Below, piece after piece: positions 1-64,000 of a stretch of DNA of 64,000 bases. This DNA is from Thiofilum flexile DSM 14609. Lineage in GTDB: Bacteria > Pseudomonadota > Gammaproteobacteria > Thiotrichales > Thiotrichaceae. Positions within the stretch are counted from its first letter, which is position 1. Every line of letters begins with the position of its first letter. The notes beneath the pieces were generated by a model, which ran no database searches, was not told the DNA's origin, and saw only the letters and a list, made by a program, of their open reading frames with translations. The stretch is from the NCBI RefSeq assembly GCF_000380185.1, contig NZ_KB904748.1, positions 1-64,000 on the forward strand, written 5' to 3'. Both the position numbers and the translations under genes were made by a program.

Positions 1-208
1 GTAGTCGACCCCAGCGCACCATTTCTACCCCATCATCTGCCCCTGCCAAGGTGGCCGCTAGACCCAGTAATAGGATCTCGGGCAGCGGATAGATCACTTT
101 GGCGAGTTGGCGCGGATCGCGTAGGCTTGCCAGATGTTCCATCAGACGGCTTACGGCATTGGCAGGAGGTGGGCATTGGGTAGGGGGGATAGGAGGAGTG
201 TTTGGCAT
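1..208 (-). CDS. ISAs1 family transposase, N-terminal part (cut by window start)
   Basis: Reading the minus strand from the ATG at 208 gives about 69 residues that run off the window edge. They contain the block typical of the N-terminus of ISAs1/H-repeat transposases: LRDPRQ, then YPLPEILLLGL, then LAGADDGVEMVRWGR. The catalytic DDE domain lies outside the window. The upstream gene ends about 30 bases before this ATG, which is short for an IS left end plus promoter, so the element may have truncated the gene at 238-513. The family call rests on pattern memory and is fairly secure; whether the element is intact cannot be seen. Confidence 0.75.
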   Translation of the reverse strand, partial: MPNTPPIPPTQCPPPANAVSRLMEHLASLRDPRQLAKVIYPLPEILLLGLAATLAGADDGVEMVRWGRL

Positions 209-237
209 CTTGACGGCTCTCGGAGTAAAAGCCTTAC

Positions 238-513
238 TTATCCTCTATTTATATAGCAGGGTTCAAGCGATTGCCCTGATTCAATAATCAAGGGTAGGGG
301 ATTTAAGCCCGCTGCTTGTTTGCGAGCCTTGAGTGTGGTCTGTGTATCGGCATCTAAAGCTTGCCATAATACCTCGCCCATACCTTGCAAGCGTTCACTA
401 TCCACTGCATTTCGGGTATAGGCCAGCTCTAGTACTTTAGCTTGTTGGGGCAAATGTGGGTTGTTAGCTAAAAAATCAGGTGCAAAGGTCATCACATAGG
501 GCGAGGCAAGCAT
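238..513 (-). CDS. hypothetical protein, third gene of a small operon
   Basis: A 91-residue soluble protein with no recognised domain. The start has a good ribosome binding site (GGGAG, 7 bases upstream) and sits 2 bases after the stop of the zinc-ribbon gene, so the two are very likely cotranslated. The last 15 or so codons fall in the stretch next to the ISAs1 transposase start. A possible IS terminal sequence (CAGGG and following, around 258) lies inside the reading frame, so the native C-terminus may have been replaced by IS-derived codons. Function unknown. Confidence 0.55.
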   Translation of the reverse strand: MLASPYVMTFAPDFLANNPHLPQQAKVLELAYTRNAVDSERLQGMGEVLWQALDADTQTTLKARKQAAGLNPLPLIIESGQSLEPCYINRG

Positions 514-515
514 GG

Positions 516-761
516 TTATTCTCCCTTTTCGGCTTTAATCAGCGGCATGGCTTTAATGACACGTTTGTCGGTTGAGCCACCGCGCATCACCTCAACCTCG
601 CGGGAAATTTCAAAGCGTACTTTGATCTTACCTTCGCAAATGGGACAGGTCGTGGATTTAATCAGCTCATCACCCTGAGCCGGTATCTCTTGTGGAATAG
701 GATAATCAAAGGTTTTCTTACAGTGTGGGCACTCCACCACCGTATTGTTAACAGCAGCCAT
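516..761 (-). CDS. small zinc-ribbon protein
   Basis: About 81 residues. Two CxxC knuckles are visible, CPHC near residue 11 and CPIC near residue 39, about 25 residues apart, which suits one structural zinc site of the zinc-ribbon type. The ATG at 761 is chosen over an in-frame ATG at 788 because a GAGGAG Shine-Dalgarno lies directly before it and the upstream choice would overlap the previous gene. It is the middle gene of a tight three-gene operon with a membrane protein and another hypothetical protein. The partner or role is unknown; a domain search might find a transcription-factor-like or ribosomal-type zinc ribbon. Confidence 0.6.
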   Translation of the reverse strand: MAAVNNTVVECPHCKKTFDYPIPQEIPAQGDELIKSTTCPICEGKIKVRFEISREVEVMRGGSTDKRVIKAMPLIKAEKGE

Positions 762-771
762 AACACTCTCC

Positions 772-1215
772 TCATAACACCAAGCCAAAAATTACTAAGC
801 AAATACCAAAAAAGGTAGTCAAGCTCGCACTCATCACCAGCTTTTGTTTACGTAATGCTTGGGTCGCAAAATAGGTTTCGAGAGCAGGTATACTATTCGG
901 GTTTACCTTGGTTTTAACCGGCAATAACACTAAAAAAGCTAGCCCCAATGCGACTAGCCAACTAGTAAAGGCAATTAAAATCAATACACCTGAAATAGTG
1001 CTAGTCTCATCTTGGGTTAGTTTCAGCACAGCACCATACAGGGCAGGAATGGCAAGATTCAGATTAATCAAAATCTTAGCTAAATCCTCCATGCGTCCAG
1101 CTTGATTCGCCACATCTTTGGCAAAGCTATCTTGTAGACTCTCTTGGTATTTAGACGGGCGTACTGGAATAGTGCCAGCATTCACCACTGGAACATCATC
1201 ATGCGTATCAGACAT
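772..1215 (-). CDS. hypothetical three-helix membrane protein
   Basis: A 147-residue protein with a polar N-terminal 45 residues, then hydrophobic segments near residues 52-68, 74-98 and 127-147. The last helix ends at the C-terminus. It is the first gene of the operon that continues with the zinc-ribbon protein and another hypothetical gene. No family was recognised. A soluble N-terminus, a membrane hairpin and a small zinc-binding partner would suit a membrane-anchored complex, but that is inference only. Confidence 0.6.
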   Translation of the reverse strand: MSDTHDDVPVVNAGTIPVRPSKYQESLQDSFAKDVANQAGRMEDLAKILINLNLAIPALYGAVLKLTQDETSTISGVLILIAFTSWLVALGLAFLVLLPVKTKVNPNSIPALETYFATQALRKQKLVMSASLTTFFGICLVIFGLVL

Positions 1216-1303
1216 AGGGGTATCCTGATAAAACTAAAAAGCGGATGCTGAAGAGTTTATCAGAGTTTAATAGATAGGGGGGATTTTGGTTAATAGATTG
1301 TAT

Positions 1304-1453
1304 AACCCCACCCCAACCCTCCCCTTGGCAGGTGAGGGAGCCGGATTTGTCTCTACCCTTGGCAGTTGAGGAGGCGGTTTGCTTCTACCCTTGGCAGTTG
1401 AGGGGGCGGTTTTGCCTCTTCCCCTGCCAAGGGGGAGATTGAGAGGGGGTTTT
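1304..1453. repeat. C-rich intergenic repeat, copy A (three direct units plus one inverted unit)
   Basis: Fills the 240-base gap between the membrane-protein gene and dut. It opens with a run of CCCC blocks, has three copies of CCCTTGGCAG each followed by a GAG-rich stretch (around 1321, 1359 and 1389), and closes with the inverted form CTGCCAAGGGGGAG and GAGAGGGGGTT. The two ends are complementary, so the whole piece can fold into a long hairpin. A shorter relative lies at 56795-56918. It looks like a non-coding dispersed palindromic element. Confidence 0.7.
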
Positions 1454-1457
1454 AGTT

Positions 1458-1916
1458 CTAATGCCGTCCCGAATGACCAAACCCACCCGCGCCGCGTTCG
1501 CTTTGAGTAAACTCAGTCACCGCCTTTAATTCCACCTGCACCACCGGAACAATCACTAACTGCGCAATGCGCTCACCTACCTCAATGGTGAATTCGCTTT
1601 GTCCTCGATTCCAGCATGAAATCATCAGTTGCCCTTGATAGTCCGAATCAATAAGACCGACTAAATTGCCCAGCACAATCCCGTGTTTATGCCCTAAACC
1701 AGAGCGCGGTAAAATTACCGCCGCCAGACTCGGATCACCGATATGAATCGCCAAGCCAGTCGGAATTAACACCGTGTCACCTGGTTTTAGGGTTAAAGCC
1801 TGATCAAGACAAGCGCGTAAATCCATCCCTGCTGAGCCATCGGTTGCGTAGGCGGGGAGGGGAATAGTTTCTCCAATACGAGGGTCTAAAATTTTATATT
1901 CAAGGTTAGGGCGCAT
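1458..1916 (-). CDS. dut: dUTP diphosphatase
   Basis: Hydrolyses dUTP to dUMP and diphosphate, keeping uracil out of DNA and supplying dUMP for thymidylate synthesis; acts as a cytosolic trimer. All family motifs are present: [32 protein letters not shown], the WNRG / GERIAQ block and the C-terminal [10 protein letters not shown] lid. The start at 1916 ([11 protein letters not shown]) matches the usual N-terminus and gives about 152 residues; a longer ORF to 1952 exists. The start codon overlaps the last 11 bases of coaBC, so the two genes are translationally coupled, an arrangement common in gammaproteobacteria. Confidence 0.96.
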
Positions 1917-3123
1917 CGGGGGTATCCTTATAATGCTGATAACGTTTGGCAATCAATTGCATGAGTTCTACGGCAAGGGCTTGTTTGGTCATTTCAGGGA
2001 AAGAGTGTTGACCATCCCGCCACACCACTTCTAGTGCATTCGTATCCTGATCAAACACTTTGCCACCGGCGACTGAATTAGCCGCTACCATTTGTAGCTG
2101 CTTACGCTCTAATTTACTGCGGGCATAGGTCATTAAATCATGCGTTTCAGCGGCAAAGCCCACACTAAATAGCGCTGGGAATTGGCTCGTGACGGTCGCT
2201 AAAATGTCTTGAGTACGTTTTAGCTCAAGGCTTAATTCAGAGGCTGACTTTTTAATTTTTTGCTCGGCGACTTCAGCCGGGGTGTAGTCGGCTACGGCGG
2301 CGGTCGCAATAAAAATATCCTGTCCAGGCATATGGGCTAGGGTGGCCTCTAGCATTTGCTGGGCGGATTCGACTTTAAGGTGTTGCACCCCTTGCGGTGG
2401 TGTTAAGGCTACAGGGCCTGAAATTAATGTGACCTCAGCACCTAAAGCTTGAGCGGCTTCAGCCAGAGCATAGCCCATTTTTCCAGAGCTGCGATTAGAG
2501 ATAAAGCGCACTGGATCAATCGCTTCGCGGGTAGGGCCTGCAGTCAAAATGACCTTAACACCCGTCAGTTGTAAAGGAGCGCTATCGGCTTGGAGTAGTT
2601 GCACGATCTGTTCGGGTTCTAACATGCGCCCAAACCCAATATCACCACAGGCTTGCTCACCACTCGCAGGGCCTAATAGTTTGACTTTGCGAGACTGTAA
2701 GGTAGCAATATTGGCCTGAGTCGCGGCATTGGCCCACATTTGCTGATTCATTGCGGGGGCAATAGCGAGTGGAGCCTTACTCGCTAAACAGAGTGTGGTG
2801 AGTAAATCATCTGCAAAACCATGTGTTAAACGCGCAATGCAATTGGCACTCGCCGGAGCAATCACAATCTGATCCGCCCAACGTGCTAATTCAATATGCC
2901 CCATACCGGCCTCGGCTTCGGGGTCTAGTAAAGTGGTATGCACGGGATGCCCAGATAACGCTTGAAAGGTCAGGGGGGTTACAAAGTGGGTTGCACCCTC
3001 TGTCATACAGACTCTGACCTCAGCGCCTGCTTTAATCAAGAGACGGGTCAGCTCAGCCGCTTTATAAGCAGCAATGCCGCCGCTAATCCCTAAAAGAATA
3101 TGTTGTTGCGCCAGTGTGGGCAT
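1906..3123 (-). CDS. coaBC: bifunctional phosphopantothenoylcysteine decarboxylase / phosphopantothenate-cysteine ligase
   Basis: Catalyses two consecutive steps of coenzyme A synthesis: CTP-dependent coupling of cysteine to 4'-phosphopantothenate, then FMN-dependent decarboxylation to 4'-phosphopantetheine. At 405 residues it has the usual full length. The N-terminal decarboxylase half shows [11 protein letters not shown], the APASAN motif, PAMN near residue 124 and the ACGD stretch near 157. The ligase half shows [19 protein letters not shown] and the AAVADY motif. It is divergent from radC with only about 23 bases between start codons, so the promoters overlap, and it is coupled to dut downstream. 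Confidence 0.96.
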
Positions 3124-3146
3124 AATTCAATCCGAGTTAATAGCTA

Positions 3147-3833
3147 ATGAAAACAAACAGCATGGCAATTACTGACTGGCCTATCGATGAACGACCCCGC
3201 GAAAAATTACTCCAACGGGGGGCGTCGGCATTATCCGATGCTGAGTTGCTGGCGATTTTCCTTCGTACTGGAGTGCGAGGCAAGACGGCAGTGGATCTAG
3301 CACGTGAATTAATTCAAACCTTTGGCAGTTTGCGCGGGTTATTTGAAGCCTCACAGGCTCATTTTTGCCAAGCCCATGGTTTGGGCGATGCAAAATATGT
3401 GCAATTGCAAGCCGTGTTGGAAATGTCTAAACGCTATCTCTATGAAAGTTTAGAGCGTGGCGAACCACTCTCCGATCCTAATGCAGTACGTTTTTACCTC
3501 AAAGCACGCTTACGGGATTATCGCCATGAAGTCTTTTGCTGTTTATTTTTAGATACCCGTCATCGCGTGATTCAGTTTGATGAACTATTTCAAGGCACTA
3601 TCGATAGTGCGAATGTCTATCCCCGCGAAGTGGTGAAACGAGCCTTACACTACAATGCGGCCGCCGTCATTTTCGCCCATAACCATCCCTCCGGTATTGC
3701 AGAGCCAAGTACGGCAGACGAGCGTATTACCCAAAAGCTAAAAGAAGCACTCGGTTTAATCGAGGTGCGGGTATTAGACCACTTTGTGGTGGGAGAGCAG
3801 GTGATTTCTATGGCTGAACGCGGTTTAATTTAA
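3147..3833 (+). CDS. radC: RadC family JAB/MPN-domain protein
   Basis: A 228-residue RadC protein. The N-terminal helix-hairpin-helix part ([19 protein letters not shown], then FLRTG) is followed by a C-terminal JAB1/MPN+ fold with a metal-binding motif HNHPSG near residue 178, then PS and D residues in the expected spacing. The historic link to DNA repair is weak; the biochemical role is still uncertain. No strong ribosome binding site is visible. An in-frame ATG at 3162 (MAITDWP) fits the usual family N-terminus and may be the true start. Confidence 0.93.
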
Positions 3834-3961
3834 GCATTAATCGCACTATCCACTCCCTCAAGCATTATGGCATGCTACCACCGCCTATAACTATTGGGTT
3901 TAAGCCGCGAACTCTGTAAGGTGTCTAGCACGATTACCCCGCCCGTTGAGGAGAGCATTTC

Positions 3962-6900
3962 ATGTTATCAGTAATCCGTATTCCGGGTTTTTTAGCGTTT
4001 TTAAGTCTGGCTTTTTTGAATGCCTTTGTTGATTTAGGTCATAAAATCATTATTCAAAATACCCTGTTCAAAATCTATGAGGGTTCTGAGCAGGTTATTT
4101 TGACCGCAGTGGTTAATGCTCTTATTTTATTACCTTTTATTTTAGCGTTTAATCCCGCTGGTTTTCTAGCAGATAAATACCCTAAAGTGCAGGTTATGCG
4201 CTATAGCGCATGGGCAGCCGTCGCACTGACGTTGCTTATAACAGTGAGCTATTATCAAGGGTGGTTTTGGTTTGCTTTTGCCATGACTTTTTTATTAGCC
4301 TTACAAAGTGCTTTTTATTCTCCGGCTAAATATGGCTATATCAAAGAGCTATTAGGCGAGAAGCAATTAGCACAGGGTAATGCTTTTGTGCAGTCTACCA
4401 CTATGATTGCTATTTTAGTGAGTATTGTGCTTATTTCTATTCTGTTTGAGCTGCTATTAAAGCCAATAGTTTTTACTACTGAAGCCGATATTATACAGGT
4501 GATGGTGCCTTTGGGTTGGTTATTAGTAGGTTTGTCTTTAATAGAAGCAGGGCTTGCTTATCAGTTGCCAAAAACACCCACTGCAATCTCCGAGCGTCAC
4601 TATTCTTGGCAGGAGTATATTACGGCAAAGTCTAGTATTAAGGATATTAACTATGTGCGTAATCAACCGGTTATCTGGCTATCTATTATCGGTGTGGCAA
4701 TATTCTTATCATTAGCTCAGGTTATTTTAGCCGTTTACCCTAGCTATATAGAAAGCACTTTAAATATTCATAATACCGCTATTATTCAAGGCTTAATGGT
4801 ATTTGCCGGGATTGGTGCTTTAATTGGGTCACAGCTAGCCGGTAGTCTATCTAAGCAATTTATTGAAACGGGTTTAGTCCCGTTGAGTGCAGTAGGGATC
4901 TTTTTTGCTATTGGCTTGATTACTTGGTGGTCTACTCCGGTATTACAGGCACTTAATTTTCTGGTTTTGGGTATTATGGGAGGGCTATTTTTAGTCCCAC
5001 TGAATGCTTTAATGCAATACCATGCCGAGAATAATCAATTAGGGCGAGTATTAGCTACTAATAATCTTATTCAAAATCTAGTGATGTTAGGGTTTTTAGT
5101 GGCGAGCGTACTACTGAGCTTATTAGGGGTGAGTAGTTTATGGTTATTTAGTGGTTTAACTATTATCGCGGCAATAGGCGCTATTTATACTATCTATCAT
5201 TTGCCAGAATCGTTATTGCAGTTTGTGGCTAAACGCTTATTTAGAGCACGGTATCGCCTGAAAGTATTAGGGTTTGAAAACCTACCCGCACGCGGTGGGG
5301 TATTATTACTAGGTAATCATATTAGCTGGATCGATTGGGCTTTAGTGCAAATGGCTAGCCCGCGCCGCCTGCATTTTGTCATAGAGCGCGGTTATTACGA
5401 GCGCTGGTATATTAAATGGGTGTTAGATTTATTTAAGGTTGTCCCTATTCGTGGGGTGGCAAGTAATGAGGCGCTTAAAAGAGTCACTCAACTCTTAAGC
5501 GAAGGTGAAGTGGTCTGCCTATTTCCAGAGGGGACGATTAGTCGCACGGGACAATTAGGCGAGTTTAAACAAGGTTATGAAAAAGCGCTGGAGTCTACCG
5601 ATGCGGTCATTGTGCCTTTTTATTTACATGGTTTATGGGGAAGTCGCTTTTCACGTTCGAGTGGATTTTTAAGAGCTAATCGCCAGTCTGGTTTTAAGCG
5701 GGACATTATTGTGTCCTTTGGTAAACCGTTACCTAAAACAACGGCAGCGACCACTCTAAAGCAGCAAATCTTCGAGCTTTCGATGAGTTCGTGGCAGGAG
5801 TATTCTCATGGCCTTGATCCGATTGCTTTGAGCTGGTTGCGTATTGCTAAACGGCGCGGCATGGGATTAGCCGCAGCGGATATATTGGGTGATCAAATTA
5901 GTTATCACCGTTTTATGACCGGCGTTTTCCGTTTTGCTAAAGCCATAGGTCATCTGAATCCAGAGCCTAATGTGGGGCTATTACTACCGACTAGTGTCGG
6001 GAGTGCCATTGCCAATATGGCAGTGCTGAGTTTAGGTAAGGTAGTGGTGAATTTGAATTTCACCGCTAGTACTGCCGCCTTACAGCATGCCGCCGCTGAA
6101 ACTGGCATGAAGCGTATCTTTACCTCGCAAAAATTTGTGGAAAAACTGAAAGAGCGCAATATTCACGTCGCTGACATTTTTGCAGATTTAGAGCTGGTTT
6201 ATTTAGAAGATATTAAAGCGAGTATTCCTAAGCGTAAAATGATTATGACGCTTTTAGCCGTGACTTTTTTACCGACTAAATGGTTACAGTGGCGCTATAT
6301 TAAAAGGGTAGATTTAGAGAATACGGCAGCGATTTTATTTAGTAGTGGGAGTGAGAATTTACCAAAAGCTATTATGCTCTCACATCGAAATCTAGTAGCT
6401 AATGTAAGACAGATTGCCGATATGCTCAATACACGCGATAATGACGTCATTATGGGCACCTTACCTACTTTTCACGCCTTTGGCTTTTTAGCCACCACCT
6501 TATTACCTTTAGCGGAGGGTATTCCATTAATTTGTCACCCTGATCCTACCGATGGATTTAATATTGCAAAAGGAGTGGCACGTTATGAGGCGACGATATT
6601 ATTAGGTACGGCGACTTTCTTACGTCTTTATGCGCGGAATAATAAAATTCATCCCCTCATGTTTCAATCGTTACGTCTAATTGTTGCAGGGGCCGAGAAA
6701 TTAACGCCTGAAATTCGACGTGCCTTCTATGAGCGCTTTGGTAAAACGATTTTAGAAGGTTATGGTGCTACGGAGTTATCGCCGGTAGCCGCCGTTAATA
6801 TACCGGATGAATTAGATACCCGTTATTGGTTTGTGCAGCAAGGAGATAGGCCGGGCAGTGTCGGTCTACCTTTGCCGGGGACTTGTTTTAGGATTGTTGA

Positions 6901-7420
6901 CCCCGATAATTTAGAAATCTTACCAATTGGGCAAGATGGTTTAATTTTAATTAGTGGGCCACAAGTGATGAAGGGTTACTTGAATAATCCAACATTAACG
7001 GCGCATACTATTGTTGAATTAGAGGGTAGTCGTTGGTATAAAACTGGAGATAAAGGCCATGTGGATAAGGATGGCTTTTTAACAATTGTCGATCGTTATT
7101 CGCGGTTTGTTAAATTAGGCGGGGAAATGATTAGTCTAACGGCGATTGAAATGGAAATTCGTCAGGCTATGGAAAATCCTGATATGGATATAGTAGCTGT
7201 TAATTTGCCCGATGATAAAAAAGGCGAAAAAGTGGTTTTATTAATAGCAGGAGGTTATGAAGCTAAAACGATTCGTACTAAGTTACTTGAAAAGCAGATA
7301 AATCCACTGATGCTGCCCACTAATTACTATGCGGTTGAGCAAATACCTAAATTAGGGAGTGGTAAAACGGATTTTGCGGCGTCTCGTCAATTAGCAGTAG
7401 AATTAGCACAAAATAATTGA
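3962..7420 (+). CDS. aas: fused lysophospholipid transporter / acyltransferase / acyl-ACP synthetase (LplT-Aas type)
   Basis: A 1152-residue, three-part protein. Residues 1-420 are a major-facilitator-like membrane domain with about 12 helices resembling LplT. Residues 430-620 are a PlsC acyltransferase with the HX4D motif in NHISWID and the FPEGTISRTG motif. Residues 640-1150 are an AMP-forming ligase with FSSGSENLPKA, GYGATELSP and YKTGD. Together they would flip lysophospholipid across the inner membrane, activate a fatty acid and re-acylate the lipid. In E. coli the transporter (lplT) and enzyme (aas) are separate neighbouring genes; here they are one polypeptide, a fusion known in other bacteria. 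GAGGAG lies 6 bases before the ATG. Confidence 0.92.
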   Translation: MLSVIRIPGFLAFLSLAFLNAFVDLGHKIIIQNTLFKIYEGSEQVILTAVVNALILLPFILAFNPAGFLADKYPKVQVMRYSAWAAVALTLLITVSYYQGWFWFAFAMTFLLALQSAFYSPAKYGYIKELLGEKQLAQGNAFVQSTTMIAILVSIVLISILFELLLKPIVFTTEADIIQVMVPLGWLLVGLSLIEAGLAYQLPKTPTAISERHYSWQEYITAKSSIKDINYVRNQPVIWLSIIGVAIFLSLAQVILAVYPSYIESTLNIHNTAIIQGLMVFAGIGALIGSQLAGSLSKQFIETGLVPLSAVGIFFAIGLITWWSTPVLQALNFLVLGIMGGLFLVPLNALMQYHAENNQLGRVLATNNLIQNLVMLGFLVASVLLSLLGVSSLWLFSGLTIIAAIGAIYTIYHLPESLLQFVAKRLFRARYRLKVLGFENLPARGGVLLLGNHISWIDWALVQMASPRRLHFVIERGYYERWYIKWVLDLFKVVPIRGVASNEALKRVTQLLSEGEVVCLFPEGTISRTGQLGEFKQGYEKALESTDAVIVPFYLHGLWGSRFSRSSGFLRANRQSGFKRDIIVSFGKPLPKTTAATTLKQQIFELSMSSWQEYSHGLDPIALSWLRIAKRRGMGLAAADILGDQISYHRFMTGVFRFAKAIGHLNPEPNVGLLLPTSVGSAIANMAVLSLGKVVVNLNFTASTAALQHAAAETGMKRIFTSQKFVEKLKERNIHVADIFADLELVYLEDIKASIPKRKMIMTLLAVTFLPTKWLQWRYIKRVDLENTAAILFSSGSENLPKAIMLSHRNLVANVRQIADMLNTRDNDVIMGTLPTFHAFGFLATTLLPLAEGIPLICHPDPTDGFNIAKGVARYEATILLGTATFLRLYARNNKIHPLMFQSLRLIVAGAEKLTPEIRRAFYERFGKTILEGYGATELSPVAAVNIPDELDTRYWFVQQGDRPGSVGLPLPGTCFRIVDPDNLEILPIGQDGLILISGPQVMKGYLNNPTLTAHTIVELEGSRWYKTGDKGHVDKDGFLTIVDRYSRFVKLGGEMISLTAIEMEIRQAMENPDMDIVAVNLPDDKKGEKVVLLIAGGYEAKTIRTKLLEKQINPLMLPTNYYAVEQIPKLGSGKTDFAASRQLAVELAQNN

Positions 7421-7538
7421 GAATGGGTTTAACTAACCCTGTTGGTATTAAAGCACTCGTTTTTTAACCCCTGCATGGCTCGTAATAGGGCTATTAGGTG
7501 AGCAGGCCTATTTATTCAACATAGAGAGGTGTCTTGTA

Positions 7539-7913
7539 ATGAAAACGTGGCTTACTTTACTGGCGCTAATGGCGCTAATAGTGGGCATGATGAGTGTGCC
7601 CGCACAAGCTAGAATGAGGCCGCCGACTTGTGCTGCGGATGTGAAACAGTGCCATGATGGTAGTTATGTGAGTCGGAATCCTAGACTTGGGTGTAATTTT
7701 AATGCTTGCCCACCACGCGGGAGACCGAATTATGCATGGCCACCACGGTCTTGTGCTAGGGATGTGCGTATGTGTCCAAGGGGTGGTTTTGTGATCCGTA
7801 ACCCTGCGCGTAATTGCACCTTTAATCCTTGCCCAAGACTACAGCGTCCACATCGCCCTGTGCGTCCACATCGCCCTGTGCGTCCGCAACGTCCTGTGCA
7901 CCCACGTTATTAG
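7539..7913 (+). CDS. secreted Cys-rich two-repeat protein with a basic proline tail
   Basis: A 124-residue protein with a signal peptide (cleavage likely after AQA, residue 24). Two homologous units follow, each with the pattern C-x2-D-V-x2-C-x3-(S/G)-(Y/F)-V-x-R-N-P-x3-C-x-F-N-x-CP, near residues 31-58 and 72-99. This C..DVxxC..CxFxxC pattern recurs in small periplasmic proteobacterial proteins of unknown role. The C-terminal 25 residues are a low-complexity repeat of HRPVRP. A good ribosome binding site (GAGAGG) precedes the ATG, and a hairpin terminator follows. Likely two disulphides per unit; function unknown. Confidence 0.7.
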   Translation: MKTWLTLLALMALIVGMMSVPAQARMRPPTCAADVKQCHDGSYVSRNPRLGCNFNACPPRGRPNYAWPPRSCARDVRMCPRGGFVIRNPARNCTFNPCPRLQRPHRPVRPHRPVRPQRPVHPRY

Positions 7914-7954
7914 TGCATTCGATCAAATTACAATATTAACAGTTATAATCATTC

Positions 7955-7981
7955 TTAGGGCACATCTCAAGTGTGCCCTAA
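7955..7981 (+). terminator. hairpin after the Cys-rich protein gene
   Basis: A perfect 10-base stem, TTAGGGCACA pairing with TGTGCCCTAA, around a 7-base loop. The following bases are only weakly T-rich, so it may be a terminator or an mRNA 3'-end stabiliser. Confidence 0.5.
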
Positions 7982-8070
7982 TCTTCTGGTAAACCCTATC
8001 GATTTGCTTAAAATATCTCCATTTTTTGGGGTTCTAGCGTTAAACTATGCGTTTTAGTGGGGGGTGGGAT

Positions 8071-8937
8071 ATGAGTTATTTAGATCGTATTGCAGCCTGT
8101 AATAATGCCAAGCTAGGGCAGTTTCCTACCTTTAAAGTAGCGGGACAGCCTTATGGTTATGTATTACCGAGCTTCGCTGAGTGTCTGGCGTGTTTTCCAC
8201 ACGTTTTTAGCGTGACCCATAATGATGTGTGGTTAGATAATAAATTAGTTCACTATAAAGAGCGCACGGAGGCTGTGATGGAGGTCATGTGCCAGCTTTA
8301 TAATGACAAAATACTCGATAGCTGGGTAGGTGAGAATTATCCCATTACCCATAATTTTGGCAGTCATGCCGAGTTTGAGGTCGAACGTGCTGCGACGAGC
8401 TATTTAGGGATTAAAAACTTTGGCTTGCACGTCAATGGCTTAGTTAAAACAGCAGACGGTATTAAAGTCTGGGTGGGGACGCGTACCCTCACTAAGCCAC
8501 TCTGGCCGGGTAAGCTCGATCAAATGGTGGCAGGGGGACAACCCGTTGGGATTAGTGTCCGCCAGAATATGCTCAAAGAAGCCGCCGAGGAGGCCGCTAT
8601 ACCGGCAGAGCTAGCGCAAACGGCGCAGCATGTGCGTAATATTGACTATCAGCAACAAAGTGAGCGCGGTTTAGATCGCTCGACTATCTTTGTATTTGAC
8701 CTATGGCTACCCGAAGATTTTCAGCCAGTGAATACGGATGGCGAAGTGACTCAGTTTGAACTCATGACCTTAGAGCAAATGGCAGATCTCACAGCCCAGA
8801 CCACTGATTTCAAAGATAACTGTAATCTTGTTAATATCGATCTCCTACTACGCTTGGGGTATATCAACGCCCAGCACCCCGATTATGACAAGATTCACCA
8901 AAACCTGAACTCAAGGATTCCTCCTTATGCGCACTGA
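8071..8937 (+). CDS. DUF4743 / Nudix-domain hydrolase
   Basis: About 288 residues. The N-terminal 100 or so resemble the DUF4743 domain that precedes a Nudix fold in thiamine-pyrophosphokinase-like and NUDT20/24-like proteins. The Nudix domain is recognised around residues 130-240, with a box of the form GGQPVG...KEAAEEAAIP near residue 170. The helix keeps EAAEEA, while the usual first Glu is Ser, so the metal site differs from the classic REx2EE box. The substrate is probably a nucleotide-type diphosphate, unproven. I chose ATG 8071, behind GGTGGG, over the upstream in-frame ATG at 8047. It overlaps pepN by 11 bases. Confidence 0.75.
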   Translation: MSYLDRIAACNNAKLGQFPTFKVAGQPYGYVLPSFAECLACFPHVFSVTHNDVWLDNKLVHYKERTEAVMEVMCQLYNDKILDSWVGENYPITHNFGSHAEFEVERAATSYLGIKNFGLHVNGLVKTADGIKVWVGTRTLTKPLWPGKLDQMVAGGQPVGISVRQNMLKEAAEEAAIPAELAQTAQHVRNIDYQQQSERGLDRSTIFVFDLWLPEDFQPVNTDGEVTQFELMTLEQMADLTAQTTDFKDNCNLVNIDLLLRLGYINAQHPDYDKIHQNLNSRIPPYAH

Positions 8938-11566
8938 ACAAGCTCCTAAAACTATTTATTTAAAAGAATATCAAGCTCCCGATTTTGCTATTGAAGCATT
9001 TCATCTCCATTTTGATTTGCATGAGCACAACACCCAAGTCACGGCTACCGCTCAGTATTCTCGCACTAATAATACGCAAAATGATTTAGTATTAAATGGG
9101 GAATTACTGAAACTGATTAGCGTGAGTGTCAATGGGCAGCTATTAGAGGCTAGTCAATACACGGTGGATGAGGAGACGCTGAGTATTTCAAATTTACCAG
9201 CACAATTTGAGCTAACCATAGTGACTCAAATAGACCCCAAAAATAACAAAGCATTAGAGGGGCTATATCAGTCGAGTGGCAATTTCTGTACCCAATGCGA
9301 AGCGCAGGGCTTTCGTAAAATTACCTATTATTTAGATCGCCCCGATGTCATGACCGTGTTCACCACCCGCTTAGAAGCGGATCAAGCTAAATACCCGGTA
9401 TTACTCTCGAATGGTAATTTAGTTGAGCAAGGTGAGTTAGGTAATGGGCGGCATTTTGCCGTATGGCATGACCCCTTTAGAAAACCGTCCTATTTATTCG
9501 CGCTGGTAGCGGGTAATTTGCAGCATGTGAAAGATTCCTTTACCACTAGCTCTGGGCGTAATGTCGATCTTTATATTTATACCGAAGCGCATAATATTGA
9601 TAAATGTGGTCATGCGATGGCCTCATTAAAACGTGCTATGAAATGGGATGAGGAGCGTTTTGGGCTGGAATATGATCTCGATATTTATATGATTGTCGCA
9701 GTGGATGATTTTAATATGGGGGCGATGGAGAATAAGGGCTTAAATGTCTTTAACTCTAAACTGGTATTTGCCAGCCCTGAAACCGCCACCGATGTGGATT
9801 ATCTCGATATTGAAGCGGTGATTGGACACGAGTATTTCCATAATTGGACAGGTAATCGAGTCACTTGCCGTGATTGGTTTCAGTTGTCCTTAAAAGAGGG
9901 CTTAACTGTTTTTAGGGATCAGGAATTTACCGCTGATTTACATTCGCGTCCGGTGAAGCGTATTGAGGATGTGCGCGGTTTACGCACTTTCCAATTTACC
10001 GAAGATGCTAGTCCTATGGCGCATCCGATTCGCCCGGCGTCCTATATGGAAATCAATAACTTCTACACTATGACTGTGTATGAAAAAGGTGCGGAAGTAG
10101 TACGGATGTATCTCACCCTGTTAGGGCGTGAGGGTTTCCGTAAGGGCATGGATTTATACTTTAAACGCCATGATGGTCAAGCCGTGACCACAGAAGATTT
10201 TCTGGCAGCGATGGCGGATGCGAATGATGTGGATTTAAGCCAGTTCCAACGCTGGTACGATCAAGCCGGTACGCCGGTGATTGAGGCCAGCATGGATTAT
10301 GATCCAAAGGCGAAAACCTGCACCTTAACCTTTAAACAATCCTGCCCACCTACGCCAGAAACAGAGCATAAACAACCCTATCTCATTCCATTAGAAATAG
10401 GCTTATTAGATAGCCAAGGTCGTGATTTACCTTTGCAATTAGTAGGCGAAGACAAGGCGGTAGGAACAACACGGGTATTGCGTTTTACGGAGGCTGAGCA
10501 GTCATTTACCTTTGTGAATATTGCGGAAAAACCGTTGCCCTCATTGCTGCGTAATTTCTCTGCTCCAGTGAAATTATCTTACCCCTATAGTGGCGAAGAG
10601 CTAGCGTTTTTAATGCAGCATGATAGCGATGCCTTTAATCGCTGGGATGCGGGGCAACGCTTAGCCATGCAAACCTTTAAGGAGCTATTAGAGGCTAAGC
10701 ATCACGGTTTACCCTTTGGCTTAGAGCACTATATGGTGCATGCTTTCCAAACCTTACTCATTGATCCGGCTCTTGATGATGCGTTTAAAGCCGAAGCCTT
10801 AGCGCTACCCTCTGAGACCGATATTGCCGAGGCTGTTCGTCCGAGTGACCCGCAAGCGATTCATGAGGTGCGCGAGTTTGTGCTCACGCATTTAGCCAAG
10901 GCGTTACGTCTTGATTTAGAGCAGGTGTATAGCGAACGTAATACGTTGACGTCCTATGAGATTGATAGTCAAAGCGTGGGGCGGCGGAGTTTAAAAAATA
11001 TCGCCCTGAGCTATTTAGGACGGATTCAAGATGAGGGTATTGTGGCGCTAGTCGACGAGCAATATCGTCATGCCAATAATATGACCGATACCTTAGCCGC
11101 ATTAAGCGTTTTGAATCATATTGAGGGCGAGGAGCGCGAGCTGGCTATCGAGGATTTCTATGCGCGTTGGAAGCAGAATAATTTGGTGCTCGATAAATGG
11201 TTTGCGCTGCAAGCAACGTCTTCCTTGCCGGATACCTTAAAACGGGTTGAAGCCTTACTCAATCACGAGAAATTTGATATTCGCAATCCGAATAAAGTAC
11301 GCGCATTAATTGGCGCTTTTGCGATGCGTAATCCGCTGCATTTCCATGCCTTTGATGGGACGGGGTATGAGTTCTTAACCAGACGGGTATTAGAACTCAA
11401 TACCTTTAATCCACAGATTGCCTCACGGATGGTTCGCCCACTGATGAATTGGCGGCATTATGAGCCAGTGCGTTCAGGGTTGATGAGGGCACAATTGGAG
11501 CGAATTCAAAATACTCCGAATCTATCCAGCGATGTGAGCGAGATTGTGACCAAGAGCTTGGTATAA
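8927..11566 (+). CDS. pepN: aminopeptidase N (M1 family)
   Basis: An 879-residue zinc aminopeptidase of the bacterial PepN size class; removes N-terminal residues from peptides in the cytoplasm. The GAMEN substrate-binding motif (near residue 266) and HEYFHNWTGNRV, which is HExxH plus flanking, are intact, followed by LKEGLTVFRDQEF carrying the third zinc ligand. The long helical C-terminal domain of PepN follows. Its ATG lies inside the 3' end of the Nudix-like gene, so translation is probably coupled. A strong rho-independent terminator follows the stop. Confidence 0.96.
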   Translation: MRTEQAPKTIYLKEYQAPDFAIEAFHLHFDLHEHNTQVTATAQYSRTNNTQNDLVLNGELLKLISVSVNGQLLEASQYTVDEETLSISNLPAQFELTIVTQIDPKNNKALEGLYQSSGNFCTQCEAQGFRKITYYLDRPDVMTVFTTRLEADQAKYPVLLSNGNLVEQGELGNGRHFAVWHDPFRKPSYLFALVAGNLQHVKDSFTTSSGRNVDLYIYTEAHNIDKCGHAMASLKRAMKWDEERFGLEYDLDIYMIVAVDDFNMGAMENKGLNVFNSKLVFASPETATDVDYLDIEAVIGHEYFHNWTGNRVTCRDWFQLSLKEGLTVFRDQEFTADLHSRPVKRIEDVRGLRTFQFTEDASPMAHPIRPASYMEINNFYTMTVYEKGAEVVRMYLTLLGREGFRKGMDLYFKRHDGQAVTTEDFLAAMADANDVDLSQFQRWYDQAGTPVIEASMDYDPKAKTCTLTFKQSCPPTPETEHKQPYLIPLEIGLLDSQGRDLPLQLVGEDKAVGTTRVLRFTEAEQSFTFVNIAEKPLPSLLRNFSAPVKLSYPYSGEELAFLMQHDSDAFNRWDAGQRLAMQTFKELLEAKHHGLPFGLEHYMVHAFQTLLIDPALDDAFKAEALALPSETDIAEAVRPSDPQAIHEVREFVLTHLAKALRLDLEQVYSERNTLTSYEIDSQSVGRRSLKNIALSYLGRIQDEGIVALVDEQYRHANNMTDTLAALSVLNHIEGEERELAIEDFYARWKQNNLVLDKWFALQATSSLPDTLKRVEALLNHEKFDIRNPNKVRALIGAFAMRNPLHFHAFDGTGYEFLTRRVLELNTFNPQIASRMVRPLMNWRHYEPVRSGLMRAQLERIQNTPNLSSDVSEIVTKSLV

Positions 11567-11575
11567 AGCGGTTAG

Positions 11576-11604
11576 AAAGGGCAGGGTAGACTCTGCCCTT
11601 TTTT
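11576..11604 (+). terminator. rho-independent terminator of pepN
   Basis: A 9-base stem, AAAGGGCAG with CTGCCCTTT, an 8-base loop and a T6 tract, 10 bases after the pepN stop. It can also act for the convergent minus-strand gene, which ends at 11625. Confidence 0.85.
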
Positions 11605-11624
11605 ATTAGGTTGTATAGTATTCT

Positions 11625-11987
11625 CTAGATAGCGGCAATCAAAAAATCAGCGGGACACGGTAAGGGCGGCAAGCCATATTTTGTGCGTGCTTTATCACAG
11701 CTTTCATTTGGTTTGCCGTCTTCCCACGAGGCGGTGAATTCGCGGCAGGTGGAGGCGCGTTGCTCATAGATACCGCATTGCGTTGTTTGACCCACCACGC
11801 CCTGCAAAGCAATACAATGGGGGTGATTTTGGTTGGTTCCCCGCATCGCAACGCGAGTGATAGTAATAGGCTCTGTCAGTTCTGCTGGTACAGTGCCAAA
11901 CGGGCTAGCCGTAGTTTCGCCCCAATAAAATGATACCCGAAAACTCGCACAGCAAGCCCCACAAGCTAGACAAGGATTGGACGCCAC
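11625..11987 (-). CDS. YkgJ family cysteine-cluster protein
   Basis: A 120-residue protein of the YkgJ/UPF0153 type (putative zinc or iron-chelating). The Cys pattern is clear: CLACGACC near residue 6, then isolated Cys at HPHC, QCGIY, STCREF, ESC and LPC. These are expected to bind a metal, possibly an Fe-S cluster. Biochemical function is unknown for the family. It ends head-to-head with pepN and is followed upstream by the esterase gene in the same direction, about 50 bases away. Confidence 0.85.
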   Translation of the reverse strand: MASNPCLACGACCASFRVSFYWGETTASPFGTVPAELTEPITITRVAMRGTNQNHPHCIALQGVVGQTTQCGIYEQRASTCREFTASWEDGKPNESCDKARTKYGLPPLPCPADFLIAAI

Positions 11988-12036
11988 GATAATGCCTCAC
12001 GCTAAAAAACGCGAGGTGGATTATGCTATTCCGTTG

Positions 12037-13152
12037 CTATTTAGCAAGAGCATGACGCAAGAAAAAACGCACTATTTCTTGCGAGGCATCAGGACCTTTA
12101 GGATCGGTGTAGGAGCCGCTACTATCCCCCCCAGACCACGCATGTCCAGCACCGTGAATTTTCCAATATTCAATCTCATGAATCCCTTGGCTATTTTCAA
12201 TAATGGTGCAGGTATAGGGGTGGCTATCCGTCGGAGAGTGCTCCTGCGTGCAGAGTTTAAAGGACGCATTTTCATGTTGCTGTTGATATAAGGTTTTGGC
12301 CTGCTCGAATAAAATATCCGCATTTCGCGCCGCAACCGTTTTATCTTGATCGCCCTGAAAAATAATCAGCGGGACAAAGTGGCTCGGTTGGTGAATGGGT
12401 TTAATGCCTAGATTCATTGCCATTAAAGCCGAGGAAAAGCTCTGTGCGCTGCCAAAGGCTAGGCCAGAGTGAATACCGACAGCGCTATAAAGATCAGGGT
12501 ATAAGGCCGCCATAATCGCAGACATCGCACCTCCGGCGGAAATGCCGGCAATATAGACGCGTTTTTTATCCACTCGATAGTCCGCCATAATGGCTTGCGT
12601 AATCCCCGCAATCAGGGAGGGCTCGCCTTGATTATGGGTTTGATCTTGGGGCTTAAACCAATTCCAACAGCGCTGGACATTGGCCTGAGCACTTTGTTCG
12701 GGATAGGCAATCAGGAGTTGATATTGTTCGGCTAGGGCATTCATTTGGGTGCCATTAGCAAAGTCATCACTCGATTGGGTGCAGCCGTGCAGCATGACCA
12801 CGAGCGGGAGTGCTTTGGTTTTATAGCTGCTAGGAATATAGAGTTTATAGTCTCGACTGCCGTATTCATTGCTAAAGGTTTTAGTAATAAATTGGGCTTG
12901 GGAGGGGATGGGGGGGGGCGGTACGGGTTTAAACGAGTCTTGAAAGGCTTTAAATAAGGAGCCAAGAGCACCTAGGTTCGAGGGGGATTCGCTAGGTGGC
13001 GTCTCGTCGGGTGTCGCGCTCTGTTCTGTTTGGCTCCTAGCAGTTGTTTTAGTGCCTAAAGCACGTTGAAGGCTCTGAGTAGCTTCTCCCCATTGACCCG
13101 CTTTCACTAGCTTGATGGTTTCTTGCATGGAGGCTAGGAGTGGTGATTTCAT
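12037..13152 (-). CDS. PHB-depolymerase-family esterase (LpqC type)
   Basis: A 371-residue alpha/beta hydrolase. The N-terminal 100 residues are a linker-like stretch with a short TPR-like piece, MQETIKLVKAGQWGEATQSL. The catalytic domain starts near residue 85 and shows the oxyanion-region motif VVMLHGCTQS, the lipase box GISAGG (Ser nucleophile near residue 205) and a late HAWSGG His. Such N-terminal extensions occur in intracellular/LpqC-type esterases of proteobacteria. No clear signal peptide is visible, so a cytosolic enzyme is likely. The substrate, poly(3-hydroxybutyrate) or another ester, cannot be told from sequence. Confidence 0.88.
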   Translation of the reverse strand: MKSPLLASMQETIKLVKAGQWGEATQSLQRALGTKTTARSQTEQSATPDETPPSESPSNLGALGSLFKAFQDSFKPVPPPPIPSQAQFITKTFSNEYGSRDYKLYIPSSYKTKALPLVVMLHGCTQSSDDFANGTQMNALAEQYQLLIAYPEQSAQANVQRCWNWFKPQDQTHNQGEPSLIAGITQAIMADYRVDKKRVYIAGISAGGAMSAIMAALYPDLYSAVGIHSGLAFGSAQSFSSALMAMNLGIKPIHQPSHFVPLIIFQGDQDKTVAARNADILFEQAKTLYQQQHENASFKLCTQEHSPTDSHPYTCTIIENSQGIHEIEYWKIHGAGHAWSGGDSSGSYTDPKGPDASQEIVRFFLRHALAK

Positions 13153-13308
13153 GTGGTGAATCCTAAGGTAATACGGTTCTAAAATGTTTAGGCTAGTCTT
13201 TTTGTGCGCTGCGTCAATTAGTATTGTAGTTTAGGGGGTAAAAAAGTGTACAGATTCTGTGCTTGGAAAGAGTTTGCGACACGGAGTGGGGCTATTTATG
13301 ATGTAGTT

Positions 13309-15471
13309 TCAAGTGTGATGTGGTTGGGAACAATCAGCTAACAGCTTCAGTATGAGCTTATATTGATCTCCAAATATCGTCGGATGTTGTTGATGTAGTG
13401 GGTCAAAGATAGCGAGCGCCTTGTCTAAATAGAGTTTAGCCTCTTGTGGTTGCCCCCATTCGAGCAAACTGTAACCTAAGCCTAGGTAACTCGTACCCAA
13501 GCCAAATAAGTACTGAGGGGAGTGGGTAACTAGCTGCTCTCTAAGACTAATAGCTTCACGATAAAGCCCTTCAGCCTCATCGCGGCGGGTGGGATTCTTA
13601 CTCACTAAAAGGGCGAGATTAGTGAGGGTCAGAGCCAGATCGGGGTGATAGACCTGCGGTTGCGTCGCAGCAAGCTTACGCTGCAGGTTGAGAGCCTCAC
13701 GATAAAGCGTTTCTGCCTCAACACGGCGGGGGGGATCCTGACTCACTAAACGGGCGAGATTAGTGAGGGTCTGAGCCAGAGCGGGGTGATAGACTTGGGG
13801 TTGTGTAGCAGCAAGCTTGCGACGCAGATCAAGAGCTTCTTGATAAAGCCTTTCAGCCTCAACACGGCGGGTGGGATCCTTACTCACTAAATTGGCGAGA
13901 TTAGTGAGGGTCAGAGCCAGATCGGGGTGATAGACCTGCGGTTGCGTCGCAGCAAGCTTGCGACGCAGCTCAAGAGCTTCTTGATAAAGCCTTTCTGCCT
14001 CAACACGGCGGGTGGGATCATGACTCACTAAATTGGCGAGATTATTGAGGCTATCCGCCAGAGCGGGTTGATAGACCTGCGGTTGCGTCGCAGCAAGCTT
14101 GCGACGCAGCTCAAGAGCCTCTTGATAAAGCGTTTCTGCCTCACTCCATCGGGTGGGATCCCCACCCACTAAACTGGCGAGATTATTGAGGCTATCCGCC
14201 AGAGCGGGTTGATAGACCTGCGGTTGCGTCGCAGCAAGCTTGCGACGCAGCTCAAGAGCCTCTTGATAAAGCGTTTCTGCCTCACTCCATCGGGTGGGAT
14301 CCCCACCCACTAAACTGGCGAGATTATTGAGGCTATCCGCCAGAGCGGGTTGATAGACCTGCGGTTGCGTCGCAGCAAGCTTGCGCTGCAGCTCAAGTGC
14401 CTCTTGATAAAGCGTTTCAGCCTCAACACGGCGGACGGGATCCTCACTCACTAAATTGGCGAGATTATTGAGGCTATCCGCCAGGTCGGGTTGATAGACC
14501 TGTGGTTGCATCACAGCAAGCTTGCGTCGCAGCTCAAGTGCCTCTTGATAAAGCCCTTCAGCCTCAACGCGGCGGGTGGGATCCTTACTCACTAAATGGG
14601 CGAGATTATTGAGGGTCTGAGCCAGATCGGGTTGATAGACCTGCGGTTGCGTCGCAGCAAGCTTGTGCCGCAGCTCAAGTGCCTCTTGATAAAGCGTTTC
14701 TGTCTCAACACGGCGGGTGGGATCCCCACTCACTAAATGGGCGAGATTATTGAGGGTAGTCGCCAGAGCGGGTTGATAGACCTGTGGCTCGCGCTCTGAA
14801 AGCGTCCGTTCAAGCCCTAATACCTCTCGATAGTGTAATTCGGCTGCTTGAAATTGGTTTTCTTGTTGTAAAAAATAAGCATATTTAAATAACCGCTCCG
14901 GTGTGCGCCCAGATCGTAATGCCTTTTCAAACGCTTCACAGGTCTTGGGTATCCGCTCCTCGCCTAATGCAAAATTAATTTTAGTGAGGTCAGCGAGTAG
15001 CATAAACTCGCTCGCTTTATCATCTAGGTGGGACTGAACCTCGGATTGTTCTTCTGCAAGCTGCTCTTTACGCTCAATAAGCTTATCTTGCTCCGATACC
15101 ATCGCCTCCGTGTCTAAAATCGCCCGTGCTTTAGCATAGTCTCCGGTCTCAAATGCAGCTTTAGCCAACCGTAAACGCTCAGTATTCAATGGAATACGCT
15201 GAAAATCCTGAGCTAACTTAATCACACCGGCTTTAAAGCTTTCTTGTTGTTGTAGGAGTTCCTGTAGTTCTTCATAAAAATCGGGGTCATCAGGATACTT
15301 AGCAACTTTAGCGCGTAGCTTTTCTTCGGCTTGCTTGAGCTTCTGCCAGTCAGCGGAGTGATAGACATTGATAATGGTTTTGTGACCAATATCTACATTG
15401 CCATCGGCGTCAATATTACCTGTTTGAATATTGCCCTCAGCCGTCGCCGTCAAACTACTCAGCCCCTCCAT
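13309..15471 (-). CDS. TPR repeat protein with N-terminal glycine-rich (amyloid-like) motif
   Basis: A 720-residue protein. Residues 8-34 form a short beta-prone motif with TGNI, then GNVDIGH and TIINVYH. Residues 40-190 are helical, probably coiled coil. Residues 230-655 hold nine tandem 47-residue units with the consensus YQPxLAxTLNNLAxLV followed by EAExLYxEALxLRRKLA, a form of TPR. The C-terminus is one more TPR-like hairpin. The N-terminal motif matches the C-terminal motif of the small protein encoded 18 bases upstream. In bacterial NLR-associated systems such matched motifs recruit an effector by amyloid templating; here no NTPase domain is seen. AGGAG precedes the ATG. Confidence 0.85.
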   Translation of the reverse strand: MEGLSSLTATAEGNIQTGNIDADGNVDIGHKTIINVYHSADWQKLKQAEEKLRAKVAKYPDDPDFYEELQELLQQQESFKAGVIKLAQDFQRIPLNTERLRLAKAAFETGDYAKARAILDTEAMVSEQDKLIERKEQLAEEQSEVQSHLDDKASEFMLLADLTKINFALGEERIPKTCEAFEKALRSGRTPERLFKYAYFLQQENQFQAAELHYREVLGLERTLSEREPQVYQPALATTLNNLAHLVSGDPTRRVETETLYQEALELRHKLAATQPQVYQPDLAQTLNNLAHLVSKDPTRRVEAEGLYQEALELRRKLAVMQPQVYQPDLADSLNNLANLVSEDPVRRVEAETLYQEALELQRKLAATQPQVYQPALADSLNNLASLVGGDPTRWSEAETLYQEALELRRKLAATQPQVYQPALADSLNNLASLVGGDPTRWSEAETLYQEALELRRKLAATQPQVYQPALADSLNNLANLVSHDPTRRVEAERLYQEALELRRKLAATQPQVYHPDLALTLTNLANLVSKDPTRRVEAERLYQEALDLRRKLAATQPQVYHPALAQTLTNLARLVSQDPPRRVEAETLYREALNLQRKLAATQPQVYHPDLALTLTNLALLVSKNPTRRDEAEGLYREAISLREQLVTHSPQYLFGLGTSYLGLGYSLLEWGQPQEAKLYLDKALAIFDPLHQQHPTIFGDQYKLILKLLADCSQPHHT
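13510..14781 (-). repeat. nine tandem 141-bp units within the TPR gene
   Basis: Units of 47 codons, each starting at a TAT CAA/CAC CCC (YQP or YHP). The two middle units (about 14100-14380) encode identical residues and are almost identical in DNA, with the same GATCCCCACCC stretch 141 bases apart, which points to recent duplication. This is a coding repeat, not a CRISPR array. Confidence 0.9.
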
Positions 15472-15489
15472 AGCCCCTACTCCTATAGC

Positions 15490-15819
15490 TTATTTATTTA
15501 TCGAGTGACCTACGTGAACACTACCATTCGTACTGGTTATATTTCCGGTGCTGATACTGCCGGTAATGGATTGATGATTCGCGGGCTTGCCACTTTTCAG
15601 CTCTTCTAGTTGCTGCTGTAGCTTTTCATTTTGCTCTAAAGCCAATTCGATTAAGTCGTTAAACTTAGCCCTATTATCCTCCCTCACTGAGTTTTCTAAT
15701 TTACCAAAGGATTTGCCTAGATAGAATTTAATAGCCTCATAAGTAGCATTAGCAGCAACACCCCCCACGACACCCGCAGAAATAGTGTTATAAAGCCATG
15801 CAATAAGATCAGCAGCCAT
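15490..15819 (-). CDS. small helical protein with C-terminal glycine-rich (amyloid-like) motif; putative effector partner
   Basis: About 109 residues. Residues 4-34 form a hydrophobic or amphipathic stretch (LIAWLYNTISAGVVGGVAA, then an IKFYLGK helix), followed by a charged coiled coil (near 55-75) and a C-terminal motif SISTGNI, then GSVHVGH. This motif mirrors the N-terminal motif of the TPR protein encoded 18 bases downstream. A membrane-active N-terminus plus a C-terminal amyloid motif is the layout of Bell-type BASS effectors described next to bacterial NLR genes. The ATG at 15819 has GGAG 6 bases upstream; a TTG start at 15831 is possible. The family is inferred from layout, not from a database match. 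Confidence 0.65.
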   Translation of the reverse strand: MAADLIAWLYNTISAGVVGGVAANATYEAIKFYLGKSFGKLENSVREDNRAKFNDLIELALEQNEKLQQQLEELKSGKPANHQSITGSISTGNITSTNGSVHVGHSINK

Positions 15820-16000
15820 ACGATGCTCCAAAGGGGTTAAACAGCATTGATAAGTATAAGGACAATATCTCTATACCGCAACCCAACTACTACAGCCTTG
15901 TTTTAAGAGAACCGATAAGGGAAATCACTAAAGGCACTGTCTATCAAACCACCCCCTCAGATGATAAAGTACCCTGCGGTATCCCTATATAAATACATTC

Positions 16001-18106
16001 ATGACTAGTACACCTCATTCTCCGTCGGCTTTAGAAATACCTGTAACTGACCTAAAAGGGGTTACCGAAGTAGTACGGGAAAAATTAGCCAAGCTAGGAC
16101 TCGTGACCGTCGGTGATCTCTTATTTCATTTACCCATGCGCTATCAAGATCGCACCCAAATCTATGCATTAGGTAATTTACGCGCCGGGCAAGAAGTATT
16201 AGTCGAAGGCGAGGTCGAGCAAACCGATGTCATTATGCGCAACCGCCGCATGATGGTATGCAAAATCAGTGATGGCTCTGGGCAGCTCATTTTACGCTTT
16301 TTTCATTTTAATGCCTCCCAGCAGCGTGGACTAGCACGCGGGGCATGGGTGCGTTGTTTTGGTGAAGTACGCCAAGCCGGTAATCATTTAGAAATGGCGC
16401 ACCCAGAATACCGCATTGTACAAAATAATGATCCGGCTCCCATCTCAGACGCCTTAACACCCGTCTACCCCAGCACCGAAGGACTACAACAGCGCACCCT
16501 CAGACGTTTGATTGAACTCGCCCTAGAGCAAGCGCAAAATTTACCAGAACTATTACCACCCGCACTGGTACAACGCTATCAATTCCCCCCCTTAGCCGAT
16601 TGCCTACAGGTGTTACATAATCCACCACCGACCTTAGCCACCCGCACCTTATTAGAGGGTAAGCATCCCCTACAACAGCGGCTGATTTTCGAGGAATTAC
16701 TCGCGCATCAATTAGGGGTCCAACAAGCCCGCCATAAAGTAAAACAAGTATTAGCCCCACAAATGCTGGCACCGAATACTTATTTTAAACAACTCCTCAC
16801 GCTACTCCCGTTTAAACCTACCGGCGCACAGCAACGCGTGATGGGTGAAATTGAGCAAGATTTGCGTGCGACCAGCCCCATGAATCGCTTAGTGCAGGGC
16901 GATGTCGGCTCTGGTAAAACGCTAGTTGCAGTGGCGGCAGCCTTACAAGCTATCGCGAATGGCTATCAAGTGGCTCTCATGGCTCCCACCGAATTACTCG
17001 CCGAGCAGCATTACCAAAACTTTAGCCAATGGTTTAGTCCGTTGGGTTTAGAGGTCGAATTTATTTCCGGCTCACAAACCCCACGCCAGCGTAAGCGTAA
17101 AGTAGAGAATTTATTGCTCGGTATTAGCCAGATAGCGATAGGCACTCATGCACTGTTTCAGCGCACGGTGGAATTTTTGCAATTAGGCTTGATTATTATT
17201 GATGAGCAGCACCGTTTTGGGGTGCATCAGCGTTTTGAGCTACGTGAAAAGGGCAAACAGGGCGAGCATTACCCGCATCAGTTGGTGATGACAGCGACCC
17301 CTATACCACGCACTCTAGCAATGACCGCTTATGGGGATTTGGATTATTCCGTAATTGATGAATTACCTCCGGGACGGCAACCGATTACCACGGTTGCCAT
17401 TAGTAATGAGCGGCGCGAGGAAATTATTGACCGTATTGCCCTAGCCTGTTCACAAGGACGGCAAGTGTATTGGGTCTGTACCTTGATTGAGGAATCGGAA
17501 GCGCTGCAATGTGAGGCGGCGGAAAAAACCGAGCAGATGCTGAAAGAGCGTTTGCCGCATATTGCCATTGGTCTGATTCACGGCAAGCTACACGGCTCGG
17601 AAAAAGAGCAGATTATGGCGGCCTTTAAGGCGAATGAGCTACAGCTTTTAGTGGCAACCACGGTGATTGAGGTCGGGGTGGATGTACCGAATGCCTCTTT
17701 GATGATTATTGAAAATGCCGAGCGTTTAGGCTTATCGCAATTGCATCAATTACGGGGGCGGGTAGGGCGCGGAAGTGTAGCCAGTAGTTGCGTGCTCCTC
17801 TATCAAGCTCCCTTAGGCAAGACGTCGCGTAAGCGTTTAGATGCTCTGCGTCAAAGCCAAGATGGTTTTAAAATTGCTGATATTGATCTAGAGATTCGCG
17901 GCCCTGGCGAGGTACTCGGCACTAAGCAAACCGGCGAGGCTCGCTTACGTATTGCGAACCTAGTTCGTGATCAACGTTGGCTCGCGGAGGTGCAACAAGC
18001 CGCCCGTTTGATAGTGGCAAAACACCCCGAATTGACCCCACTGTTAATCCGTCGCTGGCTGCAACAAGCGGATGGCGACAGTGCCGCTCAATTCTTCCAC
18101 AGCTAG
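16001..18106 (+). CDS. recG: ATP-dependent DNA helicase RecG
   Basis: A 701-residue branch-migration helicase that remodels stalled forks and Holliday junctions. The N-terminal wedge/OB region (DLLFHLPMRYQDRT) precedes helicase motifs: Walker A GDVGSGKT near residue 304, DEQHRFG as motif II, TATPIPRTL as motif III, and VGRGSVASS for the arginine-finger region (motif VI). The C-terminal TRG-type region (DGFKIADIDLEIRGPGEVLG) is intact. Length matches the family. It stands alone, divergent from the putative BASS pair, with about 180 bases between start codons. Confidence 0.97.
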   Translation: MTSTPHSPSALEIPVTDLKGVTEVVREKLAKLGLVTVGDLLFHLPMRYQDRTQIYALGNLRAGQEVLVEGEVEQTDVIMRNRRMMVCKISDGSGQLILRFFHFNASQQRGLARGAWVRCFGEVRQAGNHLEMAHPEYRIVQNNDPAPISDALTPVYPSTEGLQQRTLRRLIELALEQAQNLPELLPPALVQRYQFPPLADCLQVLHNPPPTLATRTLLEGKHPLQQRLIFEELLAHQLGVQQARHKVKQVLAPQMLAPNTYFKQLLTLLPFKPTGAQQRVMGEIEQDLRATSPMNRLVQGDVGSGKTLVAVAAALQAIANGYQVALMAPTELLAEQHYQNFSQWFSPLGLEVEFISGSQTPRQRKRKVENLLLGISQIAIGTHALFQRTVEFLQLGLIIIDEQHRFGVHQRFELREKGKQGEHYPHQLVMTATPIPRTLAMTAYGDLDYSVIDELPPGRQPITTVAISNERREEIIDRIALACSQGRQVYWVCTLIEESEALQCEAAEKTEQMLKERLPHIAIGLIHGKLHGSEKEQIMAAFKANELQLLVATTVIEVGVDVPNASLMIIENAERLGLSQLHQLRGRVGRGSVASSCVLLYQAPLGKTSRKRLDALRQSQDGFKIADIDLEIRGPGEVLGTKQTGEARLRIANLVRDQRWLAEVQQAARLIVAKHPELTPLLIRRWLQQADGDSAAQFFHS

Positions 18107-18339
18107 TTGAATATGCGAGGGGGGGTAAGAAATAAAGGCTATTGAAAGCACTACGAAAACTAAGGTATCGCCCAAGAAAAACTTAAAATAAGCTGAATTA
18201 ATAACTGGTTTTTTTTCAAGAGTGCGAGGTAGAATGTAGTCGACACTAAAGCGCTTTGACTTTTGCTATTTAGGCTTTACTACTTTAGGGTCGTACTATT
18301 TTGTGACTCTACTTCTACCACTAACCAAAGGAACTGTTA

Positions 18340-19296
18340 ATGAAAAAACTAACCTTGATTGCCGCTTTAGCCAGTGCATTAAGTACTGCTCCGGTAATGT
18401 CAGCTAATTTTATTACCATTGGAACAGGTGGCCAAACGGGTGTTTACTATCAAGTGGGTTTGGCAGTATGTAAGCTCATCAATGCAGGTAAAGATAAACA
18501 CAATATTGAGTGTAAAGCTCCTTCTACTGGGGGATCAGTCGATAATATTAACTCTATAAAAGCTGGGCAAATTCAGTTTGGGGTCGCACAATCAGACGTG
18601 CAATACCAAGCGGCTAAAGGTGAAGGCCAGTTTGAAACAGCCGGTGCAGATGCGGATCTACGCGCCGTTTTCTCCTTACACCCTGAGCCTTTTACCGTTG
18701 TGGCACGTAGCGAAGCCAACATCAATACCTTTGATGATCTAAAAGGTAAACGGGTCAATATCGGTAATGCCGGTTCTGGTCAACGCTCAACCATGGAACG
18801 TGTCATGGAAGCGAAAGGCTGGAAAATGGCTGATCTAGGTCTAGCCGGTGATTTAAAATCTGCTGAGCAATCTCAAGCCCTCTGTGACAATCAGTATGAT
18901 GCAATTATCTTCACGGTAGGCCACCCTAATGGTTCTATCACTGAAGCCACCACCTCTTGCGATACCAAACTCATCCCTGTTACTGGTGCTGAAATTGATA
19001 AATTAGTAGCGGATAACACCTATTACACCAAAGCCACTATTCCGGGCAAAATGTATAAAGGTACTGATGCTGATACTGAAACCTTCGGTGTGGGCGCGAC
19101 CCTCGTCACCTCAGCTAAAGTGAGTGATGATGAAGTCTATCAACTCACCAAAGCCGTGTTTGATGACTTTGAAAAATTCAAAAAACTGCACCCTGCCTTT
19201 GCCAATCTGAAAGAGGCTGACATGACCAAAAATATGCTCAGTGCTCCTTTGCATCCTGGTGCTGAAAAGTACTATAAAGAAAAAGGTTGGATGTAA
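18340..19296 (+). CDS. TAXI family TRAP transporter substrate-binding protein
   Basis: A 318-residue periplasmic binding protein with a signal peptide (MKKLTLIAALASALS, cleavage near MSA). GTGGQTGVYYQVGLAVC and the PSTGGSVDNINSIKAG stretch are characteristic of TAXI (TRAP-associated extracytoplasmic immunoreceptor-like) proteins. It would bind an organic solute, often a glutamate-like or carboxylate compound, for the fused TRAP permease encoded next. AAGGA precedes the ATG. The 230-base gap upstream holds no gene and presumably the promoter. A stem-loop separates it from the permease, which fits higher expression of the binding protein. Confidence 0.93.
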   Translation: MKKLTLIAALASALSTAPVMSANFITIGTGGQTGVYYQVGLAVCKLINAGKDKHNIECKAPSTGGSVDNINSIKAGQIQFGVAQSDVQYQAAKGEGQFETAGADADLRAVFSLHPEPFTVVARSEANINTFDDLKGKRVNIGNAGSGQRSTMERVMEAKGWKMADLGLAGDLKSAEQSQALCDNQYDAIIFTVGHPNGSITEATTSCDTKLIPVTGAEIDKLVADNTYYTKATIPGKMYKGTDADTETFGVGATLVTSAKVSDDEVYQLTKAVFDDFEKFKKLHPAFANLKEADMTKNMLSAPLHPGAEKYYKEKGWM

Positions 19297-19350
19297 TTAC
19301 CAAAACACTAGCAACTACGGCTGTTATTGGCATGTAGTTTGCTAGTTAAG

Positions 19351-19380
19351 AAAGGGGGACAAGTCGCCCCCTTTTTCTTT
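19351..19380 (+). terminator. partial terminator / attenuator between TRAP binding protein and permease
   Basis: A GC-rich stem AAAGGGGGAC against GTC-G-CCCCCTTT with a T5CT3 tail, 20 bases before the permease start. It probably allows some read-through, giving more binding protein than permease. A second weak inverted repeat (CTAGCAACTAC with GTAGTTTGCTAG) lies just upstream. Confidence 0.75.
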
Positions 19381-19400
19381 ATGCTAGCGAAGGATTAATA

Positions 19401-22031
19401 ATGAGTTCTACTCCTAAAAACTCAGCCATGACGGCGGAGGAATTAGAAGAACTCGTAGCTGCAACGGATAGTGGTGCTCGAAACCCTAGTGGCAAGGTCG
19501 CCTTGCTTATTAGTGGGCTTGCTATCGCCTGGGTCTTATTTCAGCTATGGGTTGCTTCCCCCTTAATGTCTGCCATTCCGCTCTCCTTACGGGAAGCGAC
19601 GGGAATGGATTTTTCTTGGATGGTGTTTAATTCTGGGAAGTCACGCGCCATCCACTTAGCATTTGCCTTAATGCTGGTCTTTTTATGCTACCCATTCAAT
19701 AGCCGCGCACCCCGTGATCATGTGCCGCGTTATGATTGGATTATTGCCATTCTAGGGGTGCTCTGCACACTCTATCTTATTGCTTTTGAAAAAGCTTTAA
19801 CCATTCGCATTGGCGCACCTAATACCATTGATATTATAGTCGGGGTCATAGGGATAGCCGTACTACTAGAAGCCACTCGCCGCGCTTTAGGCCCACCTTT
19901 AATGATTATTGCGATGATCTTTTTGGCTTACTGTGTGGCAGGCCCTTGGATGCCTGATCTATTAGACCATAAGGGTTTTTCACTGCAAGAAATCGTGAAC
20001 CAACAATGGATAAGCTCAGAAGGCGTATTCGGTGTGGCTTTAGGGGTTTCGGCGTCGGTTGTGTTTCTCTTCGTACTGTTTGGCTCCTTACTGGAAAAAG
20101 CGGGTGCGGGTAACTGGTTTATTAAAGTAGCCTTTGCGTATATGGGACATATGCGCGGTGGTCCTGCTAAAGCAGCAGTAGTTTCCTCTGCTCTCACCGG
20201 ACTCATTTCTGGCTCCTCTATCGCGAATGTGGTCACGACCGGAACCTTCACCATTCCCTTAATGCGCCGGGTTGGTTTCTCACCTGAGAAAGCCGGAGCT
20301 GTAGAAGTCGCCTCCTCAGTCAATGGACAAATCATGCCCCCTGTCATGGGTGCGGCTGCGTTCTTAATGGCTGAGCGTCTGAATATGCCTTACTTTGATG
20401 TAGTGAAGCATGCCTTTGTTCCCGCTGCTATTTCTTATATCGCGTTAGTCTATATCGTGCATTTAGAGGCTATGAAAGCCAATCTGCTGGGCTTACCTCG
20501 TAGTTGGACACCACCACCGTTATTACAACGCGTCATTGGATTCCTCACTGGTTTTGTCATGGTTGGGATCTTAAGTTTTGCCGTGTATTACGGTCTGGGC
20601 TGGCTAAAACCGATTATGGGTGGCTATTCTGGTTGGGTCGTTGCAGCCGGGTTATTTATTGCTTATGTGGTGCTGATGAAACTGTCACTGAAGTATCCAC
20701 CTTTAGTCATGGATGATCCTAATAAGCCTGTAGTGGATTTACCAGAGCCTAAACCGACCATCTGGGCGGGTTTATATTATATTCTGCCGATGGTGGTTCT
20801 GATTTGGTGCTTGATGGTTGAGTTTATGTCAGCCGGACTGTCTGCCTTTTGGGCATCCCTTTCATTAATGGTGGTGTTACTTACCCAACATCCACTACGT
20901 GCCTTATTATCCGGTCAGCGTGATAGTGGTGCGTTCAAACGTGGTTGGAATGAGTTCATCAGCGGCCTGATTGCAGGCAGCCGTAATATGATCGGTATTG
21001 CGATTGCGACGGCTACCGCCGGCATTATCGTAGGCGCTGTGAATCAAACTCAAGTGGGTGCTGCCCTAGCAGATGTGGTCGAAGTCCTATCAGGTGGGCA
21101 TATTCTCGGCATCTTAATTCTGACCGCGATTTTAAGCTTAATTCTAGGGATGGGTTTACCTACCACTGCTAACTACATTGTAGTCTCTGCGCTCTTAGCG
21201 GATGTTGTGGTAGAACTAGGTCAAGCCAATGGCTTAATTGTGCCTCTGATTGCGGTTCATCTATTCGTATTCTACTTTGGTATTATGGCGGATGTGACTC
21301 CTCCGGTTGGTTTAGCGTCCTTTGCTGCTGCAGGTATTTCACAAGGTGATCCGATGAAAACGGGAGTGGTGGCGTTTGTATACAGTATTCGTACTGCTAT
21401 ATTGCCTTTCCTCTTCATTTTCAATACGGATATTATCCTGTGGGGTGACCATATTAACTGGTTTAGTGGGATTGCGATCTTTGTCGTAGCGACGGCGGCG
21501 ATCTTGCTCTTTACCGCAGGCACACAAGGTTGGTGGTTAGCGCGTAGTCGACTATGGGAATCGGTCGCTCTGATATTAATTGCCTTTACCTTATTCCGTC
21601 CGGGCTTTTGGATGGATCGTGTCTCGCCTCCGTATAATGAGTTATCAGCTAGTGAGGTGTATAAAGTTGCCGAGCAGGTTAATCCAGGGCAAGCTATACG
21701 TCTTAAGATAGAGGGTAAAGATACGGTCGGTGATCCCTTTATTCGTTACATTGATTTCCCAGTTGGTGAAGGTGCAACGGGTAAAGATCGCTTAGCGGCT
21801 AGTGGTGTAGACCTCGTTGAGAAAGAGGACAAATCGTTAGAAGTCGATACAGTGACTTGGGGTTCTGCAGCTCAAAAGCAAGAGATTGAAATGGGCTTTA
21901 GAATTACCGAAGTACTGCAACCGAATGATCAACCTAGCAAATATTGGTTCTATCTTCCAGCGCTTGCCCTCTTAGGTTTTATTGGTTGGTTACAAATCAG
22001 ACGTCGTGACCGAGAGGCTAAACATGTATAA
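19401..22031 (+). CDS. TRAP transporter fused permease (DctQM type)
   Basis: An 876-residue inner-membrane protein that joins the small four-helix (Q) and large (M) TRAP subunits. The M-domain signatures are visible: GLISGSSIANVVTTGTFTIPLM, the PPVMGAAAFLMAE stretch, GMGLPTTANY and TPPVGLASFAAAGIS. A C-terminal segment of about 150 residues with a soluble portion between two helices follows, as in the TAXI-associated subfamily. It couples uptake to a sodium gradient. Its 3' end overlaps the uspA start by 8 bases. Confidence 0.93.
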   Translation: MSSTPKNSAMTAEELEELVAATDSGARNPSGKVALLISGLAIAWVLFQLWVASPLMSAIPLSLREATGMDFSWMVFNSGKSRAIHLAFALMLVFLCYPFNSRAPRDHVPRYDWIIAILGVLCTLYLIAFEKALTIRIGAPNTIDIIVGVIGIAVLLEATRRALGPPLMIIAMIFLAYCVAGPWMPDLLDHKGFSLQEIVNQQWISSEGVFGVALGVSASVVFLFVLFGSLLEKAGAGNWFIKVAFAYMGHMRGGPAKAAVVSSALTGLISGSSIANVVTTGTFTIPLMRRVGFSPEKAGAVEVASSVNGQIMPPVMGAAAFLMAERLNMPYFDVVKHAFVPAAISYIALVYIVHLEAMKANLLGLPRSWTPPPLLQRVIGFLTGFVMVGILSFAVYYGLGWLKPIMGGYSGWVVAAGLFIAYVVLMKLSLKYPPLVMDDPNKPVVDLPEPKPTIWAGLYYILPMVVLIWCLMVEFMSAGLSAFWASLSLMVVLLTQHPLRALLSGQRDSGAFKRGWNEFISGLIAGSRNMIGIAIATATAGIIVGAVNQTQVGAALADVVEVLSGGHILGILILTAILSLILGMGLPTTANYIVVSALLADVVVELGQANGLIVPLIAVHLFVFYFGIMADVTPPVGLASFAAAGISQGDPMKTGVVAFVYSIRTAILPFLFIFNTDIILWGDHINWFSGIAIFVVATAAILLFTAGTQGWWLARSRLWESVALILIAFTLFRPGFWMDRVSPPYNELSASEVYKVAEQVNPGQAIRLKIEGKDTVGDPFIRYIDFPVGEGATGKDRLAASGVDLVEKEDKSLEVDTVTWGSAAQKQEIEMGFRITEVLQPNDQPSKYWFYLPALALLGFIGWLQIRRRDREAKHV

Positions 22032-22482
22032 AAAAATCGTTTTCCCTATTGATTTACAAGACTTAGAGCAGATTAGTCCCTCTCTATTGGAAGCTCAGGC
22101 GCTTGTCAAAATATTAGGGGCAGAGCTGCGGCTAGTATCGGTATTACCCGGATATAGCATGCCGATTGTGGCGAGTTATTTCCCTGCCGATATGATCCAA
22201 AAAGCCATGGTAGATGCTAAAGCAGCACTCAGTACGCTGATTCAGGATAAGCTAGATGCTAACCTGAGTATTAGCCGTAAAGTACGAGTAGGGCGTCCTC
22301 ATGAGGAAATTTTGGCAGAAGCGGAAGCATGGGGTGCGGATTTAATCCTCATCCCTAGTCGAGTGAAAGCCACGGTGAATCATTTAGTGGGGTCAGTCGC
22401 TCAACGTGTTGCTGAGCGGGCGCATTGTTCGGTATTGGTGATGCGAGCTGTACAAGCTGCAGAACCTGCTGTTACTAACTAG
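22024..22482 (+). CDS. universal stress protein (UspA family) coupled to the TRAP transporter
   Basis: About 152 residues with one Usp domain. The ATP-binding signature is present near the C-terminus (HLVGSVAQRVAERAHCSVLV). The ATG at 22024 overlaps the permease stop, with GAGAGG upstream, so I prefer it to the longer ORF that begins inside the permease gene. UspA proteins encoded with TRAP transporters, such as TeaD of Halomonas elongata, modulate transport activity; a similar role is likely here. Confidence 0.9.
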   Translation: MYKKIVFPIDLQDLEQISPSLLEAQALVKILGAELRLVSVLPGYSMPIVASYFPADMIQKAMVDAKAALSTLIQDKLDANLSISRKVRVGRPHEEILAEAEAWGADLILIPSRVKATVNHLVGSVAQRVAERAHCSVLVMRAVQAAEPAVTN

Positions 22483-22518
22483 TCTTTTTTAGCCCTTAGC
22501 TGCCTTAAGGCGGCATTG

Positions 22519-22555
22519 AGTACCGAGCACTGTAATGGTGCTTGGTACTGTTTTT
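22519..22555 (+). terminator. rho-independent terminator after uspA
   Basis: A 12-base stem, AGTACCGAGCAC with GTGCTTGGTACT (one G-T pair), a 7-base loop and a TGTTTTT tail. It separates the TRAP operon from the convergent BKACE gene. Confidence 0.85.
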
Positions 22556-22571
22556 CGGTATCAGAGTCTTA

Positions 22572-23363
22572 TTATTCTAATGCTTGCAAGGCTTGTTTAA
22601 GTGCGGTTACACGCTCTTGATTATTAGCCGCTAAGCTACCATCAGCCTGCCATAGGCTATTTTCAAATCCCACCCGCATACAACCTCCTTGTTTTGCAGC
22701 AGCTAACAAACACTCAGTTTCACTCACCCCAAACGCACAAACCGCCCATTGCAGTTCAGAGCGTAATTGCAGTTGATCGAGGAGTTGTAAAAAGGGTATT
22801 AAATCTTGCGGGCTACTTTGTTGATTTTGTGTATAGCGTCCGAGTACAAATAAGACTTGAGTTTGCGTTTGCCACGGAATGAGCTGCATATCTATGGCCT
22901 GTAACCAAGCCAGTAAATCATCCGCCGAGTATAAAATATGCTGGATAGTCACCGTATTATCCGCCGCCCACGCATAAAAATCACGCGCGGCCTTTAAGGT
23001 ATTCGGTGCTTGATTAGGCACCATCTCACGCCATGCTACCGACATATAGGCAGGTGCTAAGGCTCGCATAATCGTTTGTTGCTCCACCGCTTGATAGATG
23101 CCCGCTGCTTCAGATGTGACCTGTACCACTAAATCAGGCACTTGCACGGTTAATTCAGTGAGTAGTTCTTGATAGCGACCCACATCTAATACATGCCGAC
23201 CTTGAGCATCACGCACATGAGCGTGTATGCCTCCCGCCCCGGCCTGATAACAAGCCTTAGCACAGGCCACTATTTCAGGAATGGTCATGGGTAATTCAGG
23301 ATGGTCGGCTTTAGTACGTCTGGCACCATTGGGTGCTACCATAATGTTGGGTAACACAAGCAT
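22572..23363 (-). CDS. beta-keto acid cleavage enzyme (BKACE, DUF849)
   Basis: A 263-residue TIM-barrel zinc enzyme of the family first known for 3-keto-5-aminohexanoate cleavage; members condense a beta-keto acid with acetyl-CoA to give acetoacetate and a CoA ester. The metal-binding HAHVRD motif near residue 47, the TSEAAG stretch near 83 and the C-terminal RVGFENSLWQADG block (catalytic Glu region) are visible. It starts 1 base after the aminotransferase stop, so the pair is cotranslated. The particular beta-keto acid is not predictable, but it is probably the aminotransferase product. Confidence 0.88.
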   Translation of the reverse strand: MLVLPNIMVAPNGARRTKADHPELPMTIPEIVACAKACYQAGAGGIHAHVRDAQGRHVLDVGRYQELLTELTVQVPDLVVQVTSEAAGIYQAVEQQTIMRALAPAYMSVAWREMVPNQAPNTLKAARDFYAWAADNTVTIQHILYSADDLLAWLQAIDMQLIPWQTQTQVLFVLGRYTQNQQSSPQDLIPFLQLLDQLQLRSELQWAVCAFGVSETECLLAAAKQGGCMRVGFENSLWQADGSLAANNQERVTALKQALQALE

Positions 23364-23364
23364 A

Positions 23365-24690
23365 TTAGGAACCCAACACTTTACGTACTGCCACGCTTAA
23401 CTTCGTGACTAATTCGTCGATTTGCGCATCACTAATAATAAACGGGGGCGCTAATAACACATGATCGCCCTGAACTCCATCAATCGTACCGCCCATAGGG
23501 TAGCAAATTAAACCCGCTTCAAACGCGGCGGCTTTTATCGCTTTATTCACCCCACGCTTAGGATCAAAAGCTTGTTTACTAGCACGATCTTGGACTAGCT
23601 CTAAACCTCTAAATAACCCCCGCCCGCGTATATCGCCGATATGAGGATGATTAGCAAATTCTGTGCGCAGTGCCTGATCTAAACGTTGCCCCTGAGCTAT
23701 CACTTGCGGCAATAAGTTTTGCTCTTTAATGGTGTTTAATACCGCAACCCCTGCGGCACACGCGGTCGGATGCCCTTGATAAGTATGACCATGTTGGAAA
23801 AACCCCGAACCATTGGCAATAGTATTATAAATTTCACCACTACAGAGAGTCGCACCAATGGGCTGATAGCCAGCACCCAAGCCTTTAGCAATGGTGACTA
23901 TATCCGGTGCAATACCGTCTTGTTCACAGGCAAATAAAGTACCCGTGCGCCCCATGCCACACATCACTTCATCAAGTATCAATAACACCCCATATTGATC
24001 ACAAATCTGGCGAATACGTTGGAAATAGCCTTGAACGGCGGGTACAGCCCCTAAGGTTGCACCCACCACGGGTTCAGCTAAAAACGCAATCACCGTATCA
24101 GAGCCGACTCGCAAAATTTCTGTTTCTAATTCATTCGCAACCCGTTGCCCATACTCAAACTCACTTTCTCCGGCCTCTTGTCCCCGATAGGCATAACAAG
24201 GGGCAATATGCGTGGTTTCAATTAATAACGGGGCGAACTGCCGTCTGCGCCATTCATTGCCCCCCGTGGCTAAGGCACCTAGGGTATTACCATGATAGCT
24301 TTGTCGCCGTGCAATCAGACGGGTGCGTTGGAGCTGGTTTTTTTCCACAAAATATTGGCGGGCTAATTTTAGGGCGGTTTCCACGGCTTCCGAGCCACCC
24401 GATACAAAATAAACCCGTTCTAATCCTTGAGGAGCCGCTTGAATTAACTGCTCGGCTAATTGTTCTGCTGGAGCGGAGGTAAAAAATCCCGTGTGGGCAA
24501 AGGCTAGTTGATCGATTTGCTGCTTAATCGCATTACGTATCGTAGGGTTACTATGGCCTAAACACGAAACGGCAGCCCCTCCTGAGCCATCTAAATAACG
24601 TTTTCCGGTGCTGTCAATAATATAACATCCATCCCCTGCTACCGCCGTAGGTAGCTGAGCATGGCAATGGCGTGGAAATACGTAACTCAT
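23365..24690 (-). CDS. class III (omega-type) PLP aminotransferase
   Basis: A 441-residue fold-type I aminotransferase. Motifs in order: FVSGGSEAVETALKLAR (PLP phosphate region), YHGNTLGALATGGN, AEPVVGATLGAVP, LILDEVMCGMGRTG with the cofactor Asp, and TIAKGLGAGYQPIG with the PLP lysine. The family acts on omega-amino groups of beta-alanine, GABA, diamines or similar. GAGGA lies before the ATG. Together with BKACE it forms a two-gene unit: deamination would yield a beta-keto acid, which BKACE would cleave. The neighbouring TAXI-TRAP system might import the amine. Confidence 0.9.
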   Translation of the reverse strand: MSYVFPRHCHAQLPTAVAGDGCYIIDSTGKRYLDGSGGAAVSCLGHSNPTIRNAIKQQIDQLAFAHTGFFTSAPAEQLAEQLIQAAPQGLERVYFVSGGSEAVETALKLARQYFVEKNQLQRTRLIARRQSYHGNTLGALATGGNEWRRRQFAPLLIETTHIAPCYAYRGQEAGESEFEYGQRVANELETEILRVGSDTVIAFLAEPVVGATLGAVPAVQGYFQRIRQICDQYGVLLILDEVMCGMGRTGTLFACEQDGIAPDIVTIAKGLGAGYQPIGATLCSGEIYNTIANGSGFFQHGHTYQGHPTACAAGVAVLNTIKEQNLLPQVIAQGQRLDQALRTEFANHPHIGDIRGRGLFRGLELVQDRASKQAFDPKRGVNKAIKAAAFEAGLICYPMGGTIDGVQGDHVLLAPPFIISDAQIDELVTKLSVAVRKVLGS

Positions 24691-24898
24691 TCTATCCTCA
24701 TTTATTTTACACTAAATCTTTGCGCCAACCTTAGCATACTCCCCCTGAGACCCACTACTAGTGTTAGGGTTATAGAGGCCATCATAGTTCGGCAGACTGT
24801 TGGATAATTAGCTACCTTTAGGATAGAAATATCAGGTAATTTACCCAGTTTGTGACTACGCTAGAGGTGTGAAGAGTGACAAATAAAGGAGTATATAT

Positions 24899-25189
24899 AT
24901 GAAATATAAAATATTTTTTATAGCACTGCTATTAAGTTTAATCACTTTGCCTCTGCAAGCAGAACAGCTGAGGAAAGTGGCTACGGAAATCCCTTGCCCT
25001 TTTGATAACTTTAATAGTATGGCTAGTATGGCAGGGGCAGGTGAGCCAATGTGTGAACGTGAGTTTAAGCCAGTCTGTGCCTTAATTAAGACCGGGAACA
25101 AGCGCTTTAGACGTTTGACCTATACCAGTAAATGCTTAGCTTGCAGTCAAACCAAGGTGGTATCCTATACCCTAGGCCCTTGCCGTTAA
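24899..25189 (+). CDS. small secreted Kazal-type-like protein
   Basis: A 96-residue protein with a signal peptide (cleavage near LQA, residue 21). The mature part resembles a Kazal protease-inhibitor fold: C near 51, FKPVCALI, then RLTYTSKCLAC and a terminal LGPC, with Cys spacing close to the C-x-PVC-x-TYxNxCxA-x-GxC pattern. AAGGAG precedes the start. It may inhibit a serine protease outside the cytoplasm. The inhibitory loop is not obvious, so activity is uncertain. Confidence 0.7.
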   Translation: MKYKIFFIALLLSLITLPLQAEQLRKVATEIPCPFDNFNSMASMAGAGEPMCEREFKPVCALIKTGNKRFRRLTYTSKCLACSQTKVVSYTLGPCR

Positions 25190-25198
25190 GTACTTAAG

Positions 25199-25306
25199 CC
25201 AAAGTAATCGAGTCTTTCCTCCGCAGCTGCTGTCAATACGTCCTTGTACGCTACAAGGCGGCGTCCCTGCCGCCAAGACTGCTCCAGAAATACCCGCTTA
25301 CTTTGG
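25199..25306. repeat. palindromic intergenic element, copy 1 (upstream of uvrA)
   Basis: Bounded by a perfect 9-base terminal inverted repeat (CCAAAGTAA with TTACTTTGG). Inside are two further hairpins: CCTTGTA with TACAAGG, and GGCGGC with GCCGCC. About 36 bases (25249-25285) match, in reverse orientation, the core of the hairpin element at 28275-28353 with only a few transitions. No reading frame is evident; this looks like a REP/BIME-like or mobile hairpin sequence. Confidence 0.65.
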
Positions 25307-25316
25307 TCTACCTATT

Positions 25317-25334
25317 AATAACAGTGCTGTTATT
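25317..25334. promoter_or_regulatory. 18-base palindrome upstream of uvrA
   Basis: AATAACAG-TG-CTGTTATT, perfect except for the two central bases, 85 bases before the uvrA start. It does not match the gammaproteobacterial LexA box (CTG-N10-CAG). It could be an operator or a short hairpin; no regulator is indicated. Confidence 0.35.
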
Positions 25335-25418
25335 CCTTATTCATTGAGATAAGGTTGGTGTGAGCGTCGAAAGTTGGTAATATTCGGTTTTTGTACGGTT
25401 TTAGGCTAACAAACCCCT

Positions 25419-28241
25419 ATGGATACTTTCATCCGTGTGCGTGGCGCTCGCACTCATAATCTGAAAAATATTGATTTAGATTTGCCTCGTGATCGACTGA
25501 TTGTGATTACGGGCTTGTCAGGCTCTGGTAAATCCTCGCTCGCTTTCGACACCATCTTTGCCGAAGGGCAGCGCCGCTATGTCGAATCACTTTCAGCCTA
25601 TGCGCGGCAATTTTTATCCATGATGGATAAGCCCGACCTTGATCATATTGAAGGCTTATCGCCGGCTATTTCGATTGAGCAAAAGACCACCTCCCATAAC
25701 CCCCGCTCTACCGTCGGCACTATTACCGAAATTCATGATTATTTGCGGCTTTTATTTGCACGTGCCGGAGTGCCGCGTTGCCCTACGCATCACGTCGATT
25801 TAGCACTGCAAACTGTGAGTCAGATGGTCGATAAAGTATTAGCCCTGCCCGAAGGGGGGCGCTATATGCTGCTTGCCCCAGTGATCCGAGAGCGCAAGGG
25901 GGAGCATATTCAGCTCTTTGAATCCTTAAAAGTGCAAGGTTTTCTGCGGGTACGGGTTAATGGGGATGTCTATGATTTAGAGGCACCGCCCACCTTAGAA
26001 TTACGCAAAAAACATACCATTGAAGTGGTGATTGATCGCTTTAAGGTGCGCAGTGATATTGCTTTGCGCTTAGCTGAGTCCATCGAAACCGCGCTTAAAC
26101 TCTCGAATGGCTTGGTAGTTATTGCCCCTATGGACGGACAAGAGGGTGAAGAATTACTGTTTTCAGCCAATTATGCTTGTCCGCATTGTGGTTGGGCACT
26201 GACGGAATTAGAGCCACGTTTGTTTTCGTTTAATGCGCCGCAAGGGGCTTGTCCTAGTTGTGATGGTTTAGGGGTAAAGCAGTATTTCGATCCAGCGCGG
26301 GTGATCTCTAATCCCGACTTAAGCCTCGCAGATGGGGCGATTCGCTCGTGGGATAGGCGCAATGCGTATTACTATCAAATGCTGACCTCGCTAGCTAAAG
26401 CGTATCAGTTCAGTGTCGATACCCCGTGGAAACAATTACCGGATAAAGTCAAAGAGGTATTACTCAATGGCAGTGGTGAGCGCACCATTGATTTTACCTA
26501 TCAAGGCGCTAAGGGGCAGTTATATCAACGTCTCGATACCTTTGAAGGGATTCTCAATAATTTAGAGCGCCGTTATAAAGAAACAGATTCTAATTCAGTG
26601 CGTGATGAATTAAGTAAATACCTTGCTTCGCGTCCTTGCCCGACCTGTAAGGGTGCTCGTCTGAATGAACAAGCTCGCCATGTACTCATCGCGGGGCGTA
26701 ATTTACCGAGTCTTAGTGATCTACCCATTGGTGAGTCGTATCAATTTTTTACGACCTTAGAACTAGAAGGTAAACAAGCTCAAATTGCACGGCAAATTTT
26801 GCGCGAGATTAGCCAGCGTTTAGAGTTCTTGGTCAATGTGGGCTTAGATTATTTAACCCTAAGCCGTAGTGCGGAAACCTTATCCGGTGGGGAGGCACAA
26901 CGGATTCGTTTAGCCTCACAAATTGGAGCCGGTTTAGTCGGCGTGATGTATGTCTTGGATGAGCCTTCGATTGGGTTACATCAGCGGGATAATGAGCGCC
27001 TACTCAAAACCTTATTTCGTTTGCGTGATCTGGGTAATACGGTGATTGTGGTGGAGCATGATGAAGATGCCATCCGAGCCGCTGATTTTGTACTGGATAT
27101 AGGCCCCGGTGCCGGTGTGCATGGCGGGTATATTGTAGCACAAGGCACACCCGAACAGGTCGCTACCCATCCTGAGTCCGTCACCGGGCAGTTTTTATCC
27201 GGTAAACGCCTGATTACTCAACCTGCACAACGCACCCCGTTTAATCCCGAACGTGTACTGCGTCTCGTGGGGGCGAGCGGTAATAATCTAACTAATGTCA
27301 GTGTGGACATACCCTTAGGGTTATTGACCTGTGTGACCGGGGTTTCGGGTTCGGGAAAATCCACTTTGATTAATCGCACCTTATACCCGTATCTCGCACG
27401 GCACTTACACGATAGTAGTGTGGAAATCGCGCCGGTTAAAGCGGTAGAGGGGACGGAGCAGATTGATAAGATTATTGATATTGACCAAAGCCCGATTGGA
27501 CGTACTCCACGCTCAAATCCTGCGACCTATACCGGCGTTTTCACCGCGATTCGGGAGCTATTTGCGGCGACTCAAGAAGCCCGTTCACGGGGTTATGAAC
27601 CGGGACGCTTTTCCTTTAATGTGAAAGGGGGGCGTTGTGAGGCGTGTACGGGGGATGGGGTGATTAAAGTCGAAATGCATTTTTTGCCCGATGTGTATGT
27701 GAAGTGTGAGGTGTGCCACGGACAACGGTATAATCGTGAAACCTTAGATGTACGCTATAAAGGTAAAAATATTCACGAAGTGTTAGAAATGACAGTGGAA
27801 GAGTCGTGCGAATTTTTCAAAGCCGTACCTGCCATTTATAGCAAGCTCAGCACCCTGATGGAGGTAGGGCTGTCCTATATTACCTTAGGACAAAATGCTA
27901 CTACGCTCTCCGGCGGTGAAGCACAGCGGGTGAAATTAGCTAAAGAGTTATCCAAACGCAGTACCGGAAAAACCCTCTATATTCTCGATGAACCTACCAC
28001 GGGTTTACACTTCCATGATGTCGATCAATTGTTACAAGTGCTGCATCGTTTACGCGATGGCGGCAATACGGTTGTGGTCATTGAACATAATCTAGATGTG
28101 ATTAAAACAGCCGACTGGATTATTGATTTAGGGCCAGAGGGGGGTAGTCGTGGGGGCGAGATTATTGCTACGGGTACACCTGAGCAGGTGGCAAAGGTGG
28201 AGCGCTCGTTTACCGGCGGGTTTTTAAAGAAAATGCTGTGA
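25419..28241 (+). CDS. uvrA: excinuclease ABC subunit A
   Basis: A 940-residue damage-recognition ATPase of nucleotide excision repair, acting with UvrB as a UvrA2B complex. Two ABC modules are visible: Walker [16 protein letters not shown] near residue 31 and [15 protein letters not shown] near 641; ABC signatures LSGGEAQRI and [12 protein letters not shown]; Walker [15 protein letters not shown] and [14 protein letters not shown]. Zinc modules with CPHCG, CPSCDG, CPTCKG and CEAC...CEVC are present. Length is standard. The gene stands alone between two inverted copies of a hairpin repeat. Confidence 0.97.
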
Positions 28242-28274
28242 GTGTTGATGGCGCAAGAGAGTCATTAATCACGT

Positions 28275-28353
28275 AACCGTAGTGCGGTATTTCTTCCGCA
28301 GTCTTGGCGGCAAGGATGCTACCTTGTAACGTAAAAAATACCGCGCTACGGTT
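28275..28353. repeat. palindromic intergenic element, copy 2 (downstream of uvrA)
   Basis: An 18-base inverted repeat (AACCGTAGTGCGGTATTT with AAATACCGCGCTACGGTT, 17 of 18 paired) encloses a core containing GCAGTCTTGGCGGCA and CCTTGTAACGTA. The core is the inverse of that in the element at 25199-25306, but the arms differ. It lies 34 bases after uvrA and may also act as its transcription terminator. Confidence 0.65.
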
Positions 28354-28423
28354 GTTCCGGCTTTAGTATATATAATTTCACAGGGCAAAGCGTGAGCTAT
28401 ACCTCGTGCTTTGCTCAAACCCA

Positions 28424-28705
28424 CTATTCCCAAAACCGCTTATGTGCTTCGCGTTCCACCTCAGCACGGGTCAAACCAATATCCCATAATTGTTCTTTAG
28501 TTAAATCTAATAGCTCTTGGCGGGTACGTTGTCTGATCCGTAATTGACGCCAATGTATCAGGACATACCAAGTGATACTAAATATTTGCCACAGCTTATT
28601 GTCACCTTGTTCTTGTAATAAAGGAGGTATTACGCTGCGTTTTTGTGTGCTAGGTGTTTGCTCCACTCTGGTATCGAGCATTTTAGGGAGTAGTAATGTT
28701 TTCAT
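28424..28705 (-). CDS. DUF1127 domain protein
   Basis: A 93-residue protein ending in the DUF1127 signature: TRQELLDLTKEQLWDIGLTR followed by AEVEREAHKRFWE. Short Arg-rich DUF1127 proteins in other proteobacteria take part in RNA turnover and metabolic tuning; the longer, more variable N-terminal half here carries no known domain. It is divergent from the MocR regulator gene, and the intergenic region holds three TGACAG-type sites, so it may be the regulator's target. Confidence 0.85.
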   Translation of the reverse strand: MKTLLLPKMLDTRVEQTPSTQKRSVIPPLLQEQGDNKLWQIFSITWYVLIHWRQLRIRQRTRQELLDLTKEQLWDIGLTRAEVEREAHKRFWE

Positions 28706-28787
28706 GATGTAATCTCTTATTCTTGATGCTATTAGCTTAGGGTATGCTCCTGATTTATTACAGATTCAGAATTTTAAATATTTTACT

Positions 28788-28843
28788 ATGACAGATTGGC
28801 TTATTGAGTACTGTCATGTTAGCTTTAATACGGATCTGTCATG
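28788..28843. promoter_or_regulatory. three CTGTCAT-type half-sites, candidate MocR operator
   Basis: ATGACAG at 28788, CTGTCATG at 28811 and CTGTCATG at 28836: one inverted and two direct copies spaced 23 and 25 bases, about two helical turns. MocR/GntR-type regulators often bind direct repeats of this spacing. The sites lie between the divergent DUF1127 and mocR-like genes. Confidence 0.55.
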
Positions 28844-28869
28844 GTATAAAGCTATATTTAGGTGATTTT

Positions 28870-30300
28870 ATGAAACTGTACGAGTCTCTGGCGGAGACAT
28901 TACGTGAGCATATTGAGCAAGGTTTTTATCAGGTGGGGGATAAATTGCCCTCTGTGCGGCGGCTCAGTGCAGAACATAAAGTCAGTCTTGCGACGGCTCA
29001 ACAGGCTTTATGGTTGTTAGAGCAACAACATTGGGTTGAGGTGAAAGCTAAATCAGGTTTCTATGTCAAAGCGCGGCAAAGTGCGCCACCTATTCCACAA
29101 ATTAGCCGTCTGACACAGTACCCTTTAGAGGTGTCACAATGGGATGAAGTGCTGGATTTATTATCTTGCCGTGAGCGTAATATACTCAATCTAGGACGGG
29201 GTTTATGTGATGTCACCGCACCAACCTTAAAACCTATACTGCGTTTATTGAGTGATAGTATTAAAAGCCGAGGGCAACAACTATTAGCCTATGACTCCTT
29301 GGCAGGACAAATAGCGTTACGGGAGCAGATTGCTCGTTTAGGAGTTGCTTCCGGTACTCACGTTCAGGCTCAAGATCTGATTATTACCACCGGCTGCCAA
29401 GAGGCTTTATCGATTAGTATTCAAGCGGTGACTAAACCGGGGGATATTATTGCTATCGAGTCACCCTGTTTTTATGGCGTGATGCAAATCCTCAATGCAC
29501 ATGGAATCAAAGCATTAGAGATACCCTCGCACCCAACCCATGGCATGAGTATAGAAGCCTTAGAAATGGCGCTAGATCAATGGCCTATTCGTGCCATTAT
29601 GGTGATTCCGGCCTTTAGTAATCCCCTCGGTAGCTGCATGCCTGATGCTAATAAGCAACGCCTATTACAACTCGCTCAGCACTATGATGTACCCATTATT
29701 GAGGATGATATTTATGGTGAGCTAGCCTATAAACAGCCACGCCCACGCACGATTCAATCCTTTGACCAAGAAGGCCGAGTGATTTTATGCAGCTCCTTTA
29801 CTAAAACGGTTGCAGTAGGTTTACGCGTGGGATGGATAGTACCCGGACGTTATCGGAATCGGATTTTACATTTAAAATATATTAGTACCGCCTCGGCAGT
29901 TTCTATTACGCAATTAGTTCTGGCTGATTTTATTGAGCAAGGTTATTATGAGCGCCATTTGCGTAAGATTCGCCAGCAATATCAAATTGGACGGGATAGT
30001 ATTATTCGTCTGATTGAGGAAAGTTTTCCAGAGAGTGTGCGGGTGAGCTTCCCAGAGGGAGGCTTTGTTATTTGGATAGAGTTTCCCAATGATTTTGATA
30101 CGGTGCAATTAGACAAACGTATGATGCAGCATCATATTAAAATCCCCGCTGGTAGTGTATTTTCAGCGTCAGGTAAATATCGCAATTGCACTCGAATAAA
30201 TTATAGCCGTGCCGCATTAGATGAAAAGATACGTGATGCTATAAGACTAGTCGGTCAAGAGGCTAAGCAACTCATAATGGATACTCAAAATCAAAAGTAG
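28870..30300 (+). CDS. MocR family (GntR-HTH / aminotransferase) transcriptional regulator
   Basis: About 476 residues. Residues 1-75 are a GntR winged helix (LREHIEQGFYQVGDKLPSVR), followed by a fold-type I aminotransferase domain. Effector-domain motifs include TGCQEALSISIQA, PAFSNPLG, the EDDIYGELAY Asp/Tyr region and SSFTKTVAVGLRVGW with the PLP lysine. Such proteins sense PLP or amino compounds and regulate adjacent genes. The ATG at 28870 follows AGGTGA; the longer ORF from 28804 begins inside the operator region. Its 3' end overlaps the convergent membrane hydrolase gene by 29 bases. Confidence 0.9.
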   Translation: MKLYESLAETLREHIEQGFYQVGDKLPSVRRLSAEHKVSLATAQQALWLLEQQHWVEVKAKSGFYVKARQSAPPIPQISRLTQYPLEVSQWDEVLDLLSCRERNILNLGRGLCDVTAPTLKPILRLLSDSIKSRGQQLLAYDSLAGQIALREQIARLGVASGTHVQAQDLIITTGCQEALSISIQAVTKPGDIIAIESPCFYGVMQILNAHGIKALEIPSHPTHGMSIEALEMALDQWPIRAIMVIPAFSNPLGSCMPDANKQRLLQLAQHYDVPIIEDDIYGELAYKQPRPRTIQSFDQEGRVILCSSFTKTVAVGLRVGWIVPGRYRNRILHLKYISTASAVSITQLVLADFIEQGYYERHLRKIRQQYQIGRDSIIRLIEESFPESVRVSFPEGGFVIWIEFPNDFDTVQLDKRMMQHHIKIPAGSVFSASGKYRNCTRINYSRAALDEKIRDAIRLVGQEAKQLIMDTQNQK

Positions 30301-31186
30301 TAATTTCTTTTGAAATTACAGCGTTGTTTTTCATGGTATAGATAAGAGCATAGGTGTTATCAGAGTAAATAACATTATAGATATAAATTTGATCATTAAT
30401 TATTTTATAGGCTGGAAATCTAGCATATTTTAAAAATTCTACTAGGTAGCTATCTTGAGTAATTGCTGACGGTAAAGCATTAAGATCAAGAGATTTATGA
30501 AGTATTACTCCTGCTTTATCGCTTTCTATGACAGCAAAAGAGCCATTATTTTGAGTAGCTATGCTCTTCCATCTCCAAAAAGTCTTGGGTGTGGTGGTTA
30601 AGGCTGAATAGCTAATGTTTTCCTTATTGAGAGTAGCAATACTAGTTTGAGTAAAATAGGTTTTATAGATAAACATTAGTGAAAAGTAAGTTATATATGT
30701 AGCCATAAATATTTTTAGTATACGAATGGCTAAGGCTTGTTTTTTGAAATAAATATAGGCTACGTATATAAAGAAAGCAGACGATATTGTTAGAAATATA
30801 GGATCAAAGGAATGAATAATATCTAAAGCATAGATTTTATCAGAGAGTGGATAAAATAAAGGTGCCCCATATTCGTTAATATGATCTAGCCATATGTGTA
30901 AAATATAGTTTAAAGTGGTTATTGTATAGATCAGTAGAAAATTATACTCTTTATTAAAAGATTTAAAAAGTAAGCTAATGAGTAATGTATAAAAAGGAGA
31001 AATTAGCAGGGAATTAGTATAGCGTCGATGTGCTAAATATTCTATACTGCCAGGGTGATAAAAGATTGCTAATATATCGGGGATAAATCCAGCAAAGCAA
31101 GCTAGTAAAATTAACTTGGTATTTGCTTTCTGATAAAGAATTTTCGTGGCTATAGCAGAGATAGCTATATGATCTAACAGCATCAT
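30272..31186 (-). CDS. YdjM/DUF457-type membrane-bound metal-dependent hydrolase
   Basis: A 304-residue integral membrane protein. The N-terminal half resembles the YdjM/YbcI (LexA-regulated in E. coli) family: LDHIAISAI at the start, GFIPDILAIF, an HRRYTNSLL motif near residue 53 and HIWLDHINEYG near residue 98, with His/Asp residues likely binding metal. About five hydrophobic segments are seen. The remaining 130 residues look periplasmic. The gene is clearly more A+T-rich than its neighbours, which suggests acquisition. The biochemical activity is unproven for the family. Confidence 0.8.
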   Translation of the reverse strand: MMLLDHIAISAIATKILYQKANTKLILLACFAGFIPDILAIFYHPGSIEYLAHRRYTNSLLISPFYTLLISLLFKSFNKEYNFLLIYTITTLNYILHIWLDHINEYGAPLFYPLSDKIYALDIIHSFDPIFLTISSAFFIYVAYIYFKKQALAIRILKIFMATYITYFSLMFIYKTYFTQTSIATLNKENISYSALTTTPKTFWRWKSIATQNNGSFAVIESDKAGVILHKSLDLNALPSAITQDSYLVEFLKYARFPAYKIINDQIYIYNVIYSDNTYALIYTMKNNAVISKEITTFDFEYPL

Positions 31187-31360
31187 AATAGATTATTATA
31201 CCTCAACCCTGTGATATGGTTTATGATTATATAGTCTTTAAATTCCATATAATACTTCTTCATTCATATATATAGGTTTTTTAAATTAGTGTGTTTAAGT
31301 TTTTTTCATGATCTCAAAAGGGCTTGCAAAGTCAATGCGTTGTTAAAAATAATCTTATAG

Positions 31361-31501
31361 GTGGAGGATTCGCTCACCTGTACTTGCTGTGATTCGTGTG
31401 TATTGCAAGCTAAAGAGTTTGCCGCAGCAGGTCTAAAAGACCCGCTATGGGCAAATTGGGCTGAACTAACGTTTAGAGCCGCGTCCAAATACGAGTATTA
31501 A
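31361..31501 (+). pseudogene. remnant of queC (7-cyano-7-deazaguanine synthase), C-terminal end only
   Basis: One plus-strand frame of 46 codons carries TCTCCDSC followed by VLQAKEFAAAGLKDPLW, closely matching the C-terminal zinc-binding tail of QueC (CGKCDSC, then LRxKGFAEAGxKDP). A stop codon lies directly upstream in frame, and no further QueC sequence is seen to the left. The fragment overlaps the 3' end of the antisense rhomboid gene by 36 bases. I infer a decayed queC gene; the protein-level match is from memory. Confidence 0.55.
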
Positions 31502-32206
31502 TAATGTCCCCACGATAGCCCCACCGACATGGGCAAAATGAGCAATGCCATCTCCAAAAATAGAGAATCCGGTGACACCTGAAAGTAGGTCAATTAGAAA
31601 TAAAACCGGTACGAAATACTTAGCGGCAATCGGATAAGGGATGAAGATAAATACTAGTTTATGATTAGGAAAGCAAAACGCATAGGCCGCTAAAATACCA
31701 TAAATCGCTCCAGAGGCTCCCACCGTGGGCGTATGATAGAAACTATAATACTCTCCCACTAGTTGATTCGTTAGGCCTGCTAAATTAGCCGGATATAAAC
31801 CTTCCTCTAGAATACGAGTAAGATCCGTGCTATTTAATCCTAAGTTCTGAAACTGAGTGGCTAGCTCATTAAATTGATAGGTATTAATTATATTATAAAT
31901 ATACCCAGCACCTAAGCCACACAGTAAATAAAAAATCAAAAAGCGCGTAGAACCCCAAAGAGATTCTAAGTTTCTGCCAAACATCCACAGCGCTAGCATA
32001 TTAAACCCTAAGTGCATCCAGCTACCATGCATAAACATACTGCTGAGGTATTGCCAAGTCTGAAAATTGGGATTGGCGGGTAGATACAGCGCATAAGCCT
32101 GAGGTGTGGGTAATAGTTGGTTGGTATCCAGAACAAAAGCCAACACACATAATGCGATGAGCGTGTAAGTTACAATAGGAATAGGGCGGTGGTATTCAGT
32201 ATTCAA
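31466..32206 (-). CDS. rhomboid family intramembrane serine protease
   Basis: A 246-residue polytopic protein. The rhomboid catalytic dyad is visible: GASGAIYG (Ser, near residue 165) and HFAHVGGAIVG (His, near 226), plus HLGFNMLALWMFGR in TM2. A 45-residue loop insert lies between TM3 and the catalytic helix. It cleaves membrane proteins within the bilayer. It is encoded just downstream, in the same direction, of a subtilisin carrying a GlyGly-CTERM-like tail, the type of tail processed by the rhomboid-related rhombosortases; whether this larger rhomboid does so is unknown. Confidence 0.9.
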   Translation of the reverse strand: MNTEYHRPIPIVTYTLIALCVLAFVLDTNQLLPTPQAYALYLPANPNFQTWQYLSSMFMHGSWMHLGFNMLALWMFGRNLESLWGSTRFLIFYLLCGLGAGYIYNIINTYQFNELATQFQNLGLNSTDLTRILEEGLYPANLAGLTNQLVGEYYSFYHTPTVGASGAIYGILAAYAFCFPNHKLVFIFIPYPIAAKYFVPVLFLIDLLSGVTGFSIFGDGIAHFAHVGGAIVGTLLILVFGRGSKR

Positions 32207-32287
32207 AGGAGTATCTAATTGGTGGTTAAAAATATGTAGAAAGTGCAGTCGTTTTTTAGAGTTAATGGTTGGGGATAACGACGAAAG

Positions 32288-32340
32288 CGCCTAGTACGAG
32301 TAAGTACTTTGGTATACCTACCTTTAGCCCGTACTAGGCG
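32288..32340. repeat. 11-base inverted repeat between rhomboid and lipoprotein genes
   Basis: CGCCTAGTACG and CGTACTAGGCG form a perfect 11-base stem around a 31-base loop. It begins 6 bases after the lipoprotein gene stop (minus strand), so it may terminate that transcript. The loop shares CTTTGGTATACCTA (13 of 14 bases) with the sequence at the right edge of the 25199-25306 element. Confidence 0.5.
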
Positions 32341-32346
32341 GGTTTG

Positions 32347-32715
32347 TTATTGAATCCGCATAATCCGATCCGGTTCGGCGTATTCGACAAATGGTTGAGC
32401 TTGTAATTTGGCACTCAATGCTTCGGCTTGTGCTAAGGGAATGGGTTGAGCGGTGGTAATAATATGTGCATTACCTGACATGGGGCGCACATAGTTTAAG
32501 TTTACTCCAGCGGCTTGAGAGAGTTGTGCCATTTGCTGTGCGGATAGAGGCTGATGGCTGTCTTGATAGCTGGGTTTGAATTTAATAATAATCTGCGCGA
32601 CAGCATTCTGGTCGGCAACGGGCTGAGGCTTGTTAGGTGCGGCTGTGTTATTGGGGCTTGGGGCACAAGCCAGTAAGAGAACCGCTATTAAGCTGAGTAA
32701 GCATGCTTTGATCAT
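32347..32715 (-). CDS. lipoprotein resembling a subtilisin propeptide (I9-like inhibitor)
   Basis: A 122-residue lipoprotein: signal peptide with lipobox LLAC (Cys near residue 17), a Pro/Asn linker, then an 80-residue domain ending in QPFVEYAEPDRIMRIQ. This domain aligns with the propeptide region of the S8 protease encoded just upstream: both have IIxKxKP, Y(V/K)RPMSGxAH, a PxxxxQAE helix and EYAxPD. Free-standing I9-like domains act as protease inhibitors or folding chaperones. I infer a membrane-anchored inhibitor or chaperone of the neighbouring protease. About 18 bases separate the genes. Confidence 0.75.
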   Translation of the reverse strand: MIKACLLSLIAVLLLACAPSPNNTAAPNKPQPVADQNAVAQIIIKFKPSYQDSHQPLSAQQMAQLSQAAGVNLNYVRPMSGNAHIITTAQPIPLAQAEALSAKLQAQPFVEYAEPDRIMRIQ

Positions 32716-32733
32716 AGTATGAATCCTGTGAAG

Positions 32734-34359
32734 TTAGGCCAATGAGCGGCGCTTAACGAATCTAAAGCCAGCGAGACTCGCAAGTAGGGCAAGGAGTAAG
32801 CTATCTACATTACCCCCTCCACCACCGCCAGAGCTACCGATTGTTGTTGTGGGTGTAGTTGGGGTGGCGTTCCAATCGGTAGTGGCGACTAAAGTACCGG
32901 CTCCGGTATTAGCACAGCTATCCATACTTAAACCTTTCACATAACGCACGGCACGGCAGGCATCTAAGAGTCCAGCACCTAGCTGGGTTTGCCAGCGGTC
33001 TGCATAAGGGTAAGGACGCGCGGAGGCTTTTAAGGCGGCTTTAATTTGGGCAGGCGTTAGGGTGGAGTTTGCAGTTAGCATCAGGCCAATCACCCCTGAT
33101 ACATGGGGGGCGGCTTGGCTAGTTCCGGCGATATAACCGTACTGAGTTGTACCTCCAACCGTGGAGAGAATACCTTGGGTACTGCCGATGGCATACATAC
33201 CCGGAGCGGCAACCGTAATCGGTGAGCCATAATTACTAAAAGTCGCTTTTTGCCCATTGGAGGCCACAGCAGCTACCGTAATGACATTATTACAGTTAGC
33301 TGGACTATGAGGCACAGTATCTAAATTCAATCCGGTTTCAACATTGCTATATTGAGCCGAACATAAGCCTACCATCGAGCAACCATTGCCAGCGGCGACT
33401 ACGACATTAGCACCCCGCCCATAGGCATAATCAATGGCCTCTTGTTCGCTTTTATTACAAAGACCTAATCCCCCTAGGCTGAGATTAATCACCTTAGCCG
33501 GGCGCGGATTAACCGGTAGATAGCCTCCCGTACTGGTTCCATTGCTGACTTGTGGATCACCCGCCGCCCAACGAATCCCATCAATCACATCCGAGGTATT
33601 CGCTGCATCAGAGGAACCAAATACGCGCACATATAATAAATAAGCATTCCAATCAATACCACTGATTCCGAGGCTATTATTGGTTTTAGCCCCAATAATC
33701 CCTGTCACATGCGTACCATGCCATGAAGTGTCGGTTTCAGTTGGATTAGTATCCCGGTCATCCCCATCACCACTCTCGACTGAGGTATTATTAATCACCA
33801 TATCATAGCCACCATAGGCCAGCTCCGGTACACCGCGTCCCGTGAGATCAGGATGGCTAGGGGTAATACCCGCATCGACCACGGCAATCGTGACGGCTGA
33901 GGAGCCGGTGGTTTCATCCCAAGCTTGTACCGCATTAATCGCACCCGGATAGGTGGCGGGGGATTGTAGATTCCATTGTGAACCAGAGTAGTAAGTGTCG
34001 CTGGGGATAGTGGCGAGGTATTTTAGGTAATCGGGTTGAGCATATTCAATATTACTTTGTAGGCTCACCGTTTTAGCATAGCTCTCGGCCTGCTCGCGGG
34101 TCATGGGGTAGGGCAAATAGAGCACATGAGCACTACCTGACATAGGGCGCTTATAGCGTAAATTCGACGCCGTATTAGCCGCTAAAGTCGTCAAGGTAGT
34201 TGAGGTCATAGCCGGACGCATACCAGCACTCGTGGGTTTGAGCTTAATAATGAGCTGACTAATCAACGGCTCTTGTGTCCCATTCGCGAGCGTAAGGCTT
34301 TGAGCCTGCGCGAAATAGGGAAGTAGTGTAATGCTAATAATCCCAACAAATTTCCACAT
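32734..34359 (-). CDS. S8 family serine protease (subtilisin-like) with GlyGly-CTERM-like tail
   Basis: About 541 residues: signal peptide (MWKFVGIISITLLPYFAQA), I9-like propeptide (near 25-110), and a subtilase domain with the catalytic triad in VVDAGITPSHPDL (Asp), HGTHVTGIIGAK (His) and GTSQAAPHVSGV (Ser). The C-terminus has a Gly run (SSGGGGGG), a hydrophobic helix and FVKRR, the layout of GlyGly-CTERM sorting signals. The protein is therefore probably exported and released from the membrane after tail cleavage. The ATG at 34359 is used, with GGAG 9 bases upstream; the longer ORF begins with TTG. Confidence 0.92.
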   Translation of the reverse strand: MWKFVGIISITLLPYFAQAQSLTLANGTQEPLISQLIIKLKPTSAGMRPAMTSTTLTTLAANTASNLRYKRPMSGSAHVLYLPYPMTREQAESYAKTVSLQSNIEYAQPDYLKYLATIPSDTYYSGSQWNLQSPATYPGAINAVQAWDETTGSSAVTIAVVDAGITPSHPDLTGRGVPELAYGGYDMVINNTSVESGDGDDRDTNPTETDTSWHGTHVTGIIGAKTNNSLGISGIDWNAYLLYVRVFGSSDAANTSDVIDGIRWAAGDPQVSNGTSTGGYLPVNPRPAKVINLSLGGLGLCNKSEQEAIDYAYGRGANVVVAAGNGCSMVGLCSAQYSNVETGLNLDTVPHSPANCNNVITVAAVASNGQKATFSNYGSPITVAAPGMYAIGSTQGILSTVGGTTQYGYIAGTSQAAPHVSGVIGLMLTANSTLTPAQIKAALKASARPYPYADRWQTQLGAGLLDACRAVRYVKGLSMDSCANTGAGTLVATTDWNATPTTPTTTIGSSGGGGGGNVDSLLLALLASLAGFRFVKRRSLA

Positions 34360-34450
34360 GGAAATAATCTCCAATAGCTAGATAAACTTATTTTAACATT
34401 GATTGTTAACTGAGAAATGAAATACTACTACATTGGAGTACTGTAATTTT

Positions 34451-35296
34451 CTAGGTGAGTGCTTGTACTACTTCAAGCGGTAAATCGACTGCATCCGCCA
34501 CTAGTTCAGCGCTCATACCTTTAGCCAATAAGCGTAGGGCTGTTTCTTTTTTCTCTAATAGTTTTCCTTTCTCCAGACCGATCTGCTCACCCTTTTCTAA
34601 CCCCTCTAGTAATGCTCGCTCTTCAGCCTCTTCTCGCTCTTTAGCACGAAGCTCTTCCTCAGAATATTCATCTTTCATCCGTGCATATTCGGCAGGGGTA
34701 ATGCCATCTACTTTAATCGTGGAGATAATTTTCTGAATATCAGGGCGTAGGTAGTTACCTTCTTCTATTTTTCCATCCAGACTATCCTCAATCGCTAACA
34801 TCCATTCACGCCACGGTTCTGGCGTTTCAGCGTTGACGTATTTAGGGCAGAGGTAGAGGATTTTATGAGGAATTTCGCCAACACCTTTGCCACGGCGGTT
34901 TTTAGGATCAAAATCGATTTCTAGTACATCTTCTTGGTGTTTGTCTGTGCCTGTGAGCACGACGATGGTATAGACCTTGAGATCGGGATGGTAATTTTTG
35001 GAGCTGGTCACTTGTTCCAACAATGCCGCGCAATGATAGTGTAAAAAGCGGTCATAGTGGTCACTATAACGACGGTGCTGAATATCCACGATCACCCGAT
35101 TGATTTTATCTTCAGCGAATAGATCAAAGCGTACATCGACAGGGCCTATGGGCTTATCGAAGGATTTCTCGGTTTCTACTTTGTCAATTTGTAGCTCAAT
35201 ACCTAAAATATCGCGCACGAAGGCTTTGAAGGTATCGACGGGGGAAAAGGCTTTTTTGAATATGACCCCATAACGGAGCGAGGCTACTTCTTTCAT
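34451..35296 (-). CDS. Rpn family / PD-(D/E)XK nuclease (transposase-like)
   Basis: A 281-residue protein of the Rpn (recombination-promoting nuclease) / PDDEXK_2 family. It opens with YGVIFKKAF, carries DVRFDLFAEDK and RVIVDIQHRR near residues 53-75 (nuclease core residues), and ends with a Glu/Lys-rich coiled coil and the family's terminal LLAKGMSAELVADAVDLP segment. Rpn proteins are DNA endonucleases that promote RecA-independent recombination; some have been linked to phage defence. No mobile-element ends are visible around it. Confidence 0.85.
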   Translation of the reverse strand: MKEVASLRYGVIFKKAFSPVDTFKAFVRDILGIELQIDKVETEKSFDKPIGPVDVRFDLFAEDKINRVIVDIQHRRYSDHYDRFLHYHCAALLEQVTSSKNYHPDLKVYTIVVLTGTDKHQEDVLEIDFDPKNRRGKGVGEIPHKILYLCPKYVNAETPEPWREWMLAIEDSLDGKIEEGNYLRPDIQKIISTIKVDGITPAEYARMKDEYSEEELRAKEREEAEERALLEGLEKGEQIGLEKGKLLEKKETALRLLAKGMSAELVADAVDLPLEVVQALT

Positions 35297-35491
35297 GGGT
35301 GTGTCCTGTTAGGGATAAACTAGGGTAAGTATAACATGGTGGGGTAGGTGGGGATGTCATTTAATTAGAGGTTAGTTGCATGGCAACTAATCTGTCGTCA
35401 AATTAAATCTTGACTTTTACAGTTAAAAAGATCAAGGGCTTTGTTGTCCACTTTTATTTGGAGTGTAAGAGTAAATTTTTGTGAAAATTTA

Positions 35492-35767
35492 TTAATTTTT
35501 CATTAGTTGCCAGTTTCCACTGCGAGCTTCATCAACAGATAGCAAAATAGCATCTCTAGTCTCAAAGGCTCTTTGATCCTTATTTAATTGCTGATTCAGC
35601 ATTTTTCGCTCACCAAATATCGTCAAAACTTGTCTTACTTCATCACTTCGAACCAAAAGGAGTTGCTTACCTATTACATTAATCGTCGAGTCATAATTTT
35701 TGCAGGCTAATACGGTAATGCCGCTTGAGAGTTCAAATTTGTCCATGATATTCATTACAGCAATCAT
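35492..35767 (-). CDS. hypothetical protein
   Basis: A 91-residue soluble protein without a recognised domain. It has a plausible ribosome binding site (GAGA region about 9 bases before the ATG) and sits alone between the Rpn gene and ltrA in A+T-rich DNA. Internal in-frame ATGs at 35755 and 35746 could also serve as starts. Codon use looks acceptable, but coding status is not certain. Confidence 0.45.
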   Translation of the reverse strand: MIAVMNIMDKFELSSGITVLACKNYDSTINVIGKQLLLVRSDEVRQVLTIFGERKMLNQQLNKDQRAFETRDAILLSVDEARSGNWQLMKN

Positions 35768-35862
35768 TTTTAGAGTCTCTTATTAATCACAGATTTGACC
35801 CATTGCTCAAAATCATTTTAGTGGTTGATTCACCTATTTATTACAGCCTTATCTGAAAGCAT

Positions 35863-35898
35863 AGCAAAGACCTGATGAATGATGATCAGGTCTTTGCT
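35863..35898. promoter_or_regulatory. perfect 14-base stem hairpin upstream of ltrA
   Basis: AGCAAAGACCTGAT and ATCAGGTCTTTGCT enclose an 8-base loop, 84 bases before the ltrA start. It sits between divergent genes, so it does not terminate either of them in an obvious way. It could be an operator or a leader hairpin. Confidence 0.45.
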
Positions 35899-35981
35899 GG
35901 CAACAATATTAAAAAGTCTGGCCTTGTGCCACAGGGTAGTGGCTAGGTTATGATGGACGCTTTTCGGTATAGGAAAGCAGT

Positions 35982-37307
35982 ATGGATACAACAGAAGGGA
36001 ATCCACCGCAACATTCAAGGTTGCGGCTTGATCATCATTTGCGGCGCATGACTGGGCGTAATCAGCATGAGCATCATCGTGCAGCCACACCACTAGAGCT
36101 GTTATATGACCTTACTCTCGTGGTGGCCTTTGGGGTGGCGGGTAGCCAGATGGCGCATGCGTTGGCTGAGGGACATATTTGGGTTGGAGTAGCTGGATTT
36201 ATCTTTACCATGTTTGCAGCGGTATGGGCTTGGGTTAACTTTACTTGGTTTGCCTCCGCTTATGATACCGATGACTGGTTTATGCGTTTGGCAGTGATGA
36301 TGCAGATGGCGGGAGTCATGGTATTAGCACTGGGTGTTCCTGATCTGTTCCATGGTCTGGAAGCCGGCACATTTCATAATCAAGTGATGGTCGGTGGCTA
36401 TGTGGTAATGCGTCTAGCACTGGTAGCGCTCTGGTTGCGGGCAGCACTCAGTGACCCGCCTCGGCGCAAGGTTTGTCTGGGGTATGCGGTATCGATTGCT
36501 CTGGCTCAGGTGGGGTGGGTGGTACTGGCGCTCTGCTCTTCATCTTTACCATTTGGGGTGCTGCTGGTATTGGCAATACTGATTCTTTGCTTGGAGTTTG
36601 TGATTCCTTATCTAGTGGAGACTCGCTTTGGGGGTACACCGTGGCATCCCCATCATATTGCTGAGCGTTATGGGCTATTGGCGATTATTGCTTTGGGTGA
36701 GGGTATTATCGGTACCGTTTCAGCACTAGAAGCCTTGATTAGTAAGGAAGGTTGGAGTGGTGAAGCTGTGTCGGTGCTGACAGCAGGGTTAATGCTGACT
36801 ATGGGCTGCTGGTGGGTTTACTTCAATACTCCCTTTGGCAATCTGCTGGCCTATCAGCGGCGGCGAGCCTATTTATTCGGATATAGCCATTTGCTGGTCT
36901 ATATGTCTATTGCTGCTATCGGAGCGGGTCTGCATGTAGCAGCCTATTATGTTCAGGGCACGGCTCATATTGGCATTACAGGTATGGTATTTTCGGTTGC
37001 ATTACCGACGGGTATCTTTATTTCTACGGTTTATCTACTAGGGCCGTTACTGTCAGGTGTCCGTTTTCAGCGTTATCACCTGTTACTTATGCTAGTGAGT
37101 TTTCTAGTATTGCTGGCGGGTGTGCTACTAGCTGCAATAGGCGCTGGTTTGAGTTGGAGTTTGGGGGTGATTATGTTAGCCCCTTGGGTAACGGTGATCG
37201 CGTTTGAAGCGTTTAGCCACCAGAATGTAGAGCAGATGCTACTGCAAGAAAGTGAGCTAGCCTCAAAGAGCAGCCCTGACGCAGCTATTAAAGCGAGCAT
37301 AGGGTAA
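35982..37307 (+). CDS. low temperature requirement protein A (LtrA) family membrane protein
   Basis: A 441-residue protein with a polar His-rich N-terminus, then about 12 transmembrane segments. The LtrA signature is visible after residue 36: TPLELLYDLTLVVAFGVAGSQ, then FTWFASAYDTDDW near residue 88, then RYGLLAIIALGEGIIGT near residue 230. LtrA is needed for growth of Listeria at low temperature, but the molecular role of the family is unknown. A bidirectional-looking terminator follows. Confidence 0.88.
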   Translation: MDTTEGNPPQHSRLRLDHHLRRMTGRNQHEHHRAATPLELLYDLTLVVAFGVAGSQMAHALAEGHIWVGVAGFIFTMFAAVWAWVNFTWFASAYDTDDWFMRLAVMMQMAGVMVLALGVPDLFHGLEAGTFHNQVMVGGYVVMRLALVALWLRAALSDPPRRKVCLGYAVSIALAQVGWVVLALCSSSLPFGVLLVLAILILCLEFVIPYLVETRFGGTPWHPHHIAERYGLLAIIALGEGIIGTVSALEALISKEGWSGEAVSVLTAGLMLTMGCWWVYFNTPFGNLLAYQRRRAYLFGYSHLLVYMSIAAIGAGLHVAAYYVQGTAHIGITGMVFSVALPTGIFISTVYLLGPLLSGVRFQRYHLLLMLVSFLVLLAGVLLAAIGAGLSWSLGVIMLAPWVTVIAFEAFSHQNVEQMLLQESELASKSSPDAAIKASIG

Positions 37308-37331
37308 TAGTAGTGATGTAATAGTGGATAA

Positions 37332-37361
37332 GGGGTAAACACATTAAAATGCGTTTACCCC
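37332..37361 (+). terminator. hairpin terminator between ltrA and the cadherin-repeat gene
   Basis: GGGGTAAAC pairs with GTTTACCCC, with an inner CAT/ATG extension and a TAAA loop. There is no T-tract on the plus side. It lies between convergent genes and may serve both. Confidence 0.6.
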
Positions 37362-37398
37362 AGAGAGTTATCCCACTCTGAAAAAGTACGGGTATTGT

Positions 37399-40300
37399 TT
37401 ATTTCGGAATAGACCCCTGAATAACATAATTGGCTGATGAAGTAGTATTACTCGGATGGAGTAATACATTGCCCGCCAAGAGATTTATATCATTATCAGG
37501 GCCTGCGAAAATCGTTTGACCATCCATATTAATATCGGTTTTAGCATAGCCGGGTTTGACATAGTTAGCATTTAAACTGGTATTGGCAGGCCATAATAAA
37601 ACGCTGCTTAAGACCAAGTTCACCTCATTATCCGGCCCATTGGCAATTATTTGATCATCAGTATTGACATCACCCGCCCATAGCAGGGTCTTGTTGCTAG
37701 CGCTAGTGAGGCGTGTATTACTCCCTAAGCCCACCGAGCTGAGTGAAAAATCCACTAAAATACTGCTGCCTAATGTTAGTGTGATAGGGGTAGCTGTAAT
37801 AATGCCTAAATGATTACGATGGCGCACAGCGATATAATAATCACCCGCTGCTAAGCCAGTAGGTTTGAGTATAGCGCTTCCGGTACTCGCATCCACCACA
37901 TCCCCATCGCGCTGTAGGATACTGGGAATACTTAAAACCACGGTGGCAGGAGTTGCTGCCGAGCGCACTTCTAATAATACCCAATCAACAGGCGCATCAT
38001 TACCCGTTAGCCCCAAAACGCCAGAGTCTACCGTTTCCATGCCGGAGCTACCTACGAGTTGAGTATAGGGTTGGGTGGTAGGGATGAGACCAAGGGTGGC
38101 TAAGGCATTGTCCATTAAGTCCGTAGAGCTATTATAAGCCCCTTGCAACCAAGCTTTGACTTGTATACCTAATGAGGTGGGCATGACGCTAATGCTGAGC
38201 ATTTGAGTGTCTACCGCCCCTTGAGTATCACTCGCGCTCACCATCACTTCATAGATATTATCGCTATTACTATCGAGGGCAGGATCTAGTGTTGCATCCA
38301 TACCGTAATAGGCAGGATCTACAAAGCTGAGTGCTCCAGTGCTAGGGTCAATGGTAAATTGTGCAGCATCGGTTCCCCCACTAATGCCATAGGTCAATGG
38401 GTCATTATTAACATCGGTTGCGCTAATCGTGGTTACCGTAGTCGAACCCTCGGACACATCGAATGAAGCACTAGGTGTAGGGAAGGCAGGAGCAGTATTG
38501 GTATTCAGACAATCCACCGCGCTACCATAGTTATCCAGATAGTTATTATCGGTCATAGAGCCCCAGCCAAGATTGGTAAATTGATTGGCTGGCACCGTAT
38601 TCATGGAGTTCGTTGGGATATTAAAGGGATCGCTATCCTCAATAATTGCAACCGAACCGCTACACACACTTGGATTAATAAAGCTAAATACCTCCTGTGC
38701 GACACCCGCTTGCCAATTAAAATAGGCATGCCCAGACGGATTAAAGGTAAAGGATAAATAATCGGTTGTATTATTTTCCACCGGAGCATCCACACGAGAA
38801 TCCAATACCCAAGACACATTCGCCACTGCAGACTGTAAATCGCTCACTAAAAAGCGATTCGATCCAGTTCCGGTAGGGACAGTGAGGGTAATTTGTCCGG
38901 TGAGACTGAGGTCGGTACTAGGCGTGCGGATAGGGCGCATAAATACATGATAACGCCCACTCAGATCCCGTTCGATCGAGTATTCTAAAACCTTTTCCGG
39001 TAGCTTAGTAATGGTGATGGTGAGATCTTGCGTATCCATCAATGAGCCATCACTCACTTGTACCTGTACCTCATAGCTATTATCACTATTGGCATCGGCA
39101 GGAGTGGCGAATTGTGGAGCGGTATTAAAGCTTAAAGCACCCGTTGAAGGATCAATCGTAAAGAGTGCGGCATCCGCACCACCGGAAATAGAGTAAGTGA
39201 GCGGGTCGCCATCAATATCACTAGCCGTAACTGTAGTAACCGTTGTGCTATTTTCTGGCAGGCTGAGAGTAGCTGTACTGCCTCCGCTTTGGCTGGTAAT
39301 GGTGGGCGCATCATTCACATTCGTAACCGATAGGGTGAGATCTTGGGTATCGGTTAGTGAACCATCAGTCACTTGTACTTGTACCTCATAGTTATTATCA
39401 CTATTGGCATCGGCAGGGCTAGCGAATTGTGGAGCGGTATTAAAACTTAAAGCCCCCGTTGATGCATCAATAGTGAAAAGTGCAGCATCAGCTCCACCGG
39501 AAATAGAGTAGGTGAGGGTATCACCATCAATATCGCTAGCCGTAACCGTAGTCACTGCGGTGCTATTTTCTGGCAGGCTGAGAGTAGCTGTACTACTTCC
39601 ACCTTGGCTGGTAATGGTTGGAGCATCATTTACATTGGTAATCGTAACCGTAAGGTCTTGCATATCCATTAATGAACCATCACTAACCTGTACTTGCACC
39701 TCATAGTTATTATCACTATTGGCATCGGCAGGGTTAGCGAATTGTGGAGCGGTATTAAAACTTAAAGCCCCCGTTGAAGGATCAATTGTAAAGAGTGTGG
39801 CATCAGCTCCACCGGAAATAGAATAGGTGAGCGGGTCGCCATCAATATCGCTAGCTGTAATAGTAGTAACAGCAGTACTTCCCTCAGGCTGACTAATAGA
39901 AGCAGTACTGGTAATGGTGGGCGCATCATTTACATTGGTAATCGTAACCGTAAGGTCTTGCGTATCGGTTAGTGAACCATCAGTCACTTGTACCTGTACC
40001 TCATAGTTATTATTACTATCGGCATCGGCAGGGCTAGCAAATTGCGGGGCGGTATTAAAGCTTAAAGCACCCGTTGAGGCATCAATAGTAAAGAGCGCAG
40101 CATCCGCCCCACCGGAAATGGAATAAGTGAGTGCATCGCCATCAATATCACTAGCTGTAATAGTGGTAGCAGCAGTATTTCCCTCTGGTTGGCTAATGAT
40201 AGCTGTACTGCCTCCGCTTTGGCTGGTAATGGTTGGAGCATCATTCACATTCGTAACCGATAGGGTAAGATCTTGGGTATCGGTTAGTGAACCATCAGTC

Positions 40301-41721
40301 ACTTGTACCTGTACCTCATAGTTATTATCACTATTGGCATCGGCAGGGCTAGCAAATTGCGGGGCGGTATTAAAACTTAAAGCACCCGTTGAGGCATCAA
40401 TAGTGAAAAGTGCAGCATCAGCCCCACCTGAAATGGAATAGGTGAGCGGGTCGCCATCTGCATCAATGGCTACTACAGTGGTGGCGGCAGTGGTGTATTC
40501 TGGTAGGTTTAGGGTAGCGGTAGCACCTCCTGCTAGGCTGGTGATAATCGGAGGCTGGTTGAGATAGGTATCAAAACAACCGGATGGAGCTAATACGGTC
40601 TCATAAACCCGTATATGAGTATTCACCCCTAGGAGCGATGCCGCAGTAAGTCTAACCTCATTAAAGGGCAAGGAGGTTTGAAAACTGACCACATGCTTAC
40701 CAACAAACAGGGGTAAATCTAATAAATCACCACCACCTTTTGACTCTTGTTGGATGCCATTTAAATACGTGGTGAGTGTTAACGCATTCAATAAACCCAA
40801 CCCTAAGCCGCCGGTATCCTCCACGGAGAATCCAGCAAATGAACCCGCAGGATAAGAGGTAGTAATCGGGTCTTCGACTGAAATACTGCCAGTGGCAAGT
40901 AACCCTGCTAGGATATTAATAGTGGCATAATTACTGCCATCGCTATCAATAATATTAGACGCACCCGTAACCTCACAGCCCACGCATACACCTGACAGCC
41001 CCGTGCGGGTACTGTTGATCCGAACCGGATAGGCAGGCTTAGTCCAGCTCGTACCTTGATCGGCATTACAAGCAAGAGCAGGCCCTGCACCCGCTTGCTC
41101 TAATAAGGCCGAGTAAACGCGTGTTTCACCCCCTAGACTTAAGCCTACAGGTTGCGAGATCTTAAAGCGCACCTCATCAAAAGATTGAGCCGTCCAAAAA
41201 CCAATATTAAAAGGCCCAGAACTACCACTCCCAATCAGACCTAAAAGTGAGGCATCTACTAGGCTACTGCCACTCACGGTTTGACGTGCTACCCCCCCTA
41301 AATAGGTTGTCACCGTTATATTATCGAATAGACCGGCATCTAATAATCCCCCAACTTTTTCAATCCTAAAGCCAGCGAATGTGCCCGCAGGATACGAAAT
41401 GCTGGCCTCTTTAACCCCTATTTCGGCATAGGCCAGCACACCGAGTACGGGAAAATCAATACTGGCATAGTTGGTTAAATTAGCATCGGTAACATTGGTT
41501 AAGTTACTGATGGTAGGACAGGTTAATGGGGTACAGAGTATATTAGGTGAGCGAGCACTAGAGGCGGTCACATTGTATGTGCTTTGTACCCAAGGCGTGG
41601 TCACATTGGATGTGAGCGCGGCCTGCGCTAGTTGAGTACAAAATAATAATAGCAATAGAATGATGATCTGTGAGTATTTAAATAAGAGAAAGCTCACAAA
41701 GTGGCTTTTTTTTATGCTCAT
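37399..41721 (-). CDS. large surface/secreted protein with cadherin-type repeats and a C-terminal dockerin-like module
   Basis: A 1440-residue exported protein. A signal peptide (hydrophobic run near 17-34, cleavage after AQA) is followed by two related 170-residue domains (near 35-220 and 220-385). Five nearly identical 100-105-residue cadherin-like repeats follow (ITASDIDGDPLTYSISGGAD, FTIDASTGALSF, VQVQVTDGSLTDTQDL, NVNDAP), then a less similar region and a sixth divergent repeat. The C-terminus has two calcium-loop-like units (GDVNTDDQIIANGPDN and TDINMDGQTIFAGPDN) resembling dockerin/EF-hand modules. It is likely a calcium-binding adhesin. No export system for it is in the window. Confidence 0.85.
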   Translation of the reverse strand: MSIKKSHFVSFLLFKYSQIIILLLLLFCTQLAQAALTSNVTTPWVQSTYNVTASSARSPNILCTPLTCPTISNLTNVTDANLTNYASIDFPVLGVLAYAEIGVKEASISYPAGTFAGFRIEKVGGLLDAGLFDNITVTTYLGGVARQTVSGSSLVDASLLGLIGSGSSGPFNIGFWTAQSFDEVRFKISQPVGLSLGGETRVYSALLEQAGAGPALACNADQGTSWTKPAYPVRINSTRTGLSGVCVGCEVTGASNIIDSDGSNYATINILAGLLATGSISVEDPITTSYPAGSFAGFSVEDTGGLGLGLLNALTLTTYLNGIQQESKGGGDLLDLPLFVGKHVVSFQTSLPFNEVRLTAASLLGVNTHIRVYETVLAPSGCFDTYLNQPPIITSLAGGATATLNLPEYTTAATTVVAIDADGDPLTYSISGGADAALFTIDASTGALSFNTAPQFASPADANSDNNYEVQVQVTDGSLTDTQDLTLSVTNVNDAPTITSQSGGSTAIISQPEGNTAATTITASDIDGDALTYSISGGADAALFTIDASTGALSFNTAPQFASPADADSNNNYEVQVQVTDGSLTDTQDLTVTITNVNDAPTITSTASISQPEGSTAVTTITASDIDGDPLTYSISGGADATLFTIDPSTGALSFNTAPQFANPADANSDNNYEVQVQVSDGSLMDMQDLTVTITNVNDAPTITSQGGSSTATLSLPENSTAVTTVTASDIDGDTLTYSISGGADAALFTIDASTGALSFNTAPQFASPADANSDNNYEVQVQVTDGSLTDTQDLTLSVTNVNDAPTITSQSGGSTATLSLPENSTTVTTVTASDIDGDPLTYSISGGADAALFTIDPSTGALSFNTAPQFATPADANSDNSYEVQVQVSDGSLMDTQDLTITITKLPEKVLEYSIERDLSGRYHVFMRPIRTPSTDLSLTGQITLTVPTGTGSNRFLVSDLQSAVANVSWVLDSRVDAPVENNTTDYLSFTFNPSGHAYFNWQAGVAQEVFSFINPSVCSGSVAIIEDSDPFNIPTNSMNTVPANQFTNLGWGSMTDNNYLDNYGSAVDCLNTNTAPAFPTPSASFDVSEGSTTVTTISATDVNNDPLTYGISGGTDAAQFTIDPSTGALSFVDPAYYGMDATLDPALDSNSDNIYEVMVSASDTQGAVDTQMLSISVMPTSLGIQVKAWLQGAYNSSTDLMDNALATLGLIPTTQPYTQLVGSSGMETVDSGVLGLTGNDAPVDWVLLEVRSAATPATVVLSIPSILQRDGDVVDASTGSAILKPTGLAAGDYYIAVRHRNHLGIITATPITLTLGSSILVDFSLSSVGLGSNTRLTSASNKTLLWAGDVNTDDQIIANGPDNEVNLVLSSVLLWPANTSLNANYVKPGYAKTDINMDGQTIFAGPDNDINLLAGNVLLHPSNTTSSANYVIQGSIPK
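38998..40560 (-). repeat. five tandem about 300-315-bp cadherin-repeat units
   Basis: Units begin near 40560, 40245, 39930, 39620 and 39310 and share long identical DNA stretches encoding GGADAALFTIDASTGALSF and NNYEVQVQV. One unit (near 39620-39930) is shorter by about 15 bases. The high identity points to recent expansion or gene conversion and a tendency to change copy number. Confidence 0.85.
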
Positions 41722-42075
41722 TATTTTTGCTCCACATGAGTATAATTTTAATTTTTAGTAAATTTTGCTTAGGCGCAATATTTGATCAATAGCCTTGTAA
41801 TCAGTTAGATAGTCAATAGTAATTAACCTCTCTATAACCCCCTAGGCTCTCGGCAGGAACCTACGCTTTAATGATATTAATAATATGTTTAATTTATTAA
41901 TTAAGACAATAATTAATTGGTTTTATGGCTATTAATTAGCCTAATTTACTTATTTAAATAGCAAGGATAATGTGGTTATCTGAATAATAAAAACAACAAA
42001 CCTATTAAACTCAATATTTAATAGGCTAATATGCTAACATGGTATGGTTTTGGTATAAAATAGTTTTGTTTTAAA
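41722..42075. other. A+T-rich intergenic region without a visible gene
   Basis: 354 bases between the cadherin-repeat gene start and the mltA stop, rich in TTAATTAA-type runs near 41890-41950. No credible ORF, RNA gene or repeat was found. The promoter of the surface-protein gene presumably lies here. Confidence 0.5.
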
Positions 42076-43224
42076 TTATTTTATAGGGAGGGGGGTTAAT
42101 TGATAGAATTGGGTGTTTTGTTTCATGCGACCTGCCCATTGCTCGGCCTGCTCGCCTGTACCGTAAAAAAAGTCAGCACGTAATTCACCCCGAATAGCAC
42201 CGCCGGTATCTTGAGCAAATACCAGTTTTTGTAAAGGGGTTTTACTATCGGGGTAATGGCTATCCACCCATAATAAAGTGCCCAGAGGAATGGTTTTAGG
42301 ATCAACGGCGATACTACGCTCTGCTACTAAGGGTACATTTAATGCACCTATAGGGCCTTGGGTTACATTTTCGCGTAGTTTAAAAAACACATAGCTAGGA
42401 TTTTGATTAAGAATTTCTTGGGCTTGATCCGGGTGGCTATCGAGCCAAGCGCGTAAAGTAAACATATTCATATGCTCACGTTCGACTAATTTACGTTCGA
42501 TTAATACTTTGCCAATGGGTAAGTAACTACGCCCATTTTGATTATCATAACCCACGCCTATAATCGAACCATCGGGTAATTGCGCTCGTCCCGAACCTTG
42601 AATATGGAGGAAAAAAACATCATCCCGATTATCAGCCCATAGAATTTCATTACCCGCTAAAGGTTTCGTGTCACCCTCAATAGCCGCCCGGTCATAATAA
42701 GGTACAACACGGCTACCCTCTAAGCGCCCGCGCACGCGTTTATCTTTAAGCTCTGGATAAAGTTCGCCCAAATCAATGGTGAGTAAATTAGCTGGCGTTT
42801 TATAAATAGGGTATTTAAAACGTTCATCGGCTATATAGCTCGCCATTAATAATGGCTCATAATATCCGGTCATAAATCCGGTGGTTTTTCCCTCACTACT
42901 CATTATTTGCTGCGGTTGAAAGTGCTGCTCAAAAAAGGCTTTAGCACTGGCTCGATCAGGATTTAGCGTTTGCGCTTGTTGGCAAATAGTGAGCCAAGCC
43001 GTTACCTTTCTTTTTTGCATGGCTTGGCAATTATTCAGCAATGCAGGCCATGCTTGTTCATAAGCATCGCGCTCCCAGCCCGGTAGGTCTGACCAAGTGA
43101 CGACTTTAGGTTGGGTATTATTATCGGATTTAGGGGGCGTACTCCACCAATCGCAACCGACTAGGCTCATACCGATTAAGACGGTACTGAGGTATTTAGC
43201 AAACTTAGTAATAGGTGTTACCAC
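42076..43224 (-). CDS. mltA: membrane-bound lytic murein transglycosylase A
   Basis: A 382-residue outer-membrane lipoprotein that cleaves peptidoglycan glycan strands to 1,6-anhydromuramic products. The lipobox is LVGC (Cys near residue 24). Family motifs include TGYYEPLL, NILWADNRDDVFFLHIQGSG near the centre, and the C-terminal 3D-type domain with FAQDTGGAIRG (catalytic Asp) and ADFFYGTG. The start is a GTG overlapping the last 7 bases of the DUF2058 gene, indicating coupling. Length is normal. Confidence 0.94.
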   Translation of the reverse strand: MVTPITKFAKYLSTVLIGMSLVGCDWWSTPPKSDNNTQPKVVTWSDLPGWERDAYEQAWPALLNNCQAMQKRKVTAWLTICQQAQTLNPDRASAKAFFEQHFQPQQIMSSEGKTTGFMTGYYEPLLMASYIADERFKYPIYKTPANLLTIDLGELYPELKDKRVRGRLEGSRVVPYYDRAAIEGDTKPLAGNEILWADNRDDVFFLHIQGSGRAQLPDGSIIGVGYDNQNGRSYLPIGKVLIERKLVEREHMNMFTLRAWLDSHPDQAQEILNQNPSYVFFKLRENVTQGPIGALNVPLVAERSIAVDPKTIPLGTLLWVDSHYPDSKTPLQKLVFAQDTGGAIRGELRADFFYGTGEQAEQWAGRMKQNTQFYQLTPLPIK

Positions 43225-43757
43225 ATTAAATCATCCGGTACTTGATAGGCCGCATAGGGATCTTCTTCCTCAGCAATCGGGCTTTGGGTTTTGGTATTGA
43301 GCAAGACAATATGTGAAGGATCACGCTGGGAGATTTTATCGCTTACTTGTTTGGGTATCAGTACATAACTCTCACCTGCACGGACTATGGCAATCACGCC
43401 ATGAATGAGCTGGTCTTGTAGGGTTGGGGTGACATAAATATTTTTGACTTTATTGTTATCGGCAAATTGATAGGAAATGCTAGCACCTGTGGTATTGATT
43501 TTATTCAGGTCAATTAATTGGCGAATTTGAGCTTGAATAGCTTTCGCTTCGGCTTGTTCGCGCTGTTGGCGATTGAGCTCACGCGAGCGCTCAGCTTGTT
43601 CAATACGGGCTTGTTCGGCGAGGCGCTTGACTTCATCATCAGCCTGAGCGCTGCCTTTGGCTTCTTGGTATTTTTGTTTGCTGACTTCTTTTTCAGCTTT
43701 TTTGGCTTGTTTTTGATTAGCCAGACCGCTTTTCAGCAGTTGATCGCGTAAGGACAT
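43218..43757 (-). CDS. DUF2058 (YaiL-like) protein
   Basis: A 179-residue protein. It has a basic, helical N-terminus starting MSLRDQLLKSGL, then ANQKQAKKAEKE, a long charged coiled-coil segment and a C-terminal beta-rich part (KNIYVTPTLQDQLIHGVIAI, then IPKQVSDKI). This is the DUF2058 family, represented by the E. coli nucleoprotein/polysome-associated YaiL. The function is unclear. It overlaps mltA and is the first gene of that pair. Confidence 0.88.
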   Translation of the reverse strand: MSLRDQLLKSGLANQKQAKKAEKEVSKQKYQEAKGSAQADDEVKRLAEQARIEQAERSRELNRQQREQAEAKAIQAQIRQLIDLNKINTTGASISYQFADNNKVKNIYVTPTLQDQLIHGVIAIVRAGESYVLIPKQVSDKISQRDPSHIVLLNTKTQSPIAEEEDPYAAYQVPDDLMW

Positions 43758-43819
43758 GATACACCCTCATTCAATGAATAAGAGTGTATTGTCTATAGCG
43801 TAAGGGAGCTTGACAAGAG

Positions 43820-44659
43820 TTAACTTGTGCCTAAAGCAATCGGGCGCTCAGGGTCACGAATCCACTCACTCCATGAACCAGGATAGAGTTTAGAGCCTGT
43901 AAGCCCTGCATGCTCCATAGCCAGTTGATTATGACACGCCGTCACACCAGAGCCACACATATGCACAACCTGCTCCACGGGAGTATCTTTTAATAAAGCT
44001 TCCCACTCAGCACGTAAGACCTCAGGGGCTTTGAAATAGATACCCGCTACATTGTCCGTGAGGGGGCGATTCCAAGCATTAGGAATATGGCCTGCGATGG
44101 GATCAATCGGCTCTTTTTCACCGCGAAAACGTTCGGCGGCGCGTGCATCCACTAATTGCCAAGCATGATTAGGCTGCATTAATGCATTAGCCTCCACACT
44201 ATAATCAGCGCGGCTATGCGCGGTAAAATGGCCTTGGCGTGGAGCGGGTAACTCGCTCGTTACAGGGGCTTGAGCTTTTTGCCAAGCGTCAAAACCACCA
44301 TCGAGTACCGCCACCTGATCATGACCTAACCAACGTAGGAGCCACCACGCACGTGCTGCCATGGCTCCAATATTGTCATCATAGACCACGACCTGAGTGT
44401 CATTATTCAGGCCACAAGCCCGTAATTTAGCACTCAATTGCTCGGCATCCGGCATAGGGTGACGCCCAGTAAGTGGGGTAATCGGGGAGGATAAATCATG
44501 ATCTAAATGTAGATAATAAGCCCCTTGAATATGACTGCCTTCATACATAAAGCGTCCTAGCTCGGTATCAGCAAGGCTAAAACGGCAGTCAAGTATCAAC
44601 CAATCGGGGTTGGATAAGTTTTCAACTAAAGTGGGTACAGAAATCAGTGTTTGGTACAT
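43820..44659 (-). CDS. sseA: 3-mercaptopyruvate sulfurtransferase / rhodanese-type enzyme
   Basis: A 279-residue protein with two rhodanese domains; transfers sulfur from mercaptopyruvate or thiosulfate to acceptors such as cyanide or thiols. The active-site loop in the second domain reads MCGSGVTACHN with the catalytic Cys near residue 237. CGSGVTA is typical of SseA/MST rather than of classic thiosulfate sulfurtransferases (CRxGxT). The linker and WWLLRWLGHDQVAVLDGG motif fit as well. AAGGA precedes the ATG. Confidence 0.92.
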   Translation of the reverse strand: MYQTLISVPTLVENLSNPDWLILDCRFSLADTELGRFMYEGSHIQGAYYLHLDHDLSSPITPLTGRHPMPDAEQLSAKLRACGLNNDTQVVVYDDNIGAMAARAWWLLRWLGHDQVAVLDGGFDAWQKAQAPVTSELPAPRQGHFTAHSRADYSVEANALMQPNHAWQLVDARAAERFRGEKEPIDPIAGHIPNAWNRPLTDNVAGIYFKAPEVLRAEWEALLKDTPVEQVVHMCGSGVTACHNQLAMEHAGLTGSKLYPGSWSEWIRDPERPIALGTS

Positions 44660-44683
44660 TACAGGTCCTTATCTAAAATCATT

Positions 44684-45688
44684 TCATTGTAATCCTACCG
44701 GATCAACGATCCCTGCAGGGCAACCGACCTCCACTGGGCGTGAAGCAAGGGCTAAGGTGTTTAGATTACTACTGACAATTGAGCCTTTTAAGCCTAGGGT
44801 GAGTTCGGTAATTAAGCGTCTGCCACCATCGTCTTTACAGGCAATTTTGACTCGCTCACCTACACCCTGACCAAAAGCCTGATCAAATGCGCTGCGGATT
44901 TGACTGCTAGTGACGGTTTTCCCAATATTGTTGGCAAATAACGCTTGTACCGTGCTTTGGTTAATATCGGATAATACTTTAATCGAGTCCGTGAAATACT
45001 GCTCCGCTGGAGCACCATAGCATGTACCGTGTTTAATCCATTCGTGGTTTTCGAGTAGGGATTGTGTGCCGGGCATGACTTGATTGAGTTGAGTTTTGAG
45101 TGTGCTGGATAATGCGGGTGCTGTGAGTGCGCCCCAATCGCCTTGTTTATCTTTTGACTGCTGGTCTTTTGGGACATTGCAGTAAGACGCACGATCAGGC
45201 CATAGCCCATGTAGAGTAAAATGGGTGGCATCAAAGCGTGAGGTGGTTTGGCTTTTGCATTCTTTTTTGCCGGGGGCGGTTTCGCAAAAGGCCGGTTGCC
45301 AGCTAATGGCTAGAACATATTGACCGGATACGGCTGCCGTTGCAGACGTATTGGGGGTAGCCGCAGAGGATAGGACGGGTGCCGTGGGTGAAGGGTTAGC
45401 ACCCGCTAGCGTGCCGCAGTCCATAGCGACCCAACGCTGATTGGGGGTAGACTCTGTTATTTTAAGGAGGTAATGCGTGGGATTATCCGCGCGATTTTTG
45501 GCTATCACGGTATAGGATGAGCCTACCGCTAGTTGAATATTACCGGGGTTATTCGCTTGGCGAATAGAGGGGGTCGCTGGGCATACCTTAGTGGCAGTGA
45601 GTTCACCACTCATTAAAACTTGAGCCGAAACATTTAAGCTCATGAGTAGTGCTAAAATACCGCTGCTGCCAATGATCAAAGAACGCAT
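44684..45688 (-). CDS. ribonuclease T2 family protein
   Basis: A 334-residue secreted RNase. The signal peptide is cleaved near VSA (residue 22). An N-terminal region of about 100 residues precedes the RNase T2 domain, which has both conserved active-site segments, FTLHGLWPDR and HEWIKHGTCYG, with the catalytic histidines. E. coli RNase I is the best-known member. It probably degrades RNA in the periplasm or outside the cell. The N-terminal extension is Cys-containing and of unknown role. Confidence 0.92.
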   Translation of the reverse strand: MRSLIIGSSGILALLMSLNVSAQVLMSGELTATKVCPATPSIRQANNPGNIQLAVGSSYTVIAKNRADNPTHYLLKITESTPNQRWVAMDCGTLAGANPSPTAPVLSSAATPNTSATAAVSGQYVLAISWQPAFCETAPGKKECKSQTTSRFDATHFTLHGLWPDRASYCNVPKDQQSKDKQGDWGALTAPALSSTLKTQLNQVMPGTQSLLENHEWIKHGTCYGAPAEQYFTDSIKVLSDINQSTVQALFANNIGKTVTSSQIRSAFDQAFGQGVGERVKIACKDDGGRRLITELTLGLKGSIVSSNLNTLALASRPVEVGCPAGIVDPVGLQ

Positions 45689-45852
45689 GAGGTCAACCTA
45701 TAGAAATGAAGAAGGGGCTAAGCCTGCCAGAGAATTGCGCGTGCGACTAGTGGATTAAATTTTAGACGTAGGCTCGTGGATAAAAAGGCTTAGACCCTAG
45801 GTAGCTATGCTACACTGGGCGTTATTACCCTTTAGATTTTGGGATTTTCACT

Positions 45853-46431
45853 ATGCAACAGGTATCTAAATTAGAGTATTTAACCTTTGAAGAATATCTT
45901 GCCGGTGAGCCTGTGAGTGATGTGCGTTATGAGTATATAGCAGGTCAAGTCTATGCTATGGCTGGCGGCAGTGAGTTACATAATACGGTTGCCGCTACCT
46001 TTCATGGCATGATTGAAAATGCCTTACCTGATCATTGCCGTTCTTGGCAGTCGGATATGAAAGTCGTGGGTAAAACACAAGGTGAGCACTTTGCGTATTA
46101 TCCCGATATTATGGCGTCTTGCGAGGTGAATAAAGGCGATAACCCTTATATTCGTGATAACCCCTGCTTAATTATTGAGGTACTTTCACCCTCAACTCAA
46201 CGCATTGATTTAAAAGAAAAGTTTGATGGTTATACCCAGATCACTAGTTTATTAGAGTATGTGGTAGTTTCACAAGATACGCCCTATTTACGCATTTTTC
46301 GCCGCCGTACCCATTGGCAAGCGGAGTCTTTTTATGCAGATGATACGTTTACCCTAGAGTCGATAGGGTTAACGGCAATGGTTAAGCAGATTTATCGGCG
46401 CGTGAAAAAAGAAGTGGGGCTGATTAACTGA
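45853..46431 (+). CDS. Uma2 family restriction-endonuclease-like protein, intact copy
   Basis: A 192-residue protein of the Uma2/DUF820 family, a PD-(D/E)XK fold. Motifs: FEEYLAGEPVSDVRYEYIAG at the start, YYPDIMASCE and [11 protein letters not shown] (core Asp, Glu), then KFDGYTQITSLLEYVVV. The family expands in many genomes, often associated with mobile DNA; cellular role unknown. A related but interrupted gene lies 1.7 kb downstream on the other strand. A strong bidirectional terminator follows. Confidence 0.9.
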   Translation: MQQVSKLEYLTFEEYLAGEPVSDVRYEYIAGQVYAMAGGSELHNTVAATFHGMIENALPDHCRSWQSDMKVVGKTQGEHFAYYPDIMASCEVNKGDNPYIRDNPCLIIEVLSPSTQRIDLKEKFDGYTQITSLLEYVVVSQDTPYLRIFRRRTHWQAESFYADDTFTLESIGLTAMVKQIYRRVKKEVGLIN

Positions 46432-46477
46432 ACTATCGACCGAACAACAGTTCTATGTATCTAAATTCTGTACGCAT

Positions 46478-46523
46478 AAAAAAGCCTCTTAATGGATATC
46501 ACTAACCATCAAGAGGCTTTTTT
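46478..46523. terminator. strong bidirectional rho-independent terminator
   Basis: AAAAAAGCCTCTT pairs with AAGAGGCTTTTTT, extended by ATGG/CCAT, with A and T runs at both ends. It serves the Uma2 gene (plus) and the convergent secreted-protein gene (minus). Confidence 0.9.
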
Positions 46524-46573
46524 AATGGTTGAGGCTCAACAAGGGTGCTGCATTGATTGCAAGAGTTACCTTA

Positions 46574-47143
46574 TTATTTTAAATAGATATTATAACAGAA
46601 GGGTTCCCTCTCTAATTCAAGCTTACCCCATTGTCTTTTTCTTTGATCAGGTATTTTTATTCGCTTGCCATCGGTATTCGGCATTACATAAGAATAGCCA
46701 TATTTAAATGTAGTAGTAATTTTTTGAGGTTCTTCTATTCCTAACTCTTTTTTATATGCAAGTCTATAAGTAAATTGAGCAACTGGTTTTTGAGGATCAA
46801 AGTTTTTTGGTTTTTTAAATGTACAATTATCAACGACTAATGCAAAAACCCTTATGCTGCCTGGTGGTGATACAGAACTGGGTCTGTACCAATCTTCTTT
46901 TTTTACACAGTTATCCCCAAGAACTTCTGGACTCACTTCCCACCAGCCCACATGGGATTCATGCATTATTTGTACTAACTCATCTGAAGCAAAGGTGCTA
47001 TATATTGAGGTTGTTTTTTCTGAGAGTGTAGCAGATTGAGTTTTACTACTAGAACAAATCTGCATATCTCTATTTTCAATTAAATTAACTGCTATAGCAT
47101 TAGAGGAAAAAAACAATAAAAGTATAATAAATATCTTTTTCAT
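46574..47143 (-). CDS. hypothetical secreted protein
   Basis: A 189-residue protein with a signal peptide (KKIFIILLLFFSSNAIA). The mature part has four Cys (near residues 30, 79, 107 and 183) that may form two disulphides. No family was recognised. The gene is A+T-rich relative to neighbours such as sseA and RNase T2, and lies next to Uma2 and IS DNA, so it may have been acquired. It ends about 50 bases from a shared terminator. Confidence 0.65.
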   Translation of the reverse strand: MKKIFIILLLFFSSNAIAVNLIENRDMQICSSSKTQSATLSEKTTSIYSTFASDELVQIMHESHVGWWEVSPEVLGDNCVKKEDWYRPSSVSPPGSIRVFALVVDNCTFKKPKNFDPQKPVAQFTYRLAYKKELGIEEPQKITTTFKYGYSYVMPNTDGKRIKIPDQRKRQWGKLELEREPFCYNIYLK

Positions 47144-47349
47144 AAATGTTACCTAAAAAAACGGGGTTGTATTTGATAGGCTGAGTAATAACACTAATTT
47201 CAATCTTGCTTGTATACTAAGTATGCTTCCAACTAAAATATTTAGCGAAATACCAACATAACTATAAAAATCAATTGATTGTTAAATACATATTCGCAGG
47301 AGCAAGCCTTTTTGTCAATTAAATTTTTACTTGAAGTATTGGCATAGCT

Positions 47350-47493
47350 CTACTCTTTAAACATCACTCCGTTATAAAGTAACAGCATTTCTAGCTCGAT
47401 ACCTAGTGTTACTAATTTCACTCTAGCGTCTATTGGGGTATGAATATGAAAGTACCATTCATCACGGTTAATTTTATCAGTTTCGCCGTAAAA
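47350..47493 (-). pseudogene. 3' fragment of a Uma2 family gene, separated by IS insertion
   Basis: On the minus strand, one frame running out of the IS left end reads YGETDKINRDEWYFHIHTP, then VKLVTLGIELEMLLLYNGV, MFKE and a stop at 47350. This is the typical C-terminus of Uma2 proteins (the LGIEL and LY-GV pattern). It continues the reading frame broken at 48698 if the two flanks are joined through five T residues. This indicates that the IS200/IS605-type element inserted into a formerly intact Uma2 gene. Confidence 0.8.
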
Positions 47494-48697
47494 CCCCGTC
47501 CGTTCACGGCGGGGATATCAGGCGAATCGGTTGGAAACCGATGATTCGGTCGTTCACTTGAGTTAGAATAGTAGCATGACATCCCCCCTAGTGACGGTTC
47601 TCAAAACGCTAAAAGTACGAGTCAAGGATAAGCACAAGCCTATTCTTGAACGTATGGCTTTTGAGGTGAATCAGGTCTGGAATGCTGCCAATGAAGAAAC
47701 GGCCTATTATGCACATTTACCGATTCCTGAGATGGGTTGGCTTCATGTATACCTGAGCGCTTATGATCTTGCTAAATCTCAAGCAGCTCTACGTAAAGAA
47801 CGGGGGTTTCTCATTCACTCTCAAACAGTTCAAGAAGTGACGGAAGCCCACGAGAAAGCCCGCAAGCAATTCAAGAAAAGCAAATTGCGCTGGAGAATAT
47901 CGAGTGGTTCTAAACGTTCCTTAGGTTGGATACCCTTTAAAAAAGGCGCAGCCATTTGGAAGAATGGACAAGTTCGCTATGCAGGTCACTATTTCAAGGT
48001 ATGGGATAGCTATGGATTAGCTCAATATGAGTTTCGTTCTGGTTCATTCTCTCAAGATGCTAGAGGACGTTGGTATTTCAATGTGGTTGTAGAAGTCCCA
48101 GTTATAGAGTCGATAGCTCAAGGACAAGTGGGCATTGATTTAGGTTTTAAAGATACGGCTACCTGTAGCAATGGCTTAAAGCTTGAATCCAAACAATTCT
48201 ATCGAGAACTGGAATCTAAACTGGGTATAGCTCAAAGAGCTAAACAGAAAAAACGGGTGAAAGCGATTCATGCCAAAATCAAGAATCGTCGTTTAGATGC
48301 TATCCATCAATTCACGACCCAAGTCGTTAAAGATAACAGCTTAATCGTCATTGGCAATGTGAGCAGTTCTGCTTTAGTTAAAACTAAAATGGCAAAGTCT
48401 GTATTAGATGCAGGATGGTACATGCTCAAGACACAACTGAAATACAAAGCGAGTGCGCGGTCAGGGGTGTGTTTAGAAGTCAATGAATCGTACACTACCC
48501 AAGCTTGTTCATGTTGTGGCTGTATTAGCCCCAACAGTCCGAAAGGTAGAATAGGCTTACGAATAAGAGAATGGTCTTGCCCTGAGTGTGGGGCAACGCA
48601 TGATAGAGATGTCAATGCAGCTAAGAATATTCTCGCGCTCGGACATGAGCGTCTGGCAGCAGGAATCCCCGTCCTTTAGGTCGGGGAGGATGTCAAG
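47494..48697 (+). mobile_element. IS200/IS605-type (IS1341-like) element carrying tnpB only
   Basis: About 1.2 kb. The left end holds the hairpin CCCCGTCCGTTCACGGCGGGG-type stem (47494-47514); the right end has a similar one, CCCCG with CGGGG, at 48667-48686. These subterminal hairpins are what TnpA of the family recognises. No tnpA is present, so mobility would depend on one elsewhere. A second hairpin (CGAATC with GATTCG, inner CGGTT/AACCG, 47522-47548) lies before tnpB. Boundaries are uncertain by about 4 bases because of A runs on both sides. The insertion splits a Uma2 gene. Confidence 0.85.
47576..48679 (+). CDS. tnpB: TnpB, RNA-guided nuclease of IS200/IS605-type element
   Basis: A 367-residue TnpB, the Cas12 ancestor family, guided by an omega-RNA from the element's right end. 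RuvC-I is clear: [16 protein letters not shown] with the catalytic Asp. The zinc finger is ACSCCGC...WSCPECG and the RuvC-III block is [15 protein letters not shown] with the second Asp. At the usual RuvC-II position the sequence is [12 protein letters not shown], without the expected Glu; a Glu in [11 protein letters not shown], just before the zinc finger, may substitute. The stop codon lies inside the right-end hairpin, so the omega-RNA overlaps the 3' end of the gene. Confidence 0.9.
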
Positions 48698-49135
48698 AAA
48701 ATGCTCTAACATGACTTGTTCAGGATCAATCAGAATATAATCTTGTAATGAGGCTATAGAGCGATAGTGGGCAAATTTACCACCACGGTCATAGTCACGT
48801 GTACTGGGCGAAAGTACTTCAATAATGATAATAGGGTTTAATAAAGTGGTGTTATTATCACTTAATTCCGGCTGACCACAATAAACTGAAATATCAGGAT
48901 AGGTATCTAATCCAGAGGGTGTATGAACACGCATATCGCTATTCATGGGGTGGCAGGACTTACCAGTCAATTTTTGGCGTAAGAGCGCGTAAACATTACC
49001 CGCTACTTGGGCATGGTTAAATGTACCCCCTGCCATAGCAGTAATCTGCCCTTGAAAATACTCATGACGCTGGGTGTGGTAGGACTCTTGGAGTAGATAT
49101 TGCTCACGGCTGATGGTGTTTTCAACGGGAAACAT
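48698..49135 (-). pseudogene. 5' fragment of a Uma2 family gene, cut by IS insertion
   Basis: Starts [20 protein letters not shown] and has the Uma2 core motifs [23 protein letters not shown] and [12 protein letters not shown], then QVMLEHF, where it runs into the IS right end. The open frame continues into IS DNA to 48557 and would yield a 192-residue hybrid whose last 50 residues are not Uma2. The true C-terminus lies across the element at 47350-47493. Whether the truncated product is active is unknown; the nuclease core residues are all in this fragment. Confidence 0.85.
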
Positions 49136-49331
49136 GGGTTTATCCTATTCATCGTCTATGGTTGTATTGTAGCGGACATCACTACAGATTAGCAGTGTAG
49201 CCGCGTTCTGATTCAAGGTAGCCATCAAACTATAGGAACCCAAGAAACCGATAGAGCACTGAATAGGGGAAATTTCAAACGATTGCTACGTGGATAAGTG
49301 CCTAATCATCAATTAAGGTGCTATAGTACCC

Positions 49332-49413
49332 CCACTCTCGGGGAGCCTTTGGCTGAGATGTGTTGACAGACCCGTAGAACCTGATCCAGTTAGTACTGGC
49401 GTAGGAAAGAGTG
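49332..49413 (+). ncRNA. TPP (thiamine pyrophosphate) riboswitch
   Basis: The THI-box consensus is easy to see: CACTCTCGGGGAGCC, then GGCTGAGA, GACCCGTAGAACCTGATC, and a closing GGCGTAGGAAAGAGTG that pairs with the first bases. A possible -10 (TATAGT) lies at 49322-49327. It is transcribed rightwards. The next gene on its strand is thiB, 860 bases on; the thiamine-kinase-like gene between lies on the opposite strand. No clear terminator or sequestered start codon is seen directly after the aptamer, so the expression platform is unclear. Confidence 0.93.
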
Positions 49414-49433
49414 AAACCCGCCCCTTTCGTGTC

Positions 49434-50231
49434 TCATTGCTCCTGCGCATGGCCTCTTGCCCAATACCATAATTCCGCCAGTACCTGATTCAGCCGTTTT
49501 GCACTCTGTAAGCCTGCTTGCCATTGTTGAGCCGTTACGTGTTGAAAGGCCGGTAGGGTGCGAAGGTGTTGGGGATCTAAACCCCAGGTGACTAACGCCA
49601 CTGCATCAAACCACGCATTACCTAACCCTGCATATTCCCAATCAATGAGAACAAACGGATGAGCGCGTGTTGTGTTTTGGCAGACATTACCTAGATGTAA
49701 ATCATGATGGACTAATACCGGAGGCAGTCGCGGTAAAGTGCTTAGCTTTTCACGCCATTCTGTAAGTAGTGCTTGAGCGAGGGGAGAGGGGAAGCGTTCT
49801 AGCAGGGTTTGATATTGTGCCGTTAGCTGGGTGTAGTCGATTGTGAGCAGAGTGACATCAGCGATTGGGATCGTGATGGATTGCAGCTCGGCTAAGGTCT
49901 GGGGTAGGGATAGGAGAGCGGTTTGACTCAACGCTTGAGGGACTGGCTCATAGGCCTGCATCAGGCATAACCCCTGTGGCACATCGTTACGAATAATCTG
50001 CACGGCCCACGGATAGGGCTGAATGAGTTCGAGTACTTTAGCCTCACACAGGCGATTCACGCTAAAGGCCAAAGTACTCGGCGCATTGACCCGTAACACA
50101 TAAGACTGCGTGGGACATTCAACACGATAGAGCGTATTGCTACTACCGCCACTGAGGGAGTGTAGTACATAAGGAGCCGAGAGTGTGGCTTGCAACCAAG
50201 TATGCAGCCAAATAGATGGGGGTGGAGTCAT
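49434..50231 (-). CDS. thiamine kinase-like phosphotransferase (ThiK-like)
   Basis: A 265-residue aminoglycoside/choline-kinase-fold protein. Motifs: GGSSNTLYRVE (ATP loop), VLRVN (Lys position occupied by Arg), LVHHDLHLGNV (catalytic loop) and VLIDWEYAG (metal-binding Asp). Length and the adjacency to thiB and a TPP riboswitch favour thiamine salvage, phosphorylating thiamine to thiamine monophosphate, over choline or aminoglycoside phosphorylation. It is divergent from thiB with 41 bases between start codons. Its 3' end is 20 bases from the riboswitch on the other strand, which makes it antisense to any riboswitch read-through. Confidence 0.75.
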   Translation of the reverse strand: MTPPPSIWLHTWLQATLSAPYVLHSLSGGSSNTLYRVECPTQSYVLRVNAPSTLAFSVNRLCEAKVLELIQPYPWAVQIIRNDVPQGLCLMQAYEPVPQALSQTALLSLPQTLAELQSITIPIADVTLLTIDYTQLTAQYQTLLERFPSPLAQALLTEWREKLSTLPRLPPVLVHHDLHLGNVCQNTTRAHPFVLIDWEYAGLGNAWFDAVALVTWGLDPQHLRTLPAFQHVTAQQWQAGLQSAKRLNQVLAELWYWARGHAQEQ

Positions 50232-50272
50232 CCGCCTATAGTAACTAAAAATAGGTAAAAGGTTAAAATCCT

Positions 50273-51250
50273 ATGAAAATTCTTGCTCCTCTGGCTGTTA
50301 GTTTAATGGCCTTTAGCGCTCAAGCGGCAGATCTTACGGTTTATACCTATGATTCCTTTATTTCAGAATGGGGACCTGGTCCCAAACTAGAAGCTGAGTT
50401 TGAAAAACAATGTCAGTGTGATCTGAAATTTGTAGCAGTCGAGGATGGCGTGAGCATCCTCAATCGCCTACGGATTGAAGGGGATAGTACGAAAGCCGAT
50501 GTGGTATTGGGTTTAGATAATGGTTTAGTCGAGGAGGCTCGTGCTACTGGCATTTTACAAGAGCATGGTCTGACCTTGCCCGCTTTTAAACCCGAATTAA
50601 AGTGGGAAGATAAAACCTTTGTACCCTATAACTATGGCTATTTTGCGTTTATTTATAATAGCGACAAGATCAAAGAGCCGGTTAAATCCTTAAAAGAGCT
50701 AATCGATTCTAAAGCCAGTGTGATCTATCAAGACCCGCGCACGAGTACCCCCGGACAAGGCTTAATGCTATGGGTCAAGGCCGTATATGGCGATAAAGCG
50801 CCTGAGGCATGGAAGGCATTAGCACAACATACCACGACAGTAACTAAGGGGTGGTGGGATGCGTATAGTATCTTCTTAAAAGATGGGGCGGATTATGTAT
50901 TAAGCTATAGCACCTCGCCTGCCTATCATGTGATTAGTGAAAATAAAACCCAGTATAAAGCCGCACCTTTTGCCGAGGGGCATGTACCCCAGATCGAAGT
51001 CGCTGCTATGACTAAAACCACTCAGCAACCTGAGTTAGCCCGCCAGTTTTTAAACTTTTTAGTCTCAAAAGACGCGCAAACTATTATTCCGGTCACGAAT
51101 TGGATGTTGCCTGTAATTGAGGGTATTGAGTTACCGCCGGTATTTAGTGAGTTGATTCAACCGCAACGAATTGGCTTTAGCAATGAAGAGATTGCTAAGC
51201 ATCGTAAGGACTGGATCAGCGAATGGCGTTCTAGTGCGGTGAAGGAATAG
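50273..51250 (+). CDS. thiB: thiamine ABC transporter substrate-binding protein
   Basis: A 325-residue periplasmic binding protein with a signal peptide (MKILAPLAVSLMAFSAQA). The ThiB pattern is clear: LTVYTYDSFISEWGPGPKLE, then CDLKFV, then STKADVVLGLDN, and a C-terminal PVTNWMLPVIEG segment. It delivers thiamine or its phosphates to ThiP/ThiQ, which are not in the window. The gene lies downstream of a TPP riboswitch but beyond an oppositely oriented kinase-like gene, so riboswitch control would need a long leader. A local promoter would have to sit within the 41-base gap or the kinase gene. Confidence 0.92.
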   Translation: MKILAPLAVSLMAFSAQAADLTVYTYDSFISEWGPGPKLEAEFEKQCQCDLKFVAVEDGVSILNRLRIEGDSTKADVVLGLDNGLVEEARATGILQEHGLTLPAFKPELKWEDKTFVPYNYGYFAFIYNSDKIKEPVKSLKELIDSKASVIYQDPRTSTPGQGLMLWVKAVYGDKAPEAWKALAQHTTTVTKGWWDAYSIFLKDGADYVLSYSTSPAYHVISENKTQYKAAPFAEGHVPQIEVAAMTKTTQQPELARQFLNFLVSKDAQTIIPVTNWMLPVIEGIELPPVFSELIQPQRIGFSNEEIAKHRKDWISEWRSSAVKE

Positions 51251-51310
51251 GGTAAGCATGAGGTAGTACAGGGTGGCTGAGCACAGGATGCTTTGCCATT
51301 CTTACCTATG

Positions 51311-51344
51311 CTACTATAAGAAATAGTAAGGATTATTATAGTAG
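51311..51344. promoter_or_regulatory. inverted repeat, candidate autoregulatory operator of the VapBC-type pair
   Basis: CTACTATAA and TTATAGTAG form a 9-base inverted repeat directly before the antitoxin gene. The flanks extend it (CTTACC on the left, GGTAAG on the right). Toxin-antitoxin complexes typically repress at such sites. Confidence 0.6.
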
Positions 51345-51352
51345 GTAAGATT

Positions 51353-51586
51353 ATGTTAGCCACGCTCACCGCTAAAGGGCAAATTACCATCCCCAAAGCT
51401 GCACGCGAAACCTTAAAGCTCAGCCCTGGGGATCGTATTGAATTTATATTTGGAGATGATGGTAGATTGTTTCTACTACCTGTCACTCGTCCCGTAAAGA
51501 CTCTTAAAGGCATGTTACCTAGACCTGAAAAGCCCGTCAGTCTAGAGGCTATGGATGAGGCTATTGCACAGGCTACCCGTACATGA
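51353..51586 (+). CDS. AbrB/SpoVT-domain antitoxin (VapB type)
   Basis: A 77-residue protein with an N-terminal SpoVT-AbrB swapped-hairpin DNA-binding domain (MLATLTAKGQITIPKAARET, then SPGDRIEF). The C-terminal 35 residues would wrap the toxin. It overlaps the PIN toxin gene by 4 bases (ATGA), so translation is coupled. An inverted repeat upstream is a likely operator. Confidence 0.88.
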   Translation: MLATLTAKGQITIPKAARETLKLSPGDRIEFIFGDDGRLFLLPVTRPVKTLKGMLPRPEKPVSLEAMDEAIAQATRT

Positions 51587-51981
51587 TTGGTTTAGATACG
51601 AATGTCATAGTGCGCTATCTCACCCAAGATGACCCGATACAATCACCCTTAGCGAGTACCTTTATTGAGCAACAACTGTCTACTAACAATCTAGGTGTTA
51701 TTAGTCAGATTGTATTGTGTGAAGTGGCTTGGGTACTGAGTCGGGCTTATCACTACCCACGCGAGCAAGTAGCACAAGCCTTACATGCCCTATTAACCTG
51801 TCAAGAGTTTCAGGTTGAATGTGCTGATCTTGCCATTTTAGCATGGCACGATTATGTACAAGGCAATGCGGATTTCTCAGATTATCTATTAGCCCGCACA
51901 CATCAACAGTTAGGTGCAGATTACACGATTACCTTTGATCGTAAAGCGGCTCATACTGCTACTTTTAAATTGCTAGTGTAG
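51583..51981 (+). CDS. PIN-domain toxin (VapC type)
   Basis: A 132-residue PIN ribonuclease. The acidic active-site residues are visible: GLDTNVIVRY (Asp near 4), LCEVAWVL (Glu near 45), DFSDYLLAR (Asp near 99) and TFDRKA (Asp near 118). It would cleave RNA (tRNA or rRNA in known VapCs) unless bound by the antitoxin encoded directly upstream. All key residues are present, so it is likely functional. Confidence 0.9.
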   Translation: MIGLDTNVIVRYLTQDDPIQSPLASTFIEQQLSTNNLGVISQIVLCEVAWVLSRAYHYPREQVAQALHALLTCQEFQVECADLAILAWHDYVQGNADFSDYLLARTHQQLGADYTITFDRKAAHTATFKLLV

Positions 51982-51990
51982 TGATTGACT

Positions 51991-52018
51991 AAGAGGCTTT
52001 TTGATAAAAAATCCTCTT
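51991..52018. terminator. weak hairpin between vapC-like and tetR-like genes
   Basis: AAGAGG pairs with CCTCTT; CTTTTT and AAAAA between them can extend the stem. It lies between convergent genes. Confidence 0.45.
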
Positions 52019-52073
52019 GAAGCCTATGAGTATTACGTAGAAAACTGGATCCCTCCCTAAATTTTGAAAGTAA

Positions 52074-52652
52074 CTATTGTTCCGATGAGGCTGCTAAGTT
52101 TGACTGAATTGCCGAGCGGCAGACCTCTAGTATTTCATCAGCCAGTGGTGAGTCGTCGGGACAGGAACGCGACAATATGAGTGCACCCAGTGCATGTGCA
52201 AATGTGTTGATACTTTTAGCGCGAGCCTCTTGTAATGCTACCTCATCCATCGTGATATCAGGAGTCAGTACCGCAAGCAAGTCCTCTAGTCCAGAGGCAA
52301 AAGCTGCTTTGACTACTGCTGGTTGACGCGCTGCGTCTGAGCACAATGCTGCCATTGTGCAGCCTTGGCTGGGGGTATCACGGTGCAATCTGGATAAATA
52401 CTGCTCTACAACCGTAGCTGGATTAGCGTTTTTGGTCATGGCCACCGTTTGTGATATACCACAGGTTGCGGCCTCTGCCATTAAATCAGTCTTGGATTGA
52501 AAGTGCTTATAGAATCCGCCGTGGGTGAGACCTGCTGCCGCCATTAAATCAGCCACACCAACACCATCATACCCATGCTCACGAAAGAGGGTAGAGGCAG
52601 TTTCGACGATACGTGTCCGGTTTGCTTGAGCCTGTGCTTTGGTAACTTTCAT
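52074..52652 (-). CDS. TetR/AcrR family transcriptional repressor
   Basis: A 192-residue regulator. The N-terminal helix-turn-helix is typical: ETASTLFREHGYDGVGVADL, then AAGLTHGGFYKHFQSKTDL. The C-terminal ligand domain has a TMAALCSDAARQP stretch common in the group regulating alpha/beta hydrolase or efflux genes. It is divergent from the hydrolase gene, and a palindromic operator lies between. It probably represses itself and the hydrolase-oxidoreductase pair in response to an unknown small molecule. Confidence 0.9.
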   Translation of the reverse strand: MKVTKAQAQANRTRIVETASTLFREHGYDGVGVADLMAAAGLTHGGFYKHFQSKTDLMAEAATCGISQTVAMTKNANPATVVEQYLSRLHRDTPSQGCTMAALCSDAARQPAVVKAAFASGLEDLLAVLTPDITMDEVALQEARAKSINTFAHALGALILSRSCPDDSPLADEILEVCRSAIQSNLAASSEQ

Positions 52653-52682
52653 AGTCGCTTACTTGGTTATTCATCTCTATTG

Positions 52683-52730
52683 ATGATGATCATAATATAA
52701 CATATTGACAATTTAGATGATGATCATCAT
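52683..52730. promoter_or_regulatory. ATGATGATCATCAT operator and partial second copy (TetR binding site)
   Basis: A perfect 14-base palindrome ATGATGATCATCAT at 52717-52730 and a related ATGATGATCAT at 52683-52693, about 34 bases apart, between divergent tetR-like and hydrolase genes. Confidence 0.65.
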
Positions 52731-52766
52731 CATAATTGACTATTCTCAATTATAAGGATTTTGATC

Positions 52767-53612
52767 ATGACTTACACTCACCTGACCGTTCCTACACACT
52801 TTATTGAAGTAGGTGGCGACAAATTTGCTTATCGTCGTTGGGGTAATACCCTGAGCAATCAGCCTCCATTATTTTTAGTGCCGCATTTTCGAGCAGGTAT
52901 GGATCATTGGGATCCACAGCTAACGGACGGACTGGCTGAAGGGCGTGAGGTTATCCTGTATAACGGCCGTGGTATTGCCTCATCCAGTGGTGTCCCGCGT
53001 AATCGTATTGAGGACATGGCGGATGATATTGCATTGGTAATCCAAGCGCTGGGTTTGCAACAGGTGGATTTGTTGGGCTTCTCTATTGGTGGTGTTCAGG
53101 TGCAAGAGGTAGCATTACGCCATCCGCAGCTTGTACGTAAGTTATTGCTGCTTGGTACGGGGTTGCGCGGGGGGGATCCAAGAATGGAGCCGAAGGTATT
53201 AGAGGTTGCATCCCATCCGGTACCTACTATAGACGATTTCCTATACTTATTTTTTGGTCGATCTGAAAACGCCAAACAGGCGGGTCGCGCCTTTTGGGAG
53301 CGTCGTCATCAACGCATTGATCAAGATCCACCAAGCTCTGCTGCGGTCGCCCAAGCACAAATGGAGGCGTTTGCTATTTACCTACAACCCTTGTCAGGTG
53401 AAAACCTCTATGCCTTCTTGAATGCAATGACACAACCAACACTCATACTTAATGGCGTGAACGATATTATGATTCCAACCATTAATTCGTGGCATTTGGC
53501 ACAAAATATTCCCAACGCACAGTTGTTAATTTATCCAGATGCAGGACACGGCGCACAATTCCAATACCCCGAACGCTTCCTAAAACACGCCATCCAGTTC
53601 TTGGAAGAGTAA
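52767..53612 (+). CDS. alpha/beta-fold hydrolase
   Basis: About 281 residues. The nucleophile elbow is GFSIGG near residue 109, with LILNGVNDIMIP (acid region) and PDAGHGAQF (catalytic His) towards the C-terminus. LVPHFRAGMDHWDP is the oxyanion region. The ATG at 52767 follows AAGGA; the reported longer start is a TTG. The substrate is unknown. It lies under the probable TetR-type operator and is followed 46 bases later by an oxidoreductase gene, likely in one operon. Confidence 0.85.
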   Translation: MTYTHLTVPTHFIEVGGDKFAYRRWGNTLSNQPPLFLVPHFRAGMDHWDPQLTDGLAEGREVILYNGRGIASSSGVPRNRIEDMADDIALVIQALGLQQVDLLGFSIGGVQVQEVALRHPQLVRKLLLLGTGLRGGDPRMEPKVLEVASHPVPTIDDFLYLFFGRSENAKQAGRAFWERRHQRIDQDPPSSAAVAQAQMEAFAIYLQPLSGENLYAFLNAMTQPTLILNGVNDIMIPTINSWHLAQNIPNAQLLIYPDAGHGAQFQYPERFLKHAIQFLEE

Positions 53613-53658
53613 TGGAATGGATACCCTCCTAACCTTTAATCAGTAATGGATAACTAAT

Positions 53659-54660
53659 ATGCAAGCTTTTATCCTTGAACGTTACGGCAAACAGCGCACA
53701 TTGCTGCTGACCGACATTGCCGAACCTGAGCCTCAGGATGATGAAGTTGTCATTCAGATTCATGCAGCTAGTGTCAATGTGTTAGATGCCAAGATTCGTG
53801 ATGGCGCGTTCAAATTCATTCTGCCCTACCGCTTGCCACTGGTGCTGGGGCATGATGTGGCAGGGGTAGTGACAAAACTCGGATCCCGCGTGAGTCGTTT
53901 TAAGGTGGGCGATGAGGTCTATGCCCGTGTGGACGATTTTCATATTGGCACATTCGCTCAGTCGATTGCGGTCAAAGAACACTCGCTTGCTCATAAACCT
54001 GCGAATATTTCAATGGTGGAGGCTGCCTCTTTGCCATTGGTTACTTTAACAGCATGGCAAGCACTTAAGGAGCGTGCTCAACTTACAAAAGGTCAGCATA
54101 TCTTCATACAAGCTGGTTCTGGCGGGGTTGGGACGGTAGCAATACAACTAGCAAAATATTTAGGTGCAAGCGTTGCAACGACCACCAGCAGTAGCAATAT
54201 AGATTGGGTGAAGCAGCTTGGGGCTGATGTGGTCATTGACTACAAGACTCAGGATATCGAGTCTATGCTGCATGACTATGATGTTGTACTCCATAGTCAG
54301 AATGAAAAGATACTCGCAAAATCATTACGTGTATTGCGACGCGGTGGTCGATTGATTTCGATTTCAGGTCCACCTGACCCAGCCTTTGGCAAGAGTAGCC
54401 ATGCCTCCTTTTTTATACGCTGGATTTTAAGATTTTTGAGTGCGAGTGTCCGCTCTCAGGCCAAAAAACGGGGAGTGGAATATAGCTTTCTATTTATGCG
54501 TGCAGAGGGTACACAACTACAAGCCATTACCGAGTTGGTTGAGGCTGGTCACATTAAGCCGGTGGTGGATCGGGTATTTCCGTTTGAATCGACGAATGAT
54601 GCTCTAGCTTATATTGATTCTGGTCGGGCAAAGGGTAAGGTTGTCATCCAAATGCAGTAA
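53659..54660 (+). CDS. zinc-independent MDR-type quinone oxidoreductase / alcohol dehydrogenase
   Basis: A 333-residue medium-chain dehydrogenase/reductase. GroES-like N-terminus with LGHDVAGVV and the cofactor motif AGSGGVGTVAIQLAKYLGA (NADPH Rossmann fold). The zinc ligands of classic alcohol dehydrogenases are absent, as in quinone reductases and zeta-crystallin-like enzymes. The C-terminal KGKVVIQMQ is typical. It follows the hydrolase gene and probably belongs to the same TetR-controlled unit. The actual substrate is unknown. Confidence 0.88.
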   Translation: MQAFILERYGKQRTLLLTDIAEPEPQDDEVVIQIHAASVNVLDAKIRDGAFKFILPYRLPLVLGHDVAGVVTKLGSRVSRFKVGDEVYARVDDFHIGTFAQSIAVKEHSLAHKPANISMVEAASLPLVTLTAWQALKERAQLTKGQHIFIQAGSGGVGTVAIQLAKYLGASVATTTSSSNIDWVKQLGADVVIDYKTQDIESMLHDYDVVLHSQNEKILAKSLRVLRRGGRLISISGPPDPAFGKSSHASFFIRWILRFLSASVRSQAKKRGVEYSFLFMRAEGTQLQAITELVEAGHIKPVVDRVFPFESTNDALAYIDSGRAKGKVVIQMQ

Positions 54661-54751
54661 GGAAAGTTCCTGAATGGGTGACTAGACTAGCCACCTAATA
54701 CCCGTTAACGTATGCGCCACTTTTAGCACCCACTAATACAGGACTTTAGAT

Positions 54752-56068
54752 ATGAGTGACTCTATGCAATTTGTGGTACAACCTGGTGGCGCATTAACCG
54801 GACGTATTCGCGTGCCCGGCGATAAATCCATTTCGCACCGCTCCATTATGCTCGGCTCTTTAGCCGAAGGGACGACCTATGTCAGTGGCTTTTTACAAGG
54901 CGAAGATTGCCTTTGTACCCTCAATGCCTTTCGTGCTATGGGTGTGGAGATTCAAGGCCCGAATGCTCAAGGTGAACTTACCATTCAAGGTGTCGGTTTA
55001 CACGGTTTGCAAGCCCCTGCGCATGCTTTAGATATGGGTAATTCCGGTACGTCTATGCGTTTAATGTCAGGTCTGATGGCAGGGCAGGCGTTTGATGTTA
55101 GGATGATTGGTGATGTGTCCTTATCCAAGCGCCCGATGAAACGGGTCACAGTACCTTTAAGCCAAATGGGGGCTGTGATTGAAACCACCGCAGCCGGAAC
55201 CCCACCTTTACAAGTCAAAGGCGGTCAAACCCTCAAAGGTATTCACTATGATATGCCAATGGCGAGCGCTCAGGTGAAATCCTCGATTTTATTAGCAGGC
55301 CTTTATGCCCAAGGCACAACCTCGGTCACTGAGCCTGCACCGACGCGTGATCATACCGAACGTATGCTGCGCGGTTTTGGTTATGCGGTGCAAACCGAGG
55401 GTAATAAGATTACCCTGCAAGGCGGTGGCAAGCTCACGGCTACCACCATTGATGTCCCTTCTGATATTTCCTCGGCAGCCTTTTTCATGGTCGGAGCCAG
55501 CATTGCACCGGGTTCGGATTTGATTATTGAGCATGTGGGCTTAAATCCTACCCGTACGGGTGTGATTGATATTTTACGTTTAATGGGCGGGGATTTAACC
55601 CTACTCAATGAGCGCGAAGTCGGGGGCGAGCCGGTGGCTGATATTCGTGTGCGTTATGCGCCCTTAAAAGGGATCACGATTCCTGAGGAGCTAGTGCCAT
55701 TAGCCATTGATGAGTTCCCTGTGTTATTCGTAGCCGCCTCCTGTGCAACCGGACAAACCGTATTGACAGGTGCTGAAGAATTACGAGTTAAAGAAAGTGA
55801 TCGTATTCAAGTGATGGCCGATGGTTTAATCGCCTGTGGTATTGATGCAAAACCGACACCTGATGGAATTATCATCCAAGGTGGTCAATTAGGTAGCGCT
55901 ACGATTGAAAGTCATCATGATCATCGTATTGCAATGGCATTTTCAATGGCTGGATTACGTGCGAGTGCTCCCATGACCATTACGAATTGTGCTACAGTTA
56001 ATACCTCATTCCCCGGATTTGTGTCATTAGCTGCTAAAGCAGGTGTCAGGATTACTAGCCATGAATAA
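54752..56068 (+). CDS. aroA: 3-phosphoshikimate 1-carboxyvinyltransferase (EPSP synthase)
   Basis: A 438-residue shikimate-pathway enzyme joining phosphoenolpyruvate and shikimate-3-phosphate. Motifs: GDKSISHRSIMLGSLAEG near residue 24, MGNSGTSMRLMSGL near 96, SKRPMKR, SAQVKSSILLAGLYA near 176 and LRVKESDRIQ near 348. The GNSGT sequence has Ser where class I glyphosate-sensitive forms have Ala, as in class II (for example CP4) enzymes. Its last 8 bases overlap cmk, indicating coupling. Confidence 0.95.
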   Translation: MSDSMQFVVQPGGALTGRIRVPGDKSISHRSIMLGSLAEGTTYVSGFLQGEDCLCTLNAFRAMGVEIQGPNAQGELTIQGVGLHGLQAPAHALDMGNSGTSMRLMSGLMAGQAFDVRMIGDVSLSKRPMKRVTVPLSQMGAVIETTAAGTPPLQVKGGQTLKGIHYDMPMASAQVKSSILLAGLYAQGTTSVTEPAPTRDHTERMLRGFGYAVQTEGNKITLQGGGKLTATTIDVPSDISSAAFFMVGASIAPGSDLIIEHVGLNPTRTGVIDILRLMGGDLTLLNEREVGGEPVADIRVRYAPLKGITIPEELVPLAIDEFPVLFVAASCATGQTVLTGAEELRVKESDRIQVMADGLIACGIDAKPTPDGIIIQGGQLGSATIESHHDHRIAMAFSMAGLRASAPMTITNCATVNTSFPGFVSLAAKAGVRITSHE

Positions 56069-56744
56069 ACCCAATCTAAATGCGCCCGTTATTACCATTG
56101 ATGGTCCTGCTGGAGTCGGTAAGGGAACTCTTGCCCACCAGCTAGCAGCCGATTTGGGCTGGGCGTTTTTAGATAGTGGGGCTATTTATCGGGTGGCGGC
56201 GCTGTATGCGTTGCGCCACGCGATCCCGCTCGATAATGAGGATGCGTTGGTGGATGCCATTCGCACCCTGGATATTGATTGCCAGCAAGCGCTGATTTTG
56301 CTCAATGGTGAAAATGTGAGCGAGGCGATACGCAATGAAACCTGTGCGAGTGCTACCTCCAAAATTGCAGCACTCCCACAAGTACGTCAAGCCTTATTAG
56401 CCTTGCAGCAGTCCTTCCAACAATTGCCCGGACTGGTAGCAGACGGGCGTGATATGGGTACGGTCGTATTTGCCCATGCACCCTTGAAGTTATTTCTCAC
56501 AGCAAGTGCAGAGGTACGAGCGGAGCGACGTTTAAAGCAATTAAAGCGTCAGGGGCTTGAGGCTGATTTAGCTCAATTGGTAAAAGATATTAGCGAGCGT
56601 GATTACCGTGATGCCAATCGTGCGGTGGCTCCTTTGAAAGCTGCCGCCGATGCCCAAGTCATTGATACTAGTCGCTTAAGTGTCGCAGAGGTCAAGGCAC
56701 TGGTAACTCCGATGTTAAGAGCGCTGGGTTATTTGCCCGCTTAA
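56061..56744 (+). CDS. cmk: cytidylate kinase
   Basis: About 227 residues; phosphorylates CMP/dCMP. The P-loop is DGPAGVGKGT near the start, with LDSGAIYR, GRDMGTVVFAHA and the lid with RGLKQLKRQG-like LKQLKRQGLEA and ERDYRDANRAVAPL. The ATG at 56061 lies 8 bases inside the aroA 3' end; the longer ORF uses a GTG. aroA-cmk is a common gammaproteobacterial pairing, usually followed by rpsA, which is absent here. Confidence 0.95.
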   Translation: MNKPNLNAPVITIDGPAGVGKGTLAHQLAADLGWAFLDSGAIYRVAALYALRHAIPLDNEDALVDAIRTLDIDCQQALILLNGENVSEAIRNETCASATSKIAALPQVRQALLALQQSFQQLPGLVADGRDMGTVVFAHAPLKLFLTASAEVRAERRLKQLKRQGLEADLAQLVKDISERDYRDANRAVAPLKAAADAQVIDTSRLSVAEVKALVTPMLRALGYLPA

Positions 56745-56794
56745 GCTATAATGTAGGGTATTTGCTCAAAAGATCTGCTCTTTTCATATAGAAA

Positions 56795-56918
56795 TAACCC
56801 CTCCCCGACCCTCCCCTTGGCAGGAGAGGGAGTTAGTTTTTCTTTAACTTATCTAGTTGTAGTGGAGAGAGCTAGCGTTGCTTCTTCCCCTGACAAGGGG
56901 GAGACTGAGAGGGGGTTC
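56795..56918. repeat. C-rich intergenic repeat, copy B
   Basis: A shorter relative of the element at 1304-1453: it starts with AACCCCTCCCCGACCCTCCCC, then TTGGCAGGAGAGGGAG, and ends with CTTCCCCTGACAAGGGGGAG and GAGAGGGGGTT. The ends are complementary, so it can fold into a long hairpin. It fills the gap between cmk and the threonine aldolase gene and can act as a terminator for cmk. Confidence 0.7.
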
Positions 56919-56940
56919 TTTTAGCAATAGGATTGGTATT

Positions 56941-57978
56941 ATGACGCAGCAATTCGCCTCGGATAATTACGCGGGGACTTGTCCCGAAGCCTTAAAGTAT
57001 TTTCTAGAGGCTAATGCTTCCGGGCATGAGTTAGCCTATGGTGAGGATCGTTGGACCACGCAAGTCTGCAATCAATTGCGTGAGCTCTTCCAAACCGATT
57101 GTGAAGTGTTTTTTGTTTTTAATGGTACAGCCGCTAATTCCTTAGCTTTAGCGTCCTTATGTCAAAGTTATCATTCTGTGCTCTGCCACGAATTGGCGCA
57201 TATTGAAACCGATGAATGTGGCGGGCCGGAGTTTTTTTCTAATGGCTCTAAACTTTTGGTCGGTAAGGGCGAGAATGGCAAACTAACCCCACAAATCATT
57301 GATGCGTTGGTCACTAAACGTAGTGATGTTCATTATCCCCGCCCGAAAGTGGTGTCCATCACTCAATCCACCGAAGTAGGCACGGTTTATACCGTTGAAG
57401 AGTTGCGGGCGATTGCGGCGATGGCAAAGCGTCATCATCTGAAAATCCATATGGATGGCGCTCGTTTTGCCAATGCGGTGGCCTCGCTCAACGTACATCC
57501 CTCAGAAATCACTTGGCGAGCGGGGGTGGATGTACTGTGTTTTGGTGGGACTAAGAATGGTTTACCCATTGGCGAGGCGGTGATTTTCTTTAATAAAGCC
57601 TTAGCCGAAGATTTTGCCTATCGGGTGAAGCAATCAGGACAGTTAGCCTCTAAAATGCGCTTCATTTCAGCGCCATGGCTGGGCTTATTAGAGAATAATA
57701 TCTGGCTTAAGAATGCTCAACATGCTAATCACATGGCGCAATTACTCCATGAGCGTATTAAGGCTTTGCCACAGATTAAAATCATGTTCCCACCCCAAGC
57801 GAATGCAGTATTTGCTGAGTTACCGCTGCCTATTATTCAAGGTTTACGCGCTAAGGGCTGGCATTTTTATCAGTTTATTGGCGAGGGTGGTTGTCGTTTT
57901 ATGTGTGCTTGGGATACGGAGCCTGCCACGGTGGAGGCATTAGCAGCGGATATGGCGTTACTGTGTCAGCAGGGTTGA
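56941..57978 (+). CDS. ltaE: low-specificity L-threonine aldolase
   Basis: About 345 residues, PLP-dependent; cleaves L-threonine or L-allo-threonine to glycine and acetaldehyde. The family pattern is clear: FASDNYAGTCPE at the start, FVFNGTAANSLALAS, HIHMDGARFANA-type LKIHMDGARFANAV and CFGGTKNGLPIGEAV with the PLP lysine. The ATG at 56941 matches the family; the longer frame from 56878 starts within the intergenic repeat. About 340 residues is normal. Confidence 0.93.
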   Translation: MTQQFASDNYAGTCPEALKYFLEANASGHELAYGEDRWTTQVCNQLRELFQTDCEVFFVFNGTAANSLALASLCQSYHSVLCHELAHIETDECGGPEFFSNGSKLLVGKGENGKLTPQIIDALVTKRSDVHYPRPKVVSITQSTEVGTVYTVEELRAIAAMAKRHHLKIHMDGARFANAVASLNVHPSEITWRAGVDVLCFGGTKNGLPIGEAVIFFNKALAEDFAYRVKQSGQLASKMRFISAPWLGLLENNIWLKNAQHANHMAQLLHERIKALPQIKIMFPPQANAVFAELPLPIIQGLRAKGWHFYQFIGEGGCRFMCAWDTEPATVEALAADMALLCQQG

Positions 57979-58061
57979 CGCTTTGCAGCTATGCTTAGCG
58001 AGAGTATGCTGTATTTTTTGGCATGTTTGATTCTATCGTTGTATTTTAAAAGGAGTGTTTT

Positions 58062-58628
58062 ATGGCTAAGAAGATATTGCAATTGGTGGGTGATTTTGCC
58101 GAAGACTACGAGGTCATGGTGCCGTTTCAGGCCTTGCAAATGTTAGGGCATACGGTGCATGCGGTTTGCCCAGACAAGAAAGCGGGTGAAATCATCCGCA
58201 CCGCTATACATGATTTTGAGGGCGATCAGATTTACACCGAAAAGCCCGGTCACAACTTTACTCTGAATGCGACCTTCGCCACTGTGAAACCAGAGGATTA
58301 TGATGCGCTGGTTATTTCTGGGGGACGTGCACCGGAGTATATCCGCCTGAATGAGCGTGTGCTGGAAATCACCCGCCACTTTTTTACAGCTAATAAACCC
58401 GTAGCAGCGGTCTGTCACGGCGCACAGATTCTAACCGCCGCTGGGGTAGTCAAAGGGCGCAAGGTTTCTGCGTATCCGGCAGTCGCACCAGAGGTTAGAA
58501 TTGCAGGCGGTGAGTATGCTGATATTCCGATTACTGAGGCTATAACCGATGGTAATCTGGTCACAGCACCGGCATGGCCTGCACATCCGGCGTGGTTAGC
58601 ACAGTTTGTGAAGGTATTGGGTGCTTAG
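58062..58628 (+). CDS. DJ-1/PfpI family protein
   Basis: A 188-residue glutamine-amidotransferase-like protein. The nucleophile elbow is AVCHGAQIL (Cys near residue 119, followed by His), with the DFAEDYE Glu near residue 15. The family includes intracellular proteases, glyoxalases and deglycases; which applies here is not clear. AGGAGTG precedes the ATG. It stands alone, about 80 bases after the aldolase gene. Confidence 0.9.
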
Positions 58629-58732
58629 TGCAGCCCTGTTTGATAATGCTAGCTATAAATGGGCGTAGTTGGGCAAATTCCTCCTACTATGCTCATCAAG
58701 CTAAAATATTAGGCTTAACATTTATATTGAAA

Positions 58733-59429
58733 ATGAATTTTTGGACAATTTCGTTTGTGATATCAGGGCTGCTATTTACCTCTCTGACTACGGTGCGGGC
58801 GGAAAGCACTTGTTATGGCACACCAAGTCATGGACGTTTAGAAGAGGGTGAACAGATACCGGAGTCTGGCTCTAATTTTACTCCCTATAGTTCCCTAGGT
58901 GTGATGCTAGGGCGTACTTATGCTCATGCTAAGGTGGTAAATGCTATCGCTACGGCCTATCAAATGCTGCAAACCTCCGCCCCCTAGTAAGAATTATGTC
59001 TATGGCGAGTCGGGTTGGGAGAGTGGTGGGCGTATTAGACCTCACCGCACCCATCAAAATGGTCTAGCGGTTGATTTTATGGTGCCAGTATTAAATCAGG
59101 AGGGTGAGTCCGTACCTTTGCCTACGGGTACTACCAATAAGTTTGGCTATAGTATTGAATTTGACGCTAATGCTAAGTATGAAGACTTGCAGATTGATTT
59201 TGAAGCCATTGCTGAGCATCTGTATGCCCTCGATGCGGCGGCAAAAAAGCAGAGTATTGGTATTTCTAGTGTTATTTTTGAAAAGGCGTATATTCCTTAC
59301 TTATTCAAGACAACACGCGGTCAGTGGATTGAGCAGCATATACCCTTCATGCAGGGCGAACCGTGGATTCGCCATGATGAGCATTACCATGTGGATTTTG
59401 ATATTCCTTGTAGGCAATTATCGAATTGA
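58733..59429 (+). pseudogene. mepA: penicillin-insensitive murein endopeptidase (M74, MepA type), single-base frameshift
   Basis: Two overlapping frames together encode one secreted MepA-like peptidase: signal peptide ending VRA, then CYGTPSHGRLEEGEQIP and YSSLGVMLGRTYAHAKVV in the first frame, stopping at about 58987; then NYVYGESGWESGGRIRPHRTHQ, followed by NGLAVDF and HDEHYHVDFD (zinc and catalytic His) in the second. The frames switch at a run of five C near 58980; removing one C gives a continuous TSAPSKNYVYG. The active-site region is intact, so this is a recent mutation, slippery-tract variation or a sequencing error. The enzyme cleaves D-Ala-meso-DAP cross-links in peptidoglycan. Confidence 0.85.
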
Positions 59430-59485
59430 TATATTGCGAAAATTTCATATGGTCGGCTATAAATAGGTTTACGACCATATTACTA

Positions 59486-59899
59486 TTACTCATTCGCCAG
59501 TTCTTTTAGCTCTAATACCCGTGCGATATTTAATTTCATTGGGCAATAGCCATACATGGGTGATCCAACGTATGAACCCATGAGTTGGCAATGATTGTTT
59601 CTATATTTGATCCAAGCTTTTTGAGAGTCCTCAAATTTTTGAGCATCCTCTTTAGAGTCCTCAGATATATTTTTATGGATGATATCGTATAACCTATTCA
59701 TCTCTTTTTTTGCTGCTTCTGATGATGCTGCACTACATGTCGCAACAACGCTATTATTAATCCCACCTGCTTTTTTTATGCAACTATCATAAATACTTTC
59801 AAATTTATTTGATTCTTCAGCATAAGAGTTTATAGGAATCAAATCTATTAGTAAGGTAGTTAAAATTAAAAAAGTTTTTGTAATATTTTTGATGGTCAT
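59486..59899 (-). CDS. LprI-like (DUF1311) secreted protein
   Basis: About 137 residues: signal peptide from MTIKNITKTF with cleavage near SYA, then a lysozyme-inhibitor LprI-like domain, recognised by CSAASSEAAKKEMNRLYDII, then QKAWIKYRNNHC and a late GYCPMKLNIARVLEL. Four conserved Cys are present. AAGGAG precedes ATG 59899, which I prefer over 59938. Family members bind c-type lysozyme or are of unknown role. A+T-rich compared with its neighbours. Confidence 0.8.
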   Translation of the reverse strand: MTIKNITKTFLILTTLLIDLIPINSYAEESNKFESIYDSCIKKAGGINNSVVATCSAASSEAAKKEMNRLYDIIHKNISEDSKEDAQKFEDSQKAWIKYRNNHCQLMGSYVGSPMYGYCPMKLNIARVLELKELANE

Positions 59900-59924
59900 T
59901 AGTAGACTCCTTTTTGGTCTAAGA

Positions 59925-60977
59925 TTAAACATACCCATATGACAGACTGAGCATTGGGCGAGGATGGGTAGAATGCCACTCCTCAGTGGAATTGCTGGAG
60001 GTATTATTCTGCATCACCTGCTGGCGTTTTAGCGTCTGTGAAGGTAATTCATCAAACAGCTCCCGATAATCCTTAGCAAACTGGCTCATATGCCAAAACC
60101 CCCATTGGCTGGCAATATCCGCCACAGTGTTATATTGCGGGATTTGCATCAGGGTACGGCGCACCCCGTTCAGACGCGATACACGCAGATAGCGCAACGG
60201 ACTAATACCTAAAATACTGGCAAAGCTATATTGCAGCGCTCGCCGACTGACATTAGCGATTTTGCACAGGTCGGTGATGGTGAGTAGGGTATCAGGATGA
60301 GCGCTGATATAACTACGCACCTCATCCACCACTTGCTTACGATGGGGGTAGCTGGGTATTTTGGCATGCTCTGGGGTGGCAACTTTCAGCAGCTCTAGCA
60401 GAAGCATCAAGAGCAAATCATAAGCAGCATGGTGATTAGTTTGTGGTTCGTGCTCATCGAGTAGCCGAGCTAAAACAAAGCGGGCATTCTCTAGGGTTTT
60501 GTTGGGTAATTGTAAACGCCCGGATTCGTGTAGTTCTTTCCAGTTGAGCGTCAACCCCTGTAGGCGGGCGGTTTCTAGGAGCGTGTTATAATCAATCACC
60601 AGACCATAAAGGCTATAATCCTGTGGCGTAGATAAATCAAAATCACTATTGCCCGCACGACACATCACCCTGTCAGCACCGACTGCTTGACCATTGATGC
60701 GGCACTCGGCTTGCTGGGCGAGTGGAATACCTAACCAAATAGAATTTGCCCAGACCTTACATTTTTGCTGCAAAGCTCGATTGGTGTCTTCGCGGAACAC
60801 CTGAAGCTTGTCAAACGATAACTCCACAATACTACCGAAAAATCGACCACGACTGAGCTGATCATATTCCTGCTGCCAGCCGGTGAGGTTGCTAGCGTGT
60901 AGATCAGCATCATCGGCCTCATGGCGTTGCAGTATTCTGCCGTTTTTCAGTGCAGGTCGGTCTGTGCTTACTTCCAT
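59925..60977 (-). CDS. eutR: AraC family regulator of ethanolamine catabolism (EutR-like)
   Basis: A 350-residue regulator with a C-terminal pair of AraC helix-turn-helix motifs: TITDLCKIANVSRRALQYSF and VADIASQWGFWHMSQFAKDY. The N-terminal 220 residues are the effector domain resembling EutR, which senses ethanolamine and vitamin B12 in enterics. It is divergent from eutB with about 170 bases between, where its binding site should lie. The C-terminal tail overlaps the LprI-like gene's upstream region slightly. Confidence 0.87.
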   Translation of the reverse strand: MEVSTDRPALKNGRILQRHEADDADLHASNLTGWQQEYDQLSRGRFFGSIVELSFDKLQVFREDTNRALQQKCKVWANSIWLGIPLAQQAECRINGQAVGADRVMCRAGNSDFDLSTPQDYSLYGLVIDYNTLLETARLQGLTLNWKELHESGRLQLPNKTLENARFVLARLLDEHEPQTNHHAAYDLLLMLLLELLKVATPEHAKIPSYPHRKQVVDEVRSYISAHPDTLLTITDLCKIANVSRRALQYSFASILGISPLRYLRVSRLNGVRRTLMQIPQYNTVADIASQWGFWHMSQFAKDYRELFDELPSQTLKRQQVMQNNTSSNSTEEWHSTHPRPMLSLSYGYV

Positions 60978-61151
60978 TGTGCACCCTTTTATTCACGGAT
61001 TGACATAAAACTCATCCTGATAGAAACATAGTAGTCTGTTTTAAAAGGACTTTCAAAGATTTGCCAAAATTTGATACCCCCAATTTTCTAGCTGTTACCA
61101 CAATAAGAGCAGCAATATTCATACTCAGGCAACACCAGCGGGAACCTTTTT

Positions 61152-62573
61152 ATGTCCCAACATCAGCAGAGCAGTGGCTTTCGCTATAGCGTTGGTCAGC
61201 GTACCTTTCAATTTCGTAATCTAGCCGATTTATTGGCTAAAGCTACCCCTGCACGTTCGGGTGATCGTCTAGCAGGTATCGCGGCACAGAATGCCGAAGA
61301 GCGGGTGATAGCACAGATGGCGCTTGCTGATCTGCCCCTCAAACATTTTCTAACCGATGTCGTAGTACCTTATGAAACTGATGAGATTACTCGTTTAATT
61401 ATTGACGAGCATGATCTAGAAGCCTTTGCACCCATCTCACATTTGACCGTAGGTGGCTTTCGAGATTGGCTATTAAGTGATCTGGCTACACCAGAAATGC
61501 TGACAAGCATTCGGGCGGGTATCACACCAGAAATGGCAGCGGCAGTCAGTAAAATCATGCGCAATCAGGATTTGATTCTGGTGGCAAAAAAATGCCATGT
61601 CCGTAGCGCTTTCCGTAATACCATCGGCCTACCCGGACATTTATCCACCCGTCTGCAACCTAATCACCCTACCGATGATTTAACCGGCATTGCCGCTAGC
61701 ATGCTCGATGGTTTGCTCTATGCCAATGGCGATGCCGTGATTGGTATTAATCCAGCTACCGATAATGTCGCGCAGGCTTGCCGCTTGATCAAAATGATGG
61801 CGGAGGTGATTGAGCATTATCAGATTCCTACCCAGTCCTGTGTGCTCACCCATGTCACTAATACCATTGAAGCGATTGAGCAAGGAGCACCTGTTGATTT
61901 GGTGTTTCAGTCTATTGGTGGTACGCAGGCGACTAACGATGGCTTTGGTTTTAATCTGGCAACCCTCACCGAAGCACAAGAGGCAGCGCTCTCTTTGCGA
62001 CGTGGCACAGTGGGCAATAATGTGATGTATTTTGAAACGGGACAGGGTAGTGCCTTGTCTGCTAATGCTCATCACGGAGTCGATCAGCAGACTTGCGAGG
62101 CACGTGCTTATGCGGTAGCCCGGAAATTCAATCCATTGCTGGTGAATACCGTCGTGGGCTTTATTGGCCCTGAATACCTCTATGATGGCAAGGAGATTAC
62201 CCGCGCCGGACTAGAGGATCATTTCTGCGGTAAGTTGCTGGGGCTGCCTATGGGTTGTGATGTCTGCTATACCAATCACGCCAATGCTGATCAGAATGAT
62301 ATGGATAATCTACTCACTTTGCTGGGGGTAGCGGGCTGTGCGTTTATTATGGGCATTCCCGGCTCCGATGACATTATGCTGAATTATCAGACCACCTCCT
62401 TTCACGATGCTTTATATGCCCGCCGAGTCTTAGGTCTCAAACCTGCGCCGGAGTTTGCGGCTTGGTTGGAGCGTATGGATATATTTCGTACTGGGCAGGG
62501 CTTCACCCTTAATCATCAAGTACCAGAGCATTTTCAACCCTCACTCAAGCGTCTATTAGGAGGGACATCATGA
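61152..62573 (+). CDS. eutB: ethanolamine ammonia-lyase large subunit
   Basis: A 473-residue subunit of the adenosylcobalamin-dependent enzyme that converts ethanolamine to acetaldehyde and ammonia. Landmarks: the RSGDRLAGIAAQ segment, FRDWLLS, GLPGHLSTRLQPNHPTDDL and GDAVIGINPATD, MYFETGQGSALSANAHHG and GLPMGCDVCYTNHANADQND, all conserved in EutB. It overlaps eutC by 4 bases. No eutA reactivase or microcompartment genes are visible here, so this is the simple EutBC type as in pseudomonads. Confidence 0.96.
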   Translation: MSQHQQSSGFRYSVGQRTFQFRNLADLLAKATPARSGDRLAGIAAQNAEERVIAQMALADLPLKHFLTDVVVPYETDEITRLIIDEHDLEAFAPISHLTVGGFRDWLLSDLATPEMLTSIRAGITPEMAAAVSKIMRNQDLILVAKKCHVRSAFRNTIGLPGHLSTRLQPNHPTDDLTGIAASMLDGLLYANGDAVIGINPATDNVAQACRLIKMMAEVIEHYQIPTQSCVLTHVTNTIEAIEQGAPVDLVFQSIGGTQATNDGFGFNLATLTEAQEAALSLRRGTVGNNVMYFETGQGSALSANAHHGVDQQTCEARAYAVARKFNPLLVNTVVGFIGPEYLYDGKEITRAGLEDHFCGKLLGLPMGCDVCYTNHANADQNDMDNLLTLLGVAGCAFIMGIPGSDDIMLNYQTTSFHDALYARRVLGLKPAPEFAAWLERMDIFRTGQGFTLNHQVPEHFQPSLKRLLGGTS

Positions 62574-63412
62574 GTAAGCTATTGCCTACTGACTCAATGG
62601 ATGATGCGGTGATTGAAAACCCTTGGCAGGTATTGCGTCGCTTTACCGATGCACGCATTGGTTTAGGGCGGGCCGGTGTGAGTGTACCGACTCGTCATCT
62701 ACTCGATTTTCAACTAGCCCATGCTAAAGCTCAGGACGCGGTACATACCCCACTCAATAGCTCAAGCCTCATCGAGAGTCTGCAACAACAGCCTTGGTGT
62801 AATGATCCGGTATTACCACTACAGAGTCAGGCGAATGATCGTGCCACCTATTTGCAGCGCCCCGACTATGGACGGCGTTTGGATGAAGCTTCACAACAGC
62901 GGCTAATGGAACTACCCCAACCCGACTCCCCCTATGATTTGGCGGTAGTCGTGGTTGATGGTTTATCGGCCTTGGCTATTGAAGAAAATACTCTGGCCTT
63001 GTTGCAAATCCTTATCCCAGCACTGCAGCAGCAGAGAAATCCGTGGTCGCTCGCTCCTATTAGTGTAGTGGAGCAGGGGCGGGTGGCGATTGGTGATCAT
63101 GTCGGTGAGCTGTTACAAGCCCGTTGTGTATTGGTGCTGATTGGTGAGCGTCCCGGTCTTAGCTCTCCAGACAGTATGGGGCTGTATTTGACTTGGGCAC
63201 CCAAAATAGGGCGGGCAGACTCCCAGCGTAACTGCATTTCTAATGTGCGCCGCGCAGGGCTGCAATATGCCGATGCTAGCCGCAAAGTCCAATACCTACT
63301 GAATGAGGCCCGCAGCAGGAGTCTGTCTGGTGTGCAGCTTAAAGATCGCACGGATGACAATCTGTTAGAGCAAGATAGGGGTCATCATAGTTTTCTAGTT
63401 TCTCGCTCTTAA
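62570..63412 (+). CDS. eutC: ethanolamine ammonia-lyase small subunit
   Basis: A 280-residue subunit carrying part of the cobalamin-binding site. Recognised by NPWQVLRRFTDARIGLGRAG, then PTRHLLDFQLAHAKAQDAVH, and VLIGERPGLSSPDSMGLYLT, followed by RNCISNVRRAGL. Translationally coupled with eutB (ATGA overlap). The permease gene follows 28 bases downstream. Confidence 0.95.
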   Translation: MSKLLPTDSMDDAVIENPWQVLRRFTDARIGLGRAGVSVPTRHLLDFQLAHAKAQDAVHTPLNSSSLIESLQQQPWCNDPVLPLQSQANDRATYLQRPDYGRRLDEASQQRLMELPQPDSPYDLAVVVVDGLSALAIEENTLALLQILIPALQQQRNPWSLAPISVVEQGRVAIGDHVGELLQARCVLVLIGERPGLSSPDSMGLYLTWAPKIGRADSQRNCISNVRRAGLQYADASRKVQYLLNEARSRSLSGVQLKDRTDDNLLEQDRGHHSFLVSRS

Positions 63413-63440
63413 CCCTGTTATTTGTATAGAGGTATTCATT

Positions 63441-64000
63441 ATGTCGACTGTGTTGGATCAGGATTATCTAGCCAAGCGCCAACTCAAACGCGGCACGGCC
63501 GGATGGCTATTATTAGCTGGGTTAGGCGTGTCTTATGTGATTTCTGGCGACTTTGCCGGGTGGAACTTTGGTATTGCCGAAGCGGGCTGGGGTGGTTTTG
63601 TCATTGCTGCTGTACTCATGGGCTTGATGTATCTCACCCTCGTATTATCACTGGCTGAAATGTCGGCAGCCATTCCCGCAGCAGGGGGCGGCTATAGCTT
63701 TGCCCGTCAGGCGATGGGGCCTGCTGGCGGCTTTCTGACCGGGCTTGCGGTATTGATTGAATATGTGCTGGCACCAGCGGCGATTGTGATCTTCATCGGG
63801 GCCGCCGTAGAGTCTCTGTTGGGTGTCAATGGGCCGGTAATCTATGCCTTATTTTATATCATTTTTATCGGCATTCACCTCGCTGGAGTGGGCGAAGCTT
63901 TAAAGGTTATGATGGTGATTAGCGCGTTGGCAGTACTCGCTATTTTGGGTACAGCAATAGCACTGTTGGGGGACTTTAATGCTGCTTTGCTATTTGATAT
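63441..64000 (+). CDS. eat: ethanolamine permease, N-terminal part (cut by window end)
   Basis: Starts MSTVLDQDYLAKRQLKRG and continues open to the window edge (about 186 residues). GVSYVISGDFAGWNFGIAEAG is a hallmark of the ethanolamine permease family within the APC superfamily. It has hydrophobic segments near residues 20-40, 45-70, 90-115, 125-145 and 150-175. AGAGG precedes the ATG. It completes the eutB-eutC-eat operon for ethanolamine uptake and breakdown. Confidence 0.93.
   Translation, partial: MSTVLDQDYLAKRQLKRGTAGWLLLAGLGVSYVISGDFAGWNFGIAEAGWGGFVIAAVLMGLMYLTLVLSLAEMSAAIPAAGGGYSFARQAMGPAGGFLTGLAVLIEYVLAPAAIVIFIGAAVESLLGVNGPVIYALFYIIFIGIHLAGVGEALKVMMVISALAVLAILGTAIALLGDFNAALLFD

What the first reader, a model, noticed from the sequence alone, without database searches (positions are those of the whole stretch)
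47350..49135. IS200/IS605-type element inserted in a Uma2 gene; both halves recoverable
The 5' part of the gene (48698-49135, minus) breaks at VMLEHF, and the 3' part (47350-47493, minus) continues YGETDKINRDEWYFH to a Uma2-like end. The reading frame joins if five T residues are kept. The open frame that would be annotated as a complete 192-residue gene (48557-49135) is therefore a hybrid with IS sequence. This fixes the target site of the element to within 4 bases and shows the tnpB element moved recently.
Basis: seen in the sequence. Interest (0 to 1): 0.6.

Follow-up and report, generated by a model that had tools for sequence, protein, structure and literature searches.

The report
Jumping gene interrupting a nuclease gene
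A small transposon carrying an RNA-guided nuclease gene (tnpB) has landed inside a Uma2-type nuclease gene; this is real but ordinary, and the junction lies 16 bases from where it was first placed.

Summary
The core observation holds: a tnpB-only IS200/IS605-type element splits a Uma2 gene, and both halves are recoverable in frame. Six other full-length copies in the same genome show that the element runs 47478-48696. The corrected join is seamless (EHF/HKINRDEW, one split codon). It aligns without insertion to all 22 Uma2 sequences compared and scores best of 39 left borders tried. The element sits directly 3' of TTAT, with no duplication. Its ends are IS608-like: GAAT with TCAA on the right, AAAA with TTAT on the left; a sister subfamily in the same genome has AAAG with TTAC. 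The 192-aa frame is a hybrid: 146 native residues plus 46 from the transposon. "Moved recently" is not shown: the other full copies are 87-91% identical, the stranded C-terminal half is unusually diverged, and no other genome of the genus is held. Most likely mechanism: single-strand insertion by a TnpA acting in trans, with TnpB and its RNA (guide from 48697) holding the site. It is a new member of a known kind.

The parts
47478..48696 (+). Complete tnpB-only IS200/IS605-family element (1219 bp), LE to RE
   Evidence: Both borders fixed by alignment with 6 other full-length copies in the same genome at unrelated sites
47474..47477 (+). Target site / left cleavage site TTAT, retained in the left flank; predicted TAM for TnpB
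   Evidence: TTAT directly before the element in 7 of 7 full copies of the subfamily; TAM role inferred from PMC8612924 passages
47490..47493 (+). Left guide AAAA, directly 5' of the LE hairpin
   Evidence: Position equivalent to IS608 GL AAAG (PMC5934647 passages); AAAA in 6 and AAGA in 1 of 7 copies with TTAT, AAAG in 7 of 7 readable copies with TTAC
47494..47514 (+). LE subterminal hairpin with one unpaired T
   Evidence: Single-strand DNA fold of 47478-47530, z -3.75, 0 of 200 shuffles as good
47576..48679 (+). tnpB, 367 aa, RNA-guided nuclease family; alternative-glutamate (Ealt) RuvC-II
   Evidence: PF07282 E 2.6e-23, PF01385 E 7.1e-10; NF040570 E 3.9e-69; motif ExxxxxxCxxC (PMC10711439 passages)
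48584..48712 (+). Predicted guide RNA: scaffold from the tnpB 3' end and RE, guide starting at 48697 (first 16 bases included)
   Evidence: Sub-threshold match to Rfam HgcC at 48584-48706 (24.1 bits, gathering 50), and at the right end of 8 of 11 other loci; guide position inferred from published TnpB work
48663..48666 (+). Right guide GAAT, its last base at the foot of the RE hairpin
   Evidence: Sequence; equals IS608 GR GAAT (PMC5934647 passages)
48666..48687 (+). RE subterminal hairpin
   Evidence: Single-strand DNA fold, but only z -1.74, 14 of 200 shuffles fold as well
48693..48696 (+). Right cleavage site TCAA, last four bases of the element
   Evidence: Homology with the other copies stops here; equals IS608 CR TCAA
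48697..49135 (-). Uma2 gene, 5' part: 146 codons plus the first base of codon 147
   Evidence: PF05685; frame and join
47350..47477 (-). Uma2 gene, stranded 3' part: rest of codon 147, 41 more codons, stop codon 47350-47352
   Evidence: HMM match to Uma2 C-termini; border scan peaks at 47477
48557..49135 (-). Hybrid open frame, 192 aa: 146 native residues, 46 read from the element's antisense strand (codon 147 begins with one native base)
   Evidence: ORF list; alignment; tail block pLDDT 39-55 against 88-96 for the same region of an intact relative

Best explanation
A non-autonomous IS200/IS605-family element that carries only tnpB inserted directly 3' of a TTAT in the Uma2 gene, antisense to the gene, with no target duplication. 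Shown: borders, target site, both gene halves, hybrid frame, absence of tnpA from this copy. Inferred: insertion as single-stranded DNA by a Y1 TnpA acting in trans, the left guide AAAA pairing with TTAT. TnpB with an RNA made from the tnpB 3' end and the right end takes as guide the Uma2 sequence from 48697 on; it would cut an empty Uma2 allele next to TTAT, so that repair copies the element back. The host gene loses its C-terminal strands and helix, and the 192-aa frame is probably a non-functional hybrid. The confidence given is for the shown part; for the inferred steps it is about 0.75.
For: Six other full copies share exactly 47478-48696 and, beyond it, only TTAT (TTTAT in five of the six) on the left. 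With right border 48697, left border 47477 gives the best Uma2 profile score of 39 borders tried (287.5; next 280.5). 22 of 22 sequences compared align across the join without insertion (two of the 22 are the same protein, one is an own-genome paralogue). The C-terminal half matches Uma2 C-termini at E 1.6e-9. Of 13 Uma2 domains in the genome this one ends earliest, at profile 139 and base 48698; the other 12 reach 149-171. Ends equal IS608 letters GAAT/TCAA, and AAAG/TTAC in the sister subfamily. Relatives with a divergent tnpA and the same kind of ends exist in G033. TTAT plus the first 16 guide bases occurs nowhere in the own genome with fewer than 2 mismatches; the one 2-mismatch match is the element's own right flank, with TCAA in place of TTAT, and two others have 3.
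Against: No strain with the empty allele of this very gene is held; the nearest intact relatives are 72-74% identical over the N-terminal part. The only TnpA matches found in the own assembly belong to an IS200-like element with a different right end, so the mobilising enzyme is not identified. The RE fold is weak against shuffles (z -1.74). No transcription or cleavage data.
Confidence: 0.93

Rival explanations
1. One reading: the element ends at about 47493 and the gene reads VMLEHF-YGETDKINRDEW, so the Uma2 gene natively carries YGETD.
Against: 47478-47493 stands next to the element, identical or one base different, in 6 of 6 other full copies at unrelated sites. No extra residues in 22 of 22 sequences compared. 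With right border 48697, borders from 47478 to 47500 score at most 280.5 against 287.5 at 47477.
Confidence: 0.02
2. The element arrived long ago and the 3' half is a slowly decaying remnant, rather than a recent insertion. (Compatible with the best explanation; it concerns age only.)
For: The C-terminal half is less similar to its relatives than N-terminal similarity predicts: mean residual -0.105, lowest of 15 rows, next -0.064; -0.097, lowest of 18 rows, next -0.055; sd of single-pair residuals about 0.066. The nearest full copy is 91.2% identical.
Against: No stop codon or frameshift in the 42-residue remnant, and the Trp invariant in 19 relatives is kept. Only 36 columns were compared. 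The full copies are all about equally far from each other (87-93%), so the distance need not date this insertion. Young copies could be collapsed at contig ends, where many element fragments lie; one 136-base fragment is 93% identical.
Confidence: 0.4
3. The hybrid 192-aa protein is a working Uma2 variant, the transposon supplying a new C-terminus.
For: 16 of the 17 residues invariant among 19 relatives are kept, and the frame is open to a stop.
Against: The tail is modelled with block pLDDT 39-55, whereas an intact relative has strands and a helix there at 88-96. The 17th invariant residue, a Trp, is lost. No second genome with the hybrid was looked for.
Confidence: 0.05

Closest known systems
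IS608 (IS200/IS605 family, Helicobacter pylori)
   Same: Subterminal hairpins, insertion 3' of a tetranucleotide kept on the left, GR GAAT with CR TCAA; the sister subfamily has the very same GL AAAG and CL TTAC
   Different: No tnpA in this element; GL AAAA with TTAT instead of AAAG with TTAC; the first base after the right end is G here and C in only 1 of 7 full copies, whereas IS608 prefers C after its target site
tnpB-only members of the IS200/IS605 family (IS1341-like group; name recalled, from no call)
   Same: tnpB alone between IS605-type ends, multicopy
   Different: No difference looked for beyond the anatomy
ISDra2 TnpB with its right-end RNA
   Same: tnpB followed by RE, with flank as predicted guide and target site as predicted TAM
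   Different: Catalytic glutamate in the alternative (Ealt) position; activity of this protein untested
Uma2 family (PF05685)
   Same: The interrupted gene: conserved core in the 5' half, C-terminal part in the 3' half
   Different: Split by the element

Membership tests
IS200/IS605 family (IS605/IS608-like ends) | Subterminal hairpins at both ends instead of terminal inverted repeats | tested here: met
   LE z -3.75; RE hairpin is the best fold but weak against shuffles (z -1.74, 14 of 200 as good)
IS200/IS605 family (IS605/IS608-like ends) | Insertion 3' of a short fixed site, no target duplication | tested here: met
   TTAT on the left in 7 of 7 full copies, no repeat of it on the right
IS200/IS605 family (IS605/IS608-like ends) | Guide/cleavage-site pairs at both ends | tested here: met
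   Letters compared with IS608; pairing itself not assayed; three elements of relatives do not fit simply (L082, L122, L125)
IS200/IS605 family (IS605/IS608-like ends) | Y1 transposase TnpA encoded in the element | tested here: not met
   98 bp between the left end and tnpB, no tnpA; PF01797 matches in the own genome lie elsewhere. Hence filed as a tnpB-only, non-autonomous member, not as an autonomous IS605
TnpB RNA-guided nucleases | OrfB/TNB domains and RuvC D-E-D residues | tested here: met
   GIDLG, Ealt ExxxxxxCxxC, DRDVNAA
TnpB RNA-guided nucleases | RNA-guided cleavage next to a TAM | not testable with these tools
   Needs an assay
Uma2 (PF05685) | Profile match over the core above the curated cut-off | tested here: met
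   105.2 bits against cut-off 27
Uma2 (PF05685) | C-terminal section with conserved EW and Y | tested here: met
   Present only in the stranded 3' half

The most novel reading that the evidence does not exclude
Within one genome, two sister tnpB-only subfamilies have switched target site together with the left guide (AAAA/TTAT and AAAG/TTAC). Because the target site should also be the TAM, their TnpB proteins (element DNA 78-81% identical) should have switched TAM in step. The TTAT subfamily may have done so to be moved by the resident IS200-like TnpA, whose own element also seems to sit after TTTAT and shows AAAA just before its left hairpin.
Probability: 0.12. Interest if true: 0.45.

Novelty: new member of a known kind. 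Interest (0 to 1): 0.17.

Why it matters
It is a clean, base-exact IS605-type insertion with a predicted guide target, useful for annotation: the 192-aa 'Uma2' is a hybrid. The paired subfamilies with different guide and target letters in one genome are a natural test case for whether TAM preference follows transposase target choice.

Tried and rejected
Rejected: TnpB inactivated by loss of the canonical RuvC-II glutamate. The canonical position, aligned by eye to a recalled motif, holds Gly in all 11 proteins printed (the window's among them; 11 of the 29 loci listed in the script gave a printed frame). The alternative glutamate is present in all 11, as in the Ealt group of PMC10711439 (passages only).

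Not settled: which TnpA moves the element. Own PF01797 matches (7, all partial) belong to an IS200-like element whose shared sequence starts TTTATTAG and ends GTTAAGTT (its exact left border was not fixed and its hairpins were read by eye, not folded). In other genomes I looked for TnpA only in G033, G027, G024 and G008.

Against a perfect guide/site rule: in relatives' elements, L122 (TTAC with other guide letters), L125 (TTAG before the element, guide AAAG) and L082 (TTAT with a different foot) do not fit simply. The search pattern required TTA, so it could not have shown other first letters; raw flanks are (L011 only). L014 and L015 are cut off and have no left end; L017-L020 were not tried, being fragments.

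Little use: plasmid search (0 of 402 matching records cover 80% of the query); literature searches (rearranged sites; Uma2), of which only listings were seen. One search timed out with no output and was replaced.

Full report
What is there. The window lies in a 3.79 Mb, 71-contig genome (G000). Among 19 named loci found with the Uma2 5' part, the closest is in Leucothrix pacifica (74% identity). A 367-aa tnpB (47576-48679, +) sits inside a Uma2 gene that runs on the minus strand.

Borders. DNA search of the own genome with 47400-48800 gave 25 matches. Seven, the window's included, cover the whole element and sit in unrelated surroundings. In all seven the shared sequence starts with C at 47478, preceded by TTAT, and stops at A48696 (TCAA); the flanks beyond differ. 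The element is therefore 47478-48696. The residues YGETD come from these 16 bases.

The interrupted gene. Taking the two flanks without the element joins codon 147 from one base on the right and two on the left...VMLEHF-HKINRDEW.... A profile was built from 14 Uma2 sequences (14 of the 29 non-window loci fetched, the best-scoring ones; 13 from other genomes, one an own-genome paralogue). It finds the stranded 3' frame with E 8.5e-6, and its C-terminal section gives E 1.6e-9; the next of 1788 window frames, 0.34, is the intact Uma2 neighbour. With the right border held at 48697, 39 left borders were tried: 47477 scored highest, 287.5, next 280.5. This agrees with the border from the element copies, obtained independently. 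In the alignment with 22 other sequences (19, three more from the family search; L060 and L150 are the same protein) none has extra residues at the join. Of 13 Uma2 domains in the genome, this one stops earliest, at profile position 139 and base 48698; the other 12 reach 149-171.

The hybrid frame. The 192-aa frame 48557-49135 holds 146 native residues and 46 read from the element. A model of the hybrid is confident to about residue 147; the ten-residue blocks after 150 have mean pLDDT 39-55, with a weakly predicted strand and helix. An intact relative (L058) has strands and a helix there at 88-96. Of 17 residues invariant in the 19 intact proteins the hybrid keeps 16 and loses a tryptophan. 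The hybrid is probably not functional; this is inference.

How the element works. The published letters for IS608 are CL TTAC, GL AAAG, CR TCAA, GR GAAT (PMC5934647, passages). Here the right end has GAAT and TCAA. The left has TTAT in 7 of 7 full copies of the window's subfamily, with AAAA in 6 and AAGA in one (L002). A second own-genome subfamily, 78-81% identical, has TTAC and AAAG in 7 of 7 copies with a readable left end (L008-L013, L016). In relatives, L078, L079, L080, L090, L091 and L099 also show TTAC and AAAG (they come from three genomes). Exceptions are L082, L122 and L125. In G033 three elements with the same kind of ends have a tnpA match pointing the other way 90 bp from the tnpB match, so the window's element is best read as a tnpB-only derivative. 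The own assembly's TnpA matches (7 partial) belong to an IS200-like element with another right end.

TnpB. A curated model names it RNA-guided TnpB (NF040570, E 3.9e-69). At the canonical RuvC-II glutamate position (by eye) there is Gly, but the alternative glutamate before the zinc-finger cysteines is present in the window protein and in the other 10 printed ones. That is the Ealt arrangement described in PMC10711439 (passages). By the model in PMC8612924 (passages), the target site is the TAM and the right flank is the guide. TTAT plus GAAAATGCTCTAACAT has one match with 2 mismatches in the own genome, the element's own right flank with TCAA in place of TTAT, and two with 3. So the predicted target is the empty Uma2 allele, as the homing model requires. 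Nothing was assayed.

Age. The six other full copies are 86.9-91.2% identical to the window's, and 87.3-92.7% to each other; a 136-base fragment is 93% identical. The C-terminal half is less similar to relatives than its N-terminal half predicts (mean residual -0.105, lowest of 15 rows; -0.097, lowest of 18), which hints at time without selection, but only 36 columns were compared. Against great age: no stop or frameshift in the remnant. No other genome of the genus is held, and the closest of 63 family genomes carry relatives at 72-74%, so no direct test was possible.

Verdict. A real, base-exact and ordinary transposon insertion; corrected border, corrected join, hybrid ORF confirmed, recency open. 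The paired guide/site letters of two subfamilies in one genome are the most interesting by-product. They agree with the known IS608 rule that the left guide selects the target by base pairing.

Noticed in passing
window 48584-48706; same place in other copies: Sub-threshold match (24.1 bits, gathering 50) to Rfam HgcC, an archaeal RNA, where the TnpB guide RNA should lie; 8 of 11 other element loci show it too (22-29 bits, E 0.006-0.5). In Thermococcus kodakarensis HgcC1-3 are transcribed from within transposase genes in the same direction, but HgcC4 and HgcC5 are not tied to transposase genes and the Pyrococcus furiosus one is antisense (PMC4247193, passages). HgcC may be in part a TnpB guide RNA family. 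The first 10 of 134 papers listed for HgcC/TnpB/IS605 hold no HgcC.
   Followed up: partly
window 49329-49424 (+), 49434-50231 (-), 50273-51250 (+): A TPP riboswitch (68.3 bits) lies 848 bases upstream of thiB, with a thiamine-kinase-like gene (far below the thiK cut-off) on the opposite strand in between, so a riboswitch-led thiB transcript would be antisense to it. Three relatives' loci with a 37-38% identical kinase show no riboswitch above the gathering score within the fetched flanks.
   Followed up: partly
L051-L057 (contig ends of G000): A multicopy IS200-like, tnpA-only element broken at contig ends; shared sequence starts TTTATTAG with AAAA shortly before its left hairpin and ends GTTAAGTT on the right.
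   Followed up: partly
G000 contig ends (L010, L013-L020 and others): Many contigs of the assembly end inside copies of this tnpB element, so the copy number is probably underestimated.
   Followed up: no
window 45853-46431 (+): A second, intact Uma2 gene of 192 aa about 0.9 kb from the stranded half; 13 Uma2 domains in the genome.
   Followed up: no
L085-L088, L096, L097, L105, L106: Matches to the window's element limited to its last 36-41 bases in several relatives: solo right ends or ends of other elements.
   Followed up: no

Follow-up and report, generated by a model that had tools for sequence, protein, structure and literature searches.

A TPP riboswitch separated from thiB by an opposite-strand kinase gene in Thiofilum flexile, probably a displaced thiB leader

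What does a TPP riboswitch control when the gene just ahead of it lies on the opposite strand? The question is raised by a locus of Thiofilum flexile DSM 14609, in a window consisting of the first 64,000 nucleotides of contig NZ_KB904748.1, where an aptamer points into the 3' end of a kinase gene and thiB lies beyond that gene. A sequence-only reading of the window had proposed either that the riboswitch regulates thiB through a long leader and the kinase by antisense RNA, or that it is an orphan left by inversion or insertion of the kinase gene. The features concerned, in order along the forward strand, are these:

49319-49327 (+): extended -10-like promoter element, TGCTATAGT, just 5' of the aptamer
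49329-49424 (+): TPP riboswitch aptamer (RF00059), 68.3 bits with cmscan and 83.1 bits with our own covariance model
49414-49491 (+): C-rich, G-poor untranslated stretch, a candidate Rho loading site by base composition
49434-50231 (-): intact ThiK-like kinase of the APH/choline kinase superfamily, 265 aa, from motifs and a Pfam APH match of 66 bits
49440-49449 (+): anti-P4 element, CTCCTGCGCA, a potential pairing partner of GCGTAGGA at about 49399-49406 in the aptamer, overlapping the last kinase codons
50232-50272 (no strand): intergenic region of 41 nt with the thiB ribosome site, a TATAGT box and the presumed kinase promoter, by direct reading
50273-51250 (+): thiB, thiamine ABC transporter substrate-binding protein, TIGR01276 401.1 bits against a cut-off of 317.15

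The aptamer itself is genuine. The RF00059 match at 49329-49424 exceeds the curated gathering score of 54.3 (E 2.6e-11), covers the full model (positions 1-105) and is the sole Rfam match at curated thresholds within the 64-kb window; the range of 49332-49413 given by the sequence-only reading is its core, the paired part of which finishes at about 49412. Only three bases depart from columns that are at least 85% conserved, and core and helices are intact. Two of the three form a compensated P5 pair, A-U where the family mostly has G-C, and the third, an A in place of G at J2-4 base 49406, occurs in six other natural aptamers. TAnnnT boxes similar to the -10-like element are found 3-7 nt 5' of the aptamer in most of the relatives displayed; a sigma-70 consensus scan called no site at 49319-49327, which argues that the -35 of the aptamer promoter is weak or absent. 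The genome has a second TPP aptamer (G000:C24), located before thiC. The window aptamer is closest to a thiB riboswitch, with 84% identity as against 73% to the thiC riboswitch, which makes an origin as a copy of the latter less likely.

Judged by sequence, then, the aptamer qualifies as a member of the TPP riboswitch class, and its regulatory unit is incomplete. The first sense open reading frame of at least 100 codons past the aptamer is thiB at 50273, 849 nt away, in good agreement with the roughly 860 bases free of coding sequence that had been noticed on this strand; a search for a small sense gene in the gap yielded frames of 44 codons at most, none of them supported, and no intrinsic terminator was found in 48900-50500. 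The intervening gene is, as had been read, a kinase-like gene on the opposite strand, and it is intact, with its stop codon 10 nt past the end of the Rfam match; the distance of 41 bases between the kinase and thiB start codons also held. Within those 41 nt, the thiB ribosome site (AAAAGG, 50259-50264) lies about 840 nt from the aptamer, and a TATAGT box at 50237-50242 lacks a good -35. The region resembles the leader end of one relative (p 0.003, uncorrected for nine comparisons), a likeness that is suggestive only. The 8-mer CTATAGTA, with its -10-like TATAGT, is present both before the aptamer (49321-49328) and before thiB (50236-50243); it may be a chance repeat, or thiB may now be served by a promoter element that arose by duplication.

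The neighborhood on the other side of the aptamer includes a TnpB gene (IS200/IS605-type RNA-guided nuclease) at 47576-48679 (+). Overlapping it is the 3' end of an oppositely oriented Uma2-family gene (48557-49135), whose frame continues into the end sequence of the element, as though the insertion had replaced the Uma2 C-terminus. Further away, 44684-45688 (-) encodes a secreted protein that carries an HGLWPD motif and, from reading of the sequence only, is probably a member of the RNase T2 family.

The usual position of the riboswitch can be judged from a family sample of 63 genomes (an order-level search gave the identical set). The window gene scores above the curated ThiB cut-off, is the only full thiB of its genome and clusters with Thiotrichales thiB in a tree. 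A thiB above the same cut-off is present in 17 further genomes, 16 of which are assessable, L004 being left out for its short contig. The sequence-only reading had asked whether thiB directly follows the riboswitch in relatives, and in 15 of these 16 genomes a TPP riboswitch does lie next to thiB and on its strand. The exception, Leucothrix arctica (loci L017 and L049 of genome G028; thiB at 4073-5050 of L049), has a thiB without a TPP riboswitch, which reads as an independent loss and indicates that loss of TPP control over thiB is tolerated. The other Leucothrix thiB genes that were checked do carry the riboswitch. A survey of the distance to the next sense open reading frame of at least 100 codons, covering 58 distinct TPP aptamers of the family, gives the same picture: 56 of the others reach such a frame in 264 nt or less (median 50) and for one the contig ends first, leaving the window aptamer, at 849 nt, as the only one with a known distance above 264 nt. 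The nine thiB leaders examined are short, with 66-80 nt from P1 to the ATG and a Shine-Dalgarno-like site near the ATG, and can be read as translational switches by homology to E. coli tbpA, where the riboswitch hides the ribosome site and mRNA-level effects are consistent with Rho (PMC11487190). The 21 nt that follow the window aptamer have no sequence similarity to these leaders.

The transporter genes of T. flexile are themselves dispersed, with thiP and thiQ together on a different contig that lacks thiB; thiL is present in the genome. Separation of thiB from thiP-thiQ is common to T. flexile (L042) and Leucothrix (L044-L048), the kinase being kept with thiB in the former and with thiPQ in the latter. 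On the 3' side of thiB, 51354-51981 holds a short AbrB-type antitoxin-like gene followed by a PIN-domain (VapC-like) toxin gene; the PIN gene was covered by the domain test and the AbrB-type call was made by look.

The kinase retains the motifs HHDLHLGN and DWEY. Among NCBIfam models it matches ThiK (TIGR02721) best, but its 54.7 bits fall well short of the cut-off of 299.45, and the label "thiamine-kinase-like" of the sequence-only reading is thus apt, where "ThiK" would be too strong. Solved structures, tried as a guide to the substrate, gave weak partial matches only. Because the neighbors of the gene in relatives are thiamine-transport genes or TPP riboswitches, a role of the kinase in thiamine salvage is very probable, and from gene context it may still be a thiamine kinase. 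Strong homologues within the family are confined to this genome and to Leucothrix genomes, with which the window kinase groups in a tree (support 97/92); the Leucothrix kinase gene stands head-to-head with thiP-thiQ, and no riboswitch was detected at those loci. At 29 other loci, mostly from Oceanospirillaceae, kinase and thiB form a head-to-head pair at a thiB-thiP-thiQ cluster, and the TPP riboswitch found at 11 of them always lies between both genes and on the thiB strand. Homologues that are more remote are found some 3 kb past a TPP riboswitch and in its sense direction, and at the three such loci that were checked the kinase follows a TonB receptor and a PnuT-like (NMN_transporter) protein. 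When 80 kinase loci (L062-L141) were scanned with a TPP covariance model, none had a riboswitch past the kinase 3' end pointing into the kinase, which speaks against a conserved antisense layout.

These gene orders bear directly on how the arrangement arose. Since the head-to-head loci place the riboswitch between the two genes, the pairing of kinase and thiB is old and the position of the riboswitch beyond the kinase new, and since kinase, thiB and aptamer each resemble those of Thiotrichales relatives, the simplest history is that gene order changed locally. As history, the proposal of an orphan left when the kinase gene was inverted or inserted is therefore well supported by the gene order of relatives. 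Either of two routes could have led there, re-insertion of the kinase into the leader or duplication of a kinase-riboswitch unit followed by loss of one copy of each part. No significant match was found for the kinase remnant that the second route would be expected to leave to the left of the riboswitch, and a search for target-site duplications at the junctions gave direct repeats of 8 nt at the longest, which is near chance. The genome is a draft of 71 contigs, and one might ask whether assembly has simply joined unrelated pieces; this is scarcely credible, given that a partner sequence of the aptamer lies inside the last kinase codons (see below), that kinase and thiB form a conserved head-to-head pair elsewhere, and that no repeat longer than 8 nt links both junctions.

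Part of the switch remains. At +28 past the aptamer, within the last kinase codons (GHAQEQ-stop), lies CTCCTGCGCA, and a duplex of eight pairs is possible between it and the P4/J2-4 strand GCGTAGGA. The duplex, at -15.2 kcal/mol, is reached by 15 of 5000 dinucleotide shuffles, a p of 0.003 that must be taken cautiously as the element was spotted in a fold before testing; duplexes of this strength are given by 3 of 3654 window stretches, and the pairing is included in the predicted minimum-energy fold with 60 nt of downstream sequence. When the unchanged consensus arm is put in place of that of the window the pairing is less striking (p 0.08), which suggests that the G-to-A change in the aptamer matches the opposing U. 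Comparable though individually weaker pairings (p 0.02 to 0.2) occur at +6 to +31 in several relatives and in the genome's own thiC leader; none was found in the Leucothrix and L020 leaders. The stretch at 49414-49491 contains 30 C and 12 G in 78 nt, at the 99th percentile of the window, and the anti-P4 pairing and C-rich stretch together could serve Rho.

The reading we prefer, with a probability of roughly 0.55, is that this is a displaced riboswitch from a thiB leader, now largely an orphan and capable at most of weak TPP-dependent read-through. The layout, its absence from relatives and the preservation of the aptamer are established at the level of sequence; the functional steps that follow are proposals. 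A local gene-order change would have left the leader with an opposite-strand gene in it, the ThiK-like kinase that is an old partner of thiB. The aptamer, the -10-like box and the anti-P4 half would have stayed together (49319-49450), and the Shine-Dalgarno half would have stayed with thiB. The usual output of the family, hiding of the thiB ribosome site, would no longer be workable, because that site no longer adjoins the aptamer. Untranslated C-rich RNA just 3' of the aptamer would be exposed to Rho, and more strongly with TPP bound; as this G-poor stretch has a base composition that suits Rho and no intrinsic terminator was found, most transcripts would end soon after the aptamer, within the kinase antisense region. 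Expression of thiB would come mainly from its own start, at a putative promoter in or near the 41-nt intergenic region. Support for displacement comes from the position of thiB directly behind the riboswitch in nearly all assessable relatives, the exceptional distance in the window, the short leaders of relatives and the masking of the ribosome site in tbpA, a leader of the same type. It comes as well from the head-to-head loci with the riboswitch between the genes, from the affinities of kinase and thiB to Thiotrichales and of the aptamer to a thiB riboswitch, and from the L. arctica thiB that does without one. Three points run against it: in this single genome of the genus both the aptamer and the anti-P4 element, with its match to the G-to-A change, look maintained, as a dead relic need not be; the TATAGT box that is the candidate thiB promoter has no good -35; and the case for Rho is one of base composition only.

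In the main rival reading the riboswitch would still control thiB through a long leader of the noncontiguous-operon type. At low TPP the anti-P4 element would pair with the aptamer and cover part of the C-rich stretch, and the polymerase would cross 850 nt antisense to the kinase before entering thiB; at high TPP, Rho would end transcription early. The preservation of aptamer, -10-like box and anti-P4 element is consistent with this proposal, as are the C-rich stretch directly 3' of the aptamer, the single copy of thiB, and the existence of operons that contain an opposite-strand gene (PMC7154746). Nonetheless, transcription would hardly get past Rho over 850 nt without translation, it would run against the firing of the kinase promoter, and a comparable layout was absent from all 80 kinase loci, and we regard a working long leader as possible but doubtful. 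An extended version, in which a functional riboswitch with its switching element in the 3' coding end of the kinase gates, through Rho, one long RNA that is both antisense to the kinase and leader to thiB, is improbable; if it were true, one metabolite sensor would act on two salvage genes in opposite senses.

The antisense part of such schemes can be weighed separately. Antisense-acting riboswitches were first described at Clostridium ubiG (SAM) and Listeria pocR (cobalamin), and the present layout, with a riboswitch at the 3' end of a gene pointing inward, fits the class (PMC9943018). By analogy, the RNA made by read-through at low TPP would repress the kinase. The sign is wrong, however: adaptive antisense control is unlikely because low TPP is just the condition in which a salvage kinase would be repressed. 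The gene order of relatives suits co-expression of the kinase with thiamine uptake, the gene standing either head-to-head with thiB or downstream of a TPP riboswitch in its sense direction; the antisense layout is not conserved, and no intrinsic terminator like those used in the ubiG and pocR cases was found here. A 2023 survey, moreover, found 83 antisense against 9,766 sense TPP riboswitches, with no enrichment (p 1.00; PMC9943018). Antisense regulation of the kinase, as the sequence-only reading had it, is very improbable on this evidence. Of the proposals in that reading, the orphan origin is well supported and antisense control of the kinase is not; a long leader to thiB is possible, but the usual platform is physically split here.

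Under displacement, the locus offers a natural case of a riboswitch split from its gene with the aptamer still intact, and a test of whether translational riboswitches outlast such splits by switching to Rho-dependent control. It also carries a caution, namely that a riboswitch in antisense orientation is not automatically an antisense regulator; here, relatives trace the layout to a change in gene order.

Several known systems resemble parts of this arrangement. The leaders of thiB/tbpA-thiP-thiQ operons in E. coli and Thiotrichales share with it the aptamer family, the placement of the -10-like box and a related thiB, and several relatives have a similar anti-aptamer pairing; in those leaders, however, thiB lies no more than about 100 nt away and the switch includes the thiB ribosome site, whereas in the window thiB lies behind an opposite-strand gene. 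Loci of Oceanospirillaceae and others (e.g. L073, L085, L091 and L112) have the homologous kinase head-to-head with thiB, but with the riboswitch, at the 11 of 29 loci that have one, between the genes and pointing at thiB, and with thiP-thiQ after thiB, neither of which holds here. The antisense riboswitches of Clostridium acetobutylicum ubiG and Listeria pocR are likewise transcribed from a gene's 3' end into its antisense strand, but those two cases have intrinsic terminators, a sensible sign of control and experimental demonstration, in contrast to a locus whose relatives indicate displacement. As in the noncontiguous operon (PMC7154746), an opposite-strand gene interrupts a former single transcription unit, in this case a riboswitch leader plus thiB; here, though, the continuous transcript is hypothetical and what precedes the interrupting gene is a leader only. 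Set beside these systems the locus is not of a new kind, antisense TPP riboswitches having already been catalogued, and its useful part is the clear evolutionary context.
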